DNA from: Gluconacetobacter johannae
GTDB lineage: Bacteria > Pseudomonadota > Alphaproteobacteria > Acetobacterales > Acetobacteraceae
DNA length: 64,000 nucleotides
Reading direction: 5' to 3'
Assembly: GCF_014174305.1 (NCBI RefSeq)
Contig: NZ_JABEQH010000009.1
Location: 1-64,000, forward strand
In this document: positions 1-64,000 of the stretch, piece by piece
Position numbering within the stretch: the stretch's first letter is position 1
How the letters are laid out: the number at the start of each line of letters is the position of its first letter
Position numbers and translations under genes: made by a program
The notes under the pieces: model-generated
Databases searched by the model: none
What the model was told of the DNA's origin: nothing
The model's input: the letters and a program-made list of their open reading frames with translations, nothing else

Positions 1-277
1 AACCGGGCCAAAGACCTTAGCAAACCCAGACCCACCAGGCAAGTGCCTTTCGGCCCCGCCCCTGCGGTGAACAGCGATCTACACCCCACCCACATCACCG
101 TCAACAGCGGTGAGGCATAAAAACCAAAAAAAGCGACCATCGCCCGTCCAACCCCAGGGAAACCGCCATTTCGCCAATCGTCGACATGGCATCCCGACAA
201 GAGGCTCCCCCGCCCCCGGCGGACCGCTCAAGTCTGGACATGGGGTCGTCTTTCATGTTTTCGGTCCTGGCCCCCAT
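1..277. other. Left-edge region with no convincing gene
   Basis: No coding region here looks real. An open frame continuous with the flippase reaches a GTG at 110, but the extra residues are hydrophilic and Pro/Arg-rich, unlike the start of an integral membrane protein, so I treat this stretch as leader or intergenic DNA. No strong promoter is evident. Confidence 0.5.
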
Positions 278-1717
278 ATGATGTGGCATCCCCTTGGAGC
301 CATCAGGACAGGTTTTCCGTCATTGTCTGCTTCCGCCCCCTTCCCTCCCCCTGTAGAGCCGGACGTTGCTGCCGAGCGCGGGCGCGGGCTGCGGCGGATC
401 TTTCGTAACGTTGGCGTCCTGCTGGGGGGGCGGGCGATCAATGCGCCGCTCAGCCTGCTTCATGCCTCGCTCGCCATCCGGCTGCTGGGCGGGTACGATT
501 TCGGCCTGGTGGTCATGCTATATGCGTTCGCACGCACGATCGGCGACCTGGTGGATTTCCAATCCTGGCAGACCTTGCTGCAATACGGCTTTCGTCCTTT
601 GGCCGACGGCGAACTGCGTCAGTTCCACCGCGTGCTCCGCTTCAGCCTTGTCCTCGACCTGATCGGCGGCATCGCCGGGGTGGTCATCGCCGTGGCCGCC
701 AGCCTGACCTTGGGGCCGGTGCTGGGCTGGCCACCCGCCCTGCATCCCATCGGCTCGATCTATTGCGTGTCGACCCTGTTCATGGCGGCCGCCACCCCCA
801 CCGGCATTCTGCGTATCCTGAACCGGTTCGACCTTCTGGCGGTGCAGGGCACCGTCGCGACGATCGTGCGGCTGGCCGGAACGCTCGCCCTGCCGCTGGT
901 CGGCGCCAGTTTCATTCATCTGGCGGTCGCCTGGATGCTGGCCGAGGCCACGTCCTGCATCCTGCTGTTCGGGCTGGCATGGCGCGAATTGCGCCGGAAA
1001 GGCCTGACCCGCGACTTGTGGAATACCACGGCCGACATCGTGCCCGACCTGCTGCGCCGGCGGATCGGGCAGGATTTCCCCGGCATCTGGCGCTTTGCCT
1101 TCGTCACCAACGCCAATGCGACCCTGTCCCTGGTATTCAGCCATGCCACGACCCTGATCGTCGGCAGTCGCCTGGGCCCTACCAGCGCGGGCTATTACCG
1201 GATCGCCAGTCAACTCGCGGCGGGTATCGCCAAACCCGGAACATTGGTGCAGCAGACCCTCTATCCCGAGATGGCCACCCTGTGGCGCGACCGTGCGCTC
1301 GGGTCGATGTATCGCCTGGCCCTGCACGCCAGCCTGGCGGCAGGCGGGATCGGCTGCGCGCTGATGGGTCTGGCCTACTGGCTGAGCGCCCCCCTTCTGA
1401 GCCTAGTCATCGGCACGCACGACCCGGCCGCGGCGACGATCACGCTGTGGTTGCTTGGTTCCGAGGTCATCGGAATCTGCGGCCTGCCGCTGGAGCCGCT
1501 GCTGATGACGACGCGGCGGGCCGGCGCGGTGATGATTTCGCGCTGCGTCGATATGATCTTTTTCCTGCCCACCTTGCTGATTTTCATCCGCCTGTATGGC
1601 CTCGATGGGGTGGGGCCGGCGACCGTCGCGGGCATGCTGCTGCTGGTCCTGCTGCAACTGGGGCTGGTGTTTCGCGCCCATGCCGCCATGACGCGGCCCA
1701 TCCCTATCGAATCATGA
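278..1717 (+). CDS. Polysaccharide/lipid flippase, Wzx/MATE-like (oligosaccharide exporter fold)
   Basis: The product is a polytopic inner-membrane protein of about 479 residues with repeated hydrophobic segments from about residue 45 to the C-terminus. Charged loops and overall layout resemble lipopolysaccharide-biosynthesis flippases that move lipid-linked sugars across the inner membrane. I chose the ATG at 278 (a second ATG follows at 281); a GTG at 110 would add an implausible hydrophilic tail, and no strong Shine-Dalgarno decides it. It is followed after 6 bp by a glycosyltransferase-like gene and then the fatty acyl-AMP ligase, so it probably shares a transcript with the sphingolipid genes. 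It could flip a glycolipid made by the locus, but the substrate is inference; family assignment rests on general sequence character rather than a diagnostic motif. Confidence 0.65.
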   Translation: MMWHPLGAIRTGFPSLSASAPFPPPVEPDVAAERGRGLRRIFRNVGVLLGGRAINAPLSLLHASLAIRLLGGYDFGLVVMLYAFARTIGDLVDFQSWQTLLQYGFRPLADGELRQFHRVLRFSLVLDLIGGIAGVVIAVAASLTLGPVLGWPPALHPIGSIYCVSTLFMAAATPTGILRILNRFDLLAVQGTVATIVRLAGTLALPLVGASFIHLAVAWMLAEATSCILLFGLAWRELRRKGLTRDLWNTTADIVPDLLRRRIGQDFPGIWRFAFVTNANATLSLVFSHATTLIVGSRLGPTSAGYYRIASQLAAGIAKPGTLVQQTLYPEMATLWRDRALGSMYRLALHASLAAGGIGCALMGLAYWLSAPLLSLVIGTHDPAAATITLWLLGSEVIGICGLPLEPLLMTTRRAGAVMISRCVDMIFFLPTLLIFIRLYGLDGVGPATVAGMLLLVLLQLGLVFRAHAAMTRPIPIES

Positions 1718-1723
1718 GAACCG

Positions 1724-2853
1724 ATGCGTATCGTCTTTCCTTATATCGCCCAGCCCCATCAGACCCTGCATTCGCTTCCGATCGCGCTGGAAATCGCCCG
1801 CCGCCATCCGGGCATCGCGGTGCATGTCGCCTGCCTGTCCCAGGCGCATGAGGATTATGCCCGTTACCTCGCCGGCTTTTATCCGGATTCACAGGTGACA
1901 TTCGACCGGCTGCACCTGCCGGCCCTGTTGCGCCGTCGCATGGACCGGCGGGGTCAGGACGTCCTGACCAAAATGGCCGCCCTGCTATATAACAAGAATT
2001 ATTTCTCCGGATTTCAGGCCATCGTCGTGCCGGAACGCACGTCGCTCTATCTCCGCACGATGGGCGTGCGTGCGCCGCGCCTGATCTGGACCAGCCATGG
2101 CGCCGGGGACAGGGCGATCGGCTTCGCGCGCGACGTGCGAGATTTCGATTTTATCCTGATGGCCGGCCGAAAATTGGAAAACCGCTTTCTGGCCCAGGGC
2201 AGCCTGCGTCCTGGCCATTACGTTACCGGAATCTACGCCAAGTTCGACATGGTCCGCCGCCTGCACCAACAGGCCCCGCCCCTGTTCCCGAATGAACGGC
2301 CAACAGTCCTGTATAATCCGCATTTCAGCCGGAAGCTGTCCTCGTGGCATAAGTTCGGGTTAAAGGTGTTGGATTATTTTGCAACTCAGGACCAGTACAA
2401 TCTTGTTTTCGCCCCACATTACAGGCTGTTCGATGGACGGCGCACCGAGGCCGACGCGCTTGTCCGCGCCTATGCGGGCATATCCCACATGCTGATCGAC
2501 CCCGGCAGCACGCGGAGCATCGACATGACCTACACCATGGGGGCCGACCTCTATCTGGGTGACGTCAGCAGCCAGGTCGCCGAATTCCTGATTACCCCGC
2601 GGCCGTGCCTGTTCCTCGACGCGCACGCCGCGAACTGGCGCGACAATCCGAACTACCGATTCTGGACGCTTGGCAACGTCGTCACATCAACCGATTCACT
2701 CGGGCAGTCTATCGACAGGGCATACACGATGCAGGCAGATTTCCTTGAACGGCAAAAATCGTATATACGCGACACTTTCGGCCTCTCGGATGCTGGCCCT
2801 ACCGCGCCTGCCGGCGCGGATGCCATCGTAGAATTTCTCCGGAAGGCCGGCCA

Positions 2854-2857
<4 letters not shown>
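1724..2857 (+). CDS. Glycosyltransferase / CDP-glycerol glycerophosphotransferase-like protein
   Basis: A 377-residue, largely soluble protein. The C-terminal half has a GT-B-type look: an HP-like element (LVFAPHYRLFDG) and then YLGDVSSQVAEFLITPRPCLFLD. That resembles the D-[VY]-S-S-x-x-x-[ED]-[FY] nucleotide-binding region of TagB/TagF-type CDP-glycerol glycerophosphotransferases and related glycosyltransferases. It would transfer a sugar or polyol phosphate to a lipid or glycan acceptor at the cytoplasmic face of the membrane. The stop overlaps the GTG start of the acyl-AMP ligase (GTGA), indicating translational coupling. Donor and acceptor cannot be told from sequence. A role in head-group addition to a sphingolipid is inferred only from position. 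Confidence 0.5.
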
Positions 2858-4644
<1,787 letters not shown>

Positions 4645-4833
4645 CCCCCGGACAGGCGTCCCCGCCCGGCGATCCGTACTGGTCAAGAGGCCGGATTTCG
4701 ATCATAAGGGCGTCCCTCTTCCCAGGACGGGTGGCGATATCCTGCCTGCGCCGGGACGAGGCCGCCAGATGTGACATGCGGGCGCCCCAGGCCTTGCCTG
4801 CCGGGGGGACGGCCCGCAGAAGGATGCAAATAC

Positions 4834-5085
4834 ATGAGTGAAACGGTTGCAGACGTCTCTGCCCTGATCGTCCAGACGCTGCTGGCGAACCCCAAGGTTC
4901 CCCGCGACATCAACGGCAGCAGCAAGATCGTCGAGGACCTGGCCTTCGATTCACTCGCCGTGATGAATTTCGTCATGGAAATCGAGGATTCGCTCGACGT
5001 ATCCGTCCCCCTCGACCGCCTTGCCGATATCCGGACCATCGACGATCTGGCCGCCTGCGTCGTATCCCTCAAGCAGGCCACCTGA
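4834..5085 (+). CDS. Dedicated acyl carrier protein (sphingolipid-type)
   Basis: An 83-residue acyl carrier protein. The phosphopantetheine attachment serine lies in the DSL motif of LAFDSLAVMNFVMEIED (S40). The ATG at 4834 has an AAGGATG Shine-Dalgarno about 8 bp upstream. The gene ends 3 bp before serine palmitoyltransferase. It differs clearly from the housekeeping AcpP at 20616-20855, whose motif is [10 protein letters not shown]. Its likely job is to present the acyl chain, loaded by the neighbouring acyl-AMP ligase, to serine palmitoyltransferase, as described for bacterial sphingolipid clusters. Confidence 0.85.
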   Translation: MSETVADVSALIVQTLLANPKVPRDINGSSKIVEDLAFDSLAVMNFVMEIEDSLDVSVPLDRLADIRTIDDLAACVVSLKQAT

Positions 5086-5088
5086 TCC

Positions 5089-6303
5089 ATGTCGATCTTC
5101 AGCAAATATGACGGTCTGGCCCAGTCTCTGGCAGCCGTGACGGCAGATGGCGGCCGCAATCCGTTCGCCGTCGTCATCGACCGCCCACTGTCCTCGACCG
5201 TCGGCCTGATCGAGGGGCGCGAAACGCTGCTGTTCGGCACCAACAACTATCTGGGCCTCAGCCAGTCCGAAGCCGCGATCGAGGCCGCGATCGCCGCCGC
5301 GCGGACCCATGGCGTCGGCACCACCGGATCGCGGATCGCCAACGGCACGCAGGGCCTGCACCGCCAGTTGGAAGAACGGATCGCCGCCTATTTCCAGCGC
5401 CGTCACTGCATGGTGTTTTCCACGGGATACCAGGCCAACCTGGGCATGATCTCGGCGCTGGCCGGCAAGGACGATTACCTGCTGCTGGATGCCGACAGCC
5501 ATGCCAGCATCTATGACGGCAGCCGCCTGGGCCACGCGCAGGTCATCCGGTTCCGCCATAACGACCCCGAGGACCTACGCAAGCGCCTGCGCCGCCTGGA
5601 CGGCACCCCGGGGGCCAAGCTGATCGTCGTCGAAGGCATCTATTCGATGATGGGCGACGTCGTCCCCATGGCGGAATTCGCGGCCGTGAAGCGTGAGGCC
5701 GGGGCCTGGCTGCTGGCCGACGAGGCCCATTCCTTCGGCGTGATGGGCGCGCACGGACGCGGCGTGGCCGAGGCCGACGGTGTCGAAGGCGATGTCGATT
5801 TCGTGGTCGGCACCTTCTCCAAGAGCCTGGGCACCGTGGGCGGCTATTGCGTTTCGGACCATGACGGGCTGGATCTGATCCGACTGTGCTCGCGTCCCTA
5901 TATGTTCACGGCCTCGCTTCCGCCCGAAATCATCGCGGCGACAATGGCGGCGCTGGACGAGATGGGGCGTCGTCCCGAACTGCGCCACACCCTGATGGAC
6001 AACGCGCGCCGCCTGCATGCGGGCCTGAATGCGGCTGGCCTGCGTACCGGCCCGCAGGCCAGCCCGGTGGTCTCGGTCATCCTGGACGAGGTGGACCAGG
6101 CCGTGCGGTTCTGGAACCGGCTGCTGGATCTGGGCGTCTACGTCAATCTCAGCCTGCCGCCCGCGACGCCGGACCAGCATCCGCTGCTGCGGACCTCGGT
6201 CATGGCGACACACACACCGGCACAAATCGACCGCGCGGTGGACATCTTCGCGACCGTGGCGCGCGAGTTCGGCCTTATGCGCCCGGCGGCCGCGTCCGCC
6301 TGA
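5089..6303 (+). CDS. spt: Serine palmitoyltransferase (alpha-oxoamine synthase family)
   Basis: A 404-residue PLP enzyme of the alpha-oxoamine synthase family. It condenses L-serine with an acyl thioester to give 3-oxosphinganine, the first committed step of sphingolipid synthesis. The PLP lysine is in TFSKSLG (K245); cofactor contacts D211 and H214 are in LADEAHSFGV. BioF (8-amino-7-oxononanoate synthase) and Kbl are in the same family. I favour SPT because the gene is coupled to a dedicated ACP and FAAL and is not beside biotin genes; bioB lies 25 kb away, alone. The 3' end overlaps the convergent Tam41-like gene by 29 bp. Confidence 0.85.
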   Translation: MSIFSKYDGLAQSLAAVTADGGRNPFAVVIDRPLSSTVGLIEGRETLLFGTNNYLGLSQSEAAIEAAIAAARTHGVGTTGSRIANGTQGLHRQLEERIAAYFQRRHCMVFSTGYQANLGMISALAGKDDYLLLDADSHASIYDGSRLGHAQVIRFRHNDPEDLRKRLRRLDGTPGAKLIVVEGIYSMMGDVVPMAEFAAVKREAGAWLLADEAHSFGVMGAHGRGVAEADGVEGDVDFVVGTFSKSLGTVGGYCVSDHDGLDLIRLCSRPYMFTASLPPEIIAATMAALDEMGRRPELRHTLMDNARRLHAGLNAAGLRTGPQASPVVSVILDEVDQAVRFWNRLLDLGVYVNLSLPPATPDQHPLLRTSVMATHTPAQIDRAVDIFATVAREFGLMRPAAASA

Positions 6304-7252
6304 ACAGGCCGGCCCGCCGCAGGGTCCACAGCAGCCACGGCAGGCAGATCAGGGGATGGCGCTCGGAAAAGGGCGTCAGCGCAAGCTCGATCCCCGTATG
6401 GCGCCTGATCTTCCAGGCCACGTAACGCGCCCCGCCCGTGAAGGTGAAGGCCCCCTTGGCCAGGCGGGCGATGTTCAGGGGGCGCCCCAGCGTGTCGCGC
6501 AGGCGCCAGCGCCGCAGCGCCCGGGCGCGGACGCTGTCACTGACCTCCGGACGCAGGACCGCCCCCTTCTGGCGGAAGGACAGGCCCGAGGCCGTCCAGG
6601 CCGCGATCAGCAGATCCCGGTAGCGATCCCCCTTTCCGCCCAGCAGGCTGCGGGGACGTCCTGCGGATTCGACCCGCAATTCCGCGCCGTAGGTCCGTTC
6701 AAGCAGCGATTCCCAGTATTTTTCCGCGGTTCCTTCCGCCGGCCCCAGGCACGCCGCCCACCAGGCGGCCACCGCGACCGCCCGCACCAGGCAGCGCAGG
6801 ATGTCATCGGCGGCCACGGCGTCACGCACCCAGACCAGGCGGAGCGGCTGGCAGAACCGGGCCCACAGCGTGGTGTCGACGGTGCGCCGCCCGGTCATGG
6901 CGCGAAACTGCGCGATGGTCACGATCGCGACCTTCGCCCGGAGGGTGGCCCCATTCACGACCAGTTCGTGATATTCGACATTGGGTGGCAGTAGGGCGTT
7001 CGCAACCTGTGCGGTCCGGCCGCGGGGCCAGTCGGACTGGCGCTCCACCACGATATAGAAATCCAGGATGCCCTCAGGGTCGGCCTGCCGCAACGCGGAC
7101 CCGTAGAACAGCACGCCCATGACCGGCGCGTGCCCCACCAGACGGGCTGCGAATGCGGTAACGGGCGGACTGACCGGCTGCACCAGTTCGCCGGTCAGCA
7201 GGCGGGCCACCCGTCCGGCGGCCGAACCGTCGAACGGGCCGGGGGCGTTCAC
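6275..7252 (-). CDS. Tam41/Mmp37-like nucleotidyltransferase (possible CDP-lipid synthase)
   Basis: About 325 residues from the GTG at 7252, chosen because it overlaps the stop of the upstream lipid kinase in a GTGA arrangement. The N-terminal part carries a polymerase-beta-type nucleotidyltransferase signature, FYGSALR (GS at 51-52) followed by GILDFYIVV (63-69). This resembles the YGS...DF layout of Tam41, the mitochondrial phosphatidate cytidylyltransferase that makes CDP-diacylglycerol. The central part (LRAKVAIVTIAQFR, then WARFCQPLRLVW) and a basic, aromatic C-terminus also fit that family. Being the downstream partner of a lipid kinase suggests it activates the phosphorylated lipid, perhaps ceramide phosphate, with a nucleotide. 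Family assignment is from memory of motifs and needs a profile search. The substrate is inference. Confidence 0.55.
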   Translation of the reverse strand: MNAPGPFDGSAAGRVARLLTGELVQPVSPPVTAFAARLVGHAPVMGVLFYGSALRQADPEGILDFYIVVERQSDWPRGRTAQVANALLPPNVEYHELVVNGATLRAKVAIVTIAQFRAMTGRRTVDTTLWARFCQPLRLVWVRDAVAADDILRCLVRAVAVAAWWAACLGPAEGTAEKYWESLLERTYGAELRVESAGRPRSLLGGKGDRYRDLLIAAWTASGLSFRQKGAVLRPEVSDSVRARALRRWRLRDTLGRPLNIARLAKGAFTFTGGARYVAWKIRRHTGIELALTPFSERHPLICLPWLLWTLRRAGLFRRTRPPGA

Positions 7253-8223
7253 GCCACCCCCTGGATGAAATCGAAGGCCGGCCCGGCCGACAGCACTGTC
7301 TGCCCGTCGGGACCGGAATTCAGGATCTCGCCATCCAGGACGAAATCCTCGCCGATCCTCAGCGCCAGCCTGTCGGTCTGGCCGCGCTCGTAGGCCGGAC
7401 AGGCGTCCAGCCATTCCGGAGAGCGGCCACGCAGCAGGTTCCACGTCGCGGCCGCCAGATGGGGCGGATAGGCCCGGACATTCAGATAGGACATTCCCTC
7501 CGCCCCCGTCCGGGGGGCGAACGGCCACATCCGGTGCGGCAGGCGATGCAGGGTGGTCGCGAGGAACAGGAAACAGTCCTGCTCCCGCGGGGCCTCAGCC
7601 CCGACGGCCAACGTGATCCTGTTGCCGCCCAGCCATTTCCGCCGCGTGGAGCGCAACGCCAGACGCCCGATCGACGACGCGATGGCCACCCCGACCGCGA
7701 CGTCATGGGAAAACCGGTCGATGGCGGGACGATGCGCGATGGCGACGCCCCGCGTGAAGGCGGCCGCCCCATGGAACATCCCCAGCGTCACCGGGCGATC
7801 CGGGTCCGACCAGCGGACCGCCAGCGCCTCGCGCCGAACGACCCGCCGCCGCAGACCGCCGTCGCGGGCCAGGGCGGCCAGCCGGTCGAGCGCCGCGATT
7901 CCCCGCAGCCCGAACCCGACATCGCTCGCGATCAGATTGGTGTTGCCCGACGGCAGCACCGCCAGGGCCGGCAGCGCGTCGGCGGGATAATGACGATATA
8001 TGGCGGACATCACTTCGCTGACGGTGCCGTCCCCGCCATCAATCGCAATCGTCGGGACCTCACGCCGGGCCAGCTCCGCCACGGCGTCCAGCACGTGCTC
8101 GCGGCTGGAAGGGCCGACGAACAGCGGACCAAGAAGCCGGGCCGCGCTGTTGCGGAACGTCCCGTCATCCTTGCCATTCCGCCGGCTGCGCGGATTGTGA
8201 ATCAAGGCAAAACGTTCGGTCAC
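7249..8223 (-). CDS. Diacylglycerol-kinase-fold lipid kinase (likely ceramide kinase)
   Basis: A 324-residue kinase with the DAGK catalytic fold. It shows the N-terminal IHNPRSRRN element, the nucleotide-binding GGDGT motif (63-67) in AIDGGDGTVSEVM, and LPSGNTNLIA in place of the usual P-x-G-T-x-N-D. The family phosphorylates diacylglycerol, sphingosine or ceramide. In Caulobacter a member of this fold (CpgB) is the ceramide kinase, and the neighbourhood here is a sphingolipid locus, so ceramide is the likeliest substrate. Start is GTG at 8223 with AGGA about 11 bp upstream. It is co-transcribed with the Tam41-like gene (4-bp overlap) and divergent from the metallophosphoesterase operon. Confidence 0.75.
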   Translation of the reverse strand: MTERFALIHNPRSRRNGKDDGTFRNSAARLLGPLFVGPSSREHVLDAVAELARREVPTIAIDGGDGTVSEVMSAIYRHYPADALPALAVLPSGNTNLIASDVGFGLRGIAALDRLAALARDGGLRRRVVRREALAVRWSDPDRPVTLGMFHGAAAFTRGVAIAHRPAIDRFSHDVAVGVAIASSIGRLALRSTRRKWLGGNRITLAVGAEAPREQDCFLFLATTLHRLPHRMWPFAPRTGAEGMSYLNVRAYPPHLAAATWNLLRGRSPEWLDACPAYERGQTDRLALRIGEDFVLDGEILNSGPDGQTVLSAGPAFDFIQGVA

Positions 8224-8420
8224 GCGGTACCGGTCCTTTTCTGGTCATCGTCCATCCGTCCGGCCATAAGCCGCGTTCCGACCGGTATTGCAAGGCAAGA
8301 AAGCCGGCCGCTCCCTCTCGACAGCGACGATGGAAGGCGGCATGTCCGGGCGTTGGCGACAGGAACGTTGCAGGCCACGCCCCACCGTGCGCCCGGACCG
8401 CCACCACAGCGGAGGCCCCC
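8224..8420. promoter_or_regulatory. Divergent intergenic region between the kinase operon and the permease/hydroxylase operon
   Basis: These 197 bp separate two divergent operons, so both promoters should lie here. For the minus strand a weak candidate is TTGCAA (8293-8288) with an 18-nt spacer to TTATGG (8269-8264). I see no good plus-strand hexamer pair. The plus-strand gene has a strong GGAGG ribosome binding site at 8411-8415. Promoter placement is tentative. Confidence 0.35.
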
Positions 8421-9326
8421 GTGACCGAGATCGTACTCGCCCATCTGTCCGACCCTCATCTTTCGCATGACAAATTGTATCTGCCGCCGGCGGCGCTGCT
8501 GAACAAGCGGGCGTTGAGCCAGTTGTCATGGCGCCGCAAGCGCCGCTTCCTGCATGTCGGCGCGATGCTGGACAGGGTGGTGGCGGACCTGCGCGCGACG
8601 GCCCCGGACGTCGTGGCCCTGACCGGCGACCTGACCAATCTGGGCCTGCCCGTGGAATGCCGGCAGGCGGCCGACTGGTTGCGGCACGCCATGCCCGCGC
8701 AGACGGTCGCAATTCCCGGCAACCATGACATGCTGGTGCGGGAACGCTGGCCGGACTCGCTGGGGCTCTGGGCGCCATGGATGGCCCCGACGCCGGATGA
8801 TTTTCCCTTCGTGCGCCGAGTGGGACCGCTGGCGCTGATCGGCGTCAATTCGGCGCGGCCGATGCCATGGTTTTCGGCGGCCGGACGGGTCGGGCTGCCC
8901 CAGGCCGATCGCCTGGCCGCCATCCTGCACGACACCGGCCGGCAGGGCCTGTGCCGGGTCGTCCTGATCCATCACCCGCCGGTCGCCGGCATCGTGCCCC
9001 GCCGGAAGGCGCTGCTGGACCGTGCGCTGTTCGCCGACGCCATCGCCCGCGCGGGGGCGGAGCTGGTGCTGCACGGGCATTCCCATGTATCCGGACTGTC
9101 ATCCCTGCCCGGCCCCCTGGCGCCCGTCCCGGTCCTGGGGGTGGCGTCGGCCTCGATGCGCTCCGAGCGTCCGGCGCGCGCGGCGGCATGGCAGCAGATC
9201 CGGATCTCGACGACGGAACGCGGCTTCCATATCGAAGTCCGGCGGCGGATCTTCCGCCCCGACAGGCCGGTGCTGGCGCTTGCGCCCATGATCTTCACCT
9301 CCTATCGCACCCCGTCGCCAATTTGA
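8421..9326 (+). CDS. Calcineurin-like metallophosphoesterase
   Basis: A 301-residue binuclear-metal phosphoesterase with the full motif series: LAHLSDPHL (D-x-H), LTGDLTNLG (GD), IPGNHD (GNHD), VLIHHPP and LHGHSH (GHxH). There is no signal peptide, so the active site is cytoplasmic. The GTG start follows GGAGG. It is the first gene of a six-gene operon with LptF/LptG-type permeases, a hydroxylase, a nucleotidyltransferase and a glycosyltransferase. Related enzymes include LpxH-like UDP-diacylglucosamine hydrolases and cyclic-nucleotide phosphodiesterases. In this setting a lipid phosphate or nucleotide-lipid substrate is attractive but unproven. Confidence 0.8.
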   Translation: MTEIVLAHLSDPHLSHDKLYLPPAALLNKRALSQLSWRRKRRFLHVGAMLDRVVADLRATAPDVVALTGDLTNLGLPVECRQAADWLRHAMPAQTVAIPGNHDMLVRERWPDSLGLWAPWMAPTPDDFPFVRRVGPLALIGVNSARPMPWFSAAGRVGLPQADRLAAILHDTGRQGLCRVVLIHHPPVAGIVPRRKALLDRALFADAIARAGAELVLHGHSHVSGLSSLPGPLAPVPVLGVASASMRSERPARAAAWQQIRISTTERGFHIEVRRRIFRPDRPVLALAPMIFTSYRTPSPI

Positions 9327-9342
9327 GTATGTATGGGCCGAC

Positions 9343-10557
9343 ATGAGGCGCGCACCTTCCCTTCCGTCGTTCGTCCGGAGCATTTCGGCGGGAACGCTGG
9401 ACCATTATCTGATCGCGCAGACCCTGCCCCCGTTCGCCATTTCGCTCGGCGTCGTGATGACGGCGCTGCTGCTGGAACGGCTGCTGGTCCTGTTCAACGT
9501 GCTGGCGGCGGATGGCGGCACGCTGCGAACCTTCCTCAATCTGCTGGCGGACCTGGTGCCGCATTATCTTGGCCTGGCGCTTCCGGCGGCCATCTGCGTC
9601 AGCGTGTTCTCGGTCGTCCGCAAGATGAGCCAGAACAATGAAATCGACGCCCTGATGGCCAGCGGCGTGTCCCTGGCGCGGATCGCGCGGCCGTTCATCG
9701 CCATGGGGGTCATCCTCGGCCTGCTCAGCTTCCTGCTTTATGGGTTCATCCAGCCTTATGCCCGCTACAATTTCCGCCAGGGCATGTACCTGGCCAGCCA
9801 TGCAGGCTGGGCGCCGCATCTGCAGGGGCGGATGTTCGCGACACCGTCCGGCAACCTGATGCTGACGGCCGACCGCGTCGAGGGGGCGGGAACACGGCTG
9901 TTCCACGTCTTCATCCGCGACAGGACCCCCGACATGGAACGCGACATTACCGCCGAAAGCGGGACGTTGCAGATCGCGGACGACCGGTCGTCCGTGCGCC
10001 TGGACCTGGCGCACGGCGTGATCGTCACGGACCGCCATGACGACCGCCCCACCCTGGCGACGTTCGACACGACGACCCGCATCCTCCAGAGCGATGGCCG
10101 GGGCGGTGCCTTCCGCCATCGGGGAAACGACGAGCGCGAACTGACGATGCCGGAACTGCGCCAGGCCATCCGCCATCGCGATCCCGCGATCCTCCAGTCC
10201 CATCTGGTGGCCGAACTGCATTTCCGCCTGGCCCGGGCCCTGGCCGTTCCGTTCATTCCGGTGCTGGCCTGCGCCCTGGCGGGGATGGCCAAGCGGCAAC
10301 GGCGGAATCTGGGCCTGCCCATCGCGGCGATCAGCCTTGTGGGGTTCGACTATGCACTCCAGCTGGGCCTCAGCCTGGCGGCAAGCCGCTCCATGTCGCC
10401 CTGGCTGGTGATCTGGGGGCCGTTCGTCTTCTTCTGCGCCGCCTGCGTCGAACTGCTGGCCCGACGCAGCGGGATGTCCGGCGCGGGAGGATACCTGAGG
10501 CGACTGGTACGGCGCGGCCCTGCCTCGGCCCGTCCGGCGACGGACCCCGGCCGATGA
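9343..10557 (+). CDS. LptF/LptG-family permease (first of a pair)
   Basis: A 404-residue inner-membrane protein of the YjgP/YjgQ family. N-terminal membrane segments contain the typical cytoplasmic coupling region NNEIDALMASGVSLARIARP. A soluble periplasmic beta-rich domain (about residues 130-270) precedes the C-terminal membrane segments. In the Lpt system LptF and LptG form the transmembrane part of the LptB2FG exporter that extracts LPS from the inner membrane. Here the pair sits among sphingolipid genes and not beside lptD/surA/pepA, its usual alphaproteobacterial company. A second, lipid-specific copy is therefore plausible. No LptB-type ATPase gene lies nearby. The 3' end overlaps the next permease by 4 bp. 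Confidence 0.8.
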   Translation: MRRAPSLPSFVRSISAGTLDHYLIAQTLPPFAISLGVVMTALLLERLLVLFNVLAADGGTLRTFLNLLADLVPHYLGLALPAAICVSVFSVVRKMSQNNEIDALMASGVSLARIARPFIAMGVILGLLSFLLYGFIQPYARYNFRQGMYLASHAGWAPHLQGRMFATPSGNLMLTADRVEGAGTRLFHVFIRDRTPDMERDITAESGTLQIADDRSSVRLDLAHGVIVTDRHDDRPTLATFDTTTRILQSDGRGGAFRHRGNDERELTMPELRQAIRHRDPAILQSHLVAELHFRLARALAVPFIPVLACALAGMAKRQRRNLGLPIAAISLVGFDYALQLGLSLAASRSMSPWLVIWGPFVFFCAACVELLARRSGMSGAGGYLRRLVRRGPASARPATDPGR

Positions 10558-11666
10558 AGAGGACCGGCCTGCCGATCGGATCGGGGCGCGGGGTGCTGCG
10601 GCGCTACCTGTCGCGCGAACTGATCTCGCGCGTGACGGCGACGAGCCTGATCCTGGTCGCGATGATGGAGATCCTGGCGCTGCTGGAGCAGTTGACGCCC
10701 ATCCTGGACCGGCACCTCGGCGTCGGGGGCGTCCTGTATTTCCTGGCGCTGCGAATCCCCCTGCTGCTGGGCAGCGTCTTTCCGCTGTCGGTCCTGATCG
10801 GGGCGCTCATCATGCTGGTGCAAATGACGACGGCGAACGAAATCGCGATCCTGCGCGCGGCCGGGCTGTCCACCCCCGCCCTGGTCCGGCTTCTGCTGCC
10901 CGGCGTCATGGGGCTGGCGCTGGTCAGCGCCGTCATCGACGACCAGGTGACCCCCCGTGCCGAACTGGCGCTGGCGCGCTGGTGGAACGCCACCGACCCG
11001 CACCCGGAAACCGGGCATACGTTCTGGTTTCGCTCCGGAACGACGCTGATCGACGTTGGATACATCACCCGGGGCGGCCAGGCCACCGGCAAGCTGGACC
11101 TGTATCAGCGTGACCCGTCGGGGCGGCTGAACCGCGTCGTCCATTTCGAGGACGCGCAGTTCGTCAAGGACGCATGGACCGGCAGGGGCGGGCGACAACT
11201 CACCGTATCGCAGGCGACGGTGGATCCTGGCACCTTCACCGCCACACCCGCCGACGCGGGATGGCCATCCAGGCTGCGTCCGGCGGACCTGGTGCGGCTG
11301 TCCATGGACAGCCCCCCCCTCGCCGCCTCGACGATGGTCGCGATCCTGCTGGACCGCCTGCCCTCCAGCCAGCCGCCCAGCTATTTTCGTACCGCATTGC
11401 TGGATCGCGCGCTGCTGCCGCTGACATTCATCGTCATGCTGTTAATGGCAATGCCGGTGGTCTATATCCCGCCTCGTACCGGCTCGCGAAGCTGGATTCC
11501 GGTCTGGTGCCTGGGTGGGGGCCTGCTGTTTATCGTATTCCAGGGGCTGATGCGGGCCCTGGGCAATGCCGGCACCCTGCCGGCCCTGGCCGCGACCCTT
11601 CCGGGCATCGCGATTTTCGCATTCGGAATCGCTGCCCTGATGTTGAGGATAGAAGAAAAATCATGA
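10554..11666 (+). CDS. LptF/LptG-family permease (second of a pair)
   Basis: A 370-residue partner permease. The N-terminal region has the cytoplasmic element TTANEIAILRAAGLSTPALVR, typical for coupling to the LptB ATPase. A periplasmic beta domain follows, then three C-terminal membrane helices (around LPLTFIVMLLMAMPVVYIPP and onwards). The ATG start overlaps the previous stop (ATGA), and its own stop overlaps the hydroxylase start (ATGA), so permeases and hydroxylase are translationally coupled. Together the two genes encode a heterodimeric LptFG-type transporter; the substrate may be LPS or, from context, a sphingolipid. Confidence 0.8.
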   Translation: MKRTGLPIGSGRGVLRRYLSRELISRVTATSLILVAMMEILALLEQLTPILDRHLGVGGVLYFLALRIPLLLGSVFPLSVLIGALIMLVQMTTANEIAILRAAGLSTPALVRLLLPGVMGLALVSAVIDDQVTPRAELALARWWNATDPHPETGHTFWFRSGTTLIDVGYITRGGQATGKLDLYQRDPSGRLNRVVHFEDAQFVKDAWTGRGGRQLTVSQATVDPGTFTATPADAGWPSRLRPADLVRLSMDSPPLAASTMVAILLDRLPSSQPPSYFRTALLDRALLPLTFIVMLLMAMPVVYIPPRTGSRSWIPVWCLGGGLLFIVFQGLMRALGNAGTLPALAATLPGIAIFAFGIAALMLRIEEKS

Positions 11667-12442
11667 GCGGTACCCTGCGCAACGCGAATCTCCGGACGGG
11701 ACGCAGCTTCGACCTGGGGAAGATGAACCTCCAGCAACTCTGGACCGCCTATCTGACCTACCCGACCATCCTCCTCTACATCGCCCTCGCCATCGGCAGC
11801 TTCACCCTCCTGGCCCGGCATTTCCCCGGAATCGGGCCGACGCTCCTGGCCGCAGGCGCGGTCGTCGCGGTCTATCCCCTGGCATGGTACGCGATACACC
11901 GGTTCATCCTGCACGGGCGTTTCCTGTACCGGATGAAATGGACGGCCGGCCTGTGGAAGCGCATCCATTTCGATCATCACCAGGACCCGCACCTGCTGGA
12001 CGTCCTGTTCGGATCCCCGTTGAACACGATCCCGACCATCGCGATCATCACCATTCCCATCGGCTACCTGATCGGCCATCTGGGGGGGGCCGCGGCGGCC
12101 TTCGGAACGGGGCTTGCGATCACCTGCATCTATGAATTCTTCCATTGCATCCAGCACCTGAACTACAAGCCCCGGATGCGCTGGATCCAGAAGATGAAGC
12201 AGCGCCACGTCCTGCACCATTTCCATGACGAGGACGGCAATTACGGCATCACCAGCTTCGTCGTGGACCGGATCTTCGGCAGCTACTACGTCGATGCGCG
12301 CGCCCGCCCCCGCAGCCCCAGCGTCTTCAACCTGGGCTACGACCTGGCGGAGGCCAACCGTTATCCCTGGGTGATGGAACGCACCGGCATGCCCCCGCGC
12401 GACCGGCCGGCCGGCGCGCCGCCGCACCGAGACGCCGCATGA
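11663..12442 (+). CDS. Fatty acid/sterol hydroxylase family protein (putative ceramide hydroxylase)
   Basis: A 259-residue membrane di-iron enzyme of the fatty-acid-hydroxylase superfamily. The histidine boxes are visible: HRFILH (H79, H84), HFDHH (H102, H105, H106), HCIQH and HVLHHFH near the C-terminus, with membrane segments between. Family members hydroxylate or desaturate lipid chains, including C4- or alpha-hydroxylation of sphingolipids. In this locus the ceramide backbone or its acyl chain is the likeliest substrate. I chose the ATG at 11663 because it overlaps the permease stop; a longer open frame upstream is an overlap artefact. It is coupled to the next gene by a 4-bp ATGA overlap. 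Confidence 0.75.
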   Translation: MSGTLRNANLRTGRSFDLGKMNLQQLWTAYLTYPTILLYIALAIGSFTLLARHFPGIGPTLLAAGAVVAVYPLAWYAIHRFILHGRFLYRMKWTAGLWKRIHFDHHQDPHLLDVLFGSPLNTIPTIAIITIPIGYLIGHLGGAAAAFGTGLAITCIYEFFHCIQHLNYKPRMRWIQKMKQRHVLHHFHDEDGNYGITSFVVDRIFGSYYVDARARPRSPSVFNLGYDLAEANRYPWVMERTGMPPRDRPAGAPPHRDAA

Positions 12443-13227
12443 CACCGGACGGCACGCTCAACGTCCTGATCCTGGCGGGCACGCGCGCGGGGGCACATGA
12501 CCCGATGGCCCTGGCCGCCGGCGTGTCGCACAAGGCGATCCTGCCCGTCGCCGGCCGCCCGATGATCGCGCGGGTCGTCGACGCGCTGTCGGCCGTGCCC
12601 CGGATCGGCCGCATCGCCGTCAGCATCGAGGCCCCGGACATCCTGACCGGCCTGCTGGATCATCCCGTCACGATCCTGCCGCCGGCAAGCGGCCCCAGCG
12701 GCAGTGTGCTGAAAGCGATCGAAACGCTGGGCACGCCGCTGCTGGTCACGACGGCCGACCATGCGCTGCTGCGCCCGGAATGGATCGAAGCGTTCCTGTC
12801 CGCCGCCGGCGACACCTGCGACGTCGCGGCCGGCATCGCGATGGAGCAGGACATCCGCCGCGACGTACCCGGCACGAAGCGCACGATGATCCGCCTGGCC
12901 GACGGGGCATTTTCGGGCTGCAACCTGTTCCTGTTCCGCACCCCGGCGGCAATCGGCGTCGTCCGGCTGTGGCAGCGCCTGGAACAGGAGCGCAAGCGGC
13001 CCGTCCGCATGGCCCGCCTGCTGGGGCCGGGAATCCTGCTGCGCTACCTGATGGGACGGCTGACGCGCCAGGCCCTGTGCGCGCGGATCGGACGCCTGGC
13101 CGGCGCCTCCGCCCGGCTGGTTCCCCTGCCCGACGGACGCGCGGCCGTGGACGTGGACAAGCCGGCCGATCTCGCCCTGGTGCAATCGCTGCTCGCGGCC
13201 GCCCCGGCCTGCCGCCCCATCACCTGA
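12439..13227 (+). CDS. MobA-like NTP transferase domain protein
   Basis: A 262-residue nucleotidyltransferase of the GT-A-like MobA/IspD fold. The N-terminal nucleotide-binding segment is LNVLILAGTRAG, followed by HKAILPVAGRPMIARVV with the conserved lysine. Further on, TTADHALLRPEW supplies the metal-binding aspartate region. Such enzymes join a nucleotide to a sugar, polyol or alcohol phosphate (for example CTP plus an alcohol phosphate). It is coupled to the hydroxylase and lies 16 bp before a glycosyltransferase, so it could make the activated head-group donor for lipid decoration. The real substrate is unknown. Confidence 0.6.
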   Translation: MTPDGTLNVLILAGTRAGAHDPMALAAGVSHKAILPVAGRPMIARVVDALSAVPRIGRIAVSIEAPDILTGLLDHPVTILPPASGPSGSVLKAIETLGTPLLVTTADHALLRPEWIEAFLSAAGDTCDVAAGIAMEQDIRRDVPGTKRTMIRLADGAFSGCNLFLFRTPAAIGVVRLWQRLEQERKRPVRMARLLGPGILLRYLMGRLTRQALCARIGRLAGASARLVPLPDGRAAVDVDKPADLALVQSLLAAAPACRPIT

Positions 13228-13243
13228 CCTCCGGACCCGATCC

Positions 13244-14329
13244 ATGCGTATCGCCTATGTCATCAATTCGCTGGAAGGGGGCGGCGCCGCCTTCCCGGTG
13301 CCCGACATTACCCGCGTCATGCGGCAGGAAGGGCATGAGGTCGAACTGTTCGCGCTGCTCCGCCGTGACGGTCGCGCCCTGCCGCCCATCGAACGGACAG
13401 GTCTGACGGTCCATGTCCGCGACGGGAACGAAAAGGACAATGTCGCCGCCCTGCGCTGGCTGGACCGCCAGGTCGGGGCCTACCGTCCCGACCTGCTGTG
13501 GACATCGCTGACCCGAGCCACGGCAATGGGGAAGCTCGTCGGGCTGAAACGGCGGATTCCCGTCGTCAGCTGGCAGCATAATGCGGGGCTGAGCAAGGCC
13601 AATATCCGGCTTCTGCGGCTGCTGCGCGGGCTGACGCGGCTATGGGTCGCCGATTCGGGCTGCGTGCTGGATTTCACCCGGCGCCGGCTGGGAATCCCCG
13701 AGGATCGCGTCGCCTCCTGGCCGATCTTCCGGTCCAACCCCGACGTGCCGGTTGCCCGCCCCTGGCAGCCCGGCGACATCGTGCGGGTCGGATCTCTGGG
13801 ACGCCTGCACCGGGACAAGGGCTACGACATCCTGTGCGCCGCCCTGACCATCCTGAAGTCCCATGGCGCGCTCCCGCCCTTCGAGATCACCGTCTCGGGC
13901 GAAGGGGCGACGCGCCCGTACCTGGAATCGCTGATCCGCGACAATCACCTGACGACCCTTCGGCTGCCCGGGTTCAACGAACGGGTGCCGGAATTCCTGG
14001 CGGGGCAGCACCTGTACGTGCAGCCGTCGCGGCGCGAAGGCCTGTGCATCGCCATGCACGAGGCCATGCAGGCCGGCCTGGGCGTCGTGGCGTCGTCGGT
14101 CGGCGAGATGCCCTACACGATCGAGGAGGGCGTCTGCGGCCATGTCGTGCCGCCGGAAGACCCGATGGTCCTGGCAGAGGCCCTGGCGACGGCCCTGCAT
14201 CGTCCGGAGCGGCTTTCCGAGTTGGGACAGGCCGCCCGCGCGCGCGTGCTGACACGCTTCTCCCCGGCACGCTTCGACGCGGCCGGCCAGACCATCCTGC
14301 AGCGCATCGGCCATCAGGTCGCGGCCTGA
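13244..14329 (+). CDS. GT4-family glycosyltransferase
   Basis: A 361-residue GT-B glycosyltransferase. The N-terminal domain begins MRIAYVINSLEGGGA. The C-terminal donor-binding domain shows GSLGRLHRDKGYDIL and the retaining-enzyme signature PSRREGLCIAMHEAMQAGLGVVAS (an E-x7-E arrangement). It would use a nucleotide sugar at the cytoplasmic face of the inner membrane. It is the last gene of the six-gene operon, 16 bp after the nucleotidyltransferase, so a glycosylated sphingolipid or other glycolipid is a reasonable product. Acceptor and sugar are not determinable here. Confidence 0.8.
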   Translation: MRIAYVINSLEGGGAAFPVPDITRVMRQEGHEVELFALLRRDGRALPPIERTGLTVHVRDGNEKDNVAALRWLDRQVGAYRPDLLWTSLTRATAMGKLVGLKRRIPVVSWQHNAGLSKANIRLLRLLRGLTRLWVADSGCVLDFTRRRLGIPEDRVASWPIFRSNPDVPVARPWQPGDIVRVGSLGRLHRDKGYDILCAALTILKSHGALPPFEITVSGEGATRPYLESLIRDNHLTTLRLPGFNERVPEFLAGQHLYVQPSRREGLCIAMHEAMQAGLGVVASSVGEMPYTIEEGVCGHVVPPEDPMVLAEALATALHRPERLSELGQAARARVLTRFSPARFDAAGQTILQRIGHQVAA

Positions 14330-14400
14330 CCTGCGGCCCACTCGCAGGAACGGGAGAACCGCGCCATGACGCGGCGGCCGGATCATGGCACGATGGGGAC

Positions 14401-14898
14401 ATGCCATCCGACCTCGCGGAAAACCAGATCGTCATCCGGCGCGCCATCCTGCATCTGTGCGGCCAGATGGGGTGGTCGTCCCTGAACGAACTGCCGCTGC
14501 CGGACGGACGGCGGGCGGACATCATGGCGCTGCGCCCGGACAACGGATTCGTCTGCATCGAGATCAAGTCCGGCCCCAGGGATTTCCTGACCGACTCCAA
14601 ATGGCCCCGCTATCGCGACTGGTGCGACCAGTTCTTCTTCGCCGTGGACCGGGCTTTTCCGCTCGCCCTTCTGCCCGACAGCGCGGGCCTCATGATCGTC
14701 GCCACGGATATGCGGCCCCCCGGCTATGCGACCATCGCCGAATCGGCCATCACGCGGGATGCGCCCACAATTCCCCTGGCCTCCGCCCGGCGGCGAAAAC
14801 TGACCCATCTGTTCGCGACGCAGGCCGCCGAACGGCTGGGCCGACTGGACGACCCGGCGATCACCGCATCGCTGCGCGCCGCCCGGCGTATCGAATAG
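14401..14898 (+). CDS. mmcB: MmcB family DNA repair protein (putative endonuclease)
   Basis: A 165-residue protein with a restriction-endonuclease-like core: ADIMALRPDNGFVCIEIKSG gives the D...E-x-K catalytic pattern, followed by DFLTDSKWPRYRDWCDQFFFAV. This matches MmcB, an alphaproteobacterial DNA-damage protein first studied in Caulobacter as part of the mitomycin C response. I place the start at ATG 14401. It lies 71 bp after the glycosyltransferase and looks like an independent gene. I cannot identify an SOS box with confidence. Confidence 0.8.
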   Translation: MPSDLAENQIVIRRAILHLCGQMGWSSLNELPLPDGRRADIMALRPDNGFVCIEIKSGPRDFLTDSKWPRYRDWCDQFFFAVDRAFPLALLPDSAGLMIVATDMRPPGYATIAESAITRDAPTIPLASARRRKLTHLFATQAAERLGRLDDPAITASLRAARRIE

Positions 14899-14993
14899 GC
14901 CGGCCGACGACCACCCGCGCCCGGTCGCATGACACGGGGCGCGATGTACGCCATCACCGCCCGACAGTGCCAGCCATCCAGAAAGGCCCCCCG

Positions 14994-15782
14994 ATGTCAG
15001 ACGCCATCCTGTGCCGGTTCGAAGCCGCCCGTTCCATCGTCCGGGACGCCGCCGACCTGGCCATGTCCATGCGTCCCGCCTCCGGCGGGCCAACCGGCAC
15101 CCAGAAAAGCGCGCAGGACTGGCTGACCGAGGCCGACGGCGCGGTCGAGGCCCTGATTTCCACCCGGATCGGCGCCCTGTTCCCCCAGGACGGCTTCCAG
15201 GGCGAGGAAGAAGGCCGCACCCGTACAGGCCGCCTGCGCTGGGTCGTGGACCCGATCGACGGCACGTCGAACTTCGCGCGCGGCCGCAACCGGTGGTGCG
15301 TGTCGCTGGGTCTTCTGGAAGACGATCTGCCGGTCGCCGGCATCATCCAGGCCCCGGCCCTGAACGAGACGTACACGGCGGTGCGCGGCCGGGGCGCGTT
15401 CCTCAACGGCCGGCCGATCCACGCCTCGCCGGTCGACGACACGCGCTCGGCGATGATCGAGATGGGGTGGAGCAACCGCGTCCCCGCCGGCGTGTTCGAA
15501 GACAAGGTCGCAACCATGCTGCGGCTGGGCGCCATGCCCCGGTCCGGCGGATCGGGCGCACTGGCGCTGGCCGACGTGGCCTGCGGTCGTCTGGACGGAT
15601 ATCTGGAAATGGTCATCAATATCTGGGACGTCGCGGCAGCCCTGGTCATCCTGGACGAGGCCGGGGCCAGGACCTCGCCCTTCGTGCGTGACGGCGGGCT
15701 GGAACGCGGCATCACCATCCTTGCCGCCGCGCCGCGAATCGCGGACGATCTGGCGGCGGCGCTCGACGTCCCTCTGGCCTGA
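14994..15782 (+). CDS. Inositol monophosphatase family protein
   Basis: A 262-residue Mg2+-dependent, Li+-sensitive-type phosphatase. Motif A is WVVDPIDGTSNF (D86, D89), with the upstream metal-binding glutamates in QGEEEG (E71-E72) and the WDxAA motif in NIWDVAAALVIL (W211, D212). The family covers inositol monophosphatase, fructose-1,6-bisphosphatase-like, 3'(2'),5'-bisphosphate nucleotidase and histidinol-phosphate phosphatase activities; sequence alone does not decide. The ATG at 14994 lies after a moderately purine-rich stretch. The gene appears to stand alone. Confidence 0.8.
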   Translation: MSDAILCRFEAARSIVRDAADLAMSMRPASGGPTGTQKSAQDWLTEADGAVEALISTRIGALFPQDGFQGEEEGRTRTGRLRWVVDPIDGTSNFARGRNRWCVSLGLLEDDLPVAGIIQAPALNETYTAVRGRGAFLNGRPIHASPVDDTRSAMIEMGWSNRVPAGVFEDKVATMLRLGAMPRSGGSGALALADVACGRLDGYLEMVINIWDVAAALVILDEAGARTSPFVRDGGLERGITILAAAPRIADDLAAALDVPLA

Positions 15783-15921
15783 TCCCCGGCCATTGTTACG
15801 ACACAAAATTTCATCAATAGTCCCACCCTGAAATCCACGCATGGATCTTGGAACCGGGATACGAGAGACAGCCGCCCGTCGCCCGTGCGATCCGTGCCGC
15901 TGTCCCAGGAGAAAACGGAGC

Positions 15922-16764
15922 ATGCTTTTGCGAGACGGCCGATTCCGGTTGAAGCCAGCCCTGCTGGCGGCAACCCTGCTGCTGCCGGCGGCACCGGCCC
16001 TTGCCGCCGGAGAAAAGCAGCAGGCGCTGGTGGACCGCGCCACCCTGACCGTGCGCGACATGTTTTCCGGCGCGCGATCCGACAGCAAGATCACCCAGTA
16101 CATGACCCAGGCCCGCGCGGTAATGGTCTGCCCGTCGATCTTCCGCATGTCGATCGGCTTTGGCGGGTCCGGCGGAGGATGCGTCCTGCTGTCGCGCGAC
16201 GCGCGCGGATCCTGGTCCGACCCGGCATTCTTCAATCTCAGTTCCGCCAATGTCGGCATCCAGCTGGGCATGCAGGATTCCCAGGTGATGTTCTTCGTCA
16301 TGACCGATCGCGGCCTGCAGGCGCTGCTGGACAACCAGTTCCAGCTCGGCGCCAACGCGGCGGCATCATTCGCGACCATGGGATCGGGCATCGAAAGCGG
16401 CACGACCGGCCAGCGCAACACCGACATCATGGCCCTCCAGAAATCCAAGGGCCTGTTCGCCGGCGCGGCGCTTGGCGGGTCGAAACTGTCGGTCAACAGC
16501 GGTGCCAACCGGTCCTATTACAACCAGATCGTCGGGCCGGAAGACATCGTGATCTCGATGCGGGTCAACAATCCGGGCGCCGATCCCCTGCGCGCGGCCC
16601 TGACCGACGTGCAGGCCCGGGCGACGGCGTCCGGTCCCGCAAACCGCGCGCCCGCCACGCCGGTCTACGGGCAGCCCGCCTATCAGGACGGCGAACCCGC
16701 GCAGGTCACCCCGCCGCCCGCTTCGGGCGCCATCAGCAGCCAGCCGCTCGCCCCGCCGCGCTAG
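15922..16764 (+). CDS. SYLF/YSC84-domain lipid-binding protein, exported
   Basis: A 280-residue protein starting with a Sec signal peptide (basic MLLRDGRFRLK, then a hydrophobic core ending PALAAG near residue 32). The body fits the SYLF (YSC84) domain: the conserved region around ARAVMVCPSIFRMSIGFGGSGGGCVLLSRD, then the Gly/Ala-rich NVGIQLGMQDSQ and VGPEDIVIS. The C-terminal 60 residues are Pro/Ala/Gln-rich and probably disordered. SYLF domains bind phosphoinositides in eukaryotes; bacterial members are periplasmic or outer-membrane associated and poorly understood. The ATG at 15922 has CGGAG immediately upstream and starts the signal peptide; an ATG at 15841 would bury it. Confidence 0.8.
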   Translation: MLLRDGRFRLKPALLAATLLLPAAPALAAGEKQQALVDRATLTVRDMFSGARSDSKITQYMTQARAVMVCPSIFRMSIGFGGSGGGCVLLSRDARGSWSDPAFFNLSSANVGIQLGMQDSQVMFFVMTDRGLQALLDNQFQLGANAAASFATMGSGIESGTTGQRNTDIMALQKSKGLFAGAALGGSKLSVNSGANRSYYNQIVGPEDIVISMRVNNPGADPLRAALTDVQARATASGPANRAPATPVYGQPAYQDGEPAQVTPPPASGAISSQPLAPPR

Positions 16765-17148
16765 GGCCCGTACCCGATCCATATCCCGAACGGGAGCGTC
16801 GTCACGCGCCATGCTTTGGCGTGGATGATGCTCCCTCGTTCCGTCCCGCTATCGCCCCCTTACGGTAAGGATGCGTGACCGCCGCCGGGCCGGCCGGCAC
16901 CGGCCGGAATGGCCCACCATCATCGGTCGGCGCGAGTCTGCAATGAAACTCGCGCGACGGGCTCACGTTGGTCTGGCAACAGGGCACGATCGGAACGGAT
17001 CGATCCGATCGCATGCCCGGTGTCCAGAACGCCACTCTCTGCCAATGTTGGGTGCCATCGGCGCCCCGTCAGCCTTCCGATGCGGTGCAGCCAACGCCGC
17101 CGCCATGCGTGAATTTTCATTCCGAAACCGTGAAGGGAATCCGATGTG
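16765..17148. other. 384-bp intergenic region with three inverted repeats
   Basis: I see no gene here. The region holds a long imperfect hairpin at 16788-16841 (listed separately), a 7-bp stem at 16931-16937/16948-16954 (CGCGAGT/ACTCGCG, 10-nt loop), and a perfect 12-bp palindrome CGGATCGATCCG at 16996-17007. An AAGGGA ribosome binding site for the acyltransferase lies at 17133-17138. Confidence 0.6.
16788..16841. repeat. Long imperfect inverted repeat downstream of the SYLF gene
   Basis: GGGAGC (16792-16797) pairs with GCTCCC (16830-16835), flanked outside by GAAC/GTTC. Inside it, CACGC-GC-CA (16803-16811) pairs with TGGCGTG (16817-16823). Internal loops are 5-6 nt. It begins 23 bp after the stop codon. 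There is no T-run, so a factor-independent terminator is doubtful; a 3'-UTR structure or protein-binding site is possible. Confidence 0.5.
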
Positions 17149-18204
17149 ATGACACGACAGGCGTTCCATACCCTGGATGGGCTACGCGGCCTGGCCGCGA
17201 TTGCGGTCGTCCTGATCCATATGGGAATGATCTTCCCGCTGGTCTGGTACCCCGCCGGGGCCTATCTCGCGGTGGACCTGTTTTTCGGCCTCAGTGGTTT
17301 CGTGATGGCCGAGGCTTATTCGGCGCGGCTGGACGCGGGGATGCCGGTGTCTGACTTCATGCGAAAGCGTGTGCTGCGCCTGTGGCCGCTTTACGCGCTC
17401 GGCCTGACGATCGGCGCCGCGACGACGGCGTCACGGGTAATCATCCATTATTCCCCGCCCTCGGACCTGACACCTTATCCCCTGGCATTGCTGTACATTC
17501 CGTGGAGCGGGCCGAAGGGCGAACTTTATCCGCTCAACCTCCCCGCCTGGTCACTTTTCTATGAACTGGCGGTCAATATGGTCATGGCGGTCGGCTGGCG
17601 CAGGCTGACCAATCGGGCGCTCATCGTCCTGGTGGCTCTCTCCGCGCTGGGCCTGGTCGCCTCGGCCTTCGCCACCGGGTCTCTGAACAGCGGGTTGTCG
17701 TGGGTGGGCGCGCCGGTCGCCCTGTCCCGTGTCACCTTCTCGTTCTTTCTGGGCATCCTGCTGTGGCGCGTCAGGCGGGGGTCATCGAAGATCGGCGCGC
17801 CGATACCGCTGATTATCCTGGCGATCGGCCTGATGATCGACACTACCCTGCTTCCGCGCGCCGTCATCGACCTGCTGGAGGTGTTCCTGCTTTTTCCGTC
17901 GGTCATCCTGCTTGGCGCATCGACGCAGCCCACCGAAGGCGGCATAGCCCTGTTCAATGGCCTGGGGAGCATATCCTACGCCCTCTACGCGGTGCACGAG
18001 CCATTGCTCCAACTGACCAGTTCCGTCGTCCACAACGTCCTGCACGTTCCGGTAAGGGCGGTGCCGCATTGGGCGTGCATGATCCTTCTGGCCGGGCTGC
18101 TCGTGATCGCCTGGGTCCTGAATGATCTGGACGTGACGCTGCGCGGGCATCTCGATCGCCTCATCAGAGGGCTGACGCGGCGCCCGGCCCAGACCGTGAC
18201 CTAG
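17149..18204 (+). CDS. Acyltransferase 3 family membrane protein (OafA/YrhL type)
   Basis: A polytopic protein of about 351 residues that begins with the family hallmark FHTLDGLRGLAAIAVVLIHMG (R and H in the first helix region) and continues with FFGLSGFVMAEAYSARL and about ten membrane segments. Family members O-acetylate or otherwise acylate surface polysaccharide, LPS or peptidoglycan. GTG 17146 and ATG 17149 are adjacent; I prefer ATG, 10 bp after AAGGGA. It converges on mltG. The acceptor is unknown. Confidence 0.8.
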   Translation: MTRQAFHTLDGLRGLAAIAVVLIHMGMIFPLVWYPAGAYLAVDLFFGLSGFVMAEAYSARLDAGMPVSDFMRKRVLRLWPLYALGLTIGAATTASRVIIHYSPPSDLTPYPLALLYIPWSGPKGELYPLNLPAWSLFYELAVNMVMAVGWRRLTNRALIVLVALSALGLVASAFATGSLNSGLSWVGAPVALSRVTFSFFLGILLWRVRRGSSKIGAPIPLIILAIGLMIDTTLLPRAVIDLLEVFLLFPSVILLGASTQPTEGGIALFNGLGSISYALYAVHEPLLQLTSSVVHNVLHVPVRAVPHWACMILLAGLLVIAWVLNDLDVTLRGHLDRLIRGLTRRPAQTVT

Positions 18205-18261
18205 GCTCGGTACCCCACAGCCGTGGGTCAACTGCGAACGGCGACGCCTGGGGGCGCCGCA

Positions 18262-19242
18262 TCACGGCGTCCGGTGCCCCCGATAGGCGCCGACATTGCG
18301 ATTGTGCTCCGCCAGGCTGGACGCGAACATGTGGCCGCCCGCGCCGTTCGCGACGAAATACAGCGCGTCGCCGGATGCAGGATGGGCCGCCGCCTCCAGC
18401 GCCGCCCGCCCTGGCGCGCAGATCGGACCGGCGGGCAGGCCCGGCAGCGTGTAGGTGTTGTAGGGCGTGAGGGTTTCCAGATCCGTCCGCGTCAGCGCAT
18501 GACCCAGCGGCCCCGCCCCCTGATTGAGCCCGTAGACCACCGTCGGATCGGATTGCAGGCGCATGCCGCGTTGCAGCCGGTTGATGAAGACCCGCGCCAC
18601 CATCGGCCGTTCGGATGGGATGGCGGTTTCATGCTCCACCATCGACGCCAGGATCAGCAGCGCGCGCCGATCGGGAATCTCGGGCACGGCGTCGCGCCCG
18701 CGCCAGACCGTATCCAGCGTCGTCGCCATCGCGGCCTGCATCCGCGACAGAAGCACCGCACGCGGCGTGCCCCATTCGTAATCGTAGGTCTGCGGCAGGA
18801 TGTCGCCTTCCGGCGGCACGGCGATGGATCCGGTCAGGACCGGCGCATGCTCGATGATATCGGCGACCTGCATCGCCGACAGCCCCTCGGGCACCGTGAT
18901 CCGGTGCAGGACCGGCCGGCCATGGCGCAGGACGAACAGCGCGTCGCGGATCGACGCATGGGCCGGGAATTCCAGTTCGGCGGCATGCAGGACCCCGTCC
19001 TTGCGCGTCAGGCGGACCGCCACGCGGAAAACCAGGGCCACGACATCCCCGCCCTCCAGCACCCGCGCCTGCTGAAGGGTGGAAATGGTGCTGCCCAGCC
19101 CCCCGCGCGGCACGACCACCGCACGAATCGCCGGCAGAGGGCCGGGGGCGCGATACAGCCACCACCCCCATCCCGCCAGGCCGCCGGCGACAAGACCCGG
19201 CAGCACCAGCAGGGCCGCGAGCCATTTCAGCATCCTGGCCAT
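18262..19242 (-). CDS. mltG: Endolytic peptidoglycan transglycosylase MltG (YceG-like)
   Basis: A 326-residue inner-membrane-anchored lytic transglycosylase. An N-terminal membrane helix (LKWLAALLVLPGLVAGGLAG) is followed by a LysM-like region and the YceG catalytic domain. The signature ASMVEHETAIPSERPMVARV is followed by FINRLQRGMRLQSDPTVVYG; the first glutamate is catalytic in E. coli MltG. The enzyme cleaves nascent glycan strands and limits their length. It is the last gene of the fabD-fabG-acpP-fabF-mltG series, 37 bp after fabF, a common proteobacterial order. Confidence 0.9.
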   Translation of the reverse strand: MARMLKWLAALLVLPGLVAGGLAGWGWWLYRAPGPLPAIRAVVVPRGGLGSTISTLQQARVLEGGDVVALVFRVAVRLTRKDGVLHAAELEFPAHASIRDALFVLRHGRPVLHRITVPEGLSAMQVADIIEHAPVLTGSIAVPPEGDILPQTYDYEWGTPRAVLLSRMQAAMATTLDTVWRGRDAVPEIPDRRALLILASMVEHETAIPSERPMVARVFINRLQRGMRLQSDPTVVYGLNQGAGPLGHALTRTDLETLTPYNTYTLPGLPAGPICAPGRAALEAAAHPASGDALYFVANGAGGHMFASSLAEHNRNVGAYRGHRTP

Positions 19243-19279
19243 CTAGCGGACCGTCAGCCCAGGCAAGGCCGATGGCCGG

Positions 19280-20566
19280 TCAGACGCGCCGCAGGATGAC
19301 GCTGGCGTTGGTGCCGCCGAAGCCGAAGCTGTTCGACAGGGCGATGTCGATCTTGCGGCGCTGGGCCTCGTGCGCCACGCGGTCGATCGCGCTTTCGCGG
19401 GACGGGTTATCCAGGTTCAGCGTCGGCGGCGCGACATTGTCGCGAATGGCGAGAATCGAGAAGATCGCCTCCACCGCGCCGGCCGCGCCCAGAAGATGCC
19501 CGATGGCGGATTTGGTCGATGACATGGCCACCTTGCCGGCGGCGTCGCCGAACAGGCGCTCCACGGCTTCCAGTTCCAGGTCGTCCGCCATGGTCGAGGT
19601 CCCGTGGGCATTGACATAGCCGATGTCGGCGACGTCGATGCCGGCGCTGCGAACCGCCGCCTGCATCGCCCGGTAGGCGCCCTCATGCCCCTCGGCGGGG
19701 GCGGTGATGTGATAGGCGTCGCCGGACATGCCGTAGCCGACGACCTCGCCATAGATCTTGGCGCCGCGCGCCTTGGCGTGCTCATATTCCTCGAGCACGA
19801 CGATCCCGGCCCCCTCGCCCATGACGAAGCCGTCACGGTCGCGGTCCCAGGGACGGGACGCCTTTTCCGGGGTCGCGTTGAAGGCGGTGGACAGCGCGCG
19901 CGCCGAACTGAAGCCGGCGATGCCCAGCGGGCAGACCGCGGCCTCGGCGCCGCCGGCGACCATCACGTCGGCATCGCCCAGCATAATCAGGCGCGAGGCA
20001 TCGCCGATCGCATGCACGCCGGTGGCGCAGGCGGTCACGACCGAATGATTCGGCCCCTTGAATCCGTATTTGATCGAGACGTGGCCCGAAACCAGGTTAA
20101 TCAGCGCCGACGGAATGAAGAACGGCGACAGGCGGCGCGCACGCCCCTCATGCACCGTGATCGACGCGTCATAGATCGTCTGCAGGCCGCCGATGCCCGA
20201 CCCGATCATGACGCCGGTCCGGCAACGATCTTCCTCGGTCTGCGGCTTCCATCCGGAATCCTCGACCGCTTCGGTCGCCGCCACCAGGCCCAGATGGATG
20301 AAGCGATCCATCTTCTTCTGGTCCTTGACCGGCACCCAGTCGGACAGCGTCAGGCCGCCGGTGCCTGTCGGCCCGGCGGGAACCTCGCCCGCGACATGGG
20401 CGGGCAGGTCAGATGGATCGAACGAGGAAATCCGGCCGAAGCCGTTTTCCCCGGCCACGAGACGCGACCAATTATGTTCGAGCCCAAGCCCGAGCGGGCT
20501 GACAATGCCCATACCGGTGACAACAACGCGTCGACGTTCCGACGCCACTCCGGCAGATTGTATCAA
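19280..20566 (-). CDS. fabF: Beta-ketoacyl-ACP synthase II
   Basis: A 428-residue thiolase-fold enzyme that elongates acyl-ACP with malonyl-ACP in type II fatty acid synthesis. The opening is RRRVVVTGMGIVSPLG. The active-site cysteine lies in VTACATGVHAIGDA. The two catalytic histidines are in NAHGTSTMADD and SAIGHLLGAAGAVEA, with the closing NSFGFGGTNASVIL. The start shown is TTG at 20566, supported by AGGGAG about 9 bp upstream; GTG at 20548 is an alternative giving a conventional short N-terminus. It lies about 50 bp after acpP. Confidence 0.93.
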   Translation of the reverse strand: MIQSAGVASERRRVVVTGMGIVSPLGLGLEHNWSRLVAGENGFGRISSFDPSDLPAHVAGEVPAGPTGTGGLTLSDWVPVKDQKKMDRFIHLGLVAATEAVEDSGWKPQTEEDRCRTGVMIGSGIGGLQTIYDASITVHEGRARRLSPFFIPSALINLVSGHVSIKYGFKGPNHSVVTACATGVHAIGDASRLIMLGDADVMVAGGAEAAVCPLGIAGFSSARALSTAFNATPEKASRPWDRDRDGFVMGEGAGIVVLEEYEHAKARGAKIYGEVVGYGMSGDAYHITAPAEGHEGAYRAMQAAVRSAGIDVADIGYVNAHGTSTMADDLELEAVERLFGDAAGKVAMSSTKSAIGHLLGAAGAVEAIFSILAIRDNVAPPTLNLDNPSRESAIDRVAHEAQRRKIDIALSNSFGFGGTNASVILRRV

Positions 20567-20615
20567 CCCGCACCGCTCCCTGATAACGAAAACCGTTTTT
20601 CCGGCAGAACCGACT

Positions 20616-20855
20616 TCAGGCGGCCTTCTGCTTCTCGATATAGTCGATCGCGTCCTTCACGGTGGCGATCTTCTCAGCCGCGTCTTCCGGGATCTCGACG
20701 CTGAACGCCTCTTCGAACGCCATCACCAGCTCGACCGTGTCCAGGCTGTCCGCCCCGAGATCGTCGATGAAGGAGGCTTCCGGTGTGACCTTGCTTTCCT
20801 CGACACCGAGGTGTTCGACCACGATCTTCTTAACCTTGTCGGCGATTTCGCTCAT
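20616..20855 (-). CDS. acpP: Housekeeping acyl carrier protein
   Basis: A 79-residue ACP nearly identical in layout to canonical AcpP: acidic, four-helix, with phosphopantetheine serine S37 in [18 protein letters not shown]. It carries growing acyl chains for FabD, FabG and FabF encoded next to it. A separate promoter is likely, since a 272-bp gap separates it from fabG. Confidence 0.95.
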
Positions 20856-20977
20856 CTGTCTTCGCTTCCTGTCTGCCCCAAAGAAACGGGCGGTTCGAAA
20901 TTCATTCGTCCTGTCTGACGTCCCGCAAACCGGAACCGGCGGAACACGTCCAGCCCGCTTCGGACGAAGCAGCGGGC

Positions 20978-21006
20978 GATTAGCATGGTTTTCAGGTCAT
21001 CGCCAA
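20978..21006 (-). promoter_or_regulatory. Candidate sigma-70-type promoter for acpP
   Basis: On the minus strand TTGGCG (21006-21001) is followed after a 17-nt spacer by CTAATC (20983-20978), about 120 bp upstream of acpP. The position fits a dedicated promoter giving the high acpP expression usual in bacteria. Just downstream, an imperfect GC stem (about 20954-20978) would lie in the 5' leader. No experimental support. Confidence 0.4.
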
Positions 21007-21127
21007 GGCAGGGATCGCATTTCTGGCATAATCCCCGGCATAATCCCTGGCCCCGGCCCAGAACGAATCCGGAAAAATCGCACCGTTTTCCGTCATATCC
21101 CGGCCGGCGTCCAGAGGATTCGGCGCC

Positions 21128-21877
21128 TCAGGGCATCGCCATCCCGCCATTGACGTTCAGGGTCGTGCCGGTGATCCACCCCGCCTCGCCGGACACCAGA
21201 TAGGTCACGGCAGCGGCGATGTCATCGGGCTGGCCCATCCGGCCCAGCGGAATGCCGGCCAGCAGCTTTTCGCGCTGGGCCTCGCCCAGCACGTCGGTCA
21301 TGGCCGTCTGGATGAAGCCCGGCGCCACGACATTGACCGTCACGCCGCGCGAGCCCGCTTCCTGCGCCAGGGACTTGCTCATGCCGATCATGCCGGCCTT
21401 GGCGGCCGAATAATTGGCCTGCCCGGCGTTGCCGGTAACGCCCACGATCGACGCGATGCTGACGATCCGGCCCGAGCGGCGGCGCAGCATGCCCTTCAGG
21501 GCGGCGCGGCACAGGCGGAAGGGGGCCGCCAGATCGACCTCGATCACGCGGTTCCAGTCCTCGTCCTTCATGCGGATCGCCAGCCCGTCACGCGTCAGCC
21601 CGGCATTGTTGACCAGGATATCCAGCGGGGCGCCCGCGGCGGCCTCGGCCGCGGCGACCAGCGCGTCGGCGGCGGCCGGGTCCGACAGGTCGGCCGGGCA
21701 GACATGCACCCGCGCCCCGTCCGGCGCGATCCGCGCCGCCACGCTGTCCAGCACCGCCTGGCGCGTGCCGGACAGAACGACGGTCGCCCCCTGCCCGTGC
21801 AGGGTCCGCGCGATCGCGGCACCGATTCCCCCCGACGCGCCGGTCACCAGCGCGGTCTTGCCATCCAACCTGAACAT
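21128..21877 (-). CDS. fabG: 3-oxoacyl-ACP reductase
   Basis: A 249-residue short-chain dehydrogenase that reduces 3-oxoacyl-ACP with NADPH. The cofactor motif is ALVTGASGGIGAAIAR at the N-terminus; NNAG follows. The catalytic Ser-Tyr-Lys appears as SIASIVG...YSAAKAG, and the C-terminus WITGTTLNVNGGMAMP is typical of FabG. I choose ATG 21877 because AAGGA lies 7 bp upstream and it gives the usual FabG length; an ATG at 21898 and a GTG at 21907 would add 7-10 residues and meet the fabD stop. Strict coupling to fabD is therefore less certain. Confidence 0.93.
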   Translation of the reverse strand: MFRLDGKTALVTGASGGIGAAIARTLHGQGATVVLSGTRQAVLDSVAARIAPDGARVHVCPADLSDPAAADALVAAAEAAAGAPLDILVNNAGLTRDGLAIRMKDEDWNRVIEVDLAAPFRLCRAALKGMLRRRSGRIVSIASIVGVTGNAGQANYSAAKAGMIGMSKSLAQEAGSRGVTVNVVAPGFIQTAMTDVLGEAQREKLLAGIPLGRMGQPDDIAAAVTYLVSGEAGWITGTTLNVNGGMAMP

Positions 21878-21903
21878 CAGCCCGTCCTTGTTCGTCATCT
21901 CTG

Positions 21904-22875
21904 TCACAGCGCGGCCAGGAACGCCTCGATATCGGCAGGCGTGCCGACCGAGCGCGTCGCGACAGCGCCATCGATCCGCCGGACCAGCCCGGACAGGACC
22001 TTGCCGGCGCCCAGCTCGACGAAGCTGTCGACCCCCATGGCCACCATTGCTTCCACGCTTTCGCGCCAGCGCACGGTACCGGTCACCTGCCGCACCAGCA
22101 GGTCGCGAATCGCCTGCGGGTCGGTCACCTTCGCGGCGGACACATTGGCCACCACCGGCACCACCGGCACAGCGACCTCGGCGCGGTCCAGCGCCTCGGC
22201 CATCGCATCGGCGGCGGGCGCCATCAGCGAACAGTGAAACGGCGCCGACACCGGCAGCAGCACCGCGCGCTTCACGCCCCGCCCCTTGGCGATGCCGATC
22301 GCGCGTTCCACCGCCGCGATCCGCCCGGAAATCACGACCTGGCCGCCACCGTTGTCATTGGCGACCTCGATCGTCTCGGCCACGTCCGCCTGGCCCTCGA
22401 CCCGCAGGATCGCGGCCTCGGCGCAGATCTCGCGCGCCTGGTCCAGATCCACGCCGATCAGCGCGGCCATGCCGCCCACGCCGGGGGGCACCGCCTTCTG
22501 CATCGCCTCGCCCCGCACGCGCAGCAGGCGCGCGGTCTGGGCGACACCCATCGCCCCCGCCGCCGCCAGCGCCGAATATTCGCCCAGCGAATGCCCGGCG
22601 ACCAGCGCCGCCGTCCGCTTCAGCTCGAGGCCGCCTTCCCTTTCCAGCACCCGCAGCACCGCCAGCGAGACCGCCATCAGGGCCGGCTGCGTGTTCTCGG
22701 TCCGCGTCAGCTCGTCCATCGGGCCCTCGAACATCAGCGTCGACAGACGCTGGCCCAGCGCGTCGTCGACTTCCTCGAAGACTTCGCGCGCGGGGGCGAA
22801 GGCTTCGGCGAGTTCGCGCCCCATTCCGACGGACTGGCTTCCCTGGCCGGGGAATATGAAGGCGTGAACAGGCAT
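21904..22875 (-). CDS. fabD: Malonyl-CoA:ACP transacylase
   Basis: A 323-residue acyltransferase that loads malonate onto ACP. It opens with FIFPGQGSQSVGMG; the active-site serine is in VAGHSLGEYSALAAAG, and the catalytic histidine is in SAPFHCSLMAPAADAM. ATG 22875 has a GAGGA ribosome binding site. It is the first gene of the fatty-acid synthesis operon, and its end meets the fabG leader. Confidence 0.93.
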   Translation of the reverse strand: MPVHAFIFPGQGSQSVGMGRELAEAFAPAREVFEEVDDALGQRLSTLMFEGPMDELTRTENTQPALMAVSLAVLRVLEREGGLELKRTAALVAGHSLGEYSALAAAGAMGVAQTARLLRVRGEAMQKAVPPGVGGMAALIGVDLDQAREICAEAAILRVEGQADVAETIEVANDNGGGQVVISGRIAAVERAIGIAKGRGVKRAVLLPVSAPFHCSLMAPAADAMAEALDRAEVAVPVVPVVANVSAAKVTDPQAIRDLLVRQVTGTVRWRESVEAMVAMGVDSFVELGAGKVLSGLVRRIDGAVATRSVGTPADIEAFLAAL

Positions 22876-22941
22876 GGCGTCCTCGTGATCCGGATATGTT
22901 TTCGTCTGGTCCGGGGACATGGCGGCAGGAGCCCGGCCCTG

Positions 22942-23481
22942 TCAATCGTCAGCGGCGCCCGGCCCATGCGGCAGCCGGCGCCGCGCCAGCAGCAGCGCAT
23001 CCCACGGCACCGCCGGGATCTCGCGCAGGCGCCAGAACCAGCGGCGCGCCCAGCGCCGCGCGGCGGGCACACGCGCCGGCGGCACCCTTGCCACCCGCCA
23101 CCCCGCCAGCCGCATCAGGATCAGGCAGCGCGGCAGATGATAGGCGCTGCTGGCCACCGCGACGCAACCGCGATGCCCCCTCTCCCGCAGCAGGACCGAA
23201 CAGGCCAGGACCGACTCCAGCGTGTCCAGCGCCGTATCCTCGACCAGGATGGCCGTGTCGGGAATGCCGGCCTCACGCAGCAGGCGGGCCATGATCGCGG
23301 CCTCGGCGGGCCGCCCGTCCGGACTGCCGCCGGTCGGCACGAACACGGCCGACGGCCACGACCGCGCATAGGCCAGTGCGGCCTCGACCCGCCGGCACAG
23401 GGTCGCGGTCGGCGTGCCGTCGGGGCGGACGCGCGCCCCGAAGATCACGATCGGCCGGATCTCGGACGGCAGGCCGGACAT
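22942..23481 (-). CDS. YdcF family protein (DUF218)
   Basis: A 179-residue Rossmann-like protein. IVIFGARVRPDGTPTATLCRRVEAAL, FVPTGGSPDGRPAEAAIM, VEDTALDTLESV and ASSAYHLPRCLILMRLAG match the conserved DUF218 blocks (G-A-x-V, TGG, E-x-x-S/L-x-T-x-E, S-x-x-H-x-x-R). Unlike ElyC/SanA it has no N-terminal membrane anchor. The start overlaps the methyltransferase stop (TGATG), so the two are coupled. Function is unknown; family members are linked to envelope metabolism or nucleotide-like ligand binding. Confidence 0.75.
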   Translation of the reverse strand: MSGLPSEIRPIVIFGARVRPDGTPTATLCRRVEAALAYARSWPSAVFVPTGGSPDGRPAEAAIMARLLREAGIPDTAILVEDTALDTLESVLACSVLLRERGHRGCVAVASSAYHLPRCLILMRLAGWRVARVPPARVPAARRWARRWFWRLREIPAVPWDALLLARRRLPHGPGAADD

Positions 23482-24734
23482 CAGGCCGGCGCGCGCAGCA
23501 GCACCCGGTTCAGCCCGGACAACGTGTCGAACATCGTGCGCCAGACCGTGGCGAACCGCCCGGCCGACACGCCACGCGTCTCCAGGATCGCCGCCAGGTC
23601 GCCCACCGTCCGTTCCCCGTCGATCAGCGGCAGCAGGCCGCGCGCCTGCGGGGGGACAGGCACCGCGACCGACAGCGTGCCGAACGCGAAGGGCAACCGG
23701 TCGTCAGGCAGGATCTGCCGCGCCAGTTCGGCGCCCGGAATTTCCCGCATGATGGGGACGGATCGCGGATCCATCGGATCGGCAAACGACACGTCATCAC
23801 TCGCCCGGCGCACATAAGCCACATGCGTCGCCATGTTGCCGGCCAGGGCCTCGGCCACCGCCGCGCGCGCACGCTCGGGCAGGTGGGCGATACGCGCCCG
23901 CAGCCTGGGGTCGGGCAGCAGCAGCGCGGGGTCGTAGCGCAACGGCTCCATCAGGCAGGTCGCGCGCAACCCGGCGCCGTCCAGCAGCGCGAACAGGCCC
24001 GGCACGTCATAGGCCCGGTCGCGCGGGTTCAGCAGCAGGTCGTACAGCCCGGCGTCGCCGCCCGTCAGATGATCGCCGAAATTGCCGTTCTGCCGCAGCC
24101 ATGCCGTCTGCGGCAGATGGCGCATCACCCGCCGCGCCACATCCAGCCGCTGGGGCGGCGGCTCGTCATGCGGGGCCAGCCGGGCCAGCGCCTCCTGCAA
24201 CATGTAGACGCCGGTGCGGCCGTACGGCGCATAGACCATCAGGCCCATGCCCCCGCCGGGGGCCAGCACCCCCACCAGGCCGGCCAGCGCCGCGTCGGGA
24301 TCGGGCAGATGGTGCAGCACGCCGCAGCAATCGACGTAATCGAACGGTCCGGGGGCAAGGCGGCCCAGCTCGTCCAGCGATCCCTGCACGAAACGCATGT
24401 TGTCCAGGCCGCGCACCGCCGCTCGCGCCTTGACGATGGCCAGCGCCCGGGCCGAACGGTCCAGGCAGACGATTTCGCCGGGCCGGCCCGCACGCGACAG
24501 ATGGGTGGCCAGCATGATGGCGCCGTCGCCGGTGCCGCACCCCGCCACCAGCGCGCGCAGGGGCTGCGACTGCGGGCGGGTGGCGCCGAACACCCAGTAG
24601 TCGATTTCCCGCAGATGGCTGGGGCTGCCGATCAGCAGCCGCCGGGCCTCGTCCGCCGGATCGCGCCCGGGATAGGGATAATGCTCGTACTGCGCCGCCA
24701 GCCCGGCGTCGCGGCTATCGTATCCGGCCGTCAT
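23481..24734 (-). CDS. SAM-dependent methyltransferase with C-terminal extension
   Basis: A 417-residue protein. The class I SAM-binding core is in the first half: motif I LRALVAGCGTGDGAIML, the acidic post-I residue in IVCLDRSARAL, and motif IV-like FDYVDCCGVLHHLPDP. The remaining 200 residues form a helical extension ending in LLPLIDGERTVGDLAAIL, similar to regulatory domains seen in other large bacterial methyltransferases. The N-terminus (QYEHYPYPGRDPADE) is also typical of that group. Substrate unknown. It sits between the OpuAC-like gene upstream (22 bp) and ydcF downstream (overlap). Confidence 0.7.
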   Translation of the reverse strand: MTAGYDSRDAGLAAQYEHYPYPGRDPADEARRLLIGSPSHLREIDYWVFGATRPQSQPLRALVAGCGTGDGAIMLATHLSRAGRPGEIVCLDRSARALAIVKARAAVRGLDNMRFVQGSLDELGRLAPGPFDYVDCCGVLHHLPDPDAALAGLVGVLAPGGGMGLMVYAPYGRTGVYMLQEALARLAPHDEPPPQRLDVARRVMRHLPQTAWLRQNGNFGDHLTGGDAGLYDLLLNPRDRAYDVPGLFALLDGAGLRATCLMEPLRYDPALLLPDPRLRARIAHLPERARAAVAEALAGNMATHVAYVRRASDDVSFADPMDPRSVPIMREIPGAELARQILPDDRLPFAFGTLSVAVPVPPQARGLLPLIDGERTVGDLAAILETRGVSAGRFATVWRTMFDTLSGLNRVLLRAPA

Positions 24735-24756
24735 GCCATCCCCGCCCCGCCGGCCA

Positions 24757-25515
24757 CTAGCGCGGCAGCAGCTTGCCGCGCTGCCAGGCCTCGGCGGCCT
24801 CGTCCGCGCTCATGCCCTCGCACCGCATGGCGTAATCCAGCGCGCTGACCACCTTGTTGCCCAGGGTCAGTTCGTCCAGCTCGTCCAGCAGGTCGGAATC
24901 CAGTTCGTCCCGTGCCCCCGGCCGCAGCAGCATCCGGGCCTGCTGGTCATTGCCCAGCCCGCCCCTGGGGTCGTCCAGCAGGCGCAGCCGTCCGCCATGA
25001 TGCAGGAAATGCGGCTGCCACAGCGGCAGGATCACAGCCTCGTCGGCCTCGATCGCGCGGACGGCGTGCTGGAACGCCTCCTCGTCGGGACGGGCCTCGA
25101 TCGTGAAGCCGCATTCGGTCAGCCCATATGTCGCCACACAGTGCCGCACCCGTTCCAGCACCGAGGCCGGGGCCACGATGTTGCGGCCGACCGCGCCGTC
25201 ATCGCCCGGCAGGTCGGCGATCGACGCGATGTGCCCGGCGGCCCCGACCGGCAGCCCCCAGCCGAAGGACGGCTTGTACAGCAGGCCGAAGGTTTCCATC
25301 CCCAGGGTCGAAGCCTCCCAGTCGGCATCGACGTCCGGCAGCCAGGCCGACACGAACAGGTCGATGCCGCCGGCCGCCATCCGGGCGGACAGTTCCGCCC
25401 GGCTTCCGGTGACGTACTCGACCTCCAGCTCGTAGGCTTCCAGCACACGCACCACCGCCGCCGCCGCGGCTTCGTGCTGGATGGAATCCGGATGGCCCAG
25501 CGTCACCGTCGTCAT
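24757..25515 (-). CDS. OpuAC/ProX-like glycine-betaine-binding domain protein lacking a signal peptide
   Basis: A 252-residue protein with the substrate-binding fold of betaine ABC transporters. Possible aromatic cage residues are visible: [19 protein letters not shown] and ILPLWQPHF. Periplasmic members start with a signal peptide, but here the fold begins at once with [22 protein letters not shown]. An upstream in-frame ATG (25584) adds 23 basic residues but no hydrophobic core. ATG 25515 has GGGGGAGAG upstream. No ABC or permease gene is adjacent, so it may be a cytoplasmic ligand-binding protein working with the methyltransferase that follows. Confidence 0.65.
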
Positions 25516-25615
25516 ATCACTCTCCCCCGTTCTCGGGAGCGTTCCAGCAGCTAGGCTCCGTTTACGCAAGGGCCGGCAGGGCAAAAAGACCGGGCGGCAG
25601 GCTCCCGGACCAGGC

Positions 25616-27703
25616 CTACCAGATCTTCACCCGATCTTCCGGTTTCAGGTAGAGCGTGTCGCCCGGACGGACATTCCAGGCCCGGTACCAGGCGTCGATA
25701 TTGTGCATCGGCATGTTCACCCGCGCCTGGGGCGGCGAATGCGGGTCGGTCATGATACGCTGGCGCGCGATGTCCTCGCGCAGCTTCTGCCGCCAGACCT
25801 GCGCCCAGCCCAGGAACACGCGCTGGTCGCCGGTCAGCCCACCCAGCACCGGCGACGGCTTGCCGTGCAGCGAGGCATGGTAGGCATCCAGCGCCAGGGT
25901 CAGGCCGCCCAGATCGGCGATATTCTCGCCCATCGTCAGCTTGCCGTTCACATGGACGCCCGGCAGCACCTGGAACGCGTCGTACTGCGCGCCGAAACGG
26001 GCCGCCCGTTTCAGGAACCCGGCCTCGTCATCCTTGGTCCACCACGCCTTCAGGCGGCCGAGATAATCGAATTTCCGCCCCTCGTCGTCGAAGGAATGGG
26101 TCATCTCGTGACCGATCACGCCGCCGATGGCGCCGTAGTTGATCGCCGGATCGGCCTTCGGGTTGAAGAACGGCGGCTGGAGGATCGCGGCGGGGAACAC
26201 GACTTCGTTGAACAGCGGGTTGTTGTAGGCATTGACCGTCTGCGGCGTCATGTCCCACTCGTCGCGGTCCACCGGATGGCCCAGATGGCCCAGCCAGTAG
26301 CGCCATTCGAACGCCACCGCCCGTTCCGCGTTGCCGTAGGCGTCGCCCTGGCGGATCTCCAGCCCCGAATAGTCGCGCCAGCGGTTGGGATAGCCGATCT
26401 GGACGGCGAAATGGTCCAGCTTCTGGACCGCCGCGTCACGGGTCTGCGGCCCCATCCATTCGTTATGCTGCAGGCGCACGCGGAAGGCGGCCTTCAACTC
26501 ATCGGTCAGGGTCCGCATCGTGTCGCGATAGGCCGGCGGGAAATAGCGCGCGACATAGACCCGGCCCAGCGCCATGCCCATCGCGCTGCCGGTGGCCGAG
26601 GCCCCGCGCTTCCACCGGACGGGAAGCTGCGGCTGGCCGGCCAGGATCCGGTCGTTGAAATCGAACGACGCATCGACGACGGCATGGGGCAGGTAGCGCG
26701 CGGCGTTGTCCACCAGATGGAAGGCCAGCCAGGCGCGCAGGGTCGCCAGATCGGTCTCGGACGCGATCCGCGCTTCACCGGCGATGGCGTCGGGCTCGCC
26801 GACGATCAGCGTGCCCGTGCGCGTGACCGGCTCGGGCAGTTCGGCGGCGGCCAGATAAGCCGTCCAGTCGAATCCCGGCGCGCGCTTCTGCAGGTCCGGC
26901 ACGGTGATGGGGTTATAGACCTTGTCCGGGTCGCGCAGGTCCGCCCGCGCCCAGTGGACGCCGGCCAGCCGGGTCTCGAACGCCACGATCGCCGGCGCCA
27001 TGCGCGCCGCGTCCGGCCAGTGGATCATGTCCAGGATTTTGGCCACATAGGCCTGGTAGGCGGTCTTCTTCGCCGCCATGGCGGGCTTCAGGTAGTAATC
27101 GCGGTCCGGCATGCCGATCCCGCCCTGGTCCAGGGTCAGGGCATAGGCCGTCGGATCCTTGGCGTCCGGCTGGATCCCGAAGCCGAACAGCGAATACTGG
27201 AACCCCGTCTGCGCCCGGCCCAGCAGGGTTGCGAACGCCGTGCGATCGGTCACCGCGCGTATGGCGTCCAGGCCGGCGGCCAGCGGCTTCTGGCCCAGGG
27301 CCTCGATGCCGCCTTCATCCATGAAGGTCGCGTAGAACGTGCCCAGCTTCTGCTCGATCGTCGTGGGCCGGGCGGTGGGGTGCGCGGCCAGGTCCTGCAG
27401 GATGGTCTGCACCCGCTTGCGCGACAGTTCGCTCAGGGCGTTGAACGGCCCGTAGGACGTCATGTCCGGCGGAATCACAATATCGTGGACGGCACGGCCA
27501 TTGGCATAGCCGAAGAAATCATTGCCGGGGCGAATCGCCGTGTCCCGCCCGGCGACATCGAACCCCCATGCCCCATAGGTCGGCGCGTCATCGGTCGCAT
27601 GCGCCGTGGCGGCGCCCGCCCCGCCGGACAGCAGCATCGCCACACCGCACAGCCACGCCGCGCGGGTCCGTCTCCCGCGCGGGCTTGCATTGAATTCCGC
27701 CAT
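25616..27703 (-). CDS. M13 family metallopeptidase (neprilysin/PepO-like), exported
   Basis: A 695-residue zinc endopeptidase. An N-terminal signal (basic RGRRTR, then the hydrophobic [22 protein letters not shown]) suggests periplasmic location. The zinc motif is [14 protein letters not shown] (HExxH), with the third ligand and the following aspartate in [18 protein letters not shown]. The [23 protein letters not shown] segment is strongly typical of M13, as is the C-terminal [17 protein letters not shown] 27703 follows AAGAAGGG. Family members cut short peptides. It stands between the OpuAC-like gene and the Dabb gene on the same strand, with gaps of 100 and 51 bp. Confidence 0.9.
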
Positions 27704-27754
27704 CGTGGTCCCTTCTTTACGTTCGCTCGGCCGGCGCACTCAGCACCTTCCGGC

Positions 27755-28378
27755 TCATTTCCGGCGACCGGCCTTGCCGGCCGGGGCATGGGCCGCCGCC
27801 GGCGACACCTCGGCGGCAACCCGGTAGTCGAACGTCATCACCCCCGCCAGATAAGGCGCCGCGAAGGCCTTGAAGGCATCGTGCGCGGGATCGAACAGGC
27901 CCGGCTGGTTCACCACCGGACGGCCGACATAATAATTACGATCCCCTTCCGAACGGAAGGTCACGAGGAAGGCGATTTCATAGCCCTCGTCCTGCCCCTC
28001 GCCACCGTTCTGCACCCCGGTTTCGATCGACACCACCAGCGGCCGGCCGTCCGGACGGCGCGAATCGGTCGCCAGTTCCAGGAATCGCCGCACGACCTCC
28101 GCCCTCTGATACGGGGTCGCGGATTTCAGGAACCGGAACAGCACCACATGCCTGACCACGCCCGGACGGAAGTCCGGGGCGGTGAAAGTCGCCGCACCGA
28201 CCTGCGCCAGCACCTGCCGGGCCGCGATCGCCGCCGCGTTGGGCGGGGCGGTCCCGGCAGGGGAACTCGCGATCGGCAGGGAATAAGGATCGGCCAGCGC
28301 CGGCGCGATCGTGGCGGCGCCAGCAACGGCAAGAAACCCGAATCCGGCCATGGCCGTCCAAATCCGATCGGTCATCAT
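27755..28378 (-). CDS. Dabb (stress-responsive A/B barrel) domain protein, exported
   Basis: A 207-residue protein with a signal peptide ([20 protein letters not shown], cleavage near residue 30). It carries a single ferredoxin-like Dabb domain starting [29 protein letters not shown] and ending near VMTFDYRV. Dabb proteins usually form dimeric barrels with variable functions, so no activity can be assigned; export of a Dabb protein is less common. ATGs at 28378 and 28375 are adjacent, with AAGGA just upstream. It lies between the ferritin-like and M13 genes on the same strand. Confidence 0.65.
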
Positions 28379-28414
28379 GGTGTCCTTCCCTGTTCCTATT
28401 TCATGGCGATGGCG

Positions 28415-29239
28415 TCAGGCGACGGCCGCCTGGCGCACGAACTTCTTTCGGCGCTGACGGATCAGCAGATAGACGACCCTGCCGATCAGCGCATGGACCC
28501 AGCCATGCGGCGCAATGCCGATCGTCTTGAGGATCATGCCGGTCACCCGCGCGGTGTGTTTCGGCTGGTAGACGCCCATCGCCCGCGACATGTAGGCGGC
28601 GATGCAGCGCCCATGGTCGTAGGGCATGTCGACCGGCTCGTTGGTCGTATGGTACGCCGACGCCAGTTCGTCGTCCTCGCTTTCGGTGACACGGCCCAGC
28701 GCGATGCGCGTGCGTTCCCACACCCCCAGGCGCTCCCGCTTCAGGTAGCGGTGCATATGGTCGTAGAACAGCTTGAAATGTCGGTATTCATCGGCCGCGA
28801 TCTGCTTGCAGATCGCCTTCAGCAGCGGCTCGTCCGTCGCATCGGCCAGTGCCGTATAGAAGGACGACGTCCCGGTCTCGACCATGCAGCGCGCGATCAG
28901 TTCGCCGGTGCGCGACCCGCGCACCGAACTGTCGACCTCCAGGTCCAGCCTGTAGGCCGCGCGATAGCGTTCGAACGCTTCGGGATAGTTCCAGGACGGG
29001 TCCGCCAGCATCGCCCAGCGCCCCAGCGCGTCGCCGTGCTGCACCTCCTCCACCGCCCAGTTGTCGGCGGCCGCGCGGAAGGCCGGATCGTCCGAGAACA
29101 CATTGTTCAGGTAGACGGCATAATCGACGCCATTCCGCTCGACGACCGAAGCCGCCTTGACCACCGGTATGATGTCGGGGTCCACCCGCGACGGGTCGAA
29201 ACTGTCCCAGTCCATCTGTTCAATGCGCCAGTGCTTCAT
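28415..29239 (-). CDS. Ferritin-like di-iron family protein
   Basis: A 274-residue alpha-helical protein with two possible carboxylate/His iron sites: [12 protein letters not shown] (E-x2-H, about residues 55-60) and [16 protein letters not shown] (E-x2-H, about residue 140). This places it in the ferritin-like superfamily that includes rubrerythrins and acyl-ACP desaturases. A basic, hydrophobic C-terminal segment ([19 protein letters not shown]) could associate with the membrane. ATG 29239 has GGGGA upstream; a longer frame to 29476 would cover the sucC promoter. It is divergent from sucC. The substrate, if any, is not known. Confidence 0.6.
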
Positions 29240-29360
29240 CGTCCCCAGTTCTCTTGCGTCCGTTGCGGTCACAGGCGGCCGGACATCCTGCCATCCCCGG
29301 CCCGGATCGGGCATTACGGCCGCATATGCACGGCCTGCACAAATCCTTTTCAGCATCCGA

Positions 29361-29387
29361 GATGGCATAAACGGCCGCATTATGCCA
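29361..29387. promoter_or_regulatory. Perfect 9-bp inverted repeat between the ferritin-like gene and sucC
   Basis: ATGGCATAA (29361-29369) and TTATGCCAT (29379-29387) are perfect inverted copies separated by 9 bp, so the half-sites are centred 18 bp apart. The position, 78 bp upstream of sucC and 122 bp upstream of the divergent ferritin-like gene, fits a dimeric transcription-factor operator. There is no T-run, so it does not look like a terminator. A smaller palindrome, GCATATGC, lies at 29322-29329. Confidence 0.5.
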
Positions 29388-29464
29388 TGCAGGCAAACCC
29401 CGGACGGACGCGCACGCCCCCTGGCGCCCCACGGCATGACAATAACGAACGCGGACCAAACCGT

Positions 29465-30667
29465 ATGAACATCCATGAATATCAGGCGAAAACCCTGTTA
29501 CGCAGGTTCGGCATGCCCATCCCCGAGGGCCGTGTCGTCCGCTCGCCGGACGAGGCCGTGTCGGCCGCCCGCGCGATGGCCGTCCCGCTGGTCGTCGTGA
29601 AGGCGCAGATTCACGCGGGCGGCCGGGGCGCCGGCCATTTCGCCCACGACCCCGCCGGCAAGGGCGGCGTCCGCCTGGCCCGCACGCCCGACGAGGTCGA
29701 GCAGGCCGCCGGGGCCATGCTGGACCACACGCTGGTCACCCGCCAGACCGGCCCGGCCGGCCGCGTCGTGCGCCGCCTCTATATCGAGGCCGGCTGCGAC
29801 ATCGGGCGCGAGCTGTACCTGTCCCTGCTGGTGGACCGCGCGACGGGGCGGATCGTCATCGTGGCGTCGCAGGACGGCGGCATGGCGATCGAGGACGTGG
29901 CCGAGGCGACGCCCGAGCGAATCCTGAAGGACTCCATCGACCCGTCCGTCGGGCTGGCCGACTACCAGGCCCGCAACCTGGCGGCGCGGCTGGACCTGCA
30001 CGGGCGCTCCATCCGCGCCTTCACCGCCGTGCTGCGCGCAGCCTACGACGCCTTCGTCGCGCTGGACGCCTCGGTCGTCGAGATCAACCCGCTGGTCGTG
30101 ACGCCGGCGGGCGGCCTGCTGGCGCTGGACGCCAAGATGAGCTTCGACGACAACGCGCTGTTCCGCCACCCGGAACTGGAAGAACTGCGCGACGAGAACG
30201 AGGAAGACCCCCGCGAGCGCGAGGCCGCGCGCCACGGCCTGGCCTATGTCGGGCTGGACGGCACGATCGGCTGCATGGTCAACGGCGCGGGCCTGGCCAT
30301 GGCCACCATGGACATCATCAAGATGGAAGGCGAGGAACCGGCCAATTTCCTCGATGTCGGCGGCGGCGCGACGCAGGAGCGCGTGGCCGCCGCCTTCCGC
30401 ATCGTGCTGTCCGACCGCAAGGTCCGGGGCATCCTGGTCAATATCTTCGGCGGCATCATGCGCTGCGACATCATCGCCGAGGCCATCATCGCCGCGTCGC
30501 ACGAGACCGGCCTGCATGTGCCGCTGGTCGTCCGGCTGGCCGGCACCAATGTCGAACTCGGGCAGGACATCCTGTCGAAATCGGGCCTGCGTATCATCCC
30601 GGCCGACGACCTGGCCGACGCGGCGCGCAAGATCGTCGCCGCCGTGCGCGAGGAAGGAGCCGCCTGA
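29465..30667 (+). CDS. sucC: Succinyl-CoA synthetase beta subunit (ADP-forming type)
   Basis: A 400-residue ATP-grasp protein. With SucD it interconverts succinyl-CoA and succinate with substrate-level nucleotide phosphorylation. It begins [20 protein letters not shown], has the nucleotide-binding [13 protein letters not shown], and shows the conserved [40 protein letters not shown] and [14 protein letters not shown] blocks. Malate-CoA ligase (MtkA) is a close relative, but no serine-cycle genes are nearby. The stop overlaps sucD (TGATG). A much longer frame on this strand reaching back to 25481 is antisense to other genes and not real. Confidence 0.92.
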
Positions 30668-31548
30668 TGTCCATCCTGGTCAACCACGCCACGAAACTCA
30701 TCACCCAGGGCTTCACCGGGGCGCAGGGCACCTTCCATTCCGAACAGGCCCTGGCCTACGGCACCCGCCTGGTCGGCGGCGTCACCCCCGGCCGGGGCGG
30801 CGAGGTCCATCTGGGCCTGCCGGTGTTCGACACCGTCGCGCAGGCGCGCGAGGCCACGGGCGCCGACGCGACGGTCATCTACGTGCCGCCCGCCGGCGCC
30901 GCCGACGCCATCCTGGAGGCCATCGCGGCGGACATCCCGCTGATCGTCTGCATCACCGAGGGAATCCCGGTGCTGGACATGGTGCGCGTGCACCAGGTGC
31001 TGTCCCGGTCGAACAGCCTCCTGATCGGGCCGAACTGCCCGGGCATCATCACGCCCGACGAATGCAAGATCGGCATAATGCCCGGCGCGATCCACCGGCG
31101 CGGCCATGTCGGCATCGTCTCGCGCTCGGGCACCCTGACCTACGAGGCCGTGGCCCAGACCACCGCCGTCGGCCTGGGGCAGAGCACCTGCGTCGGCATC
31201 GGCGGCGATCCGGTCAAGGGGCTGGATTTCACCGATGTGCTGGAACGCTTCATCGCCGATCCCGATACCGATTCGATCATCATGATCGGCGAGATCGGCG
31301 GCACGTCGGAAATCGAGGCCGCCACCCTGATCCGCGACAGCGGGACGACCAAGCCCGTGGTAGGCTTCATCGCCGGCGCCACCGCCCCGCCGGGCCGACG
31401 CATGGGCCATGCGGGCGCCGTCATCACCGGCGGGCACGAGACGGCGGCGGCCAAGATCGACGCCCTGCGCGCGGCGGGCATCCATGTCTCGGCCAGCCCG
31501 GCGGCACTGGGCCGCACCCTGGCCGACGTGCTGTCCGGCCGCGCCTGA
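30667..31548 (+). CDS. sucD: Succinyl-CoA synthetase alpha subunit
   Basis: A 293-residue CoA-binding subunit. The Rossmann start is [19 protein letters not shown]-like, with [20 protein letters not shown] and [12 protein letters not shown] all conserved. The phosphohistidine is in [11 protein letters not shown]. It is translationally coupled to sucC by a 1-bp overlap. The stop is followed 5 bp later by a strong GC hairpin. Confidence 0.93.
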
Positions 31549-31553
31549 CACGC

Positions 31554-31596
31554 GGCCGCCCCCTGTGTCCCGTCCGTCGGGGCCAGGGGGGCGGCC
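31554..31596 (+). terminator. GC-rich hairpin after sucD
   Basis: GGCCGCCCCCTG (31554-31565) pairs with CAGGGGGGCGGCC (31584-31596) with one bulged G and an 18-nt loop. It starts just after the sucD stop. No T-run follows, so it may act as a stability stem or Rho-assisted terminator. Confidence 0.5.
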
Positions 31597-31674
31597 CGAC
31601 AACGGGTGACATCCGGCCCCGTTCTGTGGCACAGCCGTGTTTCCCTATTCGCCGAGTTCGAGGAAACCTGCCCG

Positions 31675-32685
31675 ATGCCCGATGGTGTCATCCCGGCCAC
31701 ATCGCCGTATCATACGGCCGCGTCGCTGCCCCAGCCGCGCACCGACTGGACCCGTGACGAGGTCGCGGCCCTGATTGCCCTGCCCTTCCCCGAACTGATG
31801 TTCCAGGCGCAAAGCGTGCACCGCGCCCGCTTCGACCCGACCGAAATCCAGATTTCCACCCTGCTGTCGATCAAGACCGGCGGCTGCCCCGAGGATTGCG
31901 CCTACTGCCCGCAGAGCGCGATGCACGAGGATGGCGGCGTGAAGGCCAGCCGCCTGATGGCGGTCGAGGCCGTGCTGAAGGAAGCGCGCGCCGCCCGCGA
32001 CGCCGGCGCCGCCCGCTTCTGCATGGGGGCCGCCTGGCGCTCGCCCAAGGAACATGACCTGGACACGGTCTGCGCCATGATCGAGGGCGTGAAGGGCCTG
32101 GGCCTGGAAACCTGCGTGACGCTGGGCATGCTGGATGACCGGCAGGCCGGCCGCCTGCGCGACGCGGGGCTGGATTACTACAACCACAATCTCGACACCT
32201 CGCCCGAGCATTACGGCGCCATCATCTCCACCCGCACCTACCAGGACCGGCTGGACACGCTGGCCCATGTGCGCGACGCCGGGATCAACGTCTGCTGTGG
32301 CGGCATCGTGGGCATGGGCGAGGACGACGGCGACCGCGCCGGCCTGATCGCCAGCCTGGCCAGCCTGCCGAAACATCCCGAAAGCGTGCCGATCAACCTG
32401 CTGGTCCGCGTCGCGGGCACCCCGCTGGCCCAGGCCGAGCCGGTCGATCCGATCGACTTCGTCCGCATCATCGCCGCCGCCCGCATCACCATGCCCGCCA
32501 GCCGGGTCCGCCTGGCGGCGGGGCGCGAGGACATGACGGACGAAGCCCAGACGCTGTGCTTCCTGGCCGGCGCCAATTCGATCTTCTATGGCGAGAAGCT
32601 GCTGACCACCCCCAACCCCGAGGCCAGCCGCGACGCGCGCCTGCTGGCGCGACTGGGCATGCACACAAGCCTCAACCCGCACTAG
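31675..32685 (+). CDS. bioB: Biotin synthase
   Basis: A 336-residue radical SAM enzyme that inserts sulfur into dethiobiotin. The radical SAM cluster motif C-x3-C-x2-C is in [13 protein letters not shown]. The auxiliary cluster region and conserved [38 protein letters not shown] and the C-terminal [17 protein letters not shown] are all present. ATG 31675 is about 10 bp after GAGGA. No other bio genes lie in the window, so it appears to be a detached single gene. Confidence 0.95.
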
Positions 32686-32758
32686 GCAGGGCCACCGACC
32701 GGCCGGCGCGACCATTTAGGGCTTGCGTCCGGCCGCGCTCTGCCCGACATCACCCTTC

Positions 32759-33394
32759 ATGTCGTATGCGATCAAGGAGATGTTCGCGACCCTCCAGGGC
32801 GAGGGCGCGCATGCCGGCCGTGCCGCCGTGTTCTGCCGCTTTGCCGGATGCAATCTCTGGTCGGGGCGGGAGGCCGATCGCGCTGCCGCGGTCTGTCGCT
32901 TCTGCGATACGGATTTCGTCGGCACCGACGGCGAAGGCGGTGGACGCTTCGCCAGCGCCGCCCTGCTGGCCGACGCCATCGCCGCCACCTGGCCGTCAGC
33001 CGACCGGTCGCGCGCCTTCGTCGTCTTCACGGGCGGCGAGCCGCTGCTGCAACTCGACGCCGCCCTGGTCGAGGCGGTGCATGCCCACGGGTTCGAGATC
33101 GCGATCGAGACCAACGGCACCCTGCCGGCGCCCGACGGCATCGACTGGATCTGCGTCAGCCCCAAGGCCGGCGCAAAGCTGGTGCAGCGCAGCGGCCATG
33201 AGCTGAAACTGGTCTACCCTCAGCCCGACCTGCCGCCCGAGGACATGGCCGGGCTGGATTTCGCGCAATTCTGGCTGCAGCCGATGGACGGCCCGGACCG
33301 GGTCGCCAACACGGCCGCCGCCGTCGCCTATTGCCGCGCGCACCCGCGCTGGCGCCTGTCGTTGCAGACCCACAAGCTGATCGGGATTCCCTGA
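32759..33394 (+). CDS. queE: 7-carboxy-7-deazaguanine synthase
   Basis: A 211-residue radical SAM enzyme that contracts 6-carboxytetrahydropterin to 7-carboxy-7-deazaguanine. It has the atypical QueE cluster motif with a long spacer: [20 protein letters not shown] (C-x14-C-x2-C), followed by DTDFVG. It also has [17 protein letters not shown] and the C-terminal QTHKLIGIP. The start at 32759 gives the usual [16 protein letters not shown]. It is followed 1 bp later by queC. Confidence 0.92.
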
Positions 33395-33395
33395 C

Positions 33396-34178
33396 ATGAC
33401 CGCGTCGCCTGGCATGGCCACCTCCCCGGCCGCATCCCTGGCCCCGGCCGACCCGCTACGCGAGACGGCCATCGTGCTGTTTTCCGGCGGCCAGGATTCC
33501 GCCACCTGCCTGGCCTGGGCGCTGTCGCGTTTCGGCCGGGTGGAGACGCTGGGCTTCGAGTACGGCCAGCGCCACGCCGTCGAACTGACCTGCCGGGCCA
33601 GGCTGCGCGACGGCATGGCGGCGCTGAACCCGCTGTGGGCCGAACGGCTGGGCGAGGACCACACGTTGGCGCTGGATGCGCTGGGCGCGGTGTCGGACAC
33701 CGCGCTGACGCGCGATGCCGCGATCACCATGAACGAAAACGGCCTGCCCAGCACCTTCGTCCCCGGCCGCAACCTGATCTTCCTGACCTTCGCCGCCGCC
33801 CTGGCCGCCCGGCGGGGGGCACGCCACATCATCGGCGGCATGTGCGAAACCGATTATTCCGGCTACCCCGACTGCCGCGACGACACGATCAAGGCGCTTC
33901 AGGTCGCGCTGAATCTCGGCATGGCCAGCCGCTATGTCCTGCATACGCCCCTGATGTGGATCGACAAGGCCGAGACCTGGCGCATGGCCGAAGGGCTGGG
34001 CGGCGCCGGGCTGGTCGAACTCATCAACCGCGAAAGCCATAGCTGCTACCTGGGCGTGCGCGACACGCTGCATCCGTGGGGCCATGGCTGCGGCACGTGC
34101 CCGGCCTGCGACCTGCGCCGCGCGGGCTGGGAACGCTACGTCCGTGATCGCCCGGCCGGGGCGACGGCGCATGCTTGA
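33396..34178 (+). CDS. queC: 7-cyano-7-deazaguanine (preQ0) synthase
   Basis: A 260-residue ATP-dependent enzyme converting the 7-carboxy compound to preQ0 with ammonia. The PP-loop is [35 protein letters not shown] and [14 protein letters not shown] are conserved, and the C-terminal zinc cysteines are in HSCYLGVR and [12 protein letters not shown]. The first 25 residues (Ala/Pro-rich) are probably a non-conserved tail or a start chosen too early. It overlaps queD by 8 bp. Confidence 0.93.
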
Positions 34179-34698
34179 CCTGACCTTCACCCGTCGGTTC
34201 TCGATGGGCCACCGGCTGATCCACGGGGCGAGCGAAAGCTGTGCCCTGCCCCACGGCCATAACGAATTCGTCACCGTCCGGCTGCGCGCCACCGCCCCGC
34301 GCCCGCTGGACGGCGCGGGCAACATGGTCGTCTCGTTCCAGCGCGCGAAGGGCCGGTGGCACCGCTTCGTCGATGACCGCCTGGACCATGCGCTGCAACT
34401 GTCCGAGGACGACCCCCTGCTAACGTGGTTCCGCGCGCACGAACCCGAACGCGCGCGCCGCATCGTCGTCACCCCCGGCGACCCCACGACCGAACTGATG
34501 GCCTGCCTGATGATGGCCAAGCTGAACGCGCTGCTGGATGCCGACGGCGGCGTGCTGCGCTGCGCCGAAATCACGTTGCAGGAAACGCCGACCAACACCG
34601 TGCACTATGCCGGCGACCCGCTGGACATGCTGCCCACGCCCCGGCCGCCCGAGCGCTGCTGGTGGCGGCGCGCGGACGACAGCATCTCGGATTCCTGA
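34171..34698 (+). CDS. queD: 6-carboxytetrahydropterin synthase family protein
   Basis: A 175-residue protein of the QueD/PTPS fold. Zinc-binding histidines are in FSMGHRL and LPHGHNEF, with the nearby cysteine of ESCALPHGH as catalytic candidate. The later [18 protein letters not shown] and [13 protein letters not shown] match the family (conserved glutamate). It is longer than the usual 120-140 residues, with an insert around 60-100. ATG 34171 overlaps queC. With queE and queC it gives the deazaguanine route to queuosine; folE and queF are not in the window. Confidence 0.85.
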
Positions 34699-34750
34699 CC
34701 GGGGCCGCCGCCCCGCCCACCCGACACCCCGCCCGACACAAGGACCCCGC

Positions 34751-36220
34751 ATGACCGGCCTTGCCCGCTACCGGACCGAATGGTTCGGCAACGTGACCCG
34801 CGACATCCTGGCCGGCATGGTCGGCACCTTCGCCCTGATCCCCGAGGTCATCGCCTTTTCCTTCGTCGCCGGCGTGGACCCCGAGGTCGGGCTGTATGCC
34901 TCGTTCGTCATCAGCGTCGTCATCGCCTTTGCCGGCGGTCGCCCGGGCATGATCTCGGGGGCCGCGGGGTCGGTGGCGCTGGTTGCGGCAGCCCTGGTGC
35001 GGGCGCATGGCGTGCAATACCTGCTGGCCGCCACCCTGCTGGCCGGCGCCTTGCAGATGCTGGCCGGGGCGCTGCGGCTGCATCTGCTGATGCGCTACGT
35101 CTCGCGCTCGGTCCGGACGGGGTTCGTCAATGCGCTGGCGATCCTCATCTTTTCGGCGCAACTGCCGCACATGATGCATGTCACCTGGCATACCTATGCC
35201 GCGATCGCGCTGGGGCTTGCGATCATCTACGGCGTGCCGCGCCTGTTCAGCGCCATTCCCTCGCCCCTGATCTGCATCGTGGTCCTGACCGTCGTGGCGT
35301 CGGTCTGGCCAATGCCGCTGCACACCGTCGCCGACCTGGGCCGCCTGCCCGACAGCCTGCCGCGCCTGGTCTGGCCCCAGGTGCCGCCCACACTTGCGAC
35401 CCTGGACATCATCCTGCCCTACGCGGCGGCCATGGCGATGGTCGGCCTGCTGGAATCCATGATGACCGCCAGCGTCGTCGACGACATGACCGAAACCCAC
35501 AGCAGCAAGCGCACGGAATGCGTGGGGCTGGGCGTCGCCAACATCGCCGTCGGCCTGTTCGGCGGCATCGCCGGGTGCGGCATGATCGGCCAGACGGTCG
35601 GCAACCTGCGCTATGGCGGGCGCGGACGGCTGTCGACCTTCGTCGCCGGGGCGTTCCTGCTGCTGCTGATGGTGGCGTTGCGGCCGTGGGTGGCGCGGGT
35701 GCCGGTCGCGGCCCTGGTGGCCATCATGATTATGGTATCGGCCAGCACATTCTCATGGTCGTCGCTACGCGACCTGCGTACCCACCCCGCGACCGCCAGC
35801 CTGGTCATGCTGGCGACGGTGGCGGTCGTGGTCGCGACCCACGATCTGGCGGCCGGGGTGCTGGTCGGCGTGCTGCTCAGCGGCCTGTTCTTCGCGTTCA
35901 AGGTGTCGCGTATGGTGACGGTCGACAGCACGTACGACGCGGCCCGCGATAGGCGCACCTACCGCGTGGCGGGGCAGATCTTCTTCGCCTCGTCCGACCT
36001 GTTCACCGACCAGTTCGACACGCGCGACAGCGCCCGCCATGTGCAGATCGACCTGCGTCAGGCGCATTTCTGGGACATCACCGCCGTCGGCGCGCTGGAA
36101 GAGGTCGTCGCCCGCCTCGAACGGCACGGGATCGCGGTCGAACTGATCGGCCTCAACGCCGCCAGCGCCACGCTGATCGACCGCCATTCGGCGCTGGAAA
36201 TCCCGGCGACCCCGTCATAG
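34751..36220 (+). CDS. SulP/SLC26-family anion transporter with STAS domain
   Basis: A 489-residue inner-membrane transporter. The membrane domain begins [36 protein letters not shown], close to the SulP signature region, and runs to about residue 390. A C-terminal cytoplasmic STAS domain follows ([14 protein letters not shown]...[23 protein letters not shown]). Substrates in the family include sulfate, bicarbonate, dicarboxylates and molybdate; this one is somewhat short. ATG 34751 follows AAGGA. Three hairpins follow the stop. Confidence 0.85.
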
Positions 36221-36222
36221 GG

Positions 36223-36312
36223 GGGCCTGAGGCCCTGCACCCCAATCATTTGATAACGAATGGGTTTCCAAAGGGCGACTGCCCTTTGGCGGGTTTCAGG
36301 GCAGCGCCCTGA
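36223..36312. repeat. Tandem hairpin element between converging genes (copy 1)
   Basis: Between sulP (plus) and the lipoprotein gene (minus) lie GGGCC-TGA-GGCCC (36223-36235), CCAAAGGGC-GACT-GCCCTTTGG (36268-36289, perfect 9-bp stem) and TCAGGGC-AGC-GCCCTGA (36296-36312, 7-bp stem covering the lipoprotein stop codon). It probably works as a bidirectional terminator. The last two stems, read in reverse, match the layout of the element at 47363-47403. Confidence 0.65.
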
Positions 36313-37168
36313 GACGTGACGTAGACTGGACATCCGGCCCTTCGGCGAACGGATCCGGCCCCGCCGCCGGCAGGGCGCCGGCCGTCGCGGGGTTGCCCAA
36401 TGCCCGCGCGCTCTGCGTGGCCCGAAGCGACAGCGCCGCCGCACCGCTGGCATCCCCGGCCAGGCCGGCAGCCCGCGCCGCGACCGTCAGCGCCCGCGCC
36501 ATGCCGCGATAATCCACCATCCGCCGTCGCAGGTCGGCCGCGTGCTGCGCCAGTTGGCGCGCCTGCCCGGGATCAGCCGTCAGCAGCAGGCGGGCGCGCA
36601 GTTCATCCTCATCCGCCTGCCATTTGTCCGGAACCGGGCGCGTGTGCGCCAGACGCCCGGCGGCGGCGGACAGGGTCGCGCGGTCGCCCCGCGCATCGGC
36701 GATCAGGCCGGTCAGCAGGCTGGCCTGCTCGGCCACACCGGGGTCGGCGACATCCATCGCGCCGGCCGCCAGGGGGGCGGCCTCGGCATCGCGCGACAGG
36801 CGATGCAGCGCCGCCGCCTGCACCAGGTCCAGTTCCGCATCGCCGCCGTCCCGCCCCCGGACCGCCAGCGCCGCGCGCGTGGCCGCCACGGTGGACAGCG
36901 CGTCGGCCGGCCGGTCCTGCGCCAGTTGCACCACGGCCAGATTATATCCGGCATCCCCGATCGCCCCGGCATCGTCGCGCGCCAGCGCGCGGGTCCCGGC
37001 CTGCCGGTACTGGCCCTCGGCCACCGACAGCCGGTCCAGTTCGGCGGCCTGGCGGGCGGCATCCATCGACTGGTTCAGGGTCTCGTCCCGCGGGGCCGCC
37101 ACACCCCCGCCGCCACACCCCGCAAGGACCACGGACAGCGCCGCCATCGTCAGGCGCGCCCCCCTCAT
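36296..37168 (-). CDS. Lipoprotein of an Mla/MCE-type operon
   Basis: A 290-residue protein with a lipoprotein signal peptide: MRGARLTMAALSVVLAGC, lipobox LAGC with C18 as lipidation site. The mature part is Ala-rich and helical, with repeats reminiscent of tetratricopeptide pairs (about residues 45-150), so a TPR-like solenoid is plausible. It is not similar to MlaC or to the PqiC-type auxiliary lipoproteins I know. Its ATG overlaps the MlaD-like stop, making it the last gene of the lipid-transport operon. It may be an outer-membrane or periplasmic partner; that is inference. Confidence 0.65.
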   Translation of the reverse strand: MRGARLTMAALSVVLAGCGGGGVAAPRDETLNQSMDAARQAAELDRLSVAEGQYRQAGTRALARDDAGAIGDAGYNLAVVQLAQDRPADALSTVAATRAALAVRGRDGGDAELDLVQAAALHRLSRDAEAAPLAAGAMDVADPGVAEQASLLTGLIADARGDRATLSAAAGRLAHTRPVPDKWQADEDELRARLLLTADPGQARQLAQHAADLRRRMVDYRGMARALTVAARAAGLAGDASGAAALSLRATQSARALGNPATAGALPAAGPDPFAEGPDVQSTSRLRALP

Positions 37169-38124
37169 GGCTGGATCCTTCCGGCCGGCAGGCGTCGCGG
37201 CGTGGGCGCCGAACCACCCCCGCCGCCCAGCAGCCACAGGCCGCGAAGCTGGTCGGCCAGCTTCTGCAGGCTGGCCGCCGTCACCTGCGCCTGCGTCAGC
37301 AGCACGGGCAGTTCGGCCGACGTTTCCTGCAGGTTGCGGGCGATTGCCGGCAGGCGCGGGCTGGCCTTGCGAAGGTCGCCGGTCGCGGCCCGGACATTGG
37401 CCATGCTGGCGTCGGCCTTGGCCATCACCGCCGACATCTGGCGTTCCACCGGCGCCAGTTGGGCGATGGCGTCGTTCAGCGCCGCGACCGTCTTTTCCGC
37501 CTGGCGGATCAGCTCGTCATTGGTCATCAGGCGGCCCACGGTGCCCTTGCCGGCATGCAGGTCGGTGATGGTGCCGTCCATTTGCGCCATCATGTGCTGC
37601 GCGCTGTCCAGCACGGGCAGGATCCGGCTGCGGATATCGGCGAAGGTCTGCGTGACCATGTCGGCCGGGTTGGGCGCGTTGTGCGCGGTAACGACGGCGT
37701 AATGCCAGTCCATCTCCTGCCCGGTGCCACGGCTGATATCGATATAGTTCGCGCCGGCCACGACGAAGCGCTTGCGAATGACGGCGGTGCTGTCGCGCCG
37801 GATATAGGTTTCGATCTCGGGGTCGATGTCGGCCACCGCGTACATGCCACCCGACGGGTTGATCCGGATACGGCGGATATTGCCGGCATGGATGCCCAGC
37901 ACCTCGATATCGTCGCCGATGGACAGGCCGCTGACCCCGACGTCGGGCAGGACGATCCGCAGCCGCCCCTCCGGCGTCAGCCAGTCCCGCAGGACGCCCG
38001 CCTCGATGATCGCGGCAAGGCAGATCAGCAACGACAGCAGCACGAGCACCCCGACCCATTCGTCGGCATAGCGCACCCGCACGAGTTGCCGTGCCAGGTC
38101 GGTTTTCTGATCCTGGGCCATCAT
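37165..38124 (-). CDS. MlaD-family MCE-domain protein
   Basis: A 319-residue protein with one N-terminal membrane helix (WVGVLVLLSLLICLAAIIEAG). An MCE domain follows (about 50-150: LRIVLPDVGVSGLSIGDDIEVLGIHAGNI with the typical hydrophobic/Gly pattern), then a long helical region (about 160-290) of the sort seen in longer MCE proteins. MCE proteins form hexameric rings that ferry phospholipids between membranes. The start at 38124 overlaps the stop of the ATPase-like gene upstream (ATGA). Confidence 0.85.
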   Translation of the reverse strand: MMAQDQKTDLARQLVRVRYADEWVGVLVLLSLLICLAAIIEAGVLRDWLTPEGRLRIVLPDVGVSGLSIGDDIEVLGIHAGNIRRIRINPSGGMYAVADIDPEIETYIRRDSTAVIRKRFVVAGANYIDISRGTGQEMDWHYAVVTAHNAPNPADMVTQTFADIRSRILPVLDSAQHMMAQMDGTITDLHAGKGTVGRLMTNDELIRQAEKTVAALNDAIAQLAPVERQMSAVMAKADASMANVRAATGDLRKASPRLPAIARNLQETSAELPVLLTQAQVTAASLQKLADQLRGLWLLGGGGGSAPTPRRLPAGRIQP

Positions 38125-38816
38125 ACCCCCCGCATGACGAAAAGGCCTTCGTCGAGAAGGCGCAGATGGACATTCACCGCCTTGCGGTATTCGTGCCAGA
38201 CCGCGGCATTCCGCGCGAACCACACCACCGCCGCCCCCCGATCCCGCGCGGCCGTCACGGCCTCGAGGAACGGCAGCATCGCATCCGGCGGCAGGGTGTC
38301 GGACACATCTTCCAGCAGCAGCAGGTCCGGCCGGCCCAGAAAGGCGCGGACGCAGGCGGCGCGCGCCAGGTCGGCGGCGGACAGGCGCCCCGGTGGCGAG
38401 ACCGGCAGGCCGGGGAAGCCGAAGGCCTGGCCCAGCGCCATGGCGGCATCGATGACCTCGTCGGTCGGCCGCGTGGTGTGATGCAGTTGCGGCAGCATGA
38501 TGTTGAGATGCGTGCCGAACAGATCCACCCACGCGCCCTGCCGGGCGATCCGCCCGACGCGCCCCCGCAGGGCGTTCAATTGCCGGTCCCCCAGATCCTG
38601 CCAGTCCAGCCCCATGAAACGCACCGACCCGGCGGCCAGCGGCACCATGCCGCAGCACAGGTCGGCAAACAGCGTTGCCCGGCGCGGGTCGCGGCATTCG
38701 ATGACGGCGGAATCGCCGGGCATCAGCCGCAGGTCGAAGGGCACTGGCGTCAGGCCGCTCTCGTCGAACGACGGCAGGGCCGCGCGAAGCTCCAGCATCG
38801 GGCCGCTCGCCACCAT
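38121..38816 (-). CDS. ABC-ATPase-like subunit (MlaF position) with degenerate nucleotide-binding motifs
   Basis: A 231-residue protein that aligns by layout to MlaF-type ATPases: PFDLRLMPGDSAVIE, then GSVRFMGLDWQDL, Q-loop-like RQGAWVDLF, HLNIMLP, signature-like RLSAADLARAACVRAFLGRPDLLLLEDVSD. The catalytic motifs are broken, however. Walker A (normally GxxGxGKS/T) reads ECRDPRRATLF with no P-loop lysine. The signature LSGG is LSAA. Walker B DE is inverted to ED, and the H-loop has VVWFARN instead of a histidine. It lies between mlaE- and mlaD-like genes and cannot hydrolyse ATP in the usual way. It may be structural, or the real ATPase may be encoded elsewhere. Confidence 0.75.
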   Translation of the reverse strand: MVASGPMLELRAALPSFDESGLTPVPFDLRLMPGDSAVIECRDPRRATLFADLCCGMVPLAAGSVRFMGLDWQDLGDRQLNALRGRVGRIARQGAWVDLFGTHLNIMLPQLHHTTRPTDEVIDAAMALGQAFGFPGLPVSPPGRLSAADLARAACVRAFLGRPDLLLLEDVSDTLPPDAMLPFLEAVTAARDRGAAVVWFARNAAVWHEYRKAVNVHLRLLDEGLFVMRGV

Positions 38817-38819
38817 CGC

Positions 38820-39698
38820 TCAGAACCCCAGGCTGAACAGGATATTGACGATCATCACCATCATAATTCCGCGCGCGAAGCCGCGCGGCATGATCGTGGC
38901 GACGGTGTCATCCTGGCTGACCAGCAGCCCGGTCATGCACGCCCCCAGCCCGACGAAGAACCCGACCAGGATGAATTTCAGCGGAATGACCAGAAAATCC
39001 CATGCCGACATCGCCGTCAGCACATCGGAGAAGAACGTCCAGACCGACATGTTCATCGCCCCGGTCGCATGGGTCACGATGAAGCCCATCAGCAGGGAAA
39101 TCACGGCGAAGATGATCCCCAGCGTGAAACCGCCCACCGTGAAGGCGAAGGTCCGGGGCATCACCAGCACCAGGAACGGGTCGATGCCCTGCGCCTGCAT
39201 GGCGCGGATCTGCCCCCCCAGGGTCAGCAGGCCGATTTCGGTCAGCGACAGCATGCCGCTGCGGCCCAGCAGGATGATGCCGACCAGCACGGGGGCGATT
39301 TCACGCACCAGCACCGACACCAGGATCGACCCCGTCATCTGCGCCATGCCCGCGAAGCCCAGCCAGTACGCGGCCTGCGACACCACCGTCAGGCCGGCCA
39401 GCGTGGCGGTGAACACGGTGCTGAGAAACCCGCCGGCCACCACCTGGCGCAGGCTGAGCCGGAATTCGTAGCGGACGGTCCGGCGCCACGAATTGGGCCG
39501 CACGCTTTCGCGCAGCACACCCCATCCGGCGCCGACCAGGACCAGCGCGAAACGGACCTGATGGCGCGTGATGCGCCCGATCCACGCCAGGGGGGGCCTG
39601 GCCCGGCCACGCCAGGCCACGATCCGGCGCCGGATCGACCCGCCCGGCGCTCCGTCCGGCGCATCCTGCCCCGGCTGCGTGGCGGCCCCATCCGCCAT
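38820..39698 (-). CDS. MlaE-family ABC permease
   Basis: A 292-residue inner-membrane permease of the MlaE/YrbE family. About five membrane segments are present, with conserved RRTVRYEFRLSLRQVVAGGF, VREIAPVLVGIILLGRSGM and the coupling region LGGQIRAMQAQGIDPFLVLVMPR. MlaE dimers feed or accept phospholipid through the MCE ring. ATG 39698 overlaps the stop of the cyclase-like gene (ATGA); upstream in-frame starts would lie inside that gene. Confidence 0.9.
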   Translation of the reverse strand: MADGAATQPGQDAPDGAPGGSIRRRIVAWRGRARPPLAWIGRITRHQVRFALVLVGAGWGVLRESVRPNSWRRTVRYEFRLSLRQVVAGGFLSTVFTATLAGLTVVSQAAYWLGFAGMAQMTGSILVSVLVREIAPVLVGIILLGRSGMLSLTEIGLLTLGGQIRAMQAQGIDPFLVLVMPRTFAFTVGGFTLGIIFAVISLLMGFIVTHATGAMNMSVWTFFSDVLTAMSAWDFLVIPLKFILVGFFVGLGACMTGLLVSQDDTVATIMPRGFARGIMMVMIVNILFSLGF

Positions 39699-42058
39699 CA
39701 CCGCCGCCCTGCCAGGACATAGGTGCGGGTCATCCCCGCCTGCGGCACGAAGAACCGCCCCCGTTCCCGGAACAGGAAACGCTGCCGCAGGATCAGGTAG
39801 ACCTCCTCGGTCACCTGGATGGTGCCGACGTCCGGCGCCCCCTGCGCCATCATCTCGGCCATGCCGATGGCATCGCCCCACAGGTTGAAGACCTTCGGGT
39901 CCTGTCCCAGCAACCCACCGAACACCGGCCCCACATCAATTCCCATGCGGAAGACCGGCTCCATGTCCGCCTTGGCCAGCATCGACAGCGACGCCTCGCG
40001 CATCGCCAGCGCGGCATTGGCCATGCGCTCGGCAGCGCCGGGGTCGGGCGTGCGGGAACATCCCGCGACGCAGACCAGCCGGTGGCCCAGCATCTTGATC
40101 GAATACAGGCCGTATTGACGCGCCACGCTCTGCAACTGCGTGGCCAGGCCCTCCACCAGCGCCAGGACGCTCGCCGGGTCCCTGTGCGACGACGTAATCA
40201 TGTCCGAGAACGTGATGACCATGACGGCCACCGCCGGAAACAGCCCCTCGGGCACCGTGCCCGCCGTCCCGTCCAGCGACCCCGGCGGGACCAGGAACCC
40301 ATCCCCGAACGCATGGTCCGCCTCCTCGGGCCGGGGCTCGCTGGCCAGTTCGTCGGCCGCCGCCGCCACCGCGCTATAATGCTGGGCCGCGAAGCGCGCC
40401 GCCACCACGCCCGCCATCATCGTCACGAAATGCGGCACCAGCCCCACGCGCGGCGCGTCCTCCAGCGTTATCACGCCGACCGGCCCCGACGCCCCCACGA
40501 CCGGGGCCAGGAACAGCCCCCGGCTGCCGAAGGTCCGCATAAACAGGCGGTAGAAATTGGCCGTGCGCGGATCGGCTCCGGCATCATCCACGCTGATGGC
40601 GTCCCCATGCGCCACCGCATCGAAAAAGGCGGTAAGGTCGTTGCGCGACAGTTCGAACCCGCCGGAATGGGCGTCATGCCGCGAATCGTAGCTGTCCACG
40701 CACAGCAAGGTCGCCCCGTCATGCATGATCCGCCAGATCGCCGCCCGCCGCGCGGACGCCAGCTCGGCTAGGCTGCGCGTCAGGATCAGGGCTTCGTCCG
40801 TCGGGTTGAACAGGTCGGGATAGGCCGCGACCCGCTGGAGGACCTGGCTTTCATATCCGGAAATGGCCTGGAAACGCTCCAGCTCCCGCGTCACATGGTC
40901 GGTCCGGCGGCCCTGGCGGAACAGCAGCGCGCCCAGCAGCGTCGCCAGCAGCACGATCAGCAACGAGAACAGAAGGTTCTGCCGGCCATCCACCATCGCG
41001 AAACCGGCGAAATCGCTTTCGGGCGCGACCAGCAGCAACACCCATTTCTGCGCCGTCGCCGGCAGCGCCGCCGCGATGGTGACGAAATTGCGCTTGCGGC
41101 TGCGGACCGTGTGCGGGCCATAGCCCTCGACCCGATAGGCGTCGAAGGCCCCGGCCAGGACCGGATAGGTCTTCGGGTCGATCGTCATCTTCGACGGGTC
41201 CCACCCCGCCGCCTTCGCGATGTCGGTCATACGGCGTCCGGCCAGCAGGTGCCCGTCCTGGTCCACGATCAGGGCATGGCCGTTCTGCCCGATCTTCAGC
41301 GAATCGAGGAAATTGGTCAGTTCGTTCATCGACAGGTTGATCGCGAAGACATATTTGCGACCATTCAGCCCCTGATAGGCGATCGAGGCGGTGATAATCA
41401 TCTGCCCGGTCTGCGCGATCAGGTAGGGCGCGCTCCAGAACAGCTGGCCCGACTGCATCGCCCCCGTATACCACGGACGGGTGCGCGGATCGTAATTCGC
41501 CGCCGTGTTGCTCTCGGTCCGCAGCGGCTTGCTCTGCGCGTCGAAGAACTGGTGCGTGAACTGTGCCCCGGCCCCTTCGCCGGTCAGTTCGGTGGTTTCC
41601 AGCCCCTTGCCGTTGGGGTCGCGTTCGATCAGGCTGAAATGGCCGTCGGTATCCGCAAGATAGAAGGAATGGATCTGCGGCACGTGCCGCAACATGCTGC
41701 CGCCATAGGCATTGAAGATCTTCCGGACTGCGGCCTCCGGCCCATGTTCCAGCATGTCCCGCGCAATGACCGCCCCGGACGACGCGGGGGCCAGGTACTC
41801 GCCCACTTCCTGCGCGATATAGTTCTGCTGGCTGGTCAGCAGGTCATGGGTCAGGCCCAGCGCGCCGCTGCGAATCGTGCGGTAGGAATGAAGGCCGATT
41901 CCCGCGATGACCGCGATGACCAGGACGACGCCCAGGACGGGCACCCCGACATGGAGCAGGAAGCGCCTGACCCGATCCGAATGGGCGGCGGCGGGATCCA
42001 CAATCTCGTCAGCGGCCAATGATATCTTCCCGGTCTGGTAGCGATACCACCCCACCAT
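39698..42058 (-). CDS. Membrane receptor with dCACHE, GAF-like and degenerate class III cyclase domains
   Basis: A 786-residue protein. It has a membrane helix (about 35-60), a periplasmic double-CACHE sensor (about 65-340, with YDPRTRPWYTGA typical of dCACHE), a second helix (LLFSLLIVLLATLLGALLF), a GAF-like region (about 395-550) and a C-terminal cyclase-homology domain (about 620-780). In the cyclase domain the first metal aspartate is kept (ITFSDMIT). The second is replaced (MLGHRL for the usual GD), and the transition-state Asn/Arg are gone (NLWGDAIGMAEMM). It may be a signal-sensing pseudo-cyclase. It is the first gene of the Mla-like operon and is coupled to the permease. ATG 42058 or GTG 42067. 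Confidence 0.75.
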   Translation of the reverse strand: MVGWYRYQTGKISLAADEIVDPAAAHSDRVRRFLLHVGVPVLGVVLVIAVIAGIGLHSYRTIRSGALGLTHDLLTSQQNYIAQEVGEYLAPASSGAVIARDMLEHGPEAAVRKIFNAYGGSMLRHVPQIHSFYLADTDGHFSLIERDPNGKGLETTELTGEGAGAQFTHQFFDAQSKPLRTESNTAANYDPRTRPWYTGAMQSGQLFWSAPYLIAQTGQMIITASIAYQGLNGRKYVFAINLSMNELTNFLDSLKIGQNGHALIVDQDGHLLAGRRMTDIAKAAGWDPSKMTIDPKTYPVLAGAFDAYRVEGYGPHTVRSRKRNFVTIAAALPATAQKWVLLLVAPESDFAGFAMVDGRQNLLFSLLIVLLATLLGALLFRQGRRTDHVTRELERFQAISGYESQVLQRVAAYPDLFNPTDEALILTRSLAELASARRAAIWRIMHDGATLLCVDSYDSRHDAHSGGFELSRNDLTAFFDAVAHGDAISVDDAGADPRTANFYRLFMRTFGSRGLFLAPVVGASGPVGVITLEDAPRVGLVPHFVTMMAGVVAARFAAQHYSAVAAAADELASEPRPEEADHAFGDGFLVPPGSLDGTAGTVPEGLFPAVAVMVITFSDMITSSHRDPASVLALVEGLATQLQSVARQYGLYSIKMLGHRLVCVAGCSRTPDPGAAERMANAALAMREASLSMLAKADMEPVFRMGIDVGPVFGGLLGQDPKVFNLWGDAIGMAEMMAQGAPDVGTIQVTEEVYLILRQRFLFRERGRFFVPQAGMTRTYVLAGRR

Positions 42059-42110
42059 AGGACGCACCCGTCCGGGGTGCCACCCTCAGGCCGGCTTTTG
42101 GCGCAGCGGC

Positions 42111-42791
42111 TCAACCCGTCCAGATCGGCTCCTTGATCTTCTCCAGGAAGCGCGCATGCGCGGCCAGTTCGTCGGCTGTCGGCATCACCGGGCGCGGCGT
42201 GCGCTGGGCGGCATGGTCGTAGGTATAGGACACCTGGGCGGTACCCGCATCCTGCACCGCCAGCCCCAGCCCGCGCTGGCGGCCACCCATCAGTTCCAGA
42301 TAGACCTCGGCCAGCAGGCGGCAATCCAGCAGGGCGTTATGGGTGGTGCGGGCCGACAGGTCGATGGAAAAGCGCCGGCACAGCGCATCGAGGCTGTTCG
42401 GCAGGCCCGGATAGCGTTCGCGCGCGATGTCCAGCGTATCGACCATGCGCTCCAGCGACAGCGGCGGCCGCTGCACGCGCTTCAGTTCGGCGTTCAGGAA
42501 GCCGAAATCGAACCGCGCATTATGGGCGATCAGCGCATCTTCCCCGATGAACTCCAGGAAGCCGTCGGCGATGTCGGCGAATTTCGGCTTGCCCTCCAGA
42601 TCCGCCAGCGTGATGCCGTGCACCCGCGACGCCTCCTCGGGGATATCGCGCTCGGGGTGGACCAGCACATGGTAATGCTGGCCGGTCGGCAGGTCGCCGA
42701 CCAGCTCCAGCGCCGCGATTTCGATCACCCGGTCGCCTCGGGCGGGGTCCAGGCCGGTGGTCTCGGTATCGAACAGGATCGACCGTTTCAT
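42111..42791 (-). CDS. dnaQ: DNA polymerase III epsilon subunit (3'-5' proofreading exonuclease)
   Basis: A 226-residue DEDDh exonuclease. Exo I is ILFDTETTGLDP (D8, E10), Exo II is LIAHNARFDFGFLN, and Exo III is THNALLDCRLLAEVY with the catalytic His and Asp. The C-terminal tail (residues 180-226) would bind the polymerase alpha subunit. It follows coaE by 3 bp in the aroE-coaE-dnaQ order common in alphaproteobacteria. Confidence 0.93.
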   Translation of the reverse strand: MKRSILFDTETTGLDPARGDRVIEIAALELVGDLPTGQHYHVLVHPERDIPEEASRVHGITLADLEGKPKFADIADGFLEFIGEDALIAHNARFDFGFLNAELKRVQRPPLSLERMVDTLDIARERYPGLPNSLDALCRRFSIDLSARTTHNALLDCRLLAEVYLELMGGRQRGLGLAVQDAGTAQVSYTYDHAAQRTPRPVMPTADELAAHARFLEKIKEPIWTG

Positions 42792-42794
42792 CCG

Positions 42795-43418
42795 CTATTC
42801 CCCCTTGCGTCTGCATGTTCGCGGGTCGTCCGCCCGGCGCAGCCGCGCGATCAGGCGCCTGACCCGGCGCGTGGTGTCGGCACGCGACAGGCCGGTCAGG
42901 ATCACGTCGTCGGCGCGCCGACGCTTCTCGCGGTCCGGCATCTGCCGCGCGATGACCGCCTTGACCTGCTCCGGCGCCATGTTGCGCCGGCGGCGGACAC
43001 GATAGGCCTGCACATCCACGGGCGCCGAGACGACCACCACCCGGTCGCACGCCCGATCGCCGCCCGTTTCAAACAGCAACGGCACGTCCAGCACCGCCCA
43101 GCAATGGCCCGACCGCCGCGCCCGGGCCAGGAAGCGCGCACGTTCCTGGCGCACCAGCGGATGGATGATCCCCTCCAGCCCCGCCAACAGGGCCGGGTCG
43201 CCGATGACCGCCCGGCGCAGGGCCGCGCGGTCCAGCACACCATTCGTGACCGAGCTGGGCACCAGGCGGGCAATGGCCGGCAGGGCCCGCCCGCCCGGCG
43301 CCTGCACCGCATGGACCACGGCATCGGCGTCGAACACCGGAAATCCCGCCCCCCGCAGCAGGCGCGCCACGGTCGATTTTCCCATCCCGATCCCGCCGGT
43401 CAGGCCCAGCACCCGCAT
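42795..43418 (-). CDS. coaE: Dephospho-CoA kinase
   Basis: A 207-residue P-loop kinase for the last step of CoA synthesis. Walker A is GLTGGIGMGKST; FDADAVVH and LEGIIHPLVR match the conserved CoA-binding regions, and VLDVPLLFETGGD is typical. The basic C-terminus is slightly extended. ATG 43418 lies 1 bp past the aroE stop. Confidence 0.93.
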   Translation of the reverse strand: MRVLGLTGGIGMGKSTVARLLRGAGFPVFDADAVVHAVQAPGGRALPAIARLVPSSVTNGVLDRAALRRAVIGDPALLAGLEGIIHPLVRQERARFLARARRSGHCWAVLDVPLLFETGGDRACDRVVVVSAPVDVQAYRVRRRRNMAPEQVKAVIARQMPDREKRRRADDVILTGLSRADTTRRVRRLIARLRRADDPRTCRRKGE

Positions 43419-43419
43419 G

Positions 43420-44274
43420 TCAGCCCGCCAGGTCGGCGTCGAGCAGCGCCTGCAGTTCGGCATCCACCACCGGATCGACGCCGAACCATTCCCGAAAGCC
43501 CAGCCGCGCCTGATGCAGCAGCATGCCCAGCCCGTCCACCGTCGGCAGCCCACGCGCCCGCGCCGCGCGCAGCAGCGGGGTCATGCGCGGGACATAGACG
43601 ATGTCGCAGACGGCCATGCCGTCCGGCGCGCGCGCCAGGCTGGGCGCGAACAGGTCGTCCGGCCCGCCATGCATGCCCAGCGAGGTCGTGTTCACCAGCG
43701 CCGCGTAGGCCGGCAGGCTGTCTTCCCACCGCGCCCAGTCCATGACCGTGATGCCGTCCAGCATTCCGGCCAGCGCCTCGGCCCGGCCGCGGGTCCGGTT
43801 GGCGACGGCGACCGGCACGCCCCGGTCCAGCAGGCTGGCCGCAATGGCCCGCGCGGCCCCCCCGGCCCCCAGCAGCAGGACGGGACCCCGCGCCACGTCG
43901 ATGCCGTGCGCTTCCAGATTGGCGACGAACCCGTCGCCATCCGTCGAATGCGCCTCGATCCGTCCGTCGGCGGCGAACACCAGCGTGTTGACCGACCCCG
44001 ACCGCAGGGCCGACCGGTGCAGGGTGTCGGCGATCGCGAACGCCGCCTCCTTGTGCGGGATGGTCACGTTGGCGCCCCGGAATCCGGCGGCCTGCAGGCC
44101 CCGGACGGCAGTCTCGAACTGTCCGGGCCGGACCGGCAGGGGCACGTACGCCCCGTCGATGCCATGCCGCGCCAGCCAGAAATTATGCAGCAGGGGCGAA
44201 CGGGAATGTGCGACCGGCCAGCCGATGACACCGGCCAGCATCGTGCGGCCGGTCAGGGTGGGGCGCGCGCTCAT
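43420..44274 (-). CDS. aroE: Shikimate dehydrogenase
   Basis: A 284-residue NADPH-dependent enzyme reducing 3-dehydroshikimate. The substrate site is in WPVAHSRSPLLHNFWL, the catalytic lysine in VTIPHKEAA, the next conserved block is GSVNTLV, and the cofactor site is LLGAGGAARAI followed by VANRTR. ATG 44274 overlaps the stop of the upstream amidohydrolase (ATGA). Confidence 0.93.
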   Translation of the reverse strand: MSARPTLTGRTMLAGVIGWPVAHSRSPLLHNFWLARHGIDGAYVPLPVRPGQFETAVRGLQAAGFRGANVTIPHKEAAFAIADTLHRSALRSGSVNTLVFAADGRIEAHSTDGDGFVANLEAHGIDVARGPVLLLGAGGAARAIAASLLDRGVPVAVANRTRGRAEALAGMLDGITVMDWARWEDSLPAYAALVNTTSLGMHGGPDDLFAPSLARAPDGMAVCDIVYVPRMTPLLRAARARGLPTVDGLGMLLHQARLGFREWFGVDPVVDAELQALLDADLAG

Positions 44275-45071
44275 GCGGTGTGACAGGCCCAGGCCTGGGG
44301 CAGCACCCGGGCCAGGCGGTCCGCCCATTCGCGCTGGCCGCGCGCGTCCGCCACCAGATCCTGCCGGATTTCCAGTTCCACATAGGCAAGGCCGTTGCGC
44401 TCGGCATGGACGGGAATCGTGTAGTCGCTGCCGTCGGTCAAGGCATAAGGCTCATTGTCGCCGACCAGCAGGCCGCCTTCCTCCTCCAGCAACGACTTGA
44501 CGATCAGGCCGAAGCGCGGGGCGCGGTTGTGCAGGACCCCGGCATGCCAGGGCCGGGGCACGCCATCCATGTCCGGCGTGAAGCTGTGCAGGGCCACCAC
44601 CACCGTCGGCCGCCCGTGCCGCGCCGCCAGTTCGTCGGCGATGCGCGCGTGATAGGGACGGAAGATCTCGTCCACGCGCCGGGCGACGTCGGCCGCATCC
44701 AGGTCCAGGTTGGCCGGCACGTCGGTCCCGTCACTGGTCCGCACGACAGAGGTCGGATGGCCCGGCGCCCGGTTGCAGTCGATCACCAGCCGCGAATAGA
44801 CCTGCTCGATCAGGATCGTGTCCAGCCGCTCGGCCAGCAGGCGCCCCATGCCCGCCATGCCGATGTCCCAGGCGATGTGCCGGTCCCAGTCCGGCCCCGG
44901 CACGCCCAGGTCGCCCAGGCCGGACGGCACCGCACGGCCCGCATGGTCGCTGAGCAGCAGGAACGGCGACGCGCCCGATCGCCCATGGACGCCGACCGGC
45001 GCCGGGTCGCGGGGGCCCAGCAGCGTCCCCGACGGCAGGCCGCCGTCACGCGGCGGGTCATCCTGTCGCAT
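44271..45071 (-). CDS. N-formylglutamate amidohydrolase family protein (copy 1)
   Basis: A 266-residue zinc amidohydrolase of the FGase/HutG2-like family. LLLSDHAGRAVP, IAWDIGMAGM, SRLVIDCNR, VVALHSFTPDMDG and VELEIRQDLV match the conserved blocks, including the metal-binding His/Asp/His. ATG 45071 has GAGGAA 8 bp upstream and is preferred over ATG 45092. No histidine-degradation genes are adjacent. Members in this aroE-linked position have uncertain substrates. A paralogue lies at 60780-61667. Confidence 0.8.
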   Translation of the reverse strand: MRQDDPPRDGGLPSGTLLGPRDPAPVGVHGRSGASPFLLLSDHAGRAVPSGLGDLGVPGPDWDRHIAWDIGMAGMGRLLAERLDTILIEQVYSRLVIDCNRAPGHPTSVVRTSDGTDVPANLDLDAADVARRVDEIFRPYHARIADELAARHGRPTVVVALHSFTPDMDGVPRPWHAGVLHNRAPRFGLIVKSLLEEEGGLLVGDNEPYALTDGSDYTIPVHAERNGLAYVELEIRQDLVADARGQREWADRLARVLPQAWACHTA

Positions 45072-45149
45072 CGCTTCATTCCTCACGTGCATTCCATCCT
45101 GCCACTGGCTTTAGCGTGCCCGCCTGCCGCGCGAAAGCTGTCCGCGCGC

Positions 45150-45746
45150 CTACGCGCCGCCGGCCAGGCGGCGAATCCGTTCCTCGGCCCCGGCCTCGTC
45201 CCAGAGGACTGGCCCCACGACGCGCAGCACCTCGCGCCCCTGGCGATCGACCAGCAGGCTCAGCGGCACCCCCTCCTCGCGCAGGGCGGTGGGGATCTGC
45301 ATCTGCGGGTCGCACAGCACCGGAAGCCCCGCGATGGCCCGCGCCTTGTAGAACCGGCGCACCGTCGCCGCCCCGCCCCGGTCGACGGACACCGGCAGCA
45401 CCGCGATGTCGCCCGTCGCCGGCAATCGCGCGGCCAGACGCGACAGGGCCGGCATTTCGGCCACGCAGGGCTGGCACCAGGTGGCCCAGAGGTTCAGGAT
45501 CACGATCCGTCCACGCCAGTCGGCCAGATGCCGCGCCGCACCGCCTTCGTCCGTGAAGTCGATGGCCGGAAGCGGGGCCGGCGCGTGCCCGCGCAGGGCC
45601 GACAGCGAGACGGGCGCCAGTTCGTCCGCCGCCCGCGCGCCGGACGGTGCGAGGATGGAATTGCACCCGAGCCATGCGGCCAGTAGGGTGCCGCCGTTCG
45701 CGAGCAGGGCGCGGCGATCAACGGGTGTCGACAGGGTCTGGGGCAT
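45150..45746 (-). CDS. TlpA-family thioredoxin-like protein, exported
   Basis: A 198-residue periplasmic thiol-disulfide protein. The N-terminus carries a twin-arginine-type signal ([18 protein letters not shown], mature part from about residue 40), followed by a thioredoxin fold with [18 protein letters not shown] (active-site C-x2-C) and the cis-Pro region [12 protein letters not shown]. TlpA-like proteins keep cytochrome or metallochaperone thiols reduced. The start codon lies 3 bp from the divergent argH start. Confidence 0.88.
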
Positions 45747-45749
45747 GGA

Positions 45750-47201
45750 ATGTCTGTGAACGAAAAAAGCAGCGCAGGGAACGGCGAAAACAACGCGGGC
45801 CGCGACGCGGCGCAGGCCAACGCCCAGTGGGGCGGACGGTTCGCGGGCGGGCCGTCGGCGATCATGCAGGAAATAAATGCCTCGATCGGGTTCGACAAGG
45901 CATTGTGGCGGCAGGATATCGCGGGGTCGCTGGCCCATGCCGCCATGCTGGCCCGGACCGGCATCATCTCGACGCAGGACGAGGCCGAAATCCGCCAGGG
46001 CCTGACCGAAATCGGGCAGGAAATCGAATCCGGGCGTTTCGTCTTCAGCACCGCGCTGGAAGACATCCACATGAATATCGAGGCGCGCCTGTCCGAGCGC
46101 ATCGGCGAGGCCGGCAAGCGCCTGCATACCGCCCGGTCGCGCAACGACCAGGTGGCGACCGATTTCCGCCTGTGGGTCCGCGACGCCATCGACGGGCTGG
46201 ACGCGCAGGTCGCGGCCCTGATGCGCGCCCTGTGCCGCCGCGCGCAGGAGCATGCCGCCGACCCCATGCCCGGCTTCACCCACCTGCAGACCGCCCAGCC
46301 CGTGACCTTCGGCCATCATTTGATGGCCTATGTCGAGATGCTGGCCCGCGATCGCGGGCGCCTGGCCGACACCCGCCGCCGCCTGAACGAATGCCCCCTG
46401 GGGTCGGCGGCGCTGGCCGGCACGTCCTTCCCGATCGACCGGCGGATGACCGCCGCCACCCTGGGGTTCGACCGGCCGACCGCCAATTCGCTGGACGCGG
46501 TGTCCGATCGCGATTTCGCCCTGGAATATCTGTCGGCCCTGTCGATCATGGGCATGCACCTGTCGCGCCTGTCCGAGGAAATCGTGATCTGGTGCTCGGC
46601 CCCGTTCGCCTTCGTCCGCCTGTCCGACGCCTTCACGACCGGCTCGTCGATCATGCCGCAGAAGCGCAACCCCGACGCCGCCGAACTGGTCCGCGCCAAG
46701 ATCGGCCGCGTCAGCGGCGCGCTGGTCGGGCTGCTGACCGTCATGAAGGGCCTGCCGCTGGCCTATGCCAAGGACATGCAGGAAGACAAGGAACCGGTCT
46801 TCGCCGCGACCGACGCCGCCGCCCTGTCGCTGGCGGCCTGTGACGGCATGATCCGCGACCTCGCGGCCAATACCGATCGGATGCGCGCTTATGCCGGGTC
46901 GGGCTATTCGACCGCGACCGACCTGGCCGACTGGCTGGTCCGGGTGCTGAAACTGCCGTTCCGCACCGCCCATCATGTGACCGGGCGGCTGGTCGGCCTG
47001 GCCGAGAGCCGGGGCGTCGATCTGGCGCAACTGTCGCTTGCCGACATGCAGGCCGAGGAACCCGGCATCACCCAGAACATCTTCTCGGTCCTGACGGTCG
47101 AGGCCTCGATCGCGTCGCGCACCAGCGAAGGCGGCACCGCCGCCGGCAACGTCCGCGCACAGGCAACACGTTGGCTGGCGGAACTGGAGGGCGCAGCATG
47201 A
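45750..47201 (+). CDS. argH: Argininosuccinate lyase
   Basis: A 483-residue fumarase/aspartase superfamily enzyme splitting argininosuccinate to arginine and fumarate. Conserved: [10 protein letters not shown] at the start, [31 protein letters not shown], and the signature [12 protein letters not shown] with its flexible catalytic loop. The first 25 residues are a variable tail. ATG 45750 is 3 bp from the divergent tlpA start, so promoter and ribosome-binding sequences must lie inside the neighbouring reading frame. The 3' end overlaps lptM. Confidence 0.95.
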
Positions 47202-47353
47202 GCCCGATCCGCGCCAGGACCGGACTGGGCGCCCTGCTGCTGCTGGCGGCCCTGGCCACCAGCCTTGCCGCCTGCGGCAAGAAGGGCCCGCCCGAGGCCC
47301 CCGGCCCGGCCTCGAAAATGACCTTCCCCCGCACCTATCCGGCGCCGGACTGA
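47198..47353 (+). CDS. lptM: Small lipoprotein, LptM (YifL) type
   Basis: A 51-residue lipoprotein. The signal ([20 protein letters not shown]) ends in lipobox LAAC, followed at once by the family mark [11 protein letters not shown]. In E. coli LptM stabilises the LPS translocon LptD/LptE. The location directly after argH and before lysA is the usual alphaproteobacterial one. The ATG overlaps the argH stop (ATGA). Confidence 0.85.
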
Positions 47354-47362
47354 AAGAGAAGG

Positions 47363-47403
47363 TCGGGCGCTGCCCGAACCCGGCAAGGGCCTCGGCCCTT
47401 GCC
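47363..47403. repeat. Two-hairpin element between converging genes (copy 2)
   Basis: TCGGGC-GCT-GCCCGA (47363-47377) and GGCAAGGGC-CTCG-GCCCTTGCC (47382-47403, perfect 9-bp stem, 4-nt loop) sit between lptM (plus) and the DUF4175 gene (minus). A bidirectional terminator role is likely. The arrangement and part of the sequence mirror the reverse complement of the element at 36268-36312. Confidence 0.65.
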
Positions 47404-47429
47404 TTCGCCCACCCGAACGGCCCGCACAA

Positions 47430-50207
47430 TCAGAACGGCTTCAGCAGCCGGTCCAGATAGTCCAGTTCCTCGCGCGGACGGGTCCGGTCGGAATCGCGGC
47501 GACGCAGTTCCTGCTCGATCTCGCGCGCCCGCTCGCGCGAGATCGTGTCCGGCACATGGGTGTCGGCGTCCAGACCATCCTTGCCCTCGCCGGTCTTGCG
47601 GCCCAGCGGGTCCTGATCGCCTTTCGCGGCGTCTTCGGACTCCGCGTCATCCTCCGGCGTCCCCGTCCCGCCCGATCCCGATCCGGTCGCGAAACCGGGG
47701 AAGAAGCTTCCGGCCCCGCCGCCCGAGCCTTTCATGGACTGGCGCATCTGCTGGCCAGTCTTCTGCAGGTCGGCCAGCGCCTTGCGCTGGGCGTCGGCGG
47801 CCACGCCGTCATGCCCGTCCGTCAGGGCGGTGCGGGCCTCCTTCATCGCGCCTTCGGCGTCGGCGAAGCCCGAGGGCGCCTTGCCCGTCAGCCCCTTGAA
47901 TTCCTGACCCAGTTCGCCGAGCGCGCGCCCCAGCGCGTGCTGCACCGCCCGGTCGGCATGCTGGCCGTCGGTTTCTTCCGGTCCCGGCGGCTGCTGCTCC
48001 GCCTGCCCGGCCTGAGCCGGCGGCGTACCCTGCCCGGCCGGGGCGGCCGACCCGTCCGGCATCTCGGGCGACGGATTCAGGCCAAGCTGGCGCAACAATT
48101 CCGCCGTCGGCATCGTGGACAGATCGCCATCCGCCCCCTCGCCCCGCACCGCCCGGCGCGTCGCGTCCTGCTGTTCCCGCAGGCGGCGGGCACGGTCCAG
48201 GCGTGCCTGGCTGCGATCGAGCAGGCCCGATTGCCGCCGGATCAGATCCTGCAGCGCCTCCCCCTGTTCCTTTGCCTGCTGCCGCGCCTGCATCTGCCGC
48301 GCCAGATTGGCCATGTCCTGCGGCGTCGCGTTACGCATCCGCTCCAGCATGTCCTCCATCTGCTGCAGTTTCTGCATGGCGTCGGCCGAACGGCCGTTCC
48401 GGGCATCGTCCTGCATCTGCTGCATCATGCGCGACAGGGCGCGGTCGCCATCCTGGGTCAGGCCCGGCAGGTTGGGGATGGCGGTATGGGCCTGCAACGC
48501 CTGCTGCGCCAGCGCCTGCATCCGGCGCATGATGGCCTGGCGCAACGTCTCCATCCGCCGCTGCAACTCGGCCTGCTCGCCGGCCGACTGTCCCTGGTCG
48601 CCCAGTTGCCGCATGTGGTTCAACTGCGCGGCCACGGCCTCCTGCGCCGCGCGCACATCCAGCGAGGCCTGCGCGCCGGCGCGATCGCCCTGCCGGTTAT
48701 CCTCGATATCCAGGGCGAGGTACCACAATTGCCCCACCGCCCCGTCCACCGCGTCCCGATCCGGCATGTCGTGACTGTCCATCTGCGCGGCGGCGCTGGC
48801 CAGGTTCAGCACCATGCCGGCATTCGTCTGGAACGGGCCCGGCGTCTCGCCCAGCGCCGTCAGGTCGGCCGCCCCGTCGAACCGGCTCTCCCGCCCGATG
48901 GCGACGCGCCTGCGGACATCGAGGACCGCCTTGGCCACCGGGCTGCGGAACAGCCTGGCCCCGAGGCGGAACCGCGCTTCGGGGCTTTGGCCGACGCGGC
49001 CGCTGGTACTGGTCGCCACCAGCCGCCCGACGACCTCCTCGCCCGCCCATGGGTCGGCCGACAGGTCGGGCGTCGCCGTCCCGGTGACTTCCTTCGGGTG
49101 GCCATCGACCGGGATCGGGACGTTCAGGACCCGGACCGGAACGCCGTCACCACCATGGACCAGGCGCAGTTCCGCCCGCAGCGCGGCAATGCCATAGGCC
49201 TGGCGGGCGGCATAAGGCAGGCGCGTGCGCCATTCCCCCCGTCCGCCGCCGGCCCCCGCCCCCCACGCCACGGACGGCGCGGCATCGGGCAGGACCGTGA
49301 CATTCCACCGGCTGAGCGACCGTCCCCGCCCGCGCAGGGTCAGCGACGCGCTGCCCAGCAGGGGGACATCCACCGACCAGCTTCCGGAACCGAGCGGCCG
49401 AAACCGGTCCGGCCCGACGGCCGGCCCGCCCCCGGTGGCGGAGGCGCGCAGGTCCGGCCGGCTACGCAGGTCGGTGACGCTGATGCTCAGGACCGCGCCC
49501 TGCGGCACCGTCGCCTGCCCCGCCCGGTCGTCGAGAAAGACCGGCGCGCCCGGCGCGTAGGCCGGCATGGTGATCCATGCCTGGATATGCGGCCGGGGCG
49601 CGCCGGGGGCATCCAGGCCGGGCCAGAACGCGGACGCCAGCCGCCCGGGCGCATCACCGCCCGCCCACAGCAGCGCCAGCAGCAGGGCCGGCACCAGCAC
49701 GAAGCCGATCCGCAAGGGGTCATGCGCCGTCAGCGACAGGCGCGGCCAGCCGGCCCGCAGGGCGCCGATCCCCTGTCCGGTACGCTCGACATGCAGGCGC
49801 CATAGGGCCCGCTGCCCCGCCCCGTCTTCCGCCGGCCGGTCCCCAAGGGTCTGGAGCGGACGGTGCGCCAGGCCCGACGCCTGTTCGATGCGCCGGTCGC
49901 CCCCCTCCGCCGTCGGAGCCGGCACCCGCCGACCCCGCCACCAGACCCAGCCGACGGCCCCGCCGGCCAGCACGGCCAGCAGCACGGCATGGACGATGTC
50001 GGGAAGACCCTGCGGCAGCCCCAGCAGGCCGGCAATCATGTAGGCGGCCAGCAGGCCGAGCACGGGCAGGACGACCGGCCACACCCCTTCGATCCACAGG
50101 ACGTTGCGCGCACGGTGCCGCGCTGCCGCCAGCCTGACCGGAAAAGCGGTCAGCGCCGCCCCGGACGGCGCCGGCCTCTCCTGCGGATGAGCGGTCCCGC
50201 CCGCCAT
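47430..50207 (-). CDS. DUF4175 / TIGR02302 family membrane protein
   Basis: A 925-residue envelope protein. There are about three N-terminal membrane segments (NVLWIEGVWPVVLPVLGLLAAYMIAG region, a second pair near 60-90, one near 170-190) and a beta-rich extracytoplasmic middle (about 200-430). A very Gln/Met-rich helical, probably coiled-coil part follows (about 470-690), then a Gly/Pro/Glu-rich tail ending EELDYLDRLLKPF. This matches the alphaproteobacterial TIGR02302 proteins of unknown function found next to lysA. It follows lysA by 7 bp and is likely co-transcribed. Function unknown; a cell-envelope role is inferred. Confidence 0.8.
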   Translation of the reverse strand: MAGGTAHPQERPAPSGAALTAFPVRLAAARHRARNVLWIEGVWPVVLPVLGLLAAYMIAGLLGLPQGLPDIVHAVLLAVLAGGAVGWVWWRGRRVPAPTAEGGDRRIEQASGLAHRPLQTLGDRPAEDGAGQRALWRLHVERTGQGIGALRAGWPRLSLTAHDPLRIGFVLVPALLLALLWAGGDAPGRLASAFWPGLDAPGAPRPHIQAWITMPAYAPGAPVFLDDRAGQATVPQGAVLSISVTDLRSRPDLRASATGGGPAVGPDRFRPLGSGSWSVDVPLLGSASLTLRGRGRSLSRWNVTVLPDAAPSVAWGAGAGGGRGEWRTRLPYAARQAYGIAALRAELRLVHGGDGVPVRVLNVPIPVDGHPKEVTGTATPDLSADPWAGEEVVGRLVATSTSGRVGQSPEARFRLGARLFRSPVAKAVLDVRRRVAIGRESRFDGAADLTALGETPGPFQTNAGMVLNLASAAAQMDSHDMPDRDAVDGAVGQLWYLALDIEDNRQGDRAGAQASLDVRAAQEAVAAQLNHMRQLGDQGQSAGEQAELQRRMETLRQAIMRRMQALAQQALQAHTAIPNLPGLTQDGDRALSRMMQQMQDDARNGRSADAMQKLQQMEDMLERMRNATPQDMANLARQMQARQQAKEQGEALQDLIRRQSGLLDRSQARLDRARRLREQQDATRRAVRGEGADGDLSTMPTAELLRQLGLNPSPEMPDGSAAPAGQGTPPAQAGQAEQQPPGPEETDGQHADRAVQHALGRALGELGQEFKGLTGKAPSGFADAEGAMKEARTALTDGHDGVAADAQRKALADLQKTGQQMRQSMKGSGGGAGSFFPGFATGSGSGGTGTPEDDAESEDAAKGDQDPLGRKTGEGKDGLDADTHVPDTISRERAREIEQELRRRDSDRTRPREELDYLDRLLKPF

Positions 50208-50214
50208 GAATCGC

Positions 50215-51573
50215 TCAATCGCCGGCCGGGGCCGGCCCGACCCAGTCCGGAACCCGGTCGGCCGCCCACAGGGCCTCGACCGGCTGCCGGTCGCGGATAA
50301 TGGTCCAGCGGCCGCCGTCCACCAGAACCTGCGCCGCCATGGGACGCGCGTTATAGGTCGAACTCATGACCATGCCGTAGGCCCCGGTATCCAGCAGCGC
50401 CACCCTGGCCCCATCCTCCAGGCGTGGCAGGGTACGCCCCTGGCCGAACGAATCCGCGCTTTCGCAGACGGGCCCCACGACGTTCACGCTTTCGACCGGC
50501 TGCACGGCGTCACGGGCGGACAGCGGCAGGATGCCGTGCCAGGCATCGTACAGGCTGGGCCGCATCAGGTCGTTCATCGCCGCATCCAGGATGAGGAACG
50601 GCGGTCGACCGTCAAACCCCGCCTTACGCAGGATCACGCGCGACAGCAGGACGCCGGTCGGCCCGACCAGCCAGCGCCCCGGCTCGATCGCCAGACGCAC
50701 GTCCAGTTCGCCCAGTTCCGCCCGGATCGCCCCGGCCAGGGCCGCCGGCGACCCCTCGATCTCGTCGCGCTGGCAGATCCCCAGGCCCCCGCCACAATCC
50801 ACCAGCTCCACCGGCAGGCCACGCGCCCGCACCGCGCGGACCAGACCGGCGACCCGGGCGAACGCGGCGCGATAAGGCGCCATGGCGACGATCTGGCTAC
50901 CGATATGCAACGAGAAGCCCAACGGCAGCAGGCCGGGCAAGTCCACCGCCCGGGCATACAGGTCCGCCGCGTGGGCGTAGGGAATGCCGAACTTGTTGGT
51001 CGACAGGCCGGTGGTGATCTTTTCGTGCGTCCCGGCATCGACATCGGGATTGACGCGCAGAGTGATTCGCGCGGTCCGCCCCGCCGCCACCGCCAGCGCG
51101 GACAGGATCTCCAGTTCCTCGGCGCTTTCGACCGCGACATGGGCGATGCCCTCGGCCAGGGCCAGGCGCAGTTCGTCCGCCGTCTTGCCGACGCCGGAGA
51201 ACACGATGCGCGACGCCGGAACCCCGGCGGCGCGCGCACGGCGCAGTTCCCCACCGCTGACCACGTCGGCGCCGGCCCCTTCGGCCGCCAGGATCTGCAG
51301 GATCGCCAGATGGTCGTTCGCCTTCACGGCGAAATAGATGGAGGGCGTCAGGCCGGCGTCGCGCATGGCGCCCGCCAGGCGACGGTAGCGCGCGCGCAGG
51401 GTCGCCGCCCCCATCACCCAGGTCGGCGTGCCAACGGCATCCGCGATGGCGTTGAGGGGAACGTCCTCGAGCACCAGGCCGTCGAGCGCGTGCATCGACA
51501 GGTGCGGACGGGCGGCCAGCAGGTCTCCGACAGTCGGATCCGGCCCCGCGAGCGGAGAAGTCAGGTCAGCCAT
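50215..51573 (-). CDS. lysA: Diaminopimelate decarboxylase
   Basis: A 452-residue fold-III PLP enzyme making L-lysine from meso-diaminopimelate. The PLP lysine is in IYFAVKANDHLAIL. FGIPYAHA, SLHIGSQI, DCGGGLGI and EPGRWLVG are conserved, and the partner-subunit cysteine motif is CESADSFG. ATG 51573; the 159-bp upstream gap should hold its promoter, though I see no clear hexamers. Confidence 0.95.
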   Translation of the reverse strand: MADLTSPLAGPDPTVGDLLAARPHLSMHALDGLVLEDVPLNAIADAVGTPTWVMGAATLRARYRRLAGAMRDAGLTPSIYFAVKANDHLAILQILAAEGAGADVVSGGELRRARAAGVPASRIVFSGVGKTADELRLALAEGIAHVAVESAEELEILSALAVAAGRTARITLRVNPDVDAGTHEKITTGLSTNKFGIPYAHAADLYARAVDLPGLLPLGFSLHIGSQIVAMAPYRAAFARVAGLVRAVRARGLPVELVDCGGGLGICQRDEIEGSPAALAGAIRAELGELDVRLAIEPGRWLVGPTGVLLSRVILRKAGFDGRPPFLILDAAMNDLMRPSLYDAWHGILPLSARDAVQPVESVNVVGPVCESADSFGQGRTLPRLEDGARVALLDTGAYGMVMSSTYNARPMAAQVLVDGGRWTIIRDRQPVEALWAADRVPDWVGPAPAGD

Positions 51574-51732
51574 CCCGTCAGGATACCGGCTCGCGACCCC
51601 GCTTCCAAGGTCTTAGTGTCCGGCCGGGAACGTCTTGAATCAGTGAATAATTCGATTCTGCCGGAGCGATTCGCGTCGTCCTGCCCGCTTCCGGCGACGA
51701 TGACGCAACTCCCAGCCGCATAACCGAGCCGT

Positions 51733-52152
51733 TCATACCGAGGGTTCCATCGCGAAGGCAAAAAAGCGCCCCCCCAGAAAGGACGTCATGGTGTATACCG
51801 CAATACCGGTAATCTGGGCGGTATAGATGCCGATCCCCATTTCAGTATGGGTGAAGACGACCACGCTCAGATTGACCAGATAGGCGATCAGGGCAACGAG
51901 GCTCCACCGCAGAAAGCCTTTCTTCCAGCATCCTGCATGGCGGAAGGTCCATAACCGATTGAGGCTGAAGCTGATGACGTAGCCGGCCATGTAGCCAAGG
52001 AAATTGGCGACGCGGTAATCCGCCCCGGCATAGGAAATCAGCATAAAGATCAGGAGCAGACCAAACAGGGTATTGCCTGCGCCTACAAACAGGAATCTGG
52101 CAAGCTCGCCGAGCCTGAGATACAGGTCTGACCTGGCATGTCCGTTATTCAT
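51733..52152 (-). CDS. GtrA-family membrane protein
   Basis: A 139-residue protein with four membrane helices in the GtrA pattern: ELARFLFVGAGNTLFGLLLIFML, a second helix ending SFSLNRLWTFR (the hallmark N-R-x-W-T-F), then two more. GtrA proteins help move undecaprenyl-linked sugars or form part of glycan decoration systems. It follows the methyltransferase by 17 bp, so they probably form a pair for surface-glycan modification. Base composition is less GC-rich than in the neighbours. Confidence 0.8.
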   Translation of the reverse strand: MNNGHARSDLYLRLGELARFLFVGAGNTLFGLLLIFMLISYAGADYRVANFLGYMAGYVISFSLNRLWTFRHAGCWKKGFLRWSLVALIAYLVNLSVVVFTHTEMGIGIYTAQITGIAVYTMTSFLGGRFFAFAMEPSV

Positions 52153-52169
52153 GAATTCAGTCTATCTGA

Positions 52170-52886
52170 TTATTTGTTCAAAATAACAGCAATCGAAAGA
52201 CCGAAGGGAAGGTTGCCATGTGGGAGGATTTTTTTTTCGAACGAGAAAATTTTCAGTAAAATTTTATTCGTCGTCGGCGCGGGCATCGTGCTGTCGTCGC
52301 TTGTGTCACCTGTCATATTCTTGATGATACGCACGGCCGCGGCCAGCGGGAAAAGCAGCGTGTTGAAATAGGAACAGCGCTCGACCCTGAAGCCGAGCCT
52401 CCTTGCCAGAGCCAGTAATTGTGCCTTGTTATATCTGCGTTTATGATGGTTTTTGACGTCATGATTGGACCACATCCAGCTATAGGCCGGAACGGTCAGG
52501 AACAGACGGCCATCGGGCTTCAGCAGGTTCGCCACCGCTCGTAAACAGCCTGCGTCATCGTCCAGATGCTCCAACACATCAAACATGACGACCAGATCCG
52601 CCTCCCCCGGCCTGAACGGGAGATCCGGCAGCATGCCGTCGCAAACGTCGAAGCCACGGCTGATGGCGAATTGTCGGCCGAAACTATTGGGCTCCATCCC
52701 TACGACGTCGCCGTACGCGGACAACATCGTCAGGTTTCCGCCTGTTCCCGACCCAAGCTCTATAATTTTCAGTTTCTTTTTTTCTCCTATCTTCTTCAGA
52801 AAAGAAGAAATAATCTTGCGACGACCAACATACCACCAATGATTTTCTTCCATGGAAGCCATGGATGTGTACATGTCCGCGTCCAT
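52170..52886 (-). CDS. Class I SAM-dependent methyltransferase of a surface-glycan patch
   Basis: A 238-residue methyltransferase. It begins MDADMYTSMASMEENHWWYVGRR, a start seen in sugar/lipid methyltransferases. Motif I is KIIELGSGTGGNLTML, the acidic residue is in VVGMEPNSFG, and motif IV is ADLVVMFDVLEHLDDD. Codon use is visibly richer in A/T (many AAA, ATT, TTT) than in flanking genes, suggesting acquisition by transfer. It is coupled with gtrA. Substrate unknown. Confidence 0.75.
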   Translation of the reverse strand: MDADMYTSMASMEENHWWYVGRRKIISSFLKKIGEKKKLKIIELGSGTGGNLTMLSAYGDVVGMEPNSFGRQFAISRGFDVCDGMLPDLPFRPGEADLVVMFDVLEHLDDDAGCLRAVANLLKPDGRLFLTVPAYSWMWSNHDVKNHHKRRYNKAQLLALARRLGFRVERCSYFNTLLFPLAAAVRIIKNMTGDTSDDSTMPAPTTNKILLKIFSFEKKILPHGNLPFGLSIAVILNK

Positions 52887-53147
52887 GTTCTACGAATCTC
52901 TTTCACTTGTCGTGATATTGAAGGATTCTTGTAAAAAACGGCGATCGGTCTTCACGTATCAGAAAATACTGATCCGCGCCGGGCCTCCCGGCGACGGACC
53001 TGAACGCGTCAGGTTCCCATAACCGAGCCTCGATCGGCAACATGGAAATTGTCCTGGCCTCTGCCAGCGAAGCGCTCTGAAAAACCCGCCTCTGTCATTC
53101 CACCCGCCCCTCCGGTACATCTGGCGCACAGCACAGGAGAGACGACA

Positions 53148-53546
53148 ATGACCGACGACCCGCTGATCGAGGCCGCCGTGGCGGTTCGCGCCAATGCCTA
53201 CGCCCCCTATTCCCGCTTTCATGTGGGGGCCGCGCTACGCAGCGCCGATGGACGCATCTTCGCCGGCTGCAATACCGAGAACGCGGCCTACCCCGAAGGC
53301 ATCTGCGCCGAAGGCGGGGCGATCTCGGCCATGATCGCGGCCGGACAACGCCGGATCACGGACATCGTCATCAGCGGCGGCGGCGAAAAAGCCTGCGCGC
53401 CCTGCGGCGGCTGCCGCCAGAAAATCCGCGAATTCGGCGCCCCCGACCTGAGGGTCCGCATGGTGGGTGCGACGGGACAGGTCCTTCTGGTCCGCACCTT
53501 GGCCGAACTGCTGCCCGATGCGTTCGGTCCGGACGATCTTGCGTAA
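53148..53546 (+). CDS. cdd: Cytidine deaminase
   Basis: A 132-residue homotetramer-type zinc enzyme converting cytidine/deoxycytidine to uridines. Substrate site FHVGAALRSADGRIFAGCNTENAAYPEGICAE carries the catalytic C-A-E; the second zinc motif is CAPCGGCRQ. ATG 53148 has AGGAGA upstream. It is a single gene inside the surface-glycan patch. Confidence 0.95.
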   Translation: MTDDPLIEAAVAVRANAYAPYSRFHVGAALRSADGRIFAGCNTENAAYPEGICAEGGAISAMIAAGQRRITDIVISGGGEKACAPCGGCRQKIREFGAPDLRVRMVGATGQVLLVRTLAELLPDAFGPDDLA

Positions 53547-53575
53547 TCGCGGCATCTTCTCCGCCCCGATCCGCC

Positions 53576-54607
53576 TCAGCTCAACGGGACCATGGCCTCC
53601 CTGCGCTCCCGTTTTTCAGGAACCGTTTCAGTCTTCAGACGGTCGCGTATTCTAGCACTCATCCTCCGCTCCAACCCGCCGTAGCGCAGATTCAGCATTG
53701 CCGTGCCGCCCCCCACTGTCGGCACGGCGATGGTATTATTCAGTGAATGCCGAATGTATTCTTTACTTGCCAGATGCACGATGCCGACAGGCGGGTGCGG
53801 ATAAAACAGATTCACCAGCCGATCTGATTTTTCATCCAGCAGCCAGGGGCCGAGATAGTTATGCCCGTTGTCCAGAAACGTCACCCCCGCCCCGTCGATG
53901 TAGACCGTCAACGCAACGGCAAGCTGGTCCTGGGTGAAGATGACCCCCCCTCGCGCAATAATCGTCTTCTGCCATTTTCGAAACATATCCCAATGTGGGG
54001 CATCCCGCCGCAAGCAGAACACGCCCGTATTCAGAAGTGCCTTCACCCCTATACGCTTACGGATGGAAAAGGGGAGCCGAGCCCTGGTCGCGCTCTTGTA
54101 CAGAAACGACCTGACCTGCATCCACCCCGGCATGATCCATCGCACAGCCAGAATATCGGTCATCTTCGCCCCGATTTCCGGCACGATCGCAATAGTTCCC
54201 GTCGCGGCGGCCCCAAACAGACGTTCAATCGCCGCGACATCCTGTACCCAGGCATCCGCATCAATCCATAATAGGAGATCGAATTCGGGCAGAAGCCGGT
54301 CCAGCCACAGCTTCGAGATATTGATCGCCAGGTTCGGACGGCGTGTCAGCGAGGCTTTGGAAAAGAAATCCGGCACAAAGGGCGTCACCGTGCTGACCCC
54401 CATGGAATGGAACCAGGCAACATGCTCTGCGGACAGCCCGGCATCAAGTACGATTATAGAAAAATCAATGTCGCAATTTCGCAAAGATGAGACTAATTCA
54501 CGGGTCAATTCAAAATAATTATCATCACACCCCGTGACAACAGCACGCCTATACACCACAAAGTCTCTCCCGGACAATTCCCGACCGACAACCTTGTGTT
54601 GACTCAA
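53576..54607 (-). CDS. GT-A type glycosyltransferase
   Basis: A 343-residue protein. The N-terminal half follows a GT-A nucleotide-sugar fold: AVVTGCDDNYFELTRELVSSL, then IIVLDAGLS, and the DxD-like metal motif LLLWIDADAWVQD. Later LNTGVFCLRRDAP and FTQDQLAVAL resemble family 8-like enzymes. The start is TTG 54607, backed by a strong AGGAGA six bases upstream; no other good start lies near. It is a stand-alone gene between cdd and the O-antigen ligase; acceptor unknown. Confidence 0.7.
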   Translation of the reverse strand: MSQHKVVGRELSGRDFVVYRRAVVTGCDDNYFELTRELVSSLRNCDIDFSIIVLDAGLSAEHVAWFHSMGVSTVTPFVPDFFSKASLTRRPNLAINISKLWLDRLLPEFDLLLWIDADAWVQDVAAIERLFGAAATGTIAIVPEIGAKMTDILAVRWIMPGWMQVRSFLYKSATRARLPFSIRKRIGVKALLNTGVFCLRRDAPHWDMFRKWQKTIIARGGVIFTQDQLAVALTVYIDGAGVTFLDNGHNYLGPWLLDEKSDRLVNLFYPHPPVGIVHLASKEYIRHSLNNTIAVPTVGGGTAMLNLRYGGLERRMSARIRDRLKTETVPEKRERREAMVPLS

Positions 54608-54943
54608 TTATATTCTCCTGTCTATCCGGCCAGCAGCATCGCAGACCATACGCCTTGAGTTCTCGGGATCTGTTGAGGACGGTTTCGGGAAGGAATCATC
54701 CCCGCTGACATGGAATCCCGGACATTCCCGCGGCAGGCAATACAGGCTCCTGTATGGACAAGGAACTTATCCGGCCCTCGACGGAAGACCAATCCAAAAC
54801 CAGGCGTTCTGAAGTCATTCTCGGAACGAGCCGGAAATATATTTCATCCTTGATGAATGAATAATCGCTGACACAAACACGATCTTAGTGCCTGTGGGGC
54901 TTCGCCCTCGTCCTTTTCCTCATACCTGATGCGCGACAGGGGA
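54608..54943. other. 336-bp intergenic region, less GC-rich
   Basis: No gene seen. It contains the AGGAGA ribosome binding site of the glycosyltransferase (about 54614-54619) and a small hairpin TTCATC-CTT-GATGAA at 54843-54857. The stretch downstream of the O-antigen ligase stop shows no clear terminator. Confidence 0.5.
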
Positions 54944-56317
54944 TCAGAACAGAAACGGCCGGCGGATGCGGCGTTCGCCGTCGATGTCGCGCGAGGCCGC
55001 CAGTCCCCACCCCACCATCAGGAACACCCATCCCGCCGTCCGCACGGTGAACAATGCGCTATTGGAAGCGACCGGCCACAGCAGAACGCAACAGGTGACA
55101 AACAGCATGGCCTGCTGCGGCGCTTCCGCAGGGGCCAGGGCCCGCATCATCCGCCCCAGCCACATCGCGACCAGCACCACGAAACAGGCCAGCCCGAGTA
55201 GTCCCGCAGTCGTCGCGACTTCCAGATAGAAGTTATGCGGATGGATATTGCACCCGCTTGCGATGTCCCGCGCCGCCAGGGGCCAGCCGAACGGGGCCAG
55301 ACCATGGACATAGGCCGGATTGGCGCAGAAATCGCGAAACCCGTCGAACCCCATGCCCAGCCATGGATGATGCCGTATCATCACCGCCGCCCGAAGATAG
55401 ATCTGGCCATAGGGCGTGTTGGGAAAGTCCTTCATTTGCGCCAGGAAATGCACCACCAGCTTCGCATAGGCCGGCGGCGACAGGACCGGCAGCAGGCAAA
55501 GCCCCACCACCCCCGCCAGGGCCGCCGCAACGACCGGCCATCTTGTCCAGCGGACGATCAACGCCATAATCACCAGTCCCAGCCCAAACAACAGGCTGGG
55601 CATCCTTTGCCCGATCAGGATCATCGTCAGGACAAGGAATGCTATGCCGGCGGCGCCCGACAGCTTCCGCCCCCATTCCCGGGCCTCCAGGCGACGGACG
55701 GCGTAGATCATCAGGCCGGGAAAGACCACGATCTGCAACGCGACACCGGCACGGGGCTTGTAGAACGGCCCGGTCAGCGCTCCATCCATCCAGCGCGGAT
55801 AGCCCCAGATATTCCGGCCCACCAGATATTGCTGCCAGCATTCAACGACGATCCAGACCGCCGCCACACCGACCACCAGCCCCAGCCAGCGCCGCGACCG
55901 CGCGTCGCGCAGCACCCAATGCTCCAGCGCGGCAGCGAACAGAAAAAATCGGCCAATAACAAGAGATTCCGAAACAGAATGGGCGGATCCGTTCACGATC
56001 GACGACAGCACAGCCAGCGCCCAGAACAGCATCGCGACGGGGAACCAGCCCCGACGCCACCAGGCGCCATCCCGCGTCATCGCGCAATGCGCCAGGAACA
56101 GGATCCCGACCCCCGAAATGATACCGTCGGAAATCGCACGCCCACGCAACTGAAAGAACGGCAGGGTCAGGGTCATCGTGAGCGCCAGCCAGCCAATGAA
56201 CCGATCGACCGTCCTGCCCCGCAATTTCGTCTTCTCCACGATCACTCCACAGACACGACCCAGACAAGCTGGCGATTCCGCCCAGTCTGCCGCATCACCA
56301 TCATTCTGTTCGGACAC
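54944..56317 (-). CDS. O-antigen ligase / polymerase family membrane protein (WaaL/Wzy-like)
   Basis: A 457-residue polytopic protein with about ten to twelve membrane segments and one large periplasmic loop carrying the family motif region: HHPWLGMGFDGFRDFC, then NIHPHNFYLEVATTAGLLGL (the HxHN-like element with catalytic histidine). These enzymes join or polymerise lipid-linked glycans on the periplasmic face. Start is GTG 56317; a GTG around residue 25 is a possible alternative. It probably serves surface polysaccharide with the neighbouring glycosyltransferase and GtrA genes. Confidence 0.8.
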   Translation of the reverse strand: MSEQNDGDAADWAESPACLGRVCGVIVEKTKLRGRTVDRFIGWLALTMTLTLPFFQLRGRAISDGIISGVGILFLAHCAMTRDGAWWRRGWFPVAMLFWALAVLSSIVNGSAHSVSESLVIGRFFLFAAALEHWVLRDARSRRWLGLVVGVAAVWIVVECWQQYLVGRNIWGYPRWMDGALTGPFYKPRAGVALQIVVFPGLMIYAVRRLEAREWGRKLSGAAGIAFLVLTMILIGQRMPSLLFGLGLVIMALIVRWTRWPVVAAALAGVVGLCLLPVLSPPAYAKLVVHFLAQMKDFPNTPYGQIYLRAAVMIRHHPWLGMGFDGFRDFCANPAYVHGLAPFGWPLAARDIASGCNIHPHNFYLEVATTAGLLGLACFVVLVAMWLGRMMRALAPAEAPQQAMLFVTCCVLLWPVASNSALFTVRTAGWVFLMVGWGLAASRDIDGERRIRRPFLF

Positions 56318-56573
56318 ATGAACGTCAGTTGAACCCGGCCCCGGCTACGCCGTTACATATCGTAATAATAATCACGCGAGCACATCATGGGACGTTTACT
56401 GATCGCCATCATCGGTACCATTCGCATGAACCGCCTTCACTATAGAGAATGAAGGATTTCGACATGACAAGGCCGGGCACATTGCCCGATCTTCGGAAGC
56501 AGCGCATGGCGGTACAGGCGCTGATCCGACCGATAGCCTCTGTCGTCGATATTCGAATGTTCGGAAAGGAAAC

Positions 56574-56666
56574 TGGCGGAGGGGATGGGATTCGAACCCA
56601 CGGTACGGCTTGACACCGTACAACGGTTTAGCAAACCGCCGCCTTCAGCCACTCGGCCACCCCTCC
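56574..56666 (-). tRNA. tRNA-Ser (anticodon GCU)
   Basis: 93 nt including an encoded CCA. The acceptor stem is GGAGGGG/CCCCTCC with discriminator G, the D-arm begins TGGCCGAG, and the anticodon loop is TTGCTAA flanked by CGGTT-type pairs. A long variable arm (TACGG/CCGTA pairs) marks class II serine tRNA. The T-arm contains GGTTCGAATCC. It reads AGC/AGU serine codons. It lies downstream of gatB on the same strand. Confidence 0.97.
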
Positions 56667-56760
56667 GCCGAAGAGCGTGTTTTTCACACGGCGTTTGCAG
56701 CGCTGCTTGTAGACCGTCACCACAGCGCCGTCAAACCCGAAACCCGCCCCGACCGGCCAG

Positions 56761-58209
56761 TTACAGAACTTTCTTCAGGGCCGCGTTCACCAGTGCCGGA
56801 TTCCCCTTGCCGGCCATGGCTTTCATGACCTGACCGACGAAGAATCCGAACAATTTATCCTTGCCGGACCGGTATTCGGCCAGCTTGTCCTGGTTCGCAT
56901 CCAGCACCGCCTGCACGGCGGCGTCGATCGCGCCGGTGTCGGTGACCTGCCGCAGGCCCCGGCGCTCGACCACGGCGGCCGCCGATTCGCCGCTCTCCAG
57001 CATGTCCTCGAACACCTCCTTGGCGATCTTGCCGTTGATCGTCCCGTCGGTAATCAGGTCCAGCATGCCGCCCAGCCCCTCGGCGGTGATGGGGCTGTCC
57101 TGGATGGTCCGGCCGGTGCGGTTCAGGGCGGCAAAGAAATCGCCGATCACCCAATTGGCCGCCAGGCGCGGGTCGCGGCCCCGGGCCACCGTCTCGTAGA
57201 AATCGGCCGTCGCCTGTTCGGCCACCAGCACGCCGGCGTCGTAGCGCGGAATGCCATATTCGTCCTGGAACCTCTGGCGCTTGGCGTCGGGCAGTTCCGG
57301 CAGGGCGGCATCCAGCGATTCGACCCAGGCTTCCTCGACCACCAGCGGCAACAGGTCCGGATCGGGGAAATAGCGATAGTCGTGCGCGTCTTCCTTGCTG
57401 CGTAGCGACCGCGTCTCGCCGCGCGCCGGATCGAACAGGCGGGTTTCCTGATCGACCGATCCGCCGCTCTCCCAGATCTCCACCTGGCGGGCGGCCTCGA
57501 TTTCGATCGCCTGCATCACGTAGCGAATCGAGTTCACGTTCTTGATCTCGCAGCGGGTACGGAACGGCTCGCCGGCCTTGCGGACGGACACGTTCACGTC
57601 GGCGCGCATGGAGCCTTCCTCCATATTGCCGTCGCACGTGCCCAGATAACGCAGGATCATACGCAGCTTGCGTAGATAGGCCCCGGCTTCCTCGGGCATG
57701 CGGATATCGGGTTCACTGACGATTTCCATCAGCGCGACGCCCGCGCGATTCAGGTCGATGAAGGAGCGCGTGGGGTCCTGGTCATGCATCGACTTGCCGG
57801 CATCCTGCTCCAGATGCAGGCGGGTGATGCCGATGGTCCGGATCGACCCGTCGGCCAGTTCGATCTCCACCGCGCCCTCGCCGACGATCGGATGGGTGAA
57901 CTGGCTGATCTGGTAGCCCGTCGGCAGATCGGCGTAGAAATAGTTCTTGCGGTCGAATCGGCTCTCGAGGTTGATGCGCGCCTTCAGCCCCAGCCCGGTG
58001 CGGACCGCCTGCGCCACGCATTCGCGGTTGATGACCGGCAGCATGCCGGGAAAACCCGCGTCCACCAGGCTGACATGCGTGTTCGGCTCGCCGCCATAGG
58101 AGGCCGAGGCACCGGAAAACAGCTTGGACTGGCTGATGACCTGGGCATGGACTTCCAGCCCGACGACCAGTTCCCAGGGGCCGGTCCGCCCTTCGATCAC
58201 ATAGCTCAT
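56761..58209 (-). CDS. gatB: Aspartyl/glutamyl-tRNA(Asn/Gln) amidotransferase subunit B
   Basis: A 482-residue subunit that phosphorylates and amidates Glu-tRNA(Gln) and/or Asp-tRNA(Asn). It begins [13 protein letters not shown] and has [45 protein letters not shown] and the C-terminal helical YqeY-like tail. ATG 58209 shares its first base with the gatA stop (TGATG); GTG 58212 is possible. Confidence 0.95.
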
Positions 58210-59693
58210 CACACCACCTCCGCACGGACCGCCGGACGGTGCGTGAAGGACGCCGCCCGTTCGATGGCGCTGGCGGCCGCCAGGACCGATTCCTCGTCGA
58301 ACGACCGGCCGATGATCTGCAGGCCCAGCGGCAGCCCGCTGGCGCTCAGCCCCGCCGGGACCGACATCGCGGGCACGCCGGCCATGCTGGCCGGGACGGT
58401 GAATACGTCGTTCAGATACATCTGCACCGGATCGTCCATCTTTTCCCCCTGCGCGAAGGCCGGGGACGGCGCCGTCGGCGTCAGCAGCACGTCGACCTGC
58501 TGGAACGCACGCTCGAAATCCCGCCGGATCAGGTTCCGCACCTTCTGCGCCCGCAGGTAATACGCATCGTAATATCCGGCCGACAGGACGTAGGTTCCCA
58601 TCATGATCCGCCGGCGGACCTCCGCCCCGAATCCGGCGCGCCGGGTCGCCTCGTACTGCTCGTCCAGCGACGGGGCCGGCACCCGGCGTCCGAAGCGCAC
58701 GCCGTCATAGCGCGCCAGGTTCGACGAACATTCGGCCGGCGCCACGATATAATAGGTCGCCAGGCCGTACTTGGTGTAGGGCAGCGACACCTCGACGATC
58801 TCGCATCCCGCGTCGCGCAGCCAGGCGATGCCCTTGTCCCACGCGGCCTCGATTTCCGCCGGCATGCCCGCCACGCGGTATTCGGCGGGAATGCCCACCT
58901 TCATGCCCTTCAGGTCGCGGCCGCAGGCGGCGCGGTAATCGGGCACCGGGCAATCGACGCTGGTGCTGTCGCGGGGGTCGAACCCCGCCATCGACTGCAG
59001 CAGGATGGCGCAATCCTCGACCGTGCGGGCCATCGGCCCCGCCTGGTCCAGGGAACTGGCGAAGGCGATGGTGCCCCAGCGGCTGCACCGCCCATAGGTC
59101 GGCTTGATGCCCGCGATTCCGCAATAGGACGCCGGCTGGCGGATCGAACCGCCGGTGTCGGTGCCCGTGGCCCCCATCACCAGGCTGGCCGCTACCGCCG
59201 CCGCCGACCCGCCGGACGAACCGCCGGGAACCAGGACGGTGTCCGCGTCGCCCGCGCGCTTCCACGGATTTTCCACCGCGCCGAAAGCCGAATTGATGTT
59301 GGCCGAACCCATCGCGAATTCGTCCAGGTTGGTCTTGCCCGCGAACACCGCGCCGTCGCGCAGCAGGTTCGCCGTCACCGTGCTTTCATACGGCGGCACG
59401 AAATTTTCCAGCATCCGGCTGGCGGCCGTCGTCCGCACCCCGTCGGTGCAGAACAGGTCCTTGATGCCCAGCGGAATGCCCGTCAGCGGCGCGGCCTCGC
59501 CCTTGGCCAGCACGGCGTCCGCGCGACGCGCGGCGTCCATCGCCTGGTCCGCCGTCACGGTAATGAAGGCGTTCAGCCGCCCGTTCAGCCGTTCGATGGC
59601 GGCAACATGCGCGCCGACCAGTTCGACCGCCGAGAAATCGCGCCGTTTCAACCCGGCCTGGGCCGCGGCGATCGTCAGTTCGGTCAGCATCAT
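58209..59693 (-). CDS. gatA: Aspartyl/glutamyl-tRNA(Asn/Gln) amidotransferase subunit A
   Basis: A 494-residue amidase-signature glutaminase that supplies ammonia to GatB. The Ser-cisSer-Lys triad is recognisable: lysine in [10 protein letters not shown], cis-serine in [13 protein letters not shown], and the nucleophile in [17 protein letters not shown]. The start at 59693 overlaps the gatC stop (ATGA); an adjacent ATG is at 59690. Confidence 0.95.
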
Positions 59694-59977
59694 TCCACCA
59701 CCTTCGGCACGGTATAAAACGGCCCCGCCGCATCCGGCGCGTTGGACAGGACGGCGTCGCGCGCGTCCCCGTCCGTCACCACGTCGTCGCGCATGCGTAA
59801 CGCCGCATGCCCGGTGCCCACCATCGGTTCCACACCGTCGATGTCGACCTCGTTCAACTGCTCGATCCAGCCGAGAATTCCGTTGAGTTCGCCCTGAAGG
59901 GCATGCAGGTCGGATTCGTCGATTCCTATCCGTGCCAGTCTGGCGATACGACGGACGGTCGCGGGATCAAGCGACAT
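59690..59977 (-). CDS. gatC: Aspartyl/glutamyl-tRNA(Asn/Gln) amidotransferase subunit C
   Basis: A 95-residue belt subunit stabilising GatA-Gat[43 protein letters not shown] and the C-terminal FYTVPKVVE are characteristic. ATG 59977 is preceded by GGAAAG. It is first in the gatC-gatA-gatB operon. Confidence 0.95.
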
Positions 59978-60052
59978 GAAGCATAACTTTCCATCATGAC
60001 TTGGGGGGAATAACCTGCCGGGCAGGACAACGCGCGGACCATAGACCCAGAC

Positions 60053-60517
60053 ATGCCCCTGTTCAACATGCACCAGATCCGCGCCCAACTGGGCCGCGAC
60101 CAGCGCCTGCTGGGCCTCGACCCCGGCCAGAAGACGATCGGCCTGGCCCTGTCGGACGTCTCGCTGATACTGGCATCGCCTTATGGCACGCTGCGGCGCG
60201 GCAAGCTGTCCGCCATGGCGGTGGAAATCCGCCGCATCGCCGCGCGCGAGGATGTGGGCGCCCTGGTGTCGGGCCTGCCGCTGTCCCTGGACGGCAGCTT
60301 CGGGCCGGCGGCCCAGGCGGCGCGCGACTGGATGATATCCCTGTCCGAGCAGACCGGCCTGCCCGCCGCGATGTGGGACGAACGCCTGTCGTCCAGCGCC
60401 GTCAACCGGATGCTGGTGCAGGATGCCGACGTCAGCCGCCGGCGCCGCGCCGAACTGGTGGACAAGCTGGCGGCGTCCTACATGCTGCAGGGCGCGCTGG
60501 ACGCGACCGCATCCTGA
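60053..60517 (+). CDS. ruvX: Holliday junction resolvase-like protein RuvX (YqgF)
   Basis: A 154-residue RNase H-fold protein. LLGLDPGQKTIGLALSD carries the first catalytic aspartate, GALVSGLPLSLDGSFG follows, and WDERLSSSAVNRML supplies the others. The family acts in 16S rRNA 5' maturation and has been linked to recombination. It is divergent from gatC, a common neighbour. The ATG at 60053 lacks a good ribosome binding site. Confidence 0.92.
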   Translation: MPLFNMHQIRAQLGRDQRLLGLDPGQKTIGLALSDVSLILASPYGTLRRGKLSAMAVEIRRIAAREDVGALVSGLPLSLDGSFGPAAQAARDWMISLSEQTGLPAAMWDERLSSSAVNRMLVQDADVSRRRRAELVDKLAASYMLQGALDATAS

Positions 60518-60582
60518 CGCCGCCGCACGCGCCGGCGCGGCAGGGTGACATGGATCTGTTTTTCAGGAAGAAGGCCGAAGGA

Positions 60583-60657
60583 TGGTGGGCGCAACAGGGA
60601 TTGAACCTGTGACCCCTACCATGTCAAGGTAGTGCTCTACCGCTGAGCTATGCGCCC
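60583..60657 (-). tRNA. tRNA-Val (anticodon GAC)
   Basis: 75 nt including encoded CCA. The acceptor stem is GGGCGCA/TGCGCCC with discriminator A, the D-arm TAGCTCAGCGGTAGAGC, the anticodon stem CTACC/GGTAG with loop TTGACAT (anticodon GAC), and the T-arm CAGGTTCAATCCCTG. It reads GUC/GUU. Confidence 0.97.
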
Positions 60658-60779
60658 ATCCGTTCGGTGAACAGGCTTCTAGCCGGGCTGGCGGCGTTGT
60701 GCAACCCGTCCGTGCGGAAAAAATGAAATCATCCCTCCGTTTTGACGAAGCGCCTGATAACATGGGATAACTTCCCGAA

Positions 60780-61667
60780 ATGGTTGCCAGTTCTGCCCTG
60801 GATGACGCCCACCCCGCGCCATTTGTGGTGACGCCGCCGCGCGCGGCGGCGCTGCCCCTGGTGGTCGCCTCGCCGCATTCCGGACGCGCCTATCCGGACG
60901 CCTTCCTTGCGATGTCGCGCCTGGACCGCGCCATTCTGCGCCGCAGCGAAGATTTCCATGTCGACGAGTTGCTGGACCGGGCGCCGGACCTGGGGGCCAG
61001 CCTGATCTGCGCGATCTTTCCGCGCATCTATTGCGATCCCAACCGCGAGGCATGGGAACTGGACCCCACGATGTTCAGCGACCCCTTGCCCGACGGGTGC
61101 AACAGCACGACCCCCCGGGTCCGCGCGGGGCTGGGGACCATCCCGCGCCTGTCGGCCACCGGCGCGCCGGTCTATCGCGGGCGCCTCCCGTTCGCCGAGG
61201 CACGCGAACGGATCCGCACATGCTGGGCGCCCTACCACGCCGCCCTGTCGGCGCTGATCGACGCGGCAGTCGCCGCCCAGGGCGTCTGCCTGCTGGTCGA
61301 TTGCCATTCCATGCCCGGCCCGGCGGGTCGCAACGCGCCGGATTTCATCCTGGGCGACGCCTGGGGCACGTCATGCGCGCCGGCTATCACCGCCGCCGCC
61401 GAAACCGCCCTGCGCGCACGGGGGTTTGGCGCCTGCCGCAACACCCCCTACGCCGGGGGCTACGTCACACGCCATTACGGCCGCCCCCGCGAAGGGGTAC
61501 ACGCCTTGCAGGTCGAGATCAGCCGCGCGCTGTACATGGACGAGGCGCGGCTGGAAAAGGGCGACGGATTCGCCGTGATCCGGGCCGTGCTGACCGGCCT
61601 GCTGCGCGACCTGGCGGCGGCAACGGAACAGCTGGTCCGCGACAGGGCCCCCACCCTGTCGTCCTGA
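60780..61667 (+). CDS. N-formylglutamate amidohydrolase family protein (copy 2)
   Basis: A 295-residue zinc amidohydrolase. Typical blocks: LVVASPHSGRAYPD, EDFHVDELLDRAPDLGA, RIYCDPNREAWELDPTMF, LLVDCHSMPG, and the C-terminal HALQVEISRALYMDE. It resembles classical N-formylglutamate deformylases (HutG-type) more closely than the copy at 44271-45071. ATG 60780 has no strong ribosome binding site. No hut genes are adjacent. Confidence 0.85.
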   Translation: MVASSALDDAHPAPFVVTPPRAAALPLVVASPHSGRAYPDAFLAMSRLDRAILRRSEDFHVDELLDRAPDLGASLICAIFPRIYCDPNREAWELDPTMFSDPLPDGCNSTTPRVRAGLGTIPRLSATGAPVYRGRLPFAEARERIRTCWAPYHAALSALIDAAVAAQGVCLLVDCHSMPGPAGRNAPDFILGDAWGTSCAPAITAAAETALRARGFGACRNTPYAGGYVTRHYGRPREGVHALQVEISRALYMDEARLEKGDGFAVIRAVLTGLLRDLAAATEQLVRDRAPTLSS

Positions 61668-61685
61668 GAAGCTCCGACGTGGCGG

Positions 61686-62045
61686 TCAGCCCGCCTTCGG
61701 CGGCTCGCCCGACGGGGTCTGCCGATCCACGGCGGCGGGCAGGAACTGCGCCAGCGCCGGCAGGATGGTCGATGCCGGCAACCCGGTCCGGTCCGCCAGC
61801 GCCTGCACCTGCTGGCTGGACAGGATCGAGCGCAATTCGTCGGCCGAAATCGGCAAATTCTGGCCGCTCCCGATCCACGACCTGACCTTGTCCCCCAGAC
61901 CGGCCTGTTCGGCCTGGGCCATCAGGCTGGAAATCCCCTGCGCCGACGTCAGTTCGGCCAGGTGCTGATGCAGCTTGTCCGTCAGTCCGGTGCTGTCGGC
62001 CAGTTCCGTTACCTTGTTGAGCAGTCCGTCGAATATTCCGGGCAT
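61686..62045 (-). CDS. YidB family protein (DUF937)
   Basis: A 119-residue small helical protein. MPGIFDGLLNKVTELAD, GISSLMAQAEQAGLGDKVRSWIGSGQNLPISADELRSIL and GLPASTILPALAQFLPAAVDR fit YidB/DUF937, which has unknown function. The start at 62045 lies 73 bp downstream of the sRNA terminator on the same strand. It converges on the amidohydrolase gene. Confidence 0.8.
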   Translation of the reverse strand: MPGIFDGLLNKVTELADSTGLTDKLHQHLAELTSAQGISSLMAQAEQAGLGDKVRSWIGSGQNLPISADELRSILSSQQVQALADRTGLPASTILPALAQFLPAAVDRQTPSGEPPKAG

Positions 62046-62118
62046 TGTTCACCTGGCCTTTCCTGGTCGCATTCCCTGTGACAGGGCCATTATGGAGCAG
62101 CCCGCCGGGAATCAGGAC

Positions 62119-62145
62119 AAAAAAAAAGCGGTGCCGAGGCACCGC
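62119..62145 (-). terminator. Factor-independent terminator of the mmgR-like sRNA
   Basis: Read on the minus strand, GCGGTGC-CTCG-GCACCGC (stem 62145-62139 with 62134-62128) is followed by nine T residues (62127-62119). It is the clearest intrinsic terminator in the window. Confidence 0.9.
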
Positions 62146-62199
62146 CAAGTTTAGGGAGGAAACGTCCAAGAAGCAGCTGCACATCGCAACACTGCAACT
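62119..62199 (-). ncRNA. mmgR: mmgR / alpha-r8 (suhB motif)-like small RNA
   Basis: About 81 nt between a good promoter and an intrinsic terminator, with no open frame. The central unpaired region reads GTTTCCTCCCTAAACTT (62164-62148), preceded by GGAC. As I recall it, TTTCCTCCCT is the conserved block of the alphaproteobacterial alpha-r8/mmgR family (Rfam suhB motif), which also ends in a terminator stem and is about 77 nt in Sinorhizobium meliloti. There mmgR limits polyhydroxybutyrate accumulation. The CCTCC core could pair with Shine-Dalgarno sequences of target mRNAs. Family membership is from memory of the motif; the transcript ends are predicted. Confidence 0.75.
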
Positions 62200-62204
62200 C
62201 CCCG

Positions 62205-62234
62205 ATAGGAGCCTCAATCACATTTAAGTGTCAA
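62205..62234 (-). promoter_or_regulatory. Promoter of the mmgR-like sRNA
   Basis: On the minus strand TTGACA (62234-62229, a perfect -35, preceded by C as in the alphaproteobacterial CTTGAC) is followed after 18 nt by TCCTAT (62210-62205). Transcription would start near 62199. Confidence 0.7.
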
Positions 62235-62366
62235 GAAAATAGTACCCCGTCCCGTCATCACCGCCATAGGCGCCGACTGGCGAACGACGCGACGCGCAGG
62301 AAATTCGTAATGGTCAGTGGGGAGGATCTGAGGGGATGGGAGGCAGGAAAATCCCCCTGCTCTCAG

Positions 62367-62389
62367 CGGGCGGCACGATCAGCCGCCCG
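62367..62389 (-). terminator. Hairpin downstream of tRNA-Val(CAC)
   Basis: CGGGCGGC (62367-62374) and GCCGCCCG (62382-62389) form a perfect 8-bp stem with a 7-nt loop, 11 bp beyond the tRNA 3' end. On the minus strand only a weak T-run (ATTTTCC) follows about 20 nt later, so termination is likely but inefficient. Confidence 0.45.
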
Positions 62390-62399
62390 ACGATCCGGA

Positions 62400-62474
62400 T
62401 GGTGGGTGCGACAGGGATTGAACCTGTGACCCCCGCCGTGTGAAGGCGATGCTCTACCGCTGAGCTACGCACCC
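62400..62474 (-). tRNA. tRNA-Val (anticodon CAC)
   Basis: 75 nt with encoded CCA. Acceptor stem GGGTGCG/CGCACCC, discriminator A, D-arm TAGCTCAGCGGTAGAGC, anticodon stem TCGCC/GGCGG with loop TTCACAC (anticodon CAC), T-arm CAGGTTCAATCCCTG. It reads GUG. D- and T-arms are the same as in tRNA-Val(GAC) at 60583-60657. Confidence 0.97.
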
Positions 62475-62548
62475 ATCCGATGTCGTTGCGGCCCTCTTAA
62501 TGGATCTCCCCCCCCTTCGCAAGGGGCCTCATGATCCATTCTTCGCCC

Positions 62549-64000
62549 TCAGAAGCCGAACATGTGATCGAGGGAAAACCCCCCGTCGTCGCGCATGACG
62601 CCATGATAGCCGAACAGGCGGCACGTCGTGTCCCGGATCATGACATAGCCCCCCACACCGGCCTGCTCGACCGCCGTCGCCCCGAACAGCAGATGCGGCC
62701 ACACCATCGCGGATCCCGAACAGGCGATCTCCAGCCGCGATTCGGCAATGGCCCGGCCCGTCTGGTCGTGCAGGGTCAGGACGGTGCGCGACTGCGGCCG
62801 CCATGCGGCGGACGCCGGATAGATCAGGCAGCAGAAGGCGTGCCCCAATCCGTTCCCGCCCTTGAGGAACAGGCGCGTGGTCAGGCCCGGCGGCGGCCCG
62901 GAATAGGATTGCGGCTCGCCCCGATAGGTCATGACGGTGTTGAAGATGTGCGCGCCGAAACTGGTCTCCGCCGCATGGCCGCCGTCGCGAGCCTGGAATC
63001 GCACCAGCGCGTGCAGCCACCCGTCAGCCTCGCCGCCGTCGCGGAAATCATAGACCAGTTCGGCATGTCCCTCGGGCACGCCCAATTGCGCCAGGTCCAA
63101 GGCCAGACCGTGGTCGCGCGGCAGGCAACCCAGGAATTTCCGCCCCGTGAGGTTCCCTGCCCTGTCGAAACAATCGAGGCGCAGCGGCAGGGTCGCCTGC
63201 GATTCGGCCATCGGCACCGGCTGCACGATCGTGTGGAACCGCGCGGGGTTCAGGATCGGGAACGGCAGCAGAAAGCCGCGCCCCAGCGACTCGGGCAGGT
63301 TCGCAATTCCGGGGTCGGGGCGCAGGTCGGCGCGTTCGACATTCAAATGGGCGATACGGGTCCGGCCCGCCGACATCACTTCGTAACGGGGACGGACGAC
63401 ATGACGGCCGGAGCGGAGTTCGATCTGCGCCGGCCAGGCCAGGTCCGGCAGGCAGTCGGCAACCCGGATCGCCGCCGTCTGGTACGGCCCGACTTCGCGC
63501 ATGATCGGGACAGGGCGATCGTCGCCCATGCGATTCAGGCTCATCGCGCCAGACGGGATGGGCACCGCGTGGCTGTTCTGCACCCACAGGACGACATCCT
63601 CCCCCGCGTCGGGGGCCGGCAGGTTGGCATAGCGGTCGGACGGCCAGGCATTGGCGTCGTGCGTGACCGACAGGCTCTGGTTGCCGTCCGTGCCGTAGGT
63701 GTCCAGCGCATATTTCACCACGTCATGCCCCGCAACGCCGATGGCGTGCACGAACAATTGCCCGGTGAAGGCCGGCAGGCCGAATCGTGCCCGCACCGCC
63801 TGGCTGTCGATGACGATGCTGCCGTCGTCGGCCACGTCCTGTTCCCACGTCGCCAGCACCTGCCCGTCCGCGTCGAACAGCCGCAGCCACAGCCGCACCG
63901 CCCGCGCGCCATAGCGCGACCAGTAATTCGCGCTGACCAGCCGGGTGGACAGCCCGTCCTGGTCGCGGAAGAACGCATGGTTGGTGGCGAAATTCAGCCG
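62549..64000 (-). CDS. Unrecognised protein, 5' part beyond the window edge
   Basis: The frame stays open from the TGA near 62549 through to base 64000, at least 483 residues, and the upstream part beyond the GTG at 63898 (LNFATNHAFFRDQDGLSTRL, then SANYWSRYGARAV) reads as genuine protein, so the gene runs off the right edge. It looks like a soluble, beta-rich protein with many Trp, His and Tyr residues and no membrane segments or signal visible in this part. I do not recognise a family. It lies upstream of tRNA-Val(CAC) on the same strand. Confidence 0.6.
   Translation of the reverse strand, partial: RLNFATNHAFFRDQDGLSTRLVSANYWSRYGARAVRLWLRLFDADGQVLATWEQDVADDGSIVIDSQAVRARFGLPAFTGQLFVHAIGVAGHDVVKYALDTYGTDGNQSLSVTHDANAWPSDRYANLPAPDAGEDVVLWVQNSHAVPIPSGAMSLNRMGDDRPVPIMREVGPYQTAAIRVADCLPDLAWPAQIELRSGRHVVRPRYEVMSAGRTRIAHLNVERADLRPDPGIANLPESLGRGFLLPFPILNPARFHTIVQPVPMAESQATLPLRLDCFDRAGNLTGRKFLGCLPRDHGLALDLAQLGVPEGHAELVYDFRDGGEADGWLHALVRFQARDGGHAAETSFGAHIFNTVMTYRGEPQSYSGPPPGLTTRLFLKGGNGLGHAFCCLIYPASAAWRPQSRTVLTLHDQTGRAIAESRLEIACSGSAMVWPHLLFGATAVEQAGVGGYVMIRDTTCRLFGYHGVMRDDGGFSLDHMFGF

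Follow-up and report, generated by a model that had tools for sequence, protein, structure and literature searches.

Why does Gluconacetobacter johannae encode a pair of LptF/LptG-type permeases in the midst of sphingolipid genes? The canonical LptFG pump moves LPS to the cell surface. According to authors writing in 2024, in the sections consulted of PMC11087976, no flippase or lipid transporter for bacterial sphingolipids had yet been identified. An earlier note, written from the 64,000-nucleotide stretch of DNA analysed here (the window), had proposed that the pair, lptF2-lptG2, may be a sphingolipid exporter.

The permease pair and its neighbourhood

Both products match the Pfam model PF03739 (LptF_LptG) over nearly its full length (positions 2-353 of 353 for LptF2 and 1-351 for LptG2), and the reading frames overlap by ATGA at 10554-10557, which bears out the earlier description of two coupled permeases of this family. 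The top NCBIfam match of the first ORF is LptF and of the second LptG, and the full proteins score below the respective LPS-exporter equivalog cut-offs, 230 for TIGR04407 and 240 for TIGR04408 (Table 1). Compared with the LPS-type proteins of the same genome, LptF2 is 24.3% and LptG2 17.2% identical.

Table 1. Genes of the sphingolipid locus and the evidence for each
Feature	Position	Strand	Evidence
MOP/polysaccharide-type flippase	110..1717	+	PF01943 2e-10
Candidate CDP-glycerol glycerophosphotransferase-like enzyme	1724..2857	+	weak PF04464, E 0.012, under cut-off
Fatty acyl-AMP ligase (AasR-type)	2854..4644	+	NF006624 909 bits, cut-off 600
Acyl carrier protein (AcpR-type)	4834..5085	+	PF00550 3.3e-9 on ORF 4771-5082; internal ATG taken as start
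Serine palmitoyltransferase (Spt)	5089..6303	+	NF047599 equivalog, 5.5e-194, 644 bits, cut-off 500
CpgC-type gene	6275..7252	-	position beside ceramide kinase, as CpgC in Caulobacter
Ceramide kinase-like (CpgB-type) DAGK_cat lipid kinase	7249..8223	-	PF00781 8.3e-12; divergent from lptF2G2
Metallophosphoesterase	8421..9326	+	PF00149 8.5e-11; upstream of lptF2, same strand
LptF2, sphingolipid-type LptF permease, 404 aa	9343..10557	+	PF03739 9.1e-59; TIGR04407 188.8 bits
LptG2, sphingolipid-type LptG permease, 370 aa	10554..11666	+	PF03739 9.6e-54; TIGR04408 191.4 bits
Fatty-acid hydroxylase-family enzyme	11663..12442	+	PF04116 (FA_hydroxylase) 6.1e-21
MobA/IspD-like nucleotidyltransferase	12439..13227	+	PF12804 2.8e-15
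GT4 glycosyltransferase	13244..14329	+	PF00534 1.9e-25

The neighbours are those first described, as Pfam or NCBIfam matches identify the serine palmitoyltransferase (SPT), the minus-strand lipid kinase, the metallophosphoesterase, the fatty-acid hydroxylase, the nucleotidyltransferase and the GT4 glycosyltransferase. Judging by strand and spacing, the genes between 8421 and 13227 presumably form a single operon. The kinase is classed as ceramide kinase-like, CpgB-type, from its domain and position. The gene beside it, absent from the earlier description, is called CpgC-type solely from its position next to the ceramide kinase, by analogy with Caulobacter CpgC (CCNA_01219, which we take to be CC_1161); no Pfam or NCBIfam family matched its product. 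The listed start of its ORF (6275-7528, minus strand) was judged from the sequence to make it too long, and an ORF at 7459-8424 on the plus strand, with no Pfam match, was interpreted as antisense to the kinase gene. The arrangement in which the CpgC-type and kinase genes diverge from lptF2, lptG2 and the hydroxylase gene recurs in 79 of 80 loci of acetic acid bacteria; among the 80 loci, the kinase gene adjoins a CpgC-type gene in 79, and matches were found to the hydroxylase in 79, the metallophosphoesterase in 78 and the GT4 glycosyltransferase in 29.

Some of these products suggest roles in the making of a complex lipid. The hydroxylase could possibly act on the ceramide acyl chain, and the flippase may flip a sphingolipid (compare CC_1166 of Caulobacter). 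The nucleotidyltransferase is perhaps, by analogy, CpgD-type; the biochemistry of CpgD is described in the part of PMC12275187 consulted, where we looked for wording on transport and found none.

Lpt machinery elsewhere in the genome

A search of the whole genome found four LptFG genes in two pairs. The other pair lies at C21:28676-30888 and is followed by LptD, and it passes the NCBIfam cut-offs with 238 and 250.1 bits, scored over the domain stretches only. Because this pair adjoins lptD, lptF2-lptG2 is a second, extra LptFG pair within a sphingolipid locus, and the doubt raised in the earlier note, that it might be the sole pair, falls away.

The rest of the machinery was found once. The searches gave one LptC-A-B cluster and one LptD, with no second LptC (at E<=1) or LptD that might serve lptF2-lptG2. 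Genome-wide, the weak LptC model PF06835 gave at E<=1 a single match, of 38 bits, adjacent to lptA and lptB; near the locus the search for an LptC2 reaches as far as the contig end, which coincides with position 1 of the window. PF03968 matched once in the LptD frame; its two other matches share a single frame of 338 aa, flanked by lptC and lptB, which was taken as LptA. Use of a shared LptB, one of the options raised in the earlier note, is likely, since a single LptB passes its cut-off: it scores 372 bits, and the next of the 69 ABC ATPase matches in the whole genome scores 138.

Phylogeny of the two types

In the LptF tree a branch with 99/98 support splits a sphingolipid type from an LPS type, joining the window LptF2 with the only LptF of each of eight SPT-positive, LpxC-negative genomes and with one LptF of each of the five other two-pair genomes. 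The LptG tree groups the same 14 sequences at 90/88, under the starred level. The window pair thus falls in a clade distinct from that of its LPS-type counterpart, in the comparison of both pairs that the earlier note had called for. The trees took in 20 of the 98 SPT-negative genomes surveyed (see below), and 19 of the 20 contributed only LPS-type LptF, the exception being an extra sequence of genome G018. The LptF is of the LPS type even in the three of these 20 genomes with no LpxC match (G048, G051 and G072). Genome G016, with a single partial copy, and the broken LptG of G022 were left out.

Distribution among alphaproteobacteria

The survey covered 114 alphaproteobacterial genomes, with SPT counted at E<=1e-100 and the presence or absence of LPS judged from LpxC alone. 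Two LptFG pairs are present in 6/7 genomes with both SPT and LpxC. Genomes that have SPT and Lpt proteins without LpxC form a natural control: 8/9 SPT-positive genomes without LpxC have one LptFG pair, of the sphingolipid type in all eight, and 8/9 keep one LptB over its cut-off and one LptD. Sphingolipid export is suggested because these relatives retain only the sphingolipid-type pair. Retention of LptFG without LpxC is itself no peculiarity of SPT genomes, as LptFG also occurs in 4/9 genomes lacking both SPT and LpxC, against the 8/9 above (Fisher p 0.13, a value that takes no account of relatedness and supposes no sphingolipid-type pair in the SPT-negative genomes outside the trees).

All 14 genomes with sphingolipid-type pairs (G018 apart) are SPT-positive, and their pairs lie near SPT, ceramide kinase or a CpgC-type gene. 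The CpgC-type family (A2) was found in at least 13 of the 114 genomes, with 20 candidates scored per larger genome; all 13 have SPT and a sphingolipid-type pair, so at least 13 of the 14 sphingolipid-type genomes carry it. As a predictor of the second pair, SPT alone was set aside, the CpgC-type gene performing slightly better. One SPT- and LpxC-positive genome (G064), whose sole pair is of the LPS type, and one SPT-positive genome without a match to any Lpt protein searched (G055) gave no CpgC match among the candidates scored.

Proposed role and alternatives

What, then, might lptF2-lptG2 do? From these comparisons we consider it probable that lptF2-lptG2 encodes the membrane subunits of a second ABC extractor of the Lpt type, exporting sphingolipids through the shared LptB and LptC-A-D bridge. 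An LptB2-LptF2-LptG2 complex, powered by the shared LptB, would extract complex, mostly phospho-, sphingolipids from the inner membrane, and the lipid would be passed outward over the common LptC, LptA and LptD; we infer both the cargo and the direction. The earlier proposal of a sphingolipid exporter is thereby partly supported: its comparative side holds (a second pair, a separate clade, co-occurrence with the CpgC-type gene, a gene for the sphingolipid head group), and transport itself stands as a prediction.

An exporter with an ATPase or bridge of its own, instead of the shared LptB, LptC, LptA and LptD, is unlikely, even if the genome's many further ABC ATPases offer candidates and the Caulobacter sphingolipid locus encodes its own LptC2 (PMC11324152, part consulted). 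None of the 69 ABC ATPase matches falls in the window (1-64000), which rules out there a dedicated ATPase adjoining lptF2G2. The coupling-helix glutamates that contact LptB, E84 of LptF and E88 of LptG in the consulted part of PMC5548808, are kept as E100 in LptF2 and E96 in LptG2, and in 14/14 sphingolipid-type sequences of each protein (the alignment left out the G018-C2 and G051 sequences). The eight SPT-positive, LpxC-negative relatives with one LptB, one LptD and no other LptFG likewise argue for shared parts.

That the pair serves as another LPS exporter, say for a second form of LPS or a second condition, and sits in a sphingolipid locus by chance is considerably less probable. The Pfam family is the same as for LPS-type LptFG, and NCBIfam would label at least one related pair (G078) as LPS export, both cut-offs being passed in a genome with no LpxC match. 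These cut-offs were rejected as a test between the types, because sphingolipid-type pairs can pass: two in LpxC-negative genomes score 236.4/257.5 and 221.2/243.2 (TIGR04407/TIGR04408). Against LPS as cargo stand the eight SPT-positive, LpxC-negative genomes with a relative of this pair as their only LptFG, the restriction of 19/20 SPT-negative genomes in the tree to the LPS type, and the co-occurrence with the CpgC-type gene. Single residues of LptG add little. The LptG K40/K41 positions are T48 and P49 in LptG2, leaving no positive residue. Position 40 is R in 24/25 LPS-type sequences and position 41 R or K in 23/25, against K/R in 1/14 and 2/14 and D/E in 7/14 and 9/14 of the sphingolipid type; this change is weak evidence because E. 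coli with K40E/K41E LptG is viable (PMC5548808, part consulted). LptG K34 was discarded as a marker of LPS binding because Asp prevails in both types (21/25 LPS-type and 12/14 sphingolipid-type sequences). We looked for the residue numbers in PMC11458178 and found none.

Least probable is another envelope lipid (for instance a hopanoid or glycerophospholipid) or the reverse direction, the link to sphingolipid genes being indirect: it draws on the inferred nature of the cargo, on a sphingolipid-type genome (G010) with no CpgC match among 20 of its 31 candidates and no CpgC-type gene in 16 kb around the pair, and on the G018 pair beside inositol-lipid genes, and is opposed by the 14/14 association with SPT described above. 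The extra LptF of G018 groups with the sphingolipid type, though with a very long branch; no SPT passes the cut-off in this genome, whose SPT-like enzyme scores 265 bits, under the SPT cut-offs, with BioF as best match. At the G018 locus (L051) the neighbours of the divergent pair include an alpha-oxoamine synthase gene and genes for inositol lipids, among them inositol-phosphate synthase and PIP-synthase-like genes. Like the window pair it is an extra LptFG within a lipid-synthesis locus; the long branch, sub-cut-off enzyme and inositol-lipid neighbours set it apart, and it may have been recruited independently to serve an inositol lipid.

We lean slightly towards a more general scheme. Lpt would be modular, each lipid class of the outer leaflet having an LptFG pair of its own, with a common LptB and LptC-A-D bridge. 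LPS makers would have one pair, makers of LPS and complex sphingolipids two, and lineages that have lost LPS only the sphingolipid pair, Lpt there having become a sphingolipid exporter. For the route of bacterial sphingolipids to the outer membrane, the copy-number pattern yields a clear prediction. There is also a risk for annotation, since the G078 pair may be named an LPS export permease in a bacterium apparently without LPS.

Comparison with known systems

With the canonical LptB2FG(C) LPS extractor (structures 5l75, 6mhu, 6s8g and 8frl) the window pair shares the domain, the F-G gene pair, the coupling-helix glutamates and an LptB in the genome. It differs in belonging to a separate clade and in lying in a sphingolipid locus instead of beside lptD, and sphingolipid-type LptG, unlike canonical LptG, mostly has no Arg or Lys at positions 40 and 41.

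The closer likeness is to LptF2/LptG2 (CC_1156/CC_1155) of Caulobacter crescentus, also a second LptFG pair, likened here by locus content (PMC11324152, part consulted). The route had been thought undescribed, whereas this 2024 paper already proposes LptC2, LptF2 and LptG2 of the Caulobacter sphingolipid locus as sphingolipid transporters, as a proposal only, and reports a cofitness of 0.60 between mutants of CC_1156 and of the pathway gene CC_1159; in the parts of the open-access literature consulted, it was the only source to propose an Lpt-like sphingolipid route. Both loci contain Spt, ceramide kinase with a CpgC neighbour, and one or more nucleotidyltransferases. The Caulobacter locus has an LptC2 (CC_1168), whereas the Gluconacetobacter genome gave no second LptC match at E<=1, and the fatty-acid hydroxylase gene directly downstream of lptG2 is a feature of the window locus, unlike that of Caulobacter. 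As judged from locus content, the window pair adds a member to the kind of transporter proposed for Caulobacter, with stronger comparative support.

Two LptFG pairs beside a single LptB

The host genome assembly (3.63 Mb, 49 contigs, 99.99% complete) encodes four PF03739 genes: the LptF2/LptG2 pair of the window and a pair at C21:28676-30888 that is followed by LptD at C21:31119-32978. The earlier note had suggested looking for a second pair near lptD and took a genome with one pair only as an argument against a dedicated sphingolipid route; there are two pairs, and that argument therefore falls away. Only one LptB exceeds the cut-off in the genome (372 bits; runner-up 138), and none of the 69 matches of the genome-wide LptB search lies within the window. 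This LptB is grouped with LptC and an LptA-type frame on contig C1, and the genome yields a single LptC match at E<=1 and a single LptD.

The lptF2 and lptG2 reading frames share an ATGA overlap, and the NCBIfam ranking favors LptF for the upstream protein and LptG for the downstream one, both below the respective cut-off. The gene at 6275-7252 is called CpgC-type because of its position beside the kinase.

Features of the lptF2/lptG2 locus in the window
Feature	Position	Strand	Placement	Evidence
SPT (serine palmitoyltransferase)	5089-6303		beyond the divergent genes	644 bits; cut-off 500
Acyl carrier protein			beyond the divergent genes, SPT side	
Fatty acyl-AMP ligase			beyond the divergent genes, SPT side	NF006624, 909 bits
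Glycerophosphotransferase-like			beyond the divergent genes, SPT side	weak match
MOP-type flippase			beyond the divergent genes, SPT side	
CpgC-type	6275-7252	-	divergent from lptF2G2	by position
DAGK_cat lipid kinase	7249-8223	-	divergent from lptF2G2	
Metallophosphoesterase	8421-9326	+	upstream of lptF2, same strand	
LptF2, LptF_LptG domain	9343-10557	+		PF03739, 9.1e-59
LptG2, LptF_LptG domain	10554-11666	+		PF03739, 9.6e-54
Fatty-acid hydroxylase	11663-12442	+	downstream of lptG2	
MobA/IspD-like nucleotidyltransferase	12439-13227	+	downstream of lptG2	
GT4 glycosyltransferase	13244-14329	+	downstream of lptG2	

The nearest named LptF2 relatives are from Gluconacetobacter azotocaptans (89%) and G. 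tumulisoli (87%). A scan for relatives confirmed 288 loci, and the best 80, all Acetobacteraceae going by title, were kept. The CpgC-type gene, kinase, LptG2 and hydroxylase are together in 79 of these best 80 of 288, with the order CpgC-CerK divergent from F2-G2-hydroxylase in the same number and extending to the phosphoesterase in 78. Within the fetched flanks of the best 80, the phosphoesterase was matched in 78, the nucleotidyltransferase in 77, SPT in 75 and GT4 in 29. The exception (L140:4663-5772) comes from Acetobacter pasteurianus LMG 1262 and is that strain's second LptF2-like gene, 47% to that of the window; its 6.2 kb contig has no sphingolipid genes in view, the neighbors being a GT4 and a weakly flippase-like gene.

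LptFG copy number follows LPS and sphingolipid

What governs the number of LptFG pairs? We searched 114 alphaproteobacterial genomes, one draw, for SPT, LptFG, LpxC and the CpgC-type gene, and the 16 SPT-positive genomes also for LptB, LptC and LptD. Among the seven genomes with SPT and LpxC, five have four LptFG genes (G000, G021, G080, G105, G106), G064 has two, and G022 has five matches, which we read as four genes with one split across contigs. Eight of the nine genomes with SPT and no LpxC have two LptFG genes (G010, G029, G031, G047, G061, G065, G078, G112); the ninth, G055, lacks them. Of this group, 8/9 retain LptB and LptD, and 7/9 have an LptC match, which in G047 is below cut-off. 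Second LptC matches in G010, G029 and G031, weak and about 1 kb or less from the first, are probably LptA, and a second ATPase in G029 passes the E-value but is below the LptB cut-off. Only two of the 98 SPT-negative genomes exceed two LptFG genes, G018 with four and G072 with three. The number of pairs therefore tracks LPS plus sphingolipid, with one LptB.

Counter to this simple story, LptFG is kept in 4/9 genomes lacking both SPT and LpxC (G016, G048, G051, G072), although some of these are fragmented assemblies in which LpxC was possibly missed, and three of the four fall in the tree as LPS type; the remaining five have no LptFG. G072 also carries a lone LptF-like gene on contig C81 (L080:6654-7901); the matches on this contig include no LptG to pair with it. 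G055 (L081), a single 5.4 Mb contig, has SPT, but within the thresholds applied it gave no match to the CpgC-type gene, LpxC, LptFG, LptB, LptC or LptD, and is apparently a sphingolipid maker without LPS or Lpt.

Two types of LptFG

A phylogeny of both pairs, as the earlier note proposed, separates two types of LptF. In the LptF tree (43 rows), a branch supported at 99/98, in a bootstrap not fully settled, groups window LptF2 with a copy from each of the five other two-pair genomes, with the sole LptF of each of the eight SPT-positive, LpxC-negative genomes having one, and with a long-branched row from G018 contig C2. The remaining 28 rows, including the lptD-linked copy of the window's genome, lie opposite. 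The LptG tree (41 rows) separates the same 14 rows from 26 (90/88 and 91/90, short of the starred level) and puts G018-C2 outside both sets. In phmmer, the other 13 LptFs of the sphingolipid type score 125-345 bits with window LptF2, and the LPS-type LptFs found score 21-72. Identities are 25-46% versus 15-24% for LptF, and 20-43% versus 10-20%, with slight overlap, for LptG. The LPS-type pair adjoins LptD in 5/6 two-pair genomes, G080 being the exception. The sphingolipid-type pair is within 13 kb of SPT in 11/14 carriers; in the other three (G022, G065, G080) SPT is on a separate contig and the kinase or CpgC-type gene is no more than about 1.5 kb from LptG2. Comparison establishes the pair, its clade and its gene company, and also that a pair of this type can be a genome's sole LptFG alongside LptB and LptD. 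The pair of LpxC-negative G078 (L046:9888-12154) is above the NCBIfam "LPS export" cut-offs, at 236.4 and 257.5 bits, and annotation may therefore mislabel it.

Contact with LptB involves glutamates of the coupling helices, LptF E84 and LptG E88 (PMC5548808), and both types keep them: LptF 14/14 sphingolipid type and 27/27 others, LptG 14/14 and 24/25. LptG K40/K41 contact the 4'-phosphate and inner core in an LPS-bound structure (PMC6744409). At these positions LPS-type LptGs have R in 24/25 and R/K in 23/25, versus K/R in 1/14 and 2/14 and D/E in 7/14 and 9/14 of the sphingolipid type; window LptG2 has T48 and P49. Sphingolipid-type LptFs carry Glu-Arg (window E45-R46) in 13/14 each, the remaining cells being D and K, where other LptFs mostly have Thr (18/27) and Gln (22/27). 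These changes fit another cargo, but they are not proof, because E. coli K40E/K41E grows normally (PMC5548808) and Asp predominates at the LptG K34 position in either type.

An apparent link to head-group synthesis

CpgB is the ceramide kinase of Caulobacter (PMC10331486); addition of the first phosphoglycerate there requires CpgB and CpgC, and CpgD is a cytidylyltransferase (PMC12275187). Neither Pfam (E<=1) nor NCBIfam (E<=0.001) has a model that matches the CpgC-type family, which is nonetheless well conserved (26 invariant columns, 15 rows); judged by eye, its G-S and Asp pattern is nucleotidyltransferase-like. The gene is present in 13/114 genomes, and all 13 have a sphingolipid-type pair (Fisher p 3e-16, genome relatedness ignored). 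The CpgC search found no match in the fourteenth carrier, G010, which may use another head group, nor in G055 and G064, which have SPT without a sphingolipid-type pair. From this co-occurrence, LptF2G2 appears more closely tied to head-group synthesis than to ceramide synthesis per se.

The divergent second pair of SPT-negative G018 (C2; L051:997-11366) also lies within a lipid-gene locus. Its alpha-oxoamine synthase resembles SPT but falls under the SPT cut-offs and has BioF as its best match, its PIP-synthase-like gene is below its own cut-off, and the other neighbors are a short-chain dehydrogenase, myo-inositol-phosphate synthase, cytidylyltransferase, GT4 and FGGY kinase. Possibly this locus serves another lipid class, perhaps an inositol sphingolipid, through a dedicated LptFG pair, which adds to the case for separate LptFG pairs per lipid class.

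A proposed route and its precedent in Caulobacter

We infer the cargo, direction and shared parts of the LptF2G2 route as follows. Synthesis and phosphorylation of ceramide would take place at the inner membrane. The CpgC-type enzyme and the product of the nucleotidyltransferase would supply the head group, and the lipid would then be flipped, with the MOP-type flippase as a candidate for this step. Together with LptB, LptF2G2 would next extract it from the periplasmic leaflet and push it along the LptC-A-D bridge.

The earlier note knew of no description of such a route; the transport idea is already in print (PMC11324152, 2024). There, CC_1168, CC_1156 and CC_1155 of Caulobacter were named LptC2, LptF2 and LptG2 and proposed, with flippase CC_1166, to carry phosphosphingolipids to the outer membrane, transport itself being placed outside that study. 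The parts of its main text consulted hold no comparison of genomes with and without LpxC. The same work describes orthologs from six other proteobacteria and finds cofitness between CC_1156 and CC_1159; a CC_1159/CC_1160 mutant there lacks ceramide phosphoglycerate and regains it with CC_1160. In the Caulobacter outer membrane, ceramide is enriched over diacylglycerol (PMC11087976).
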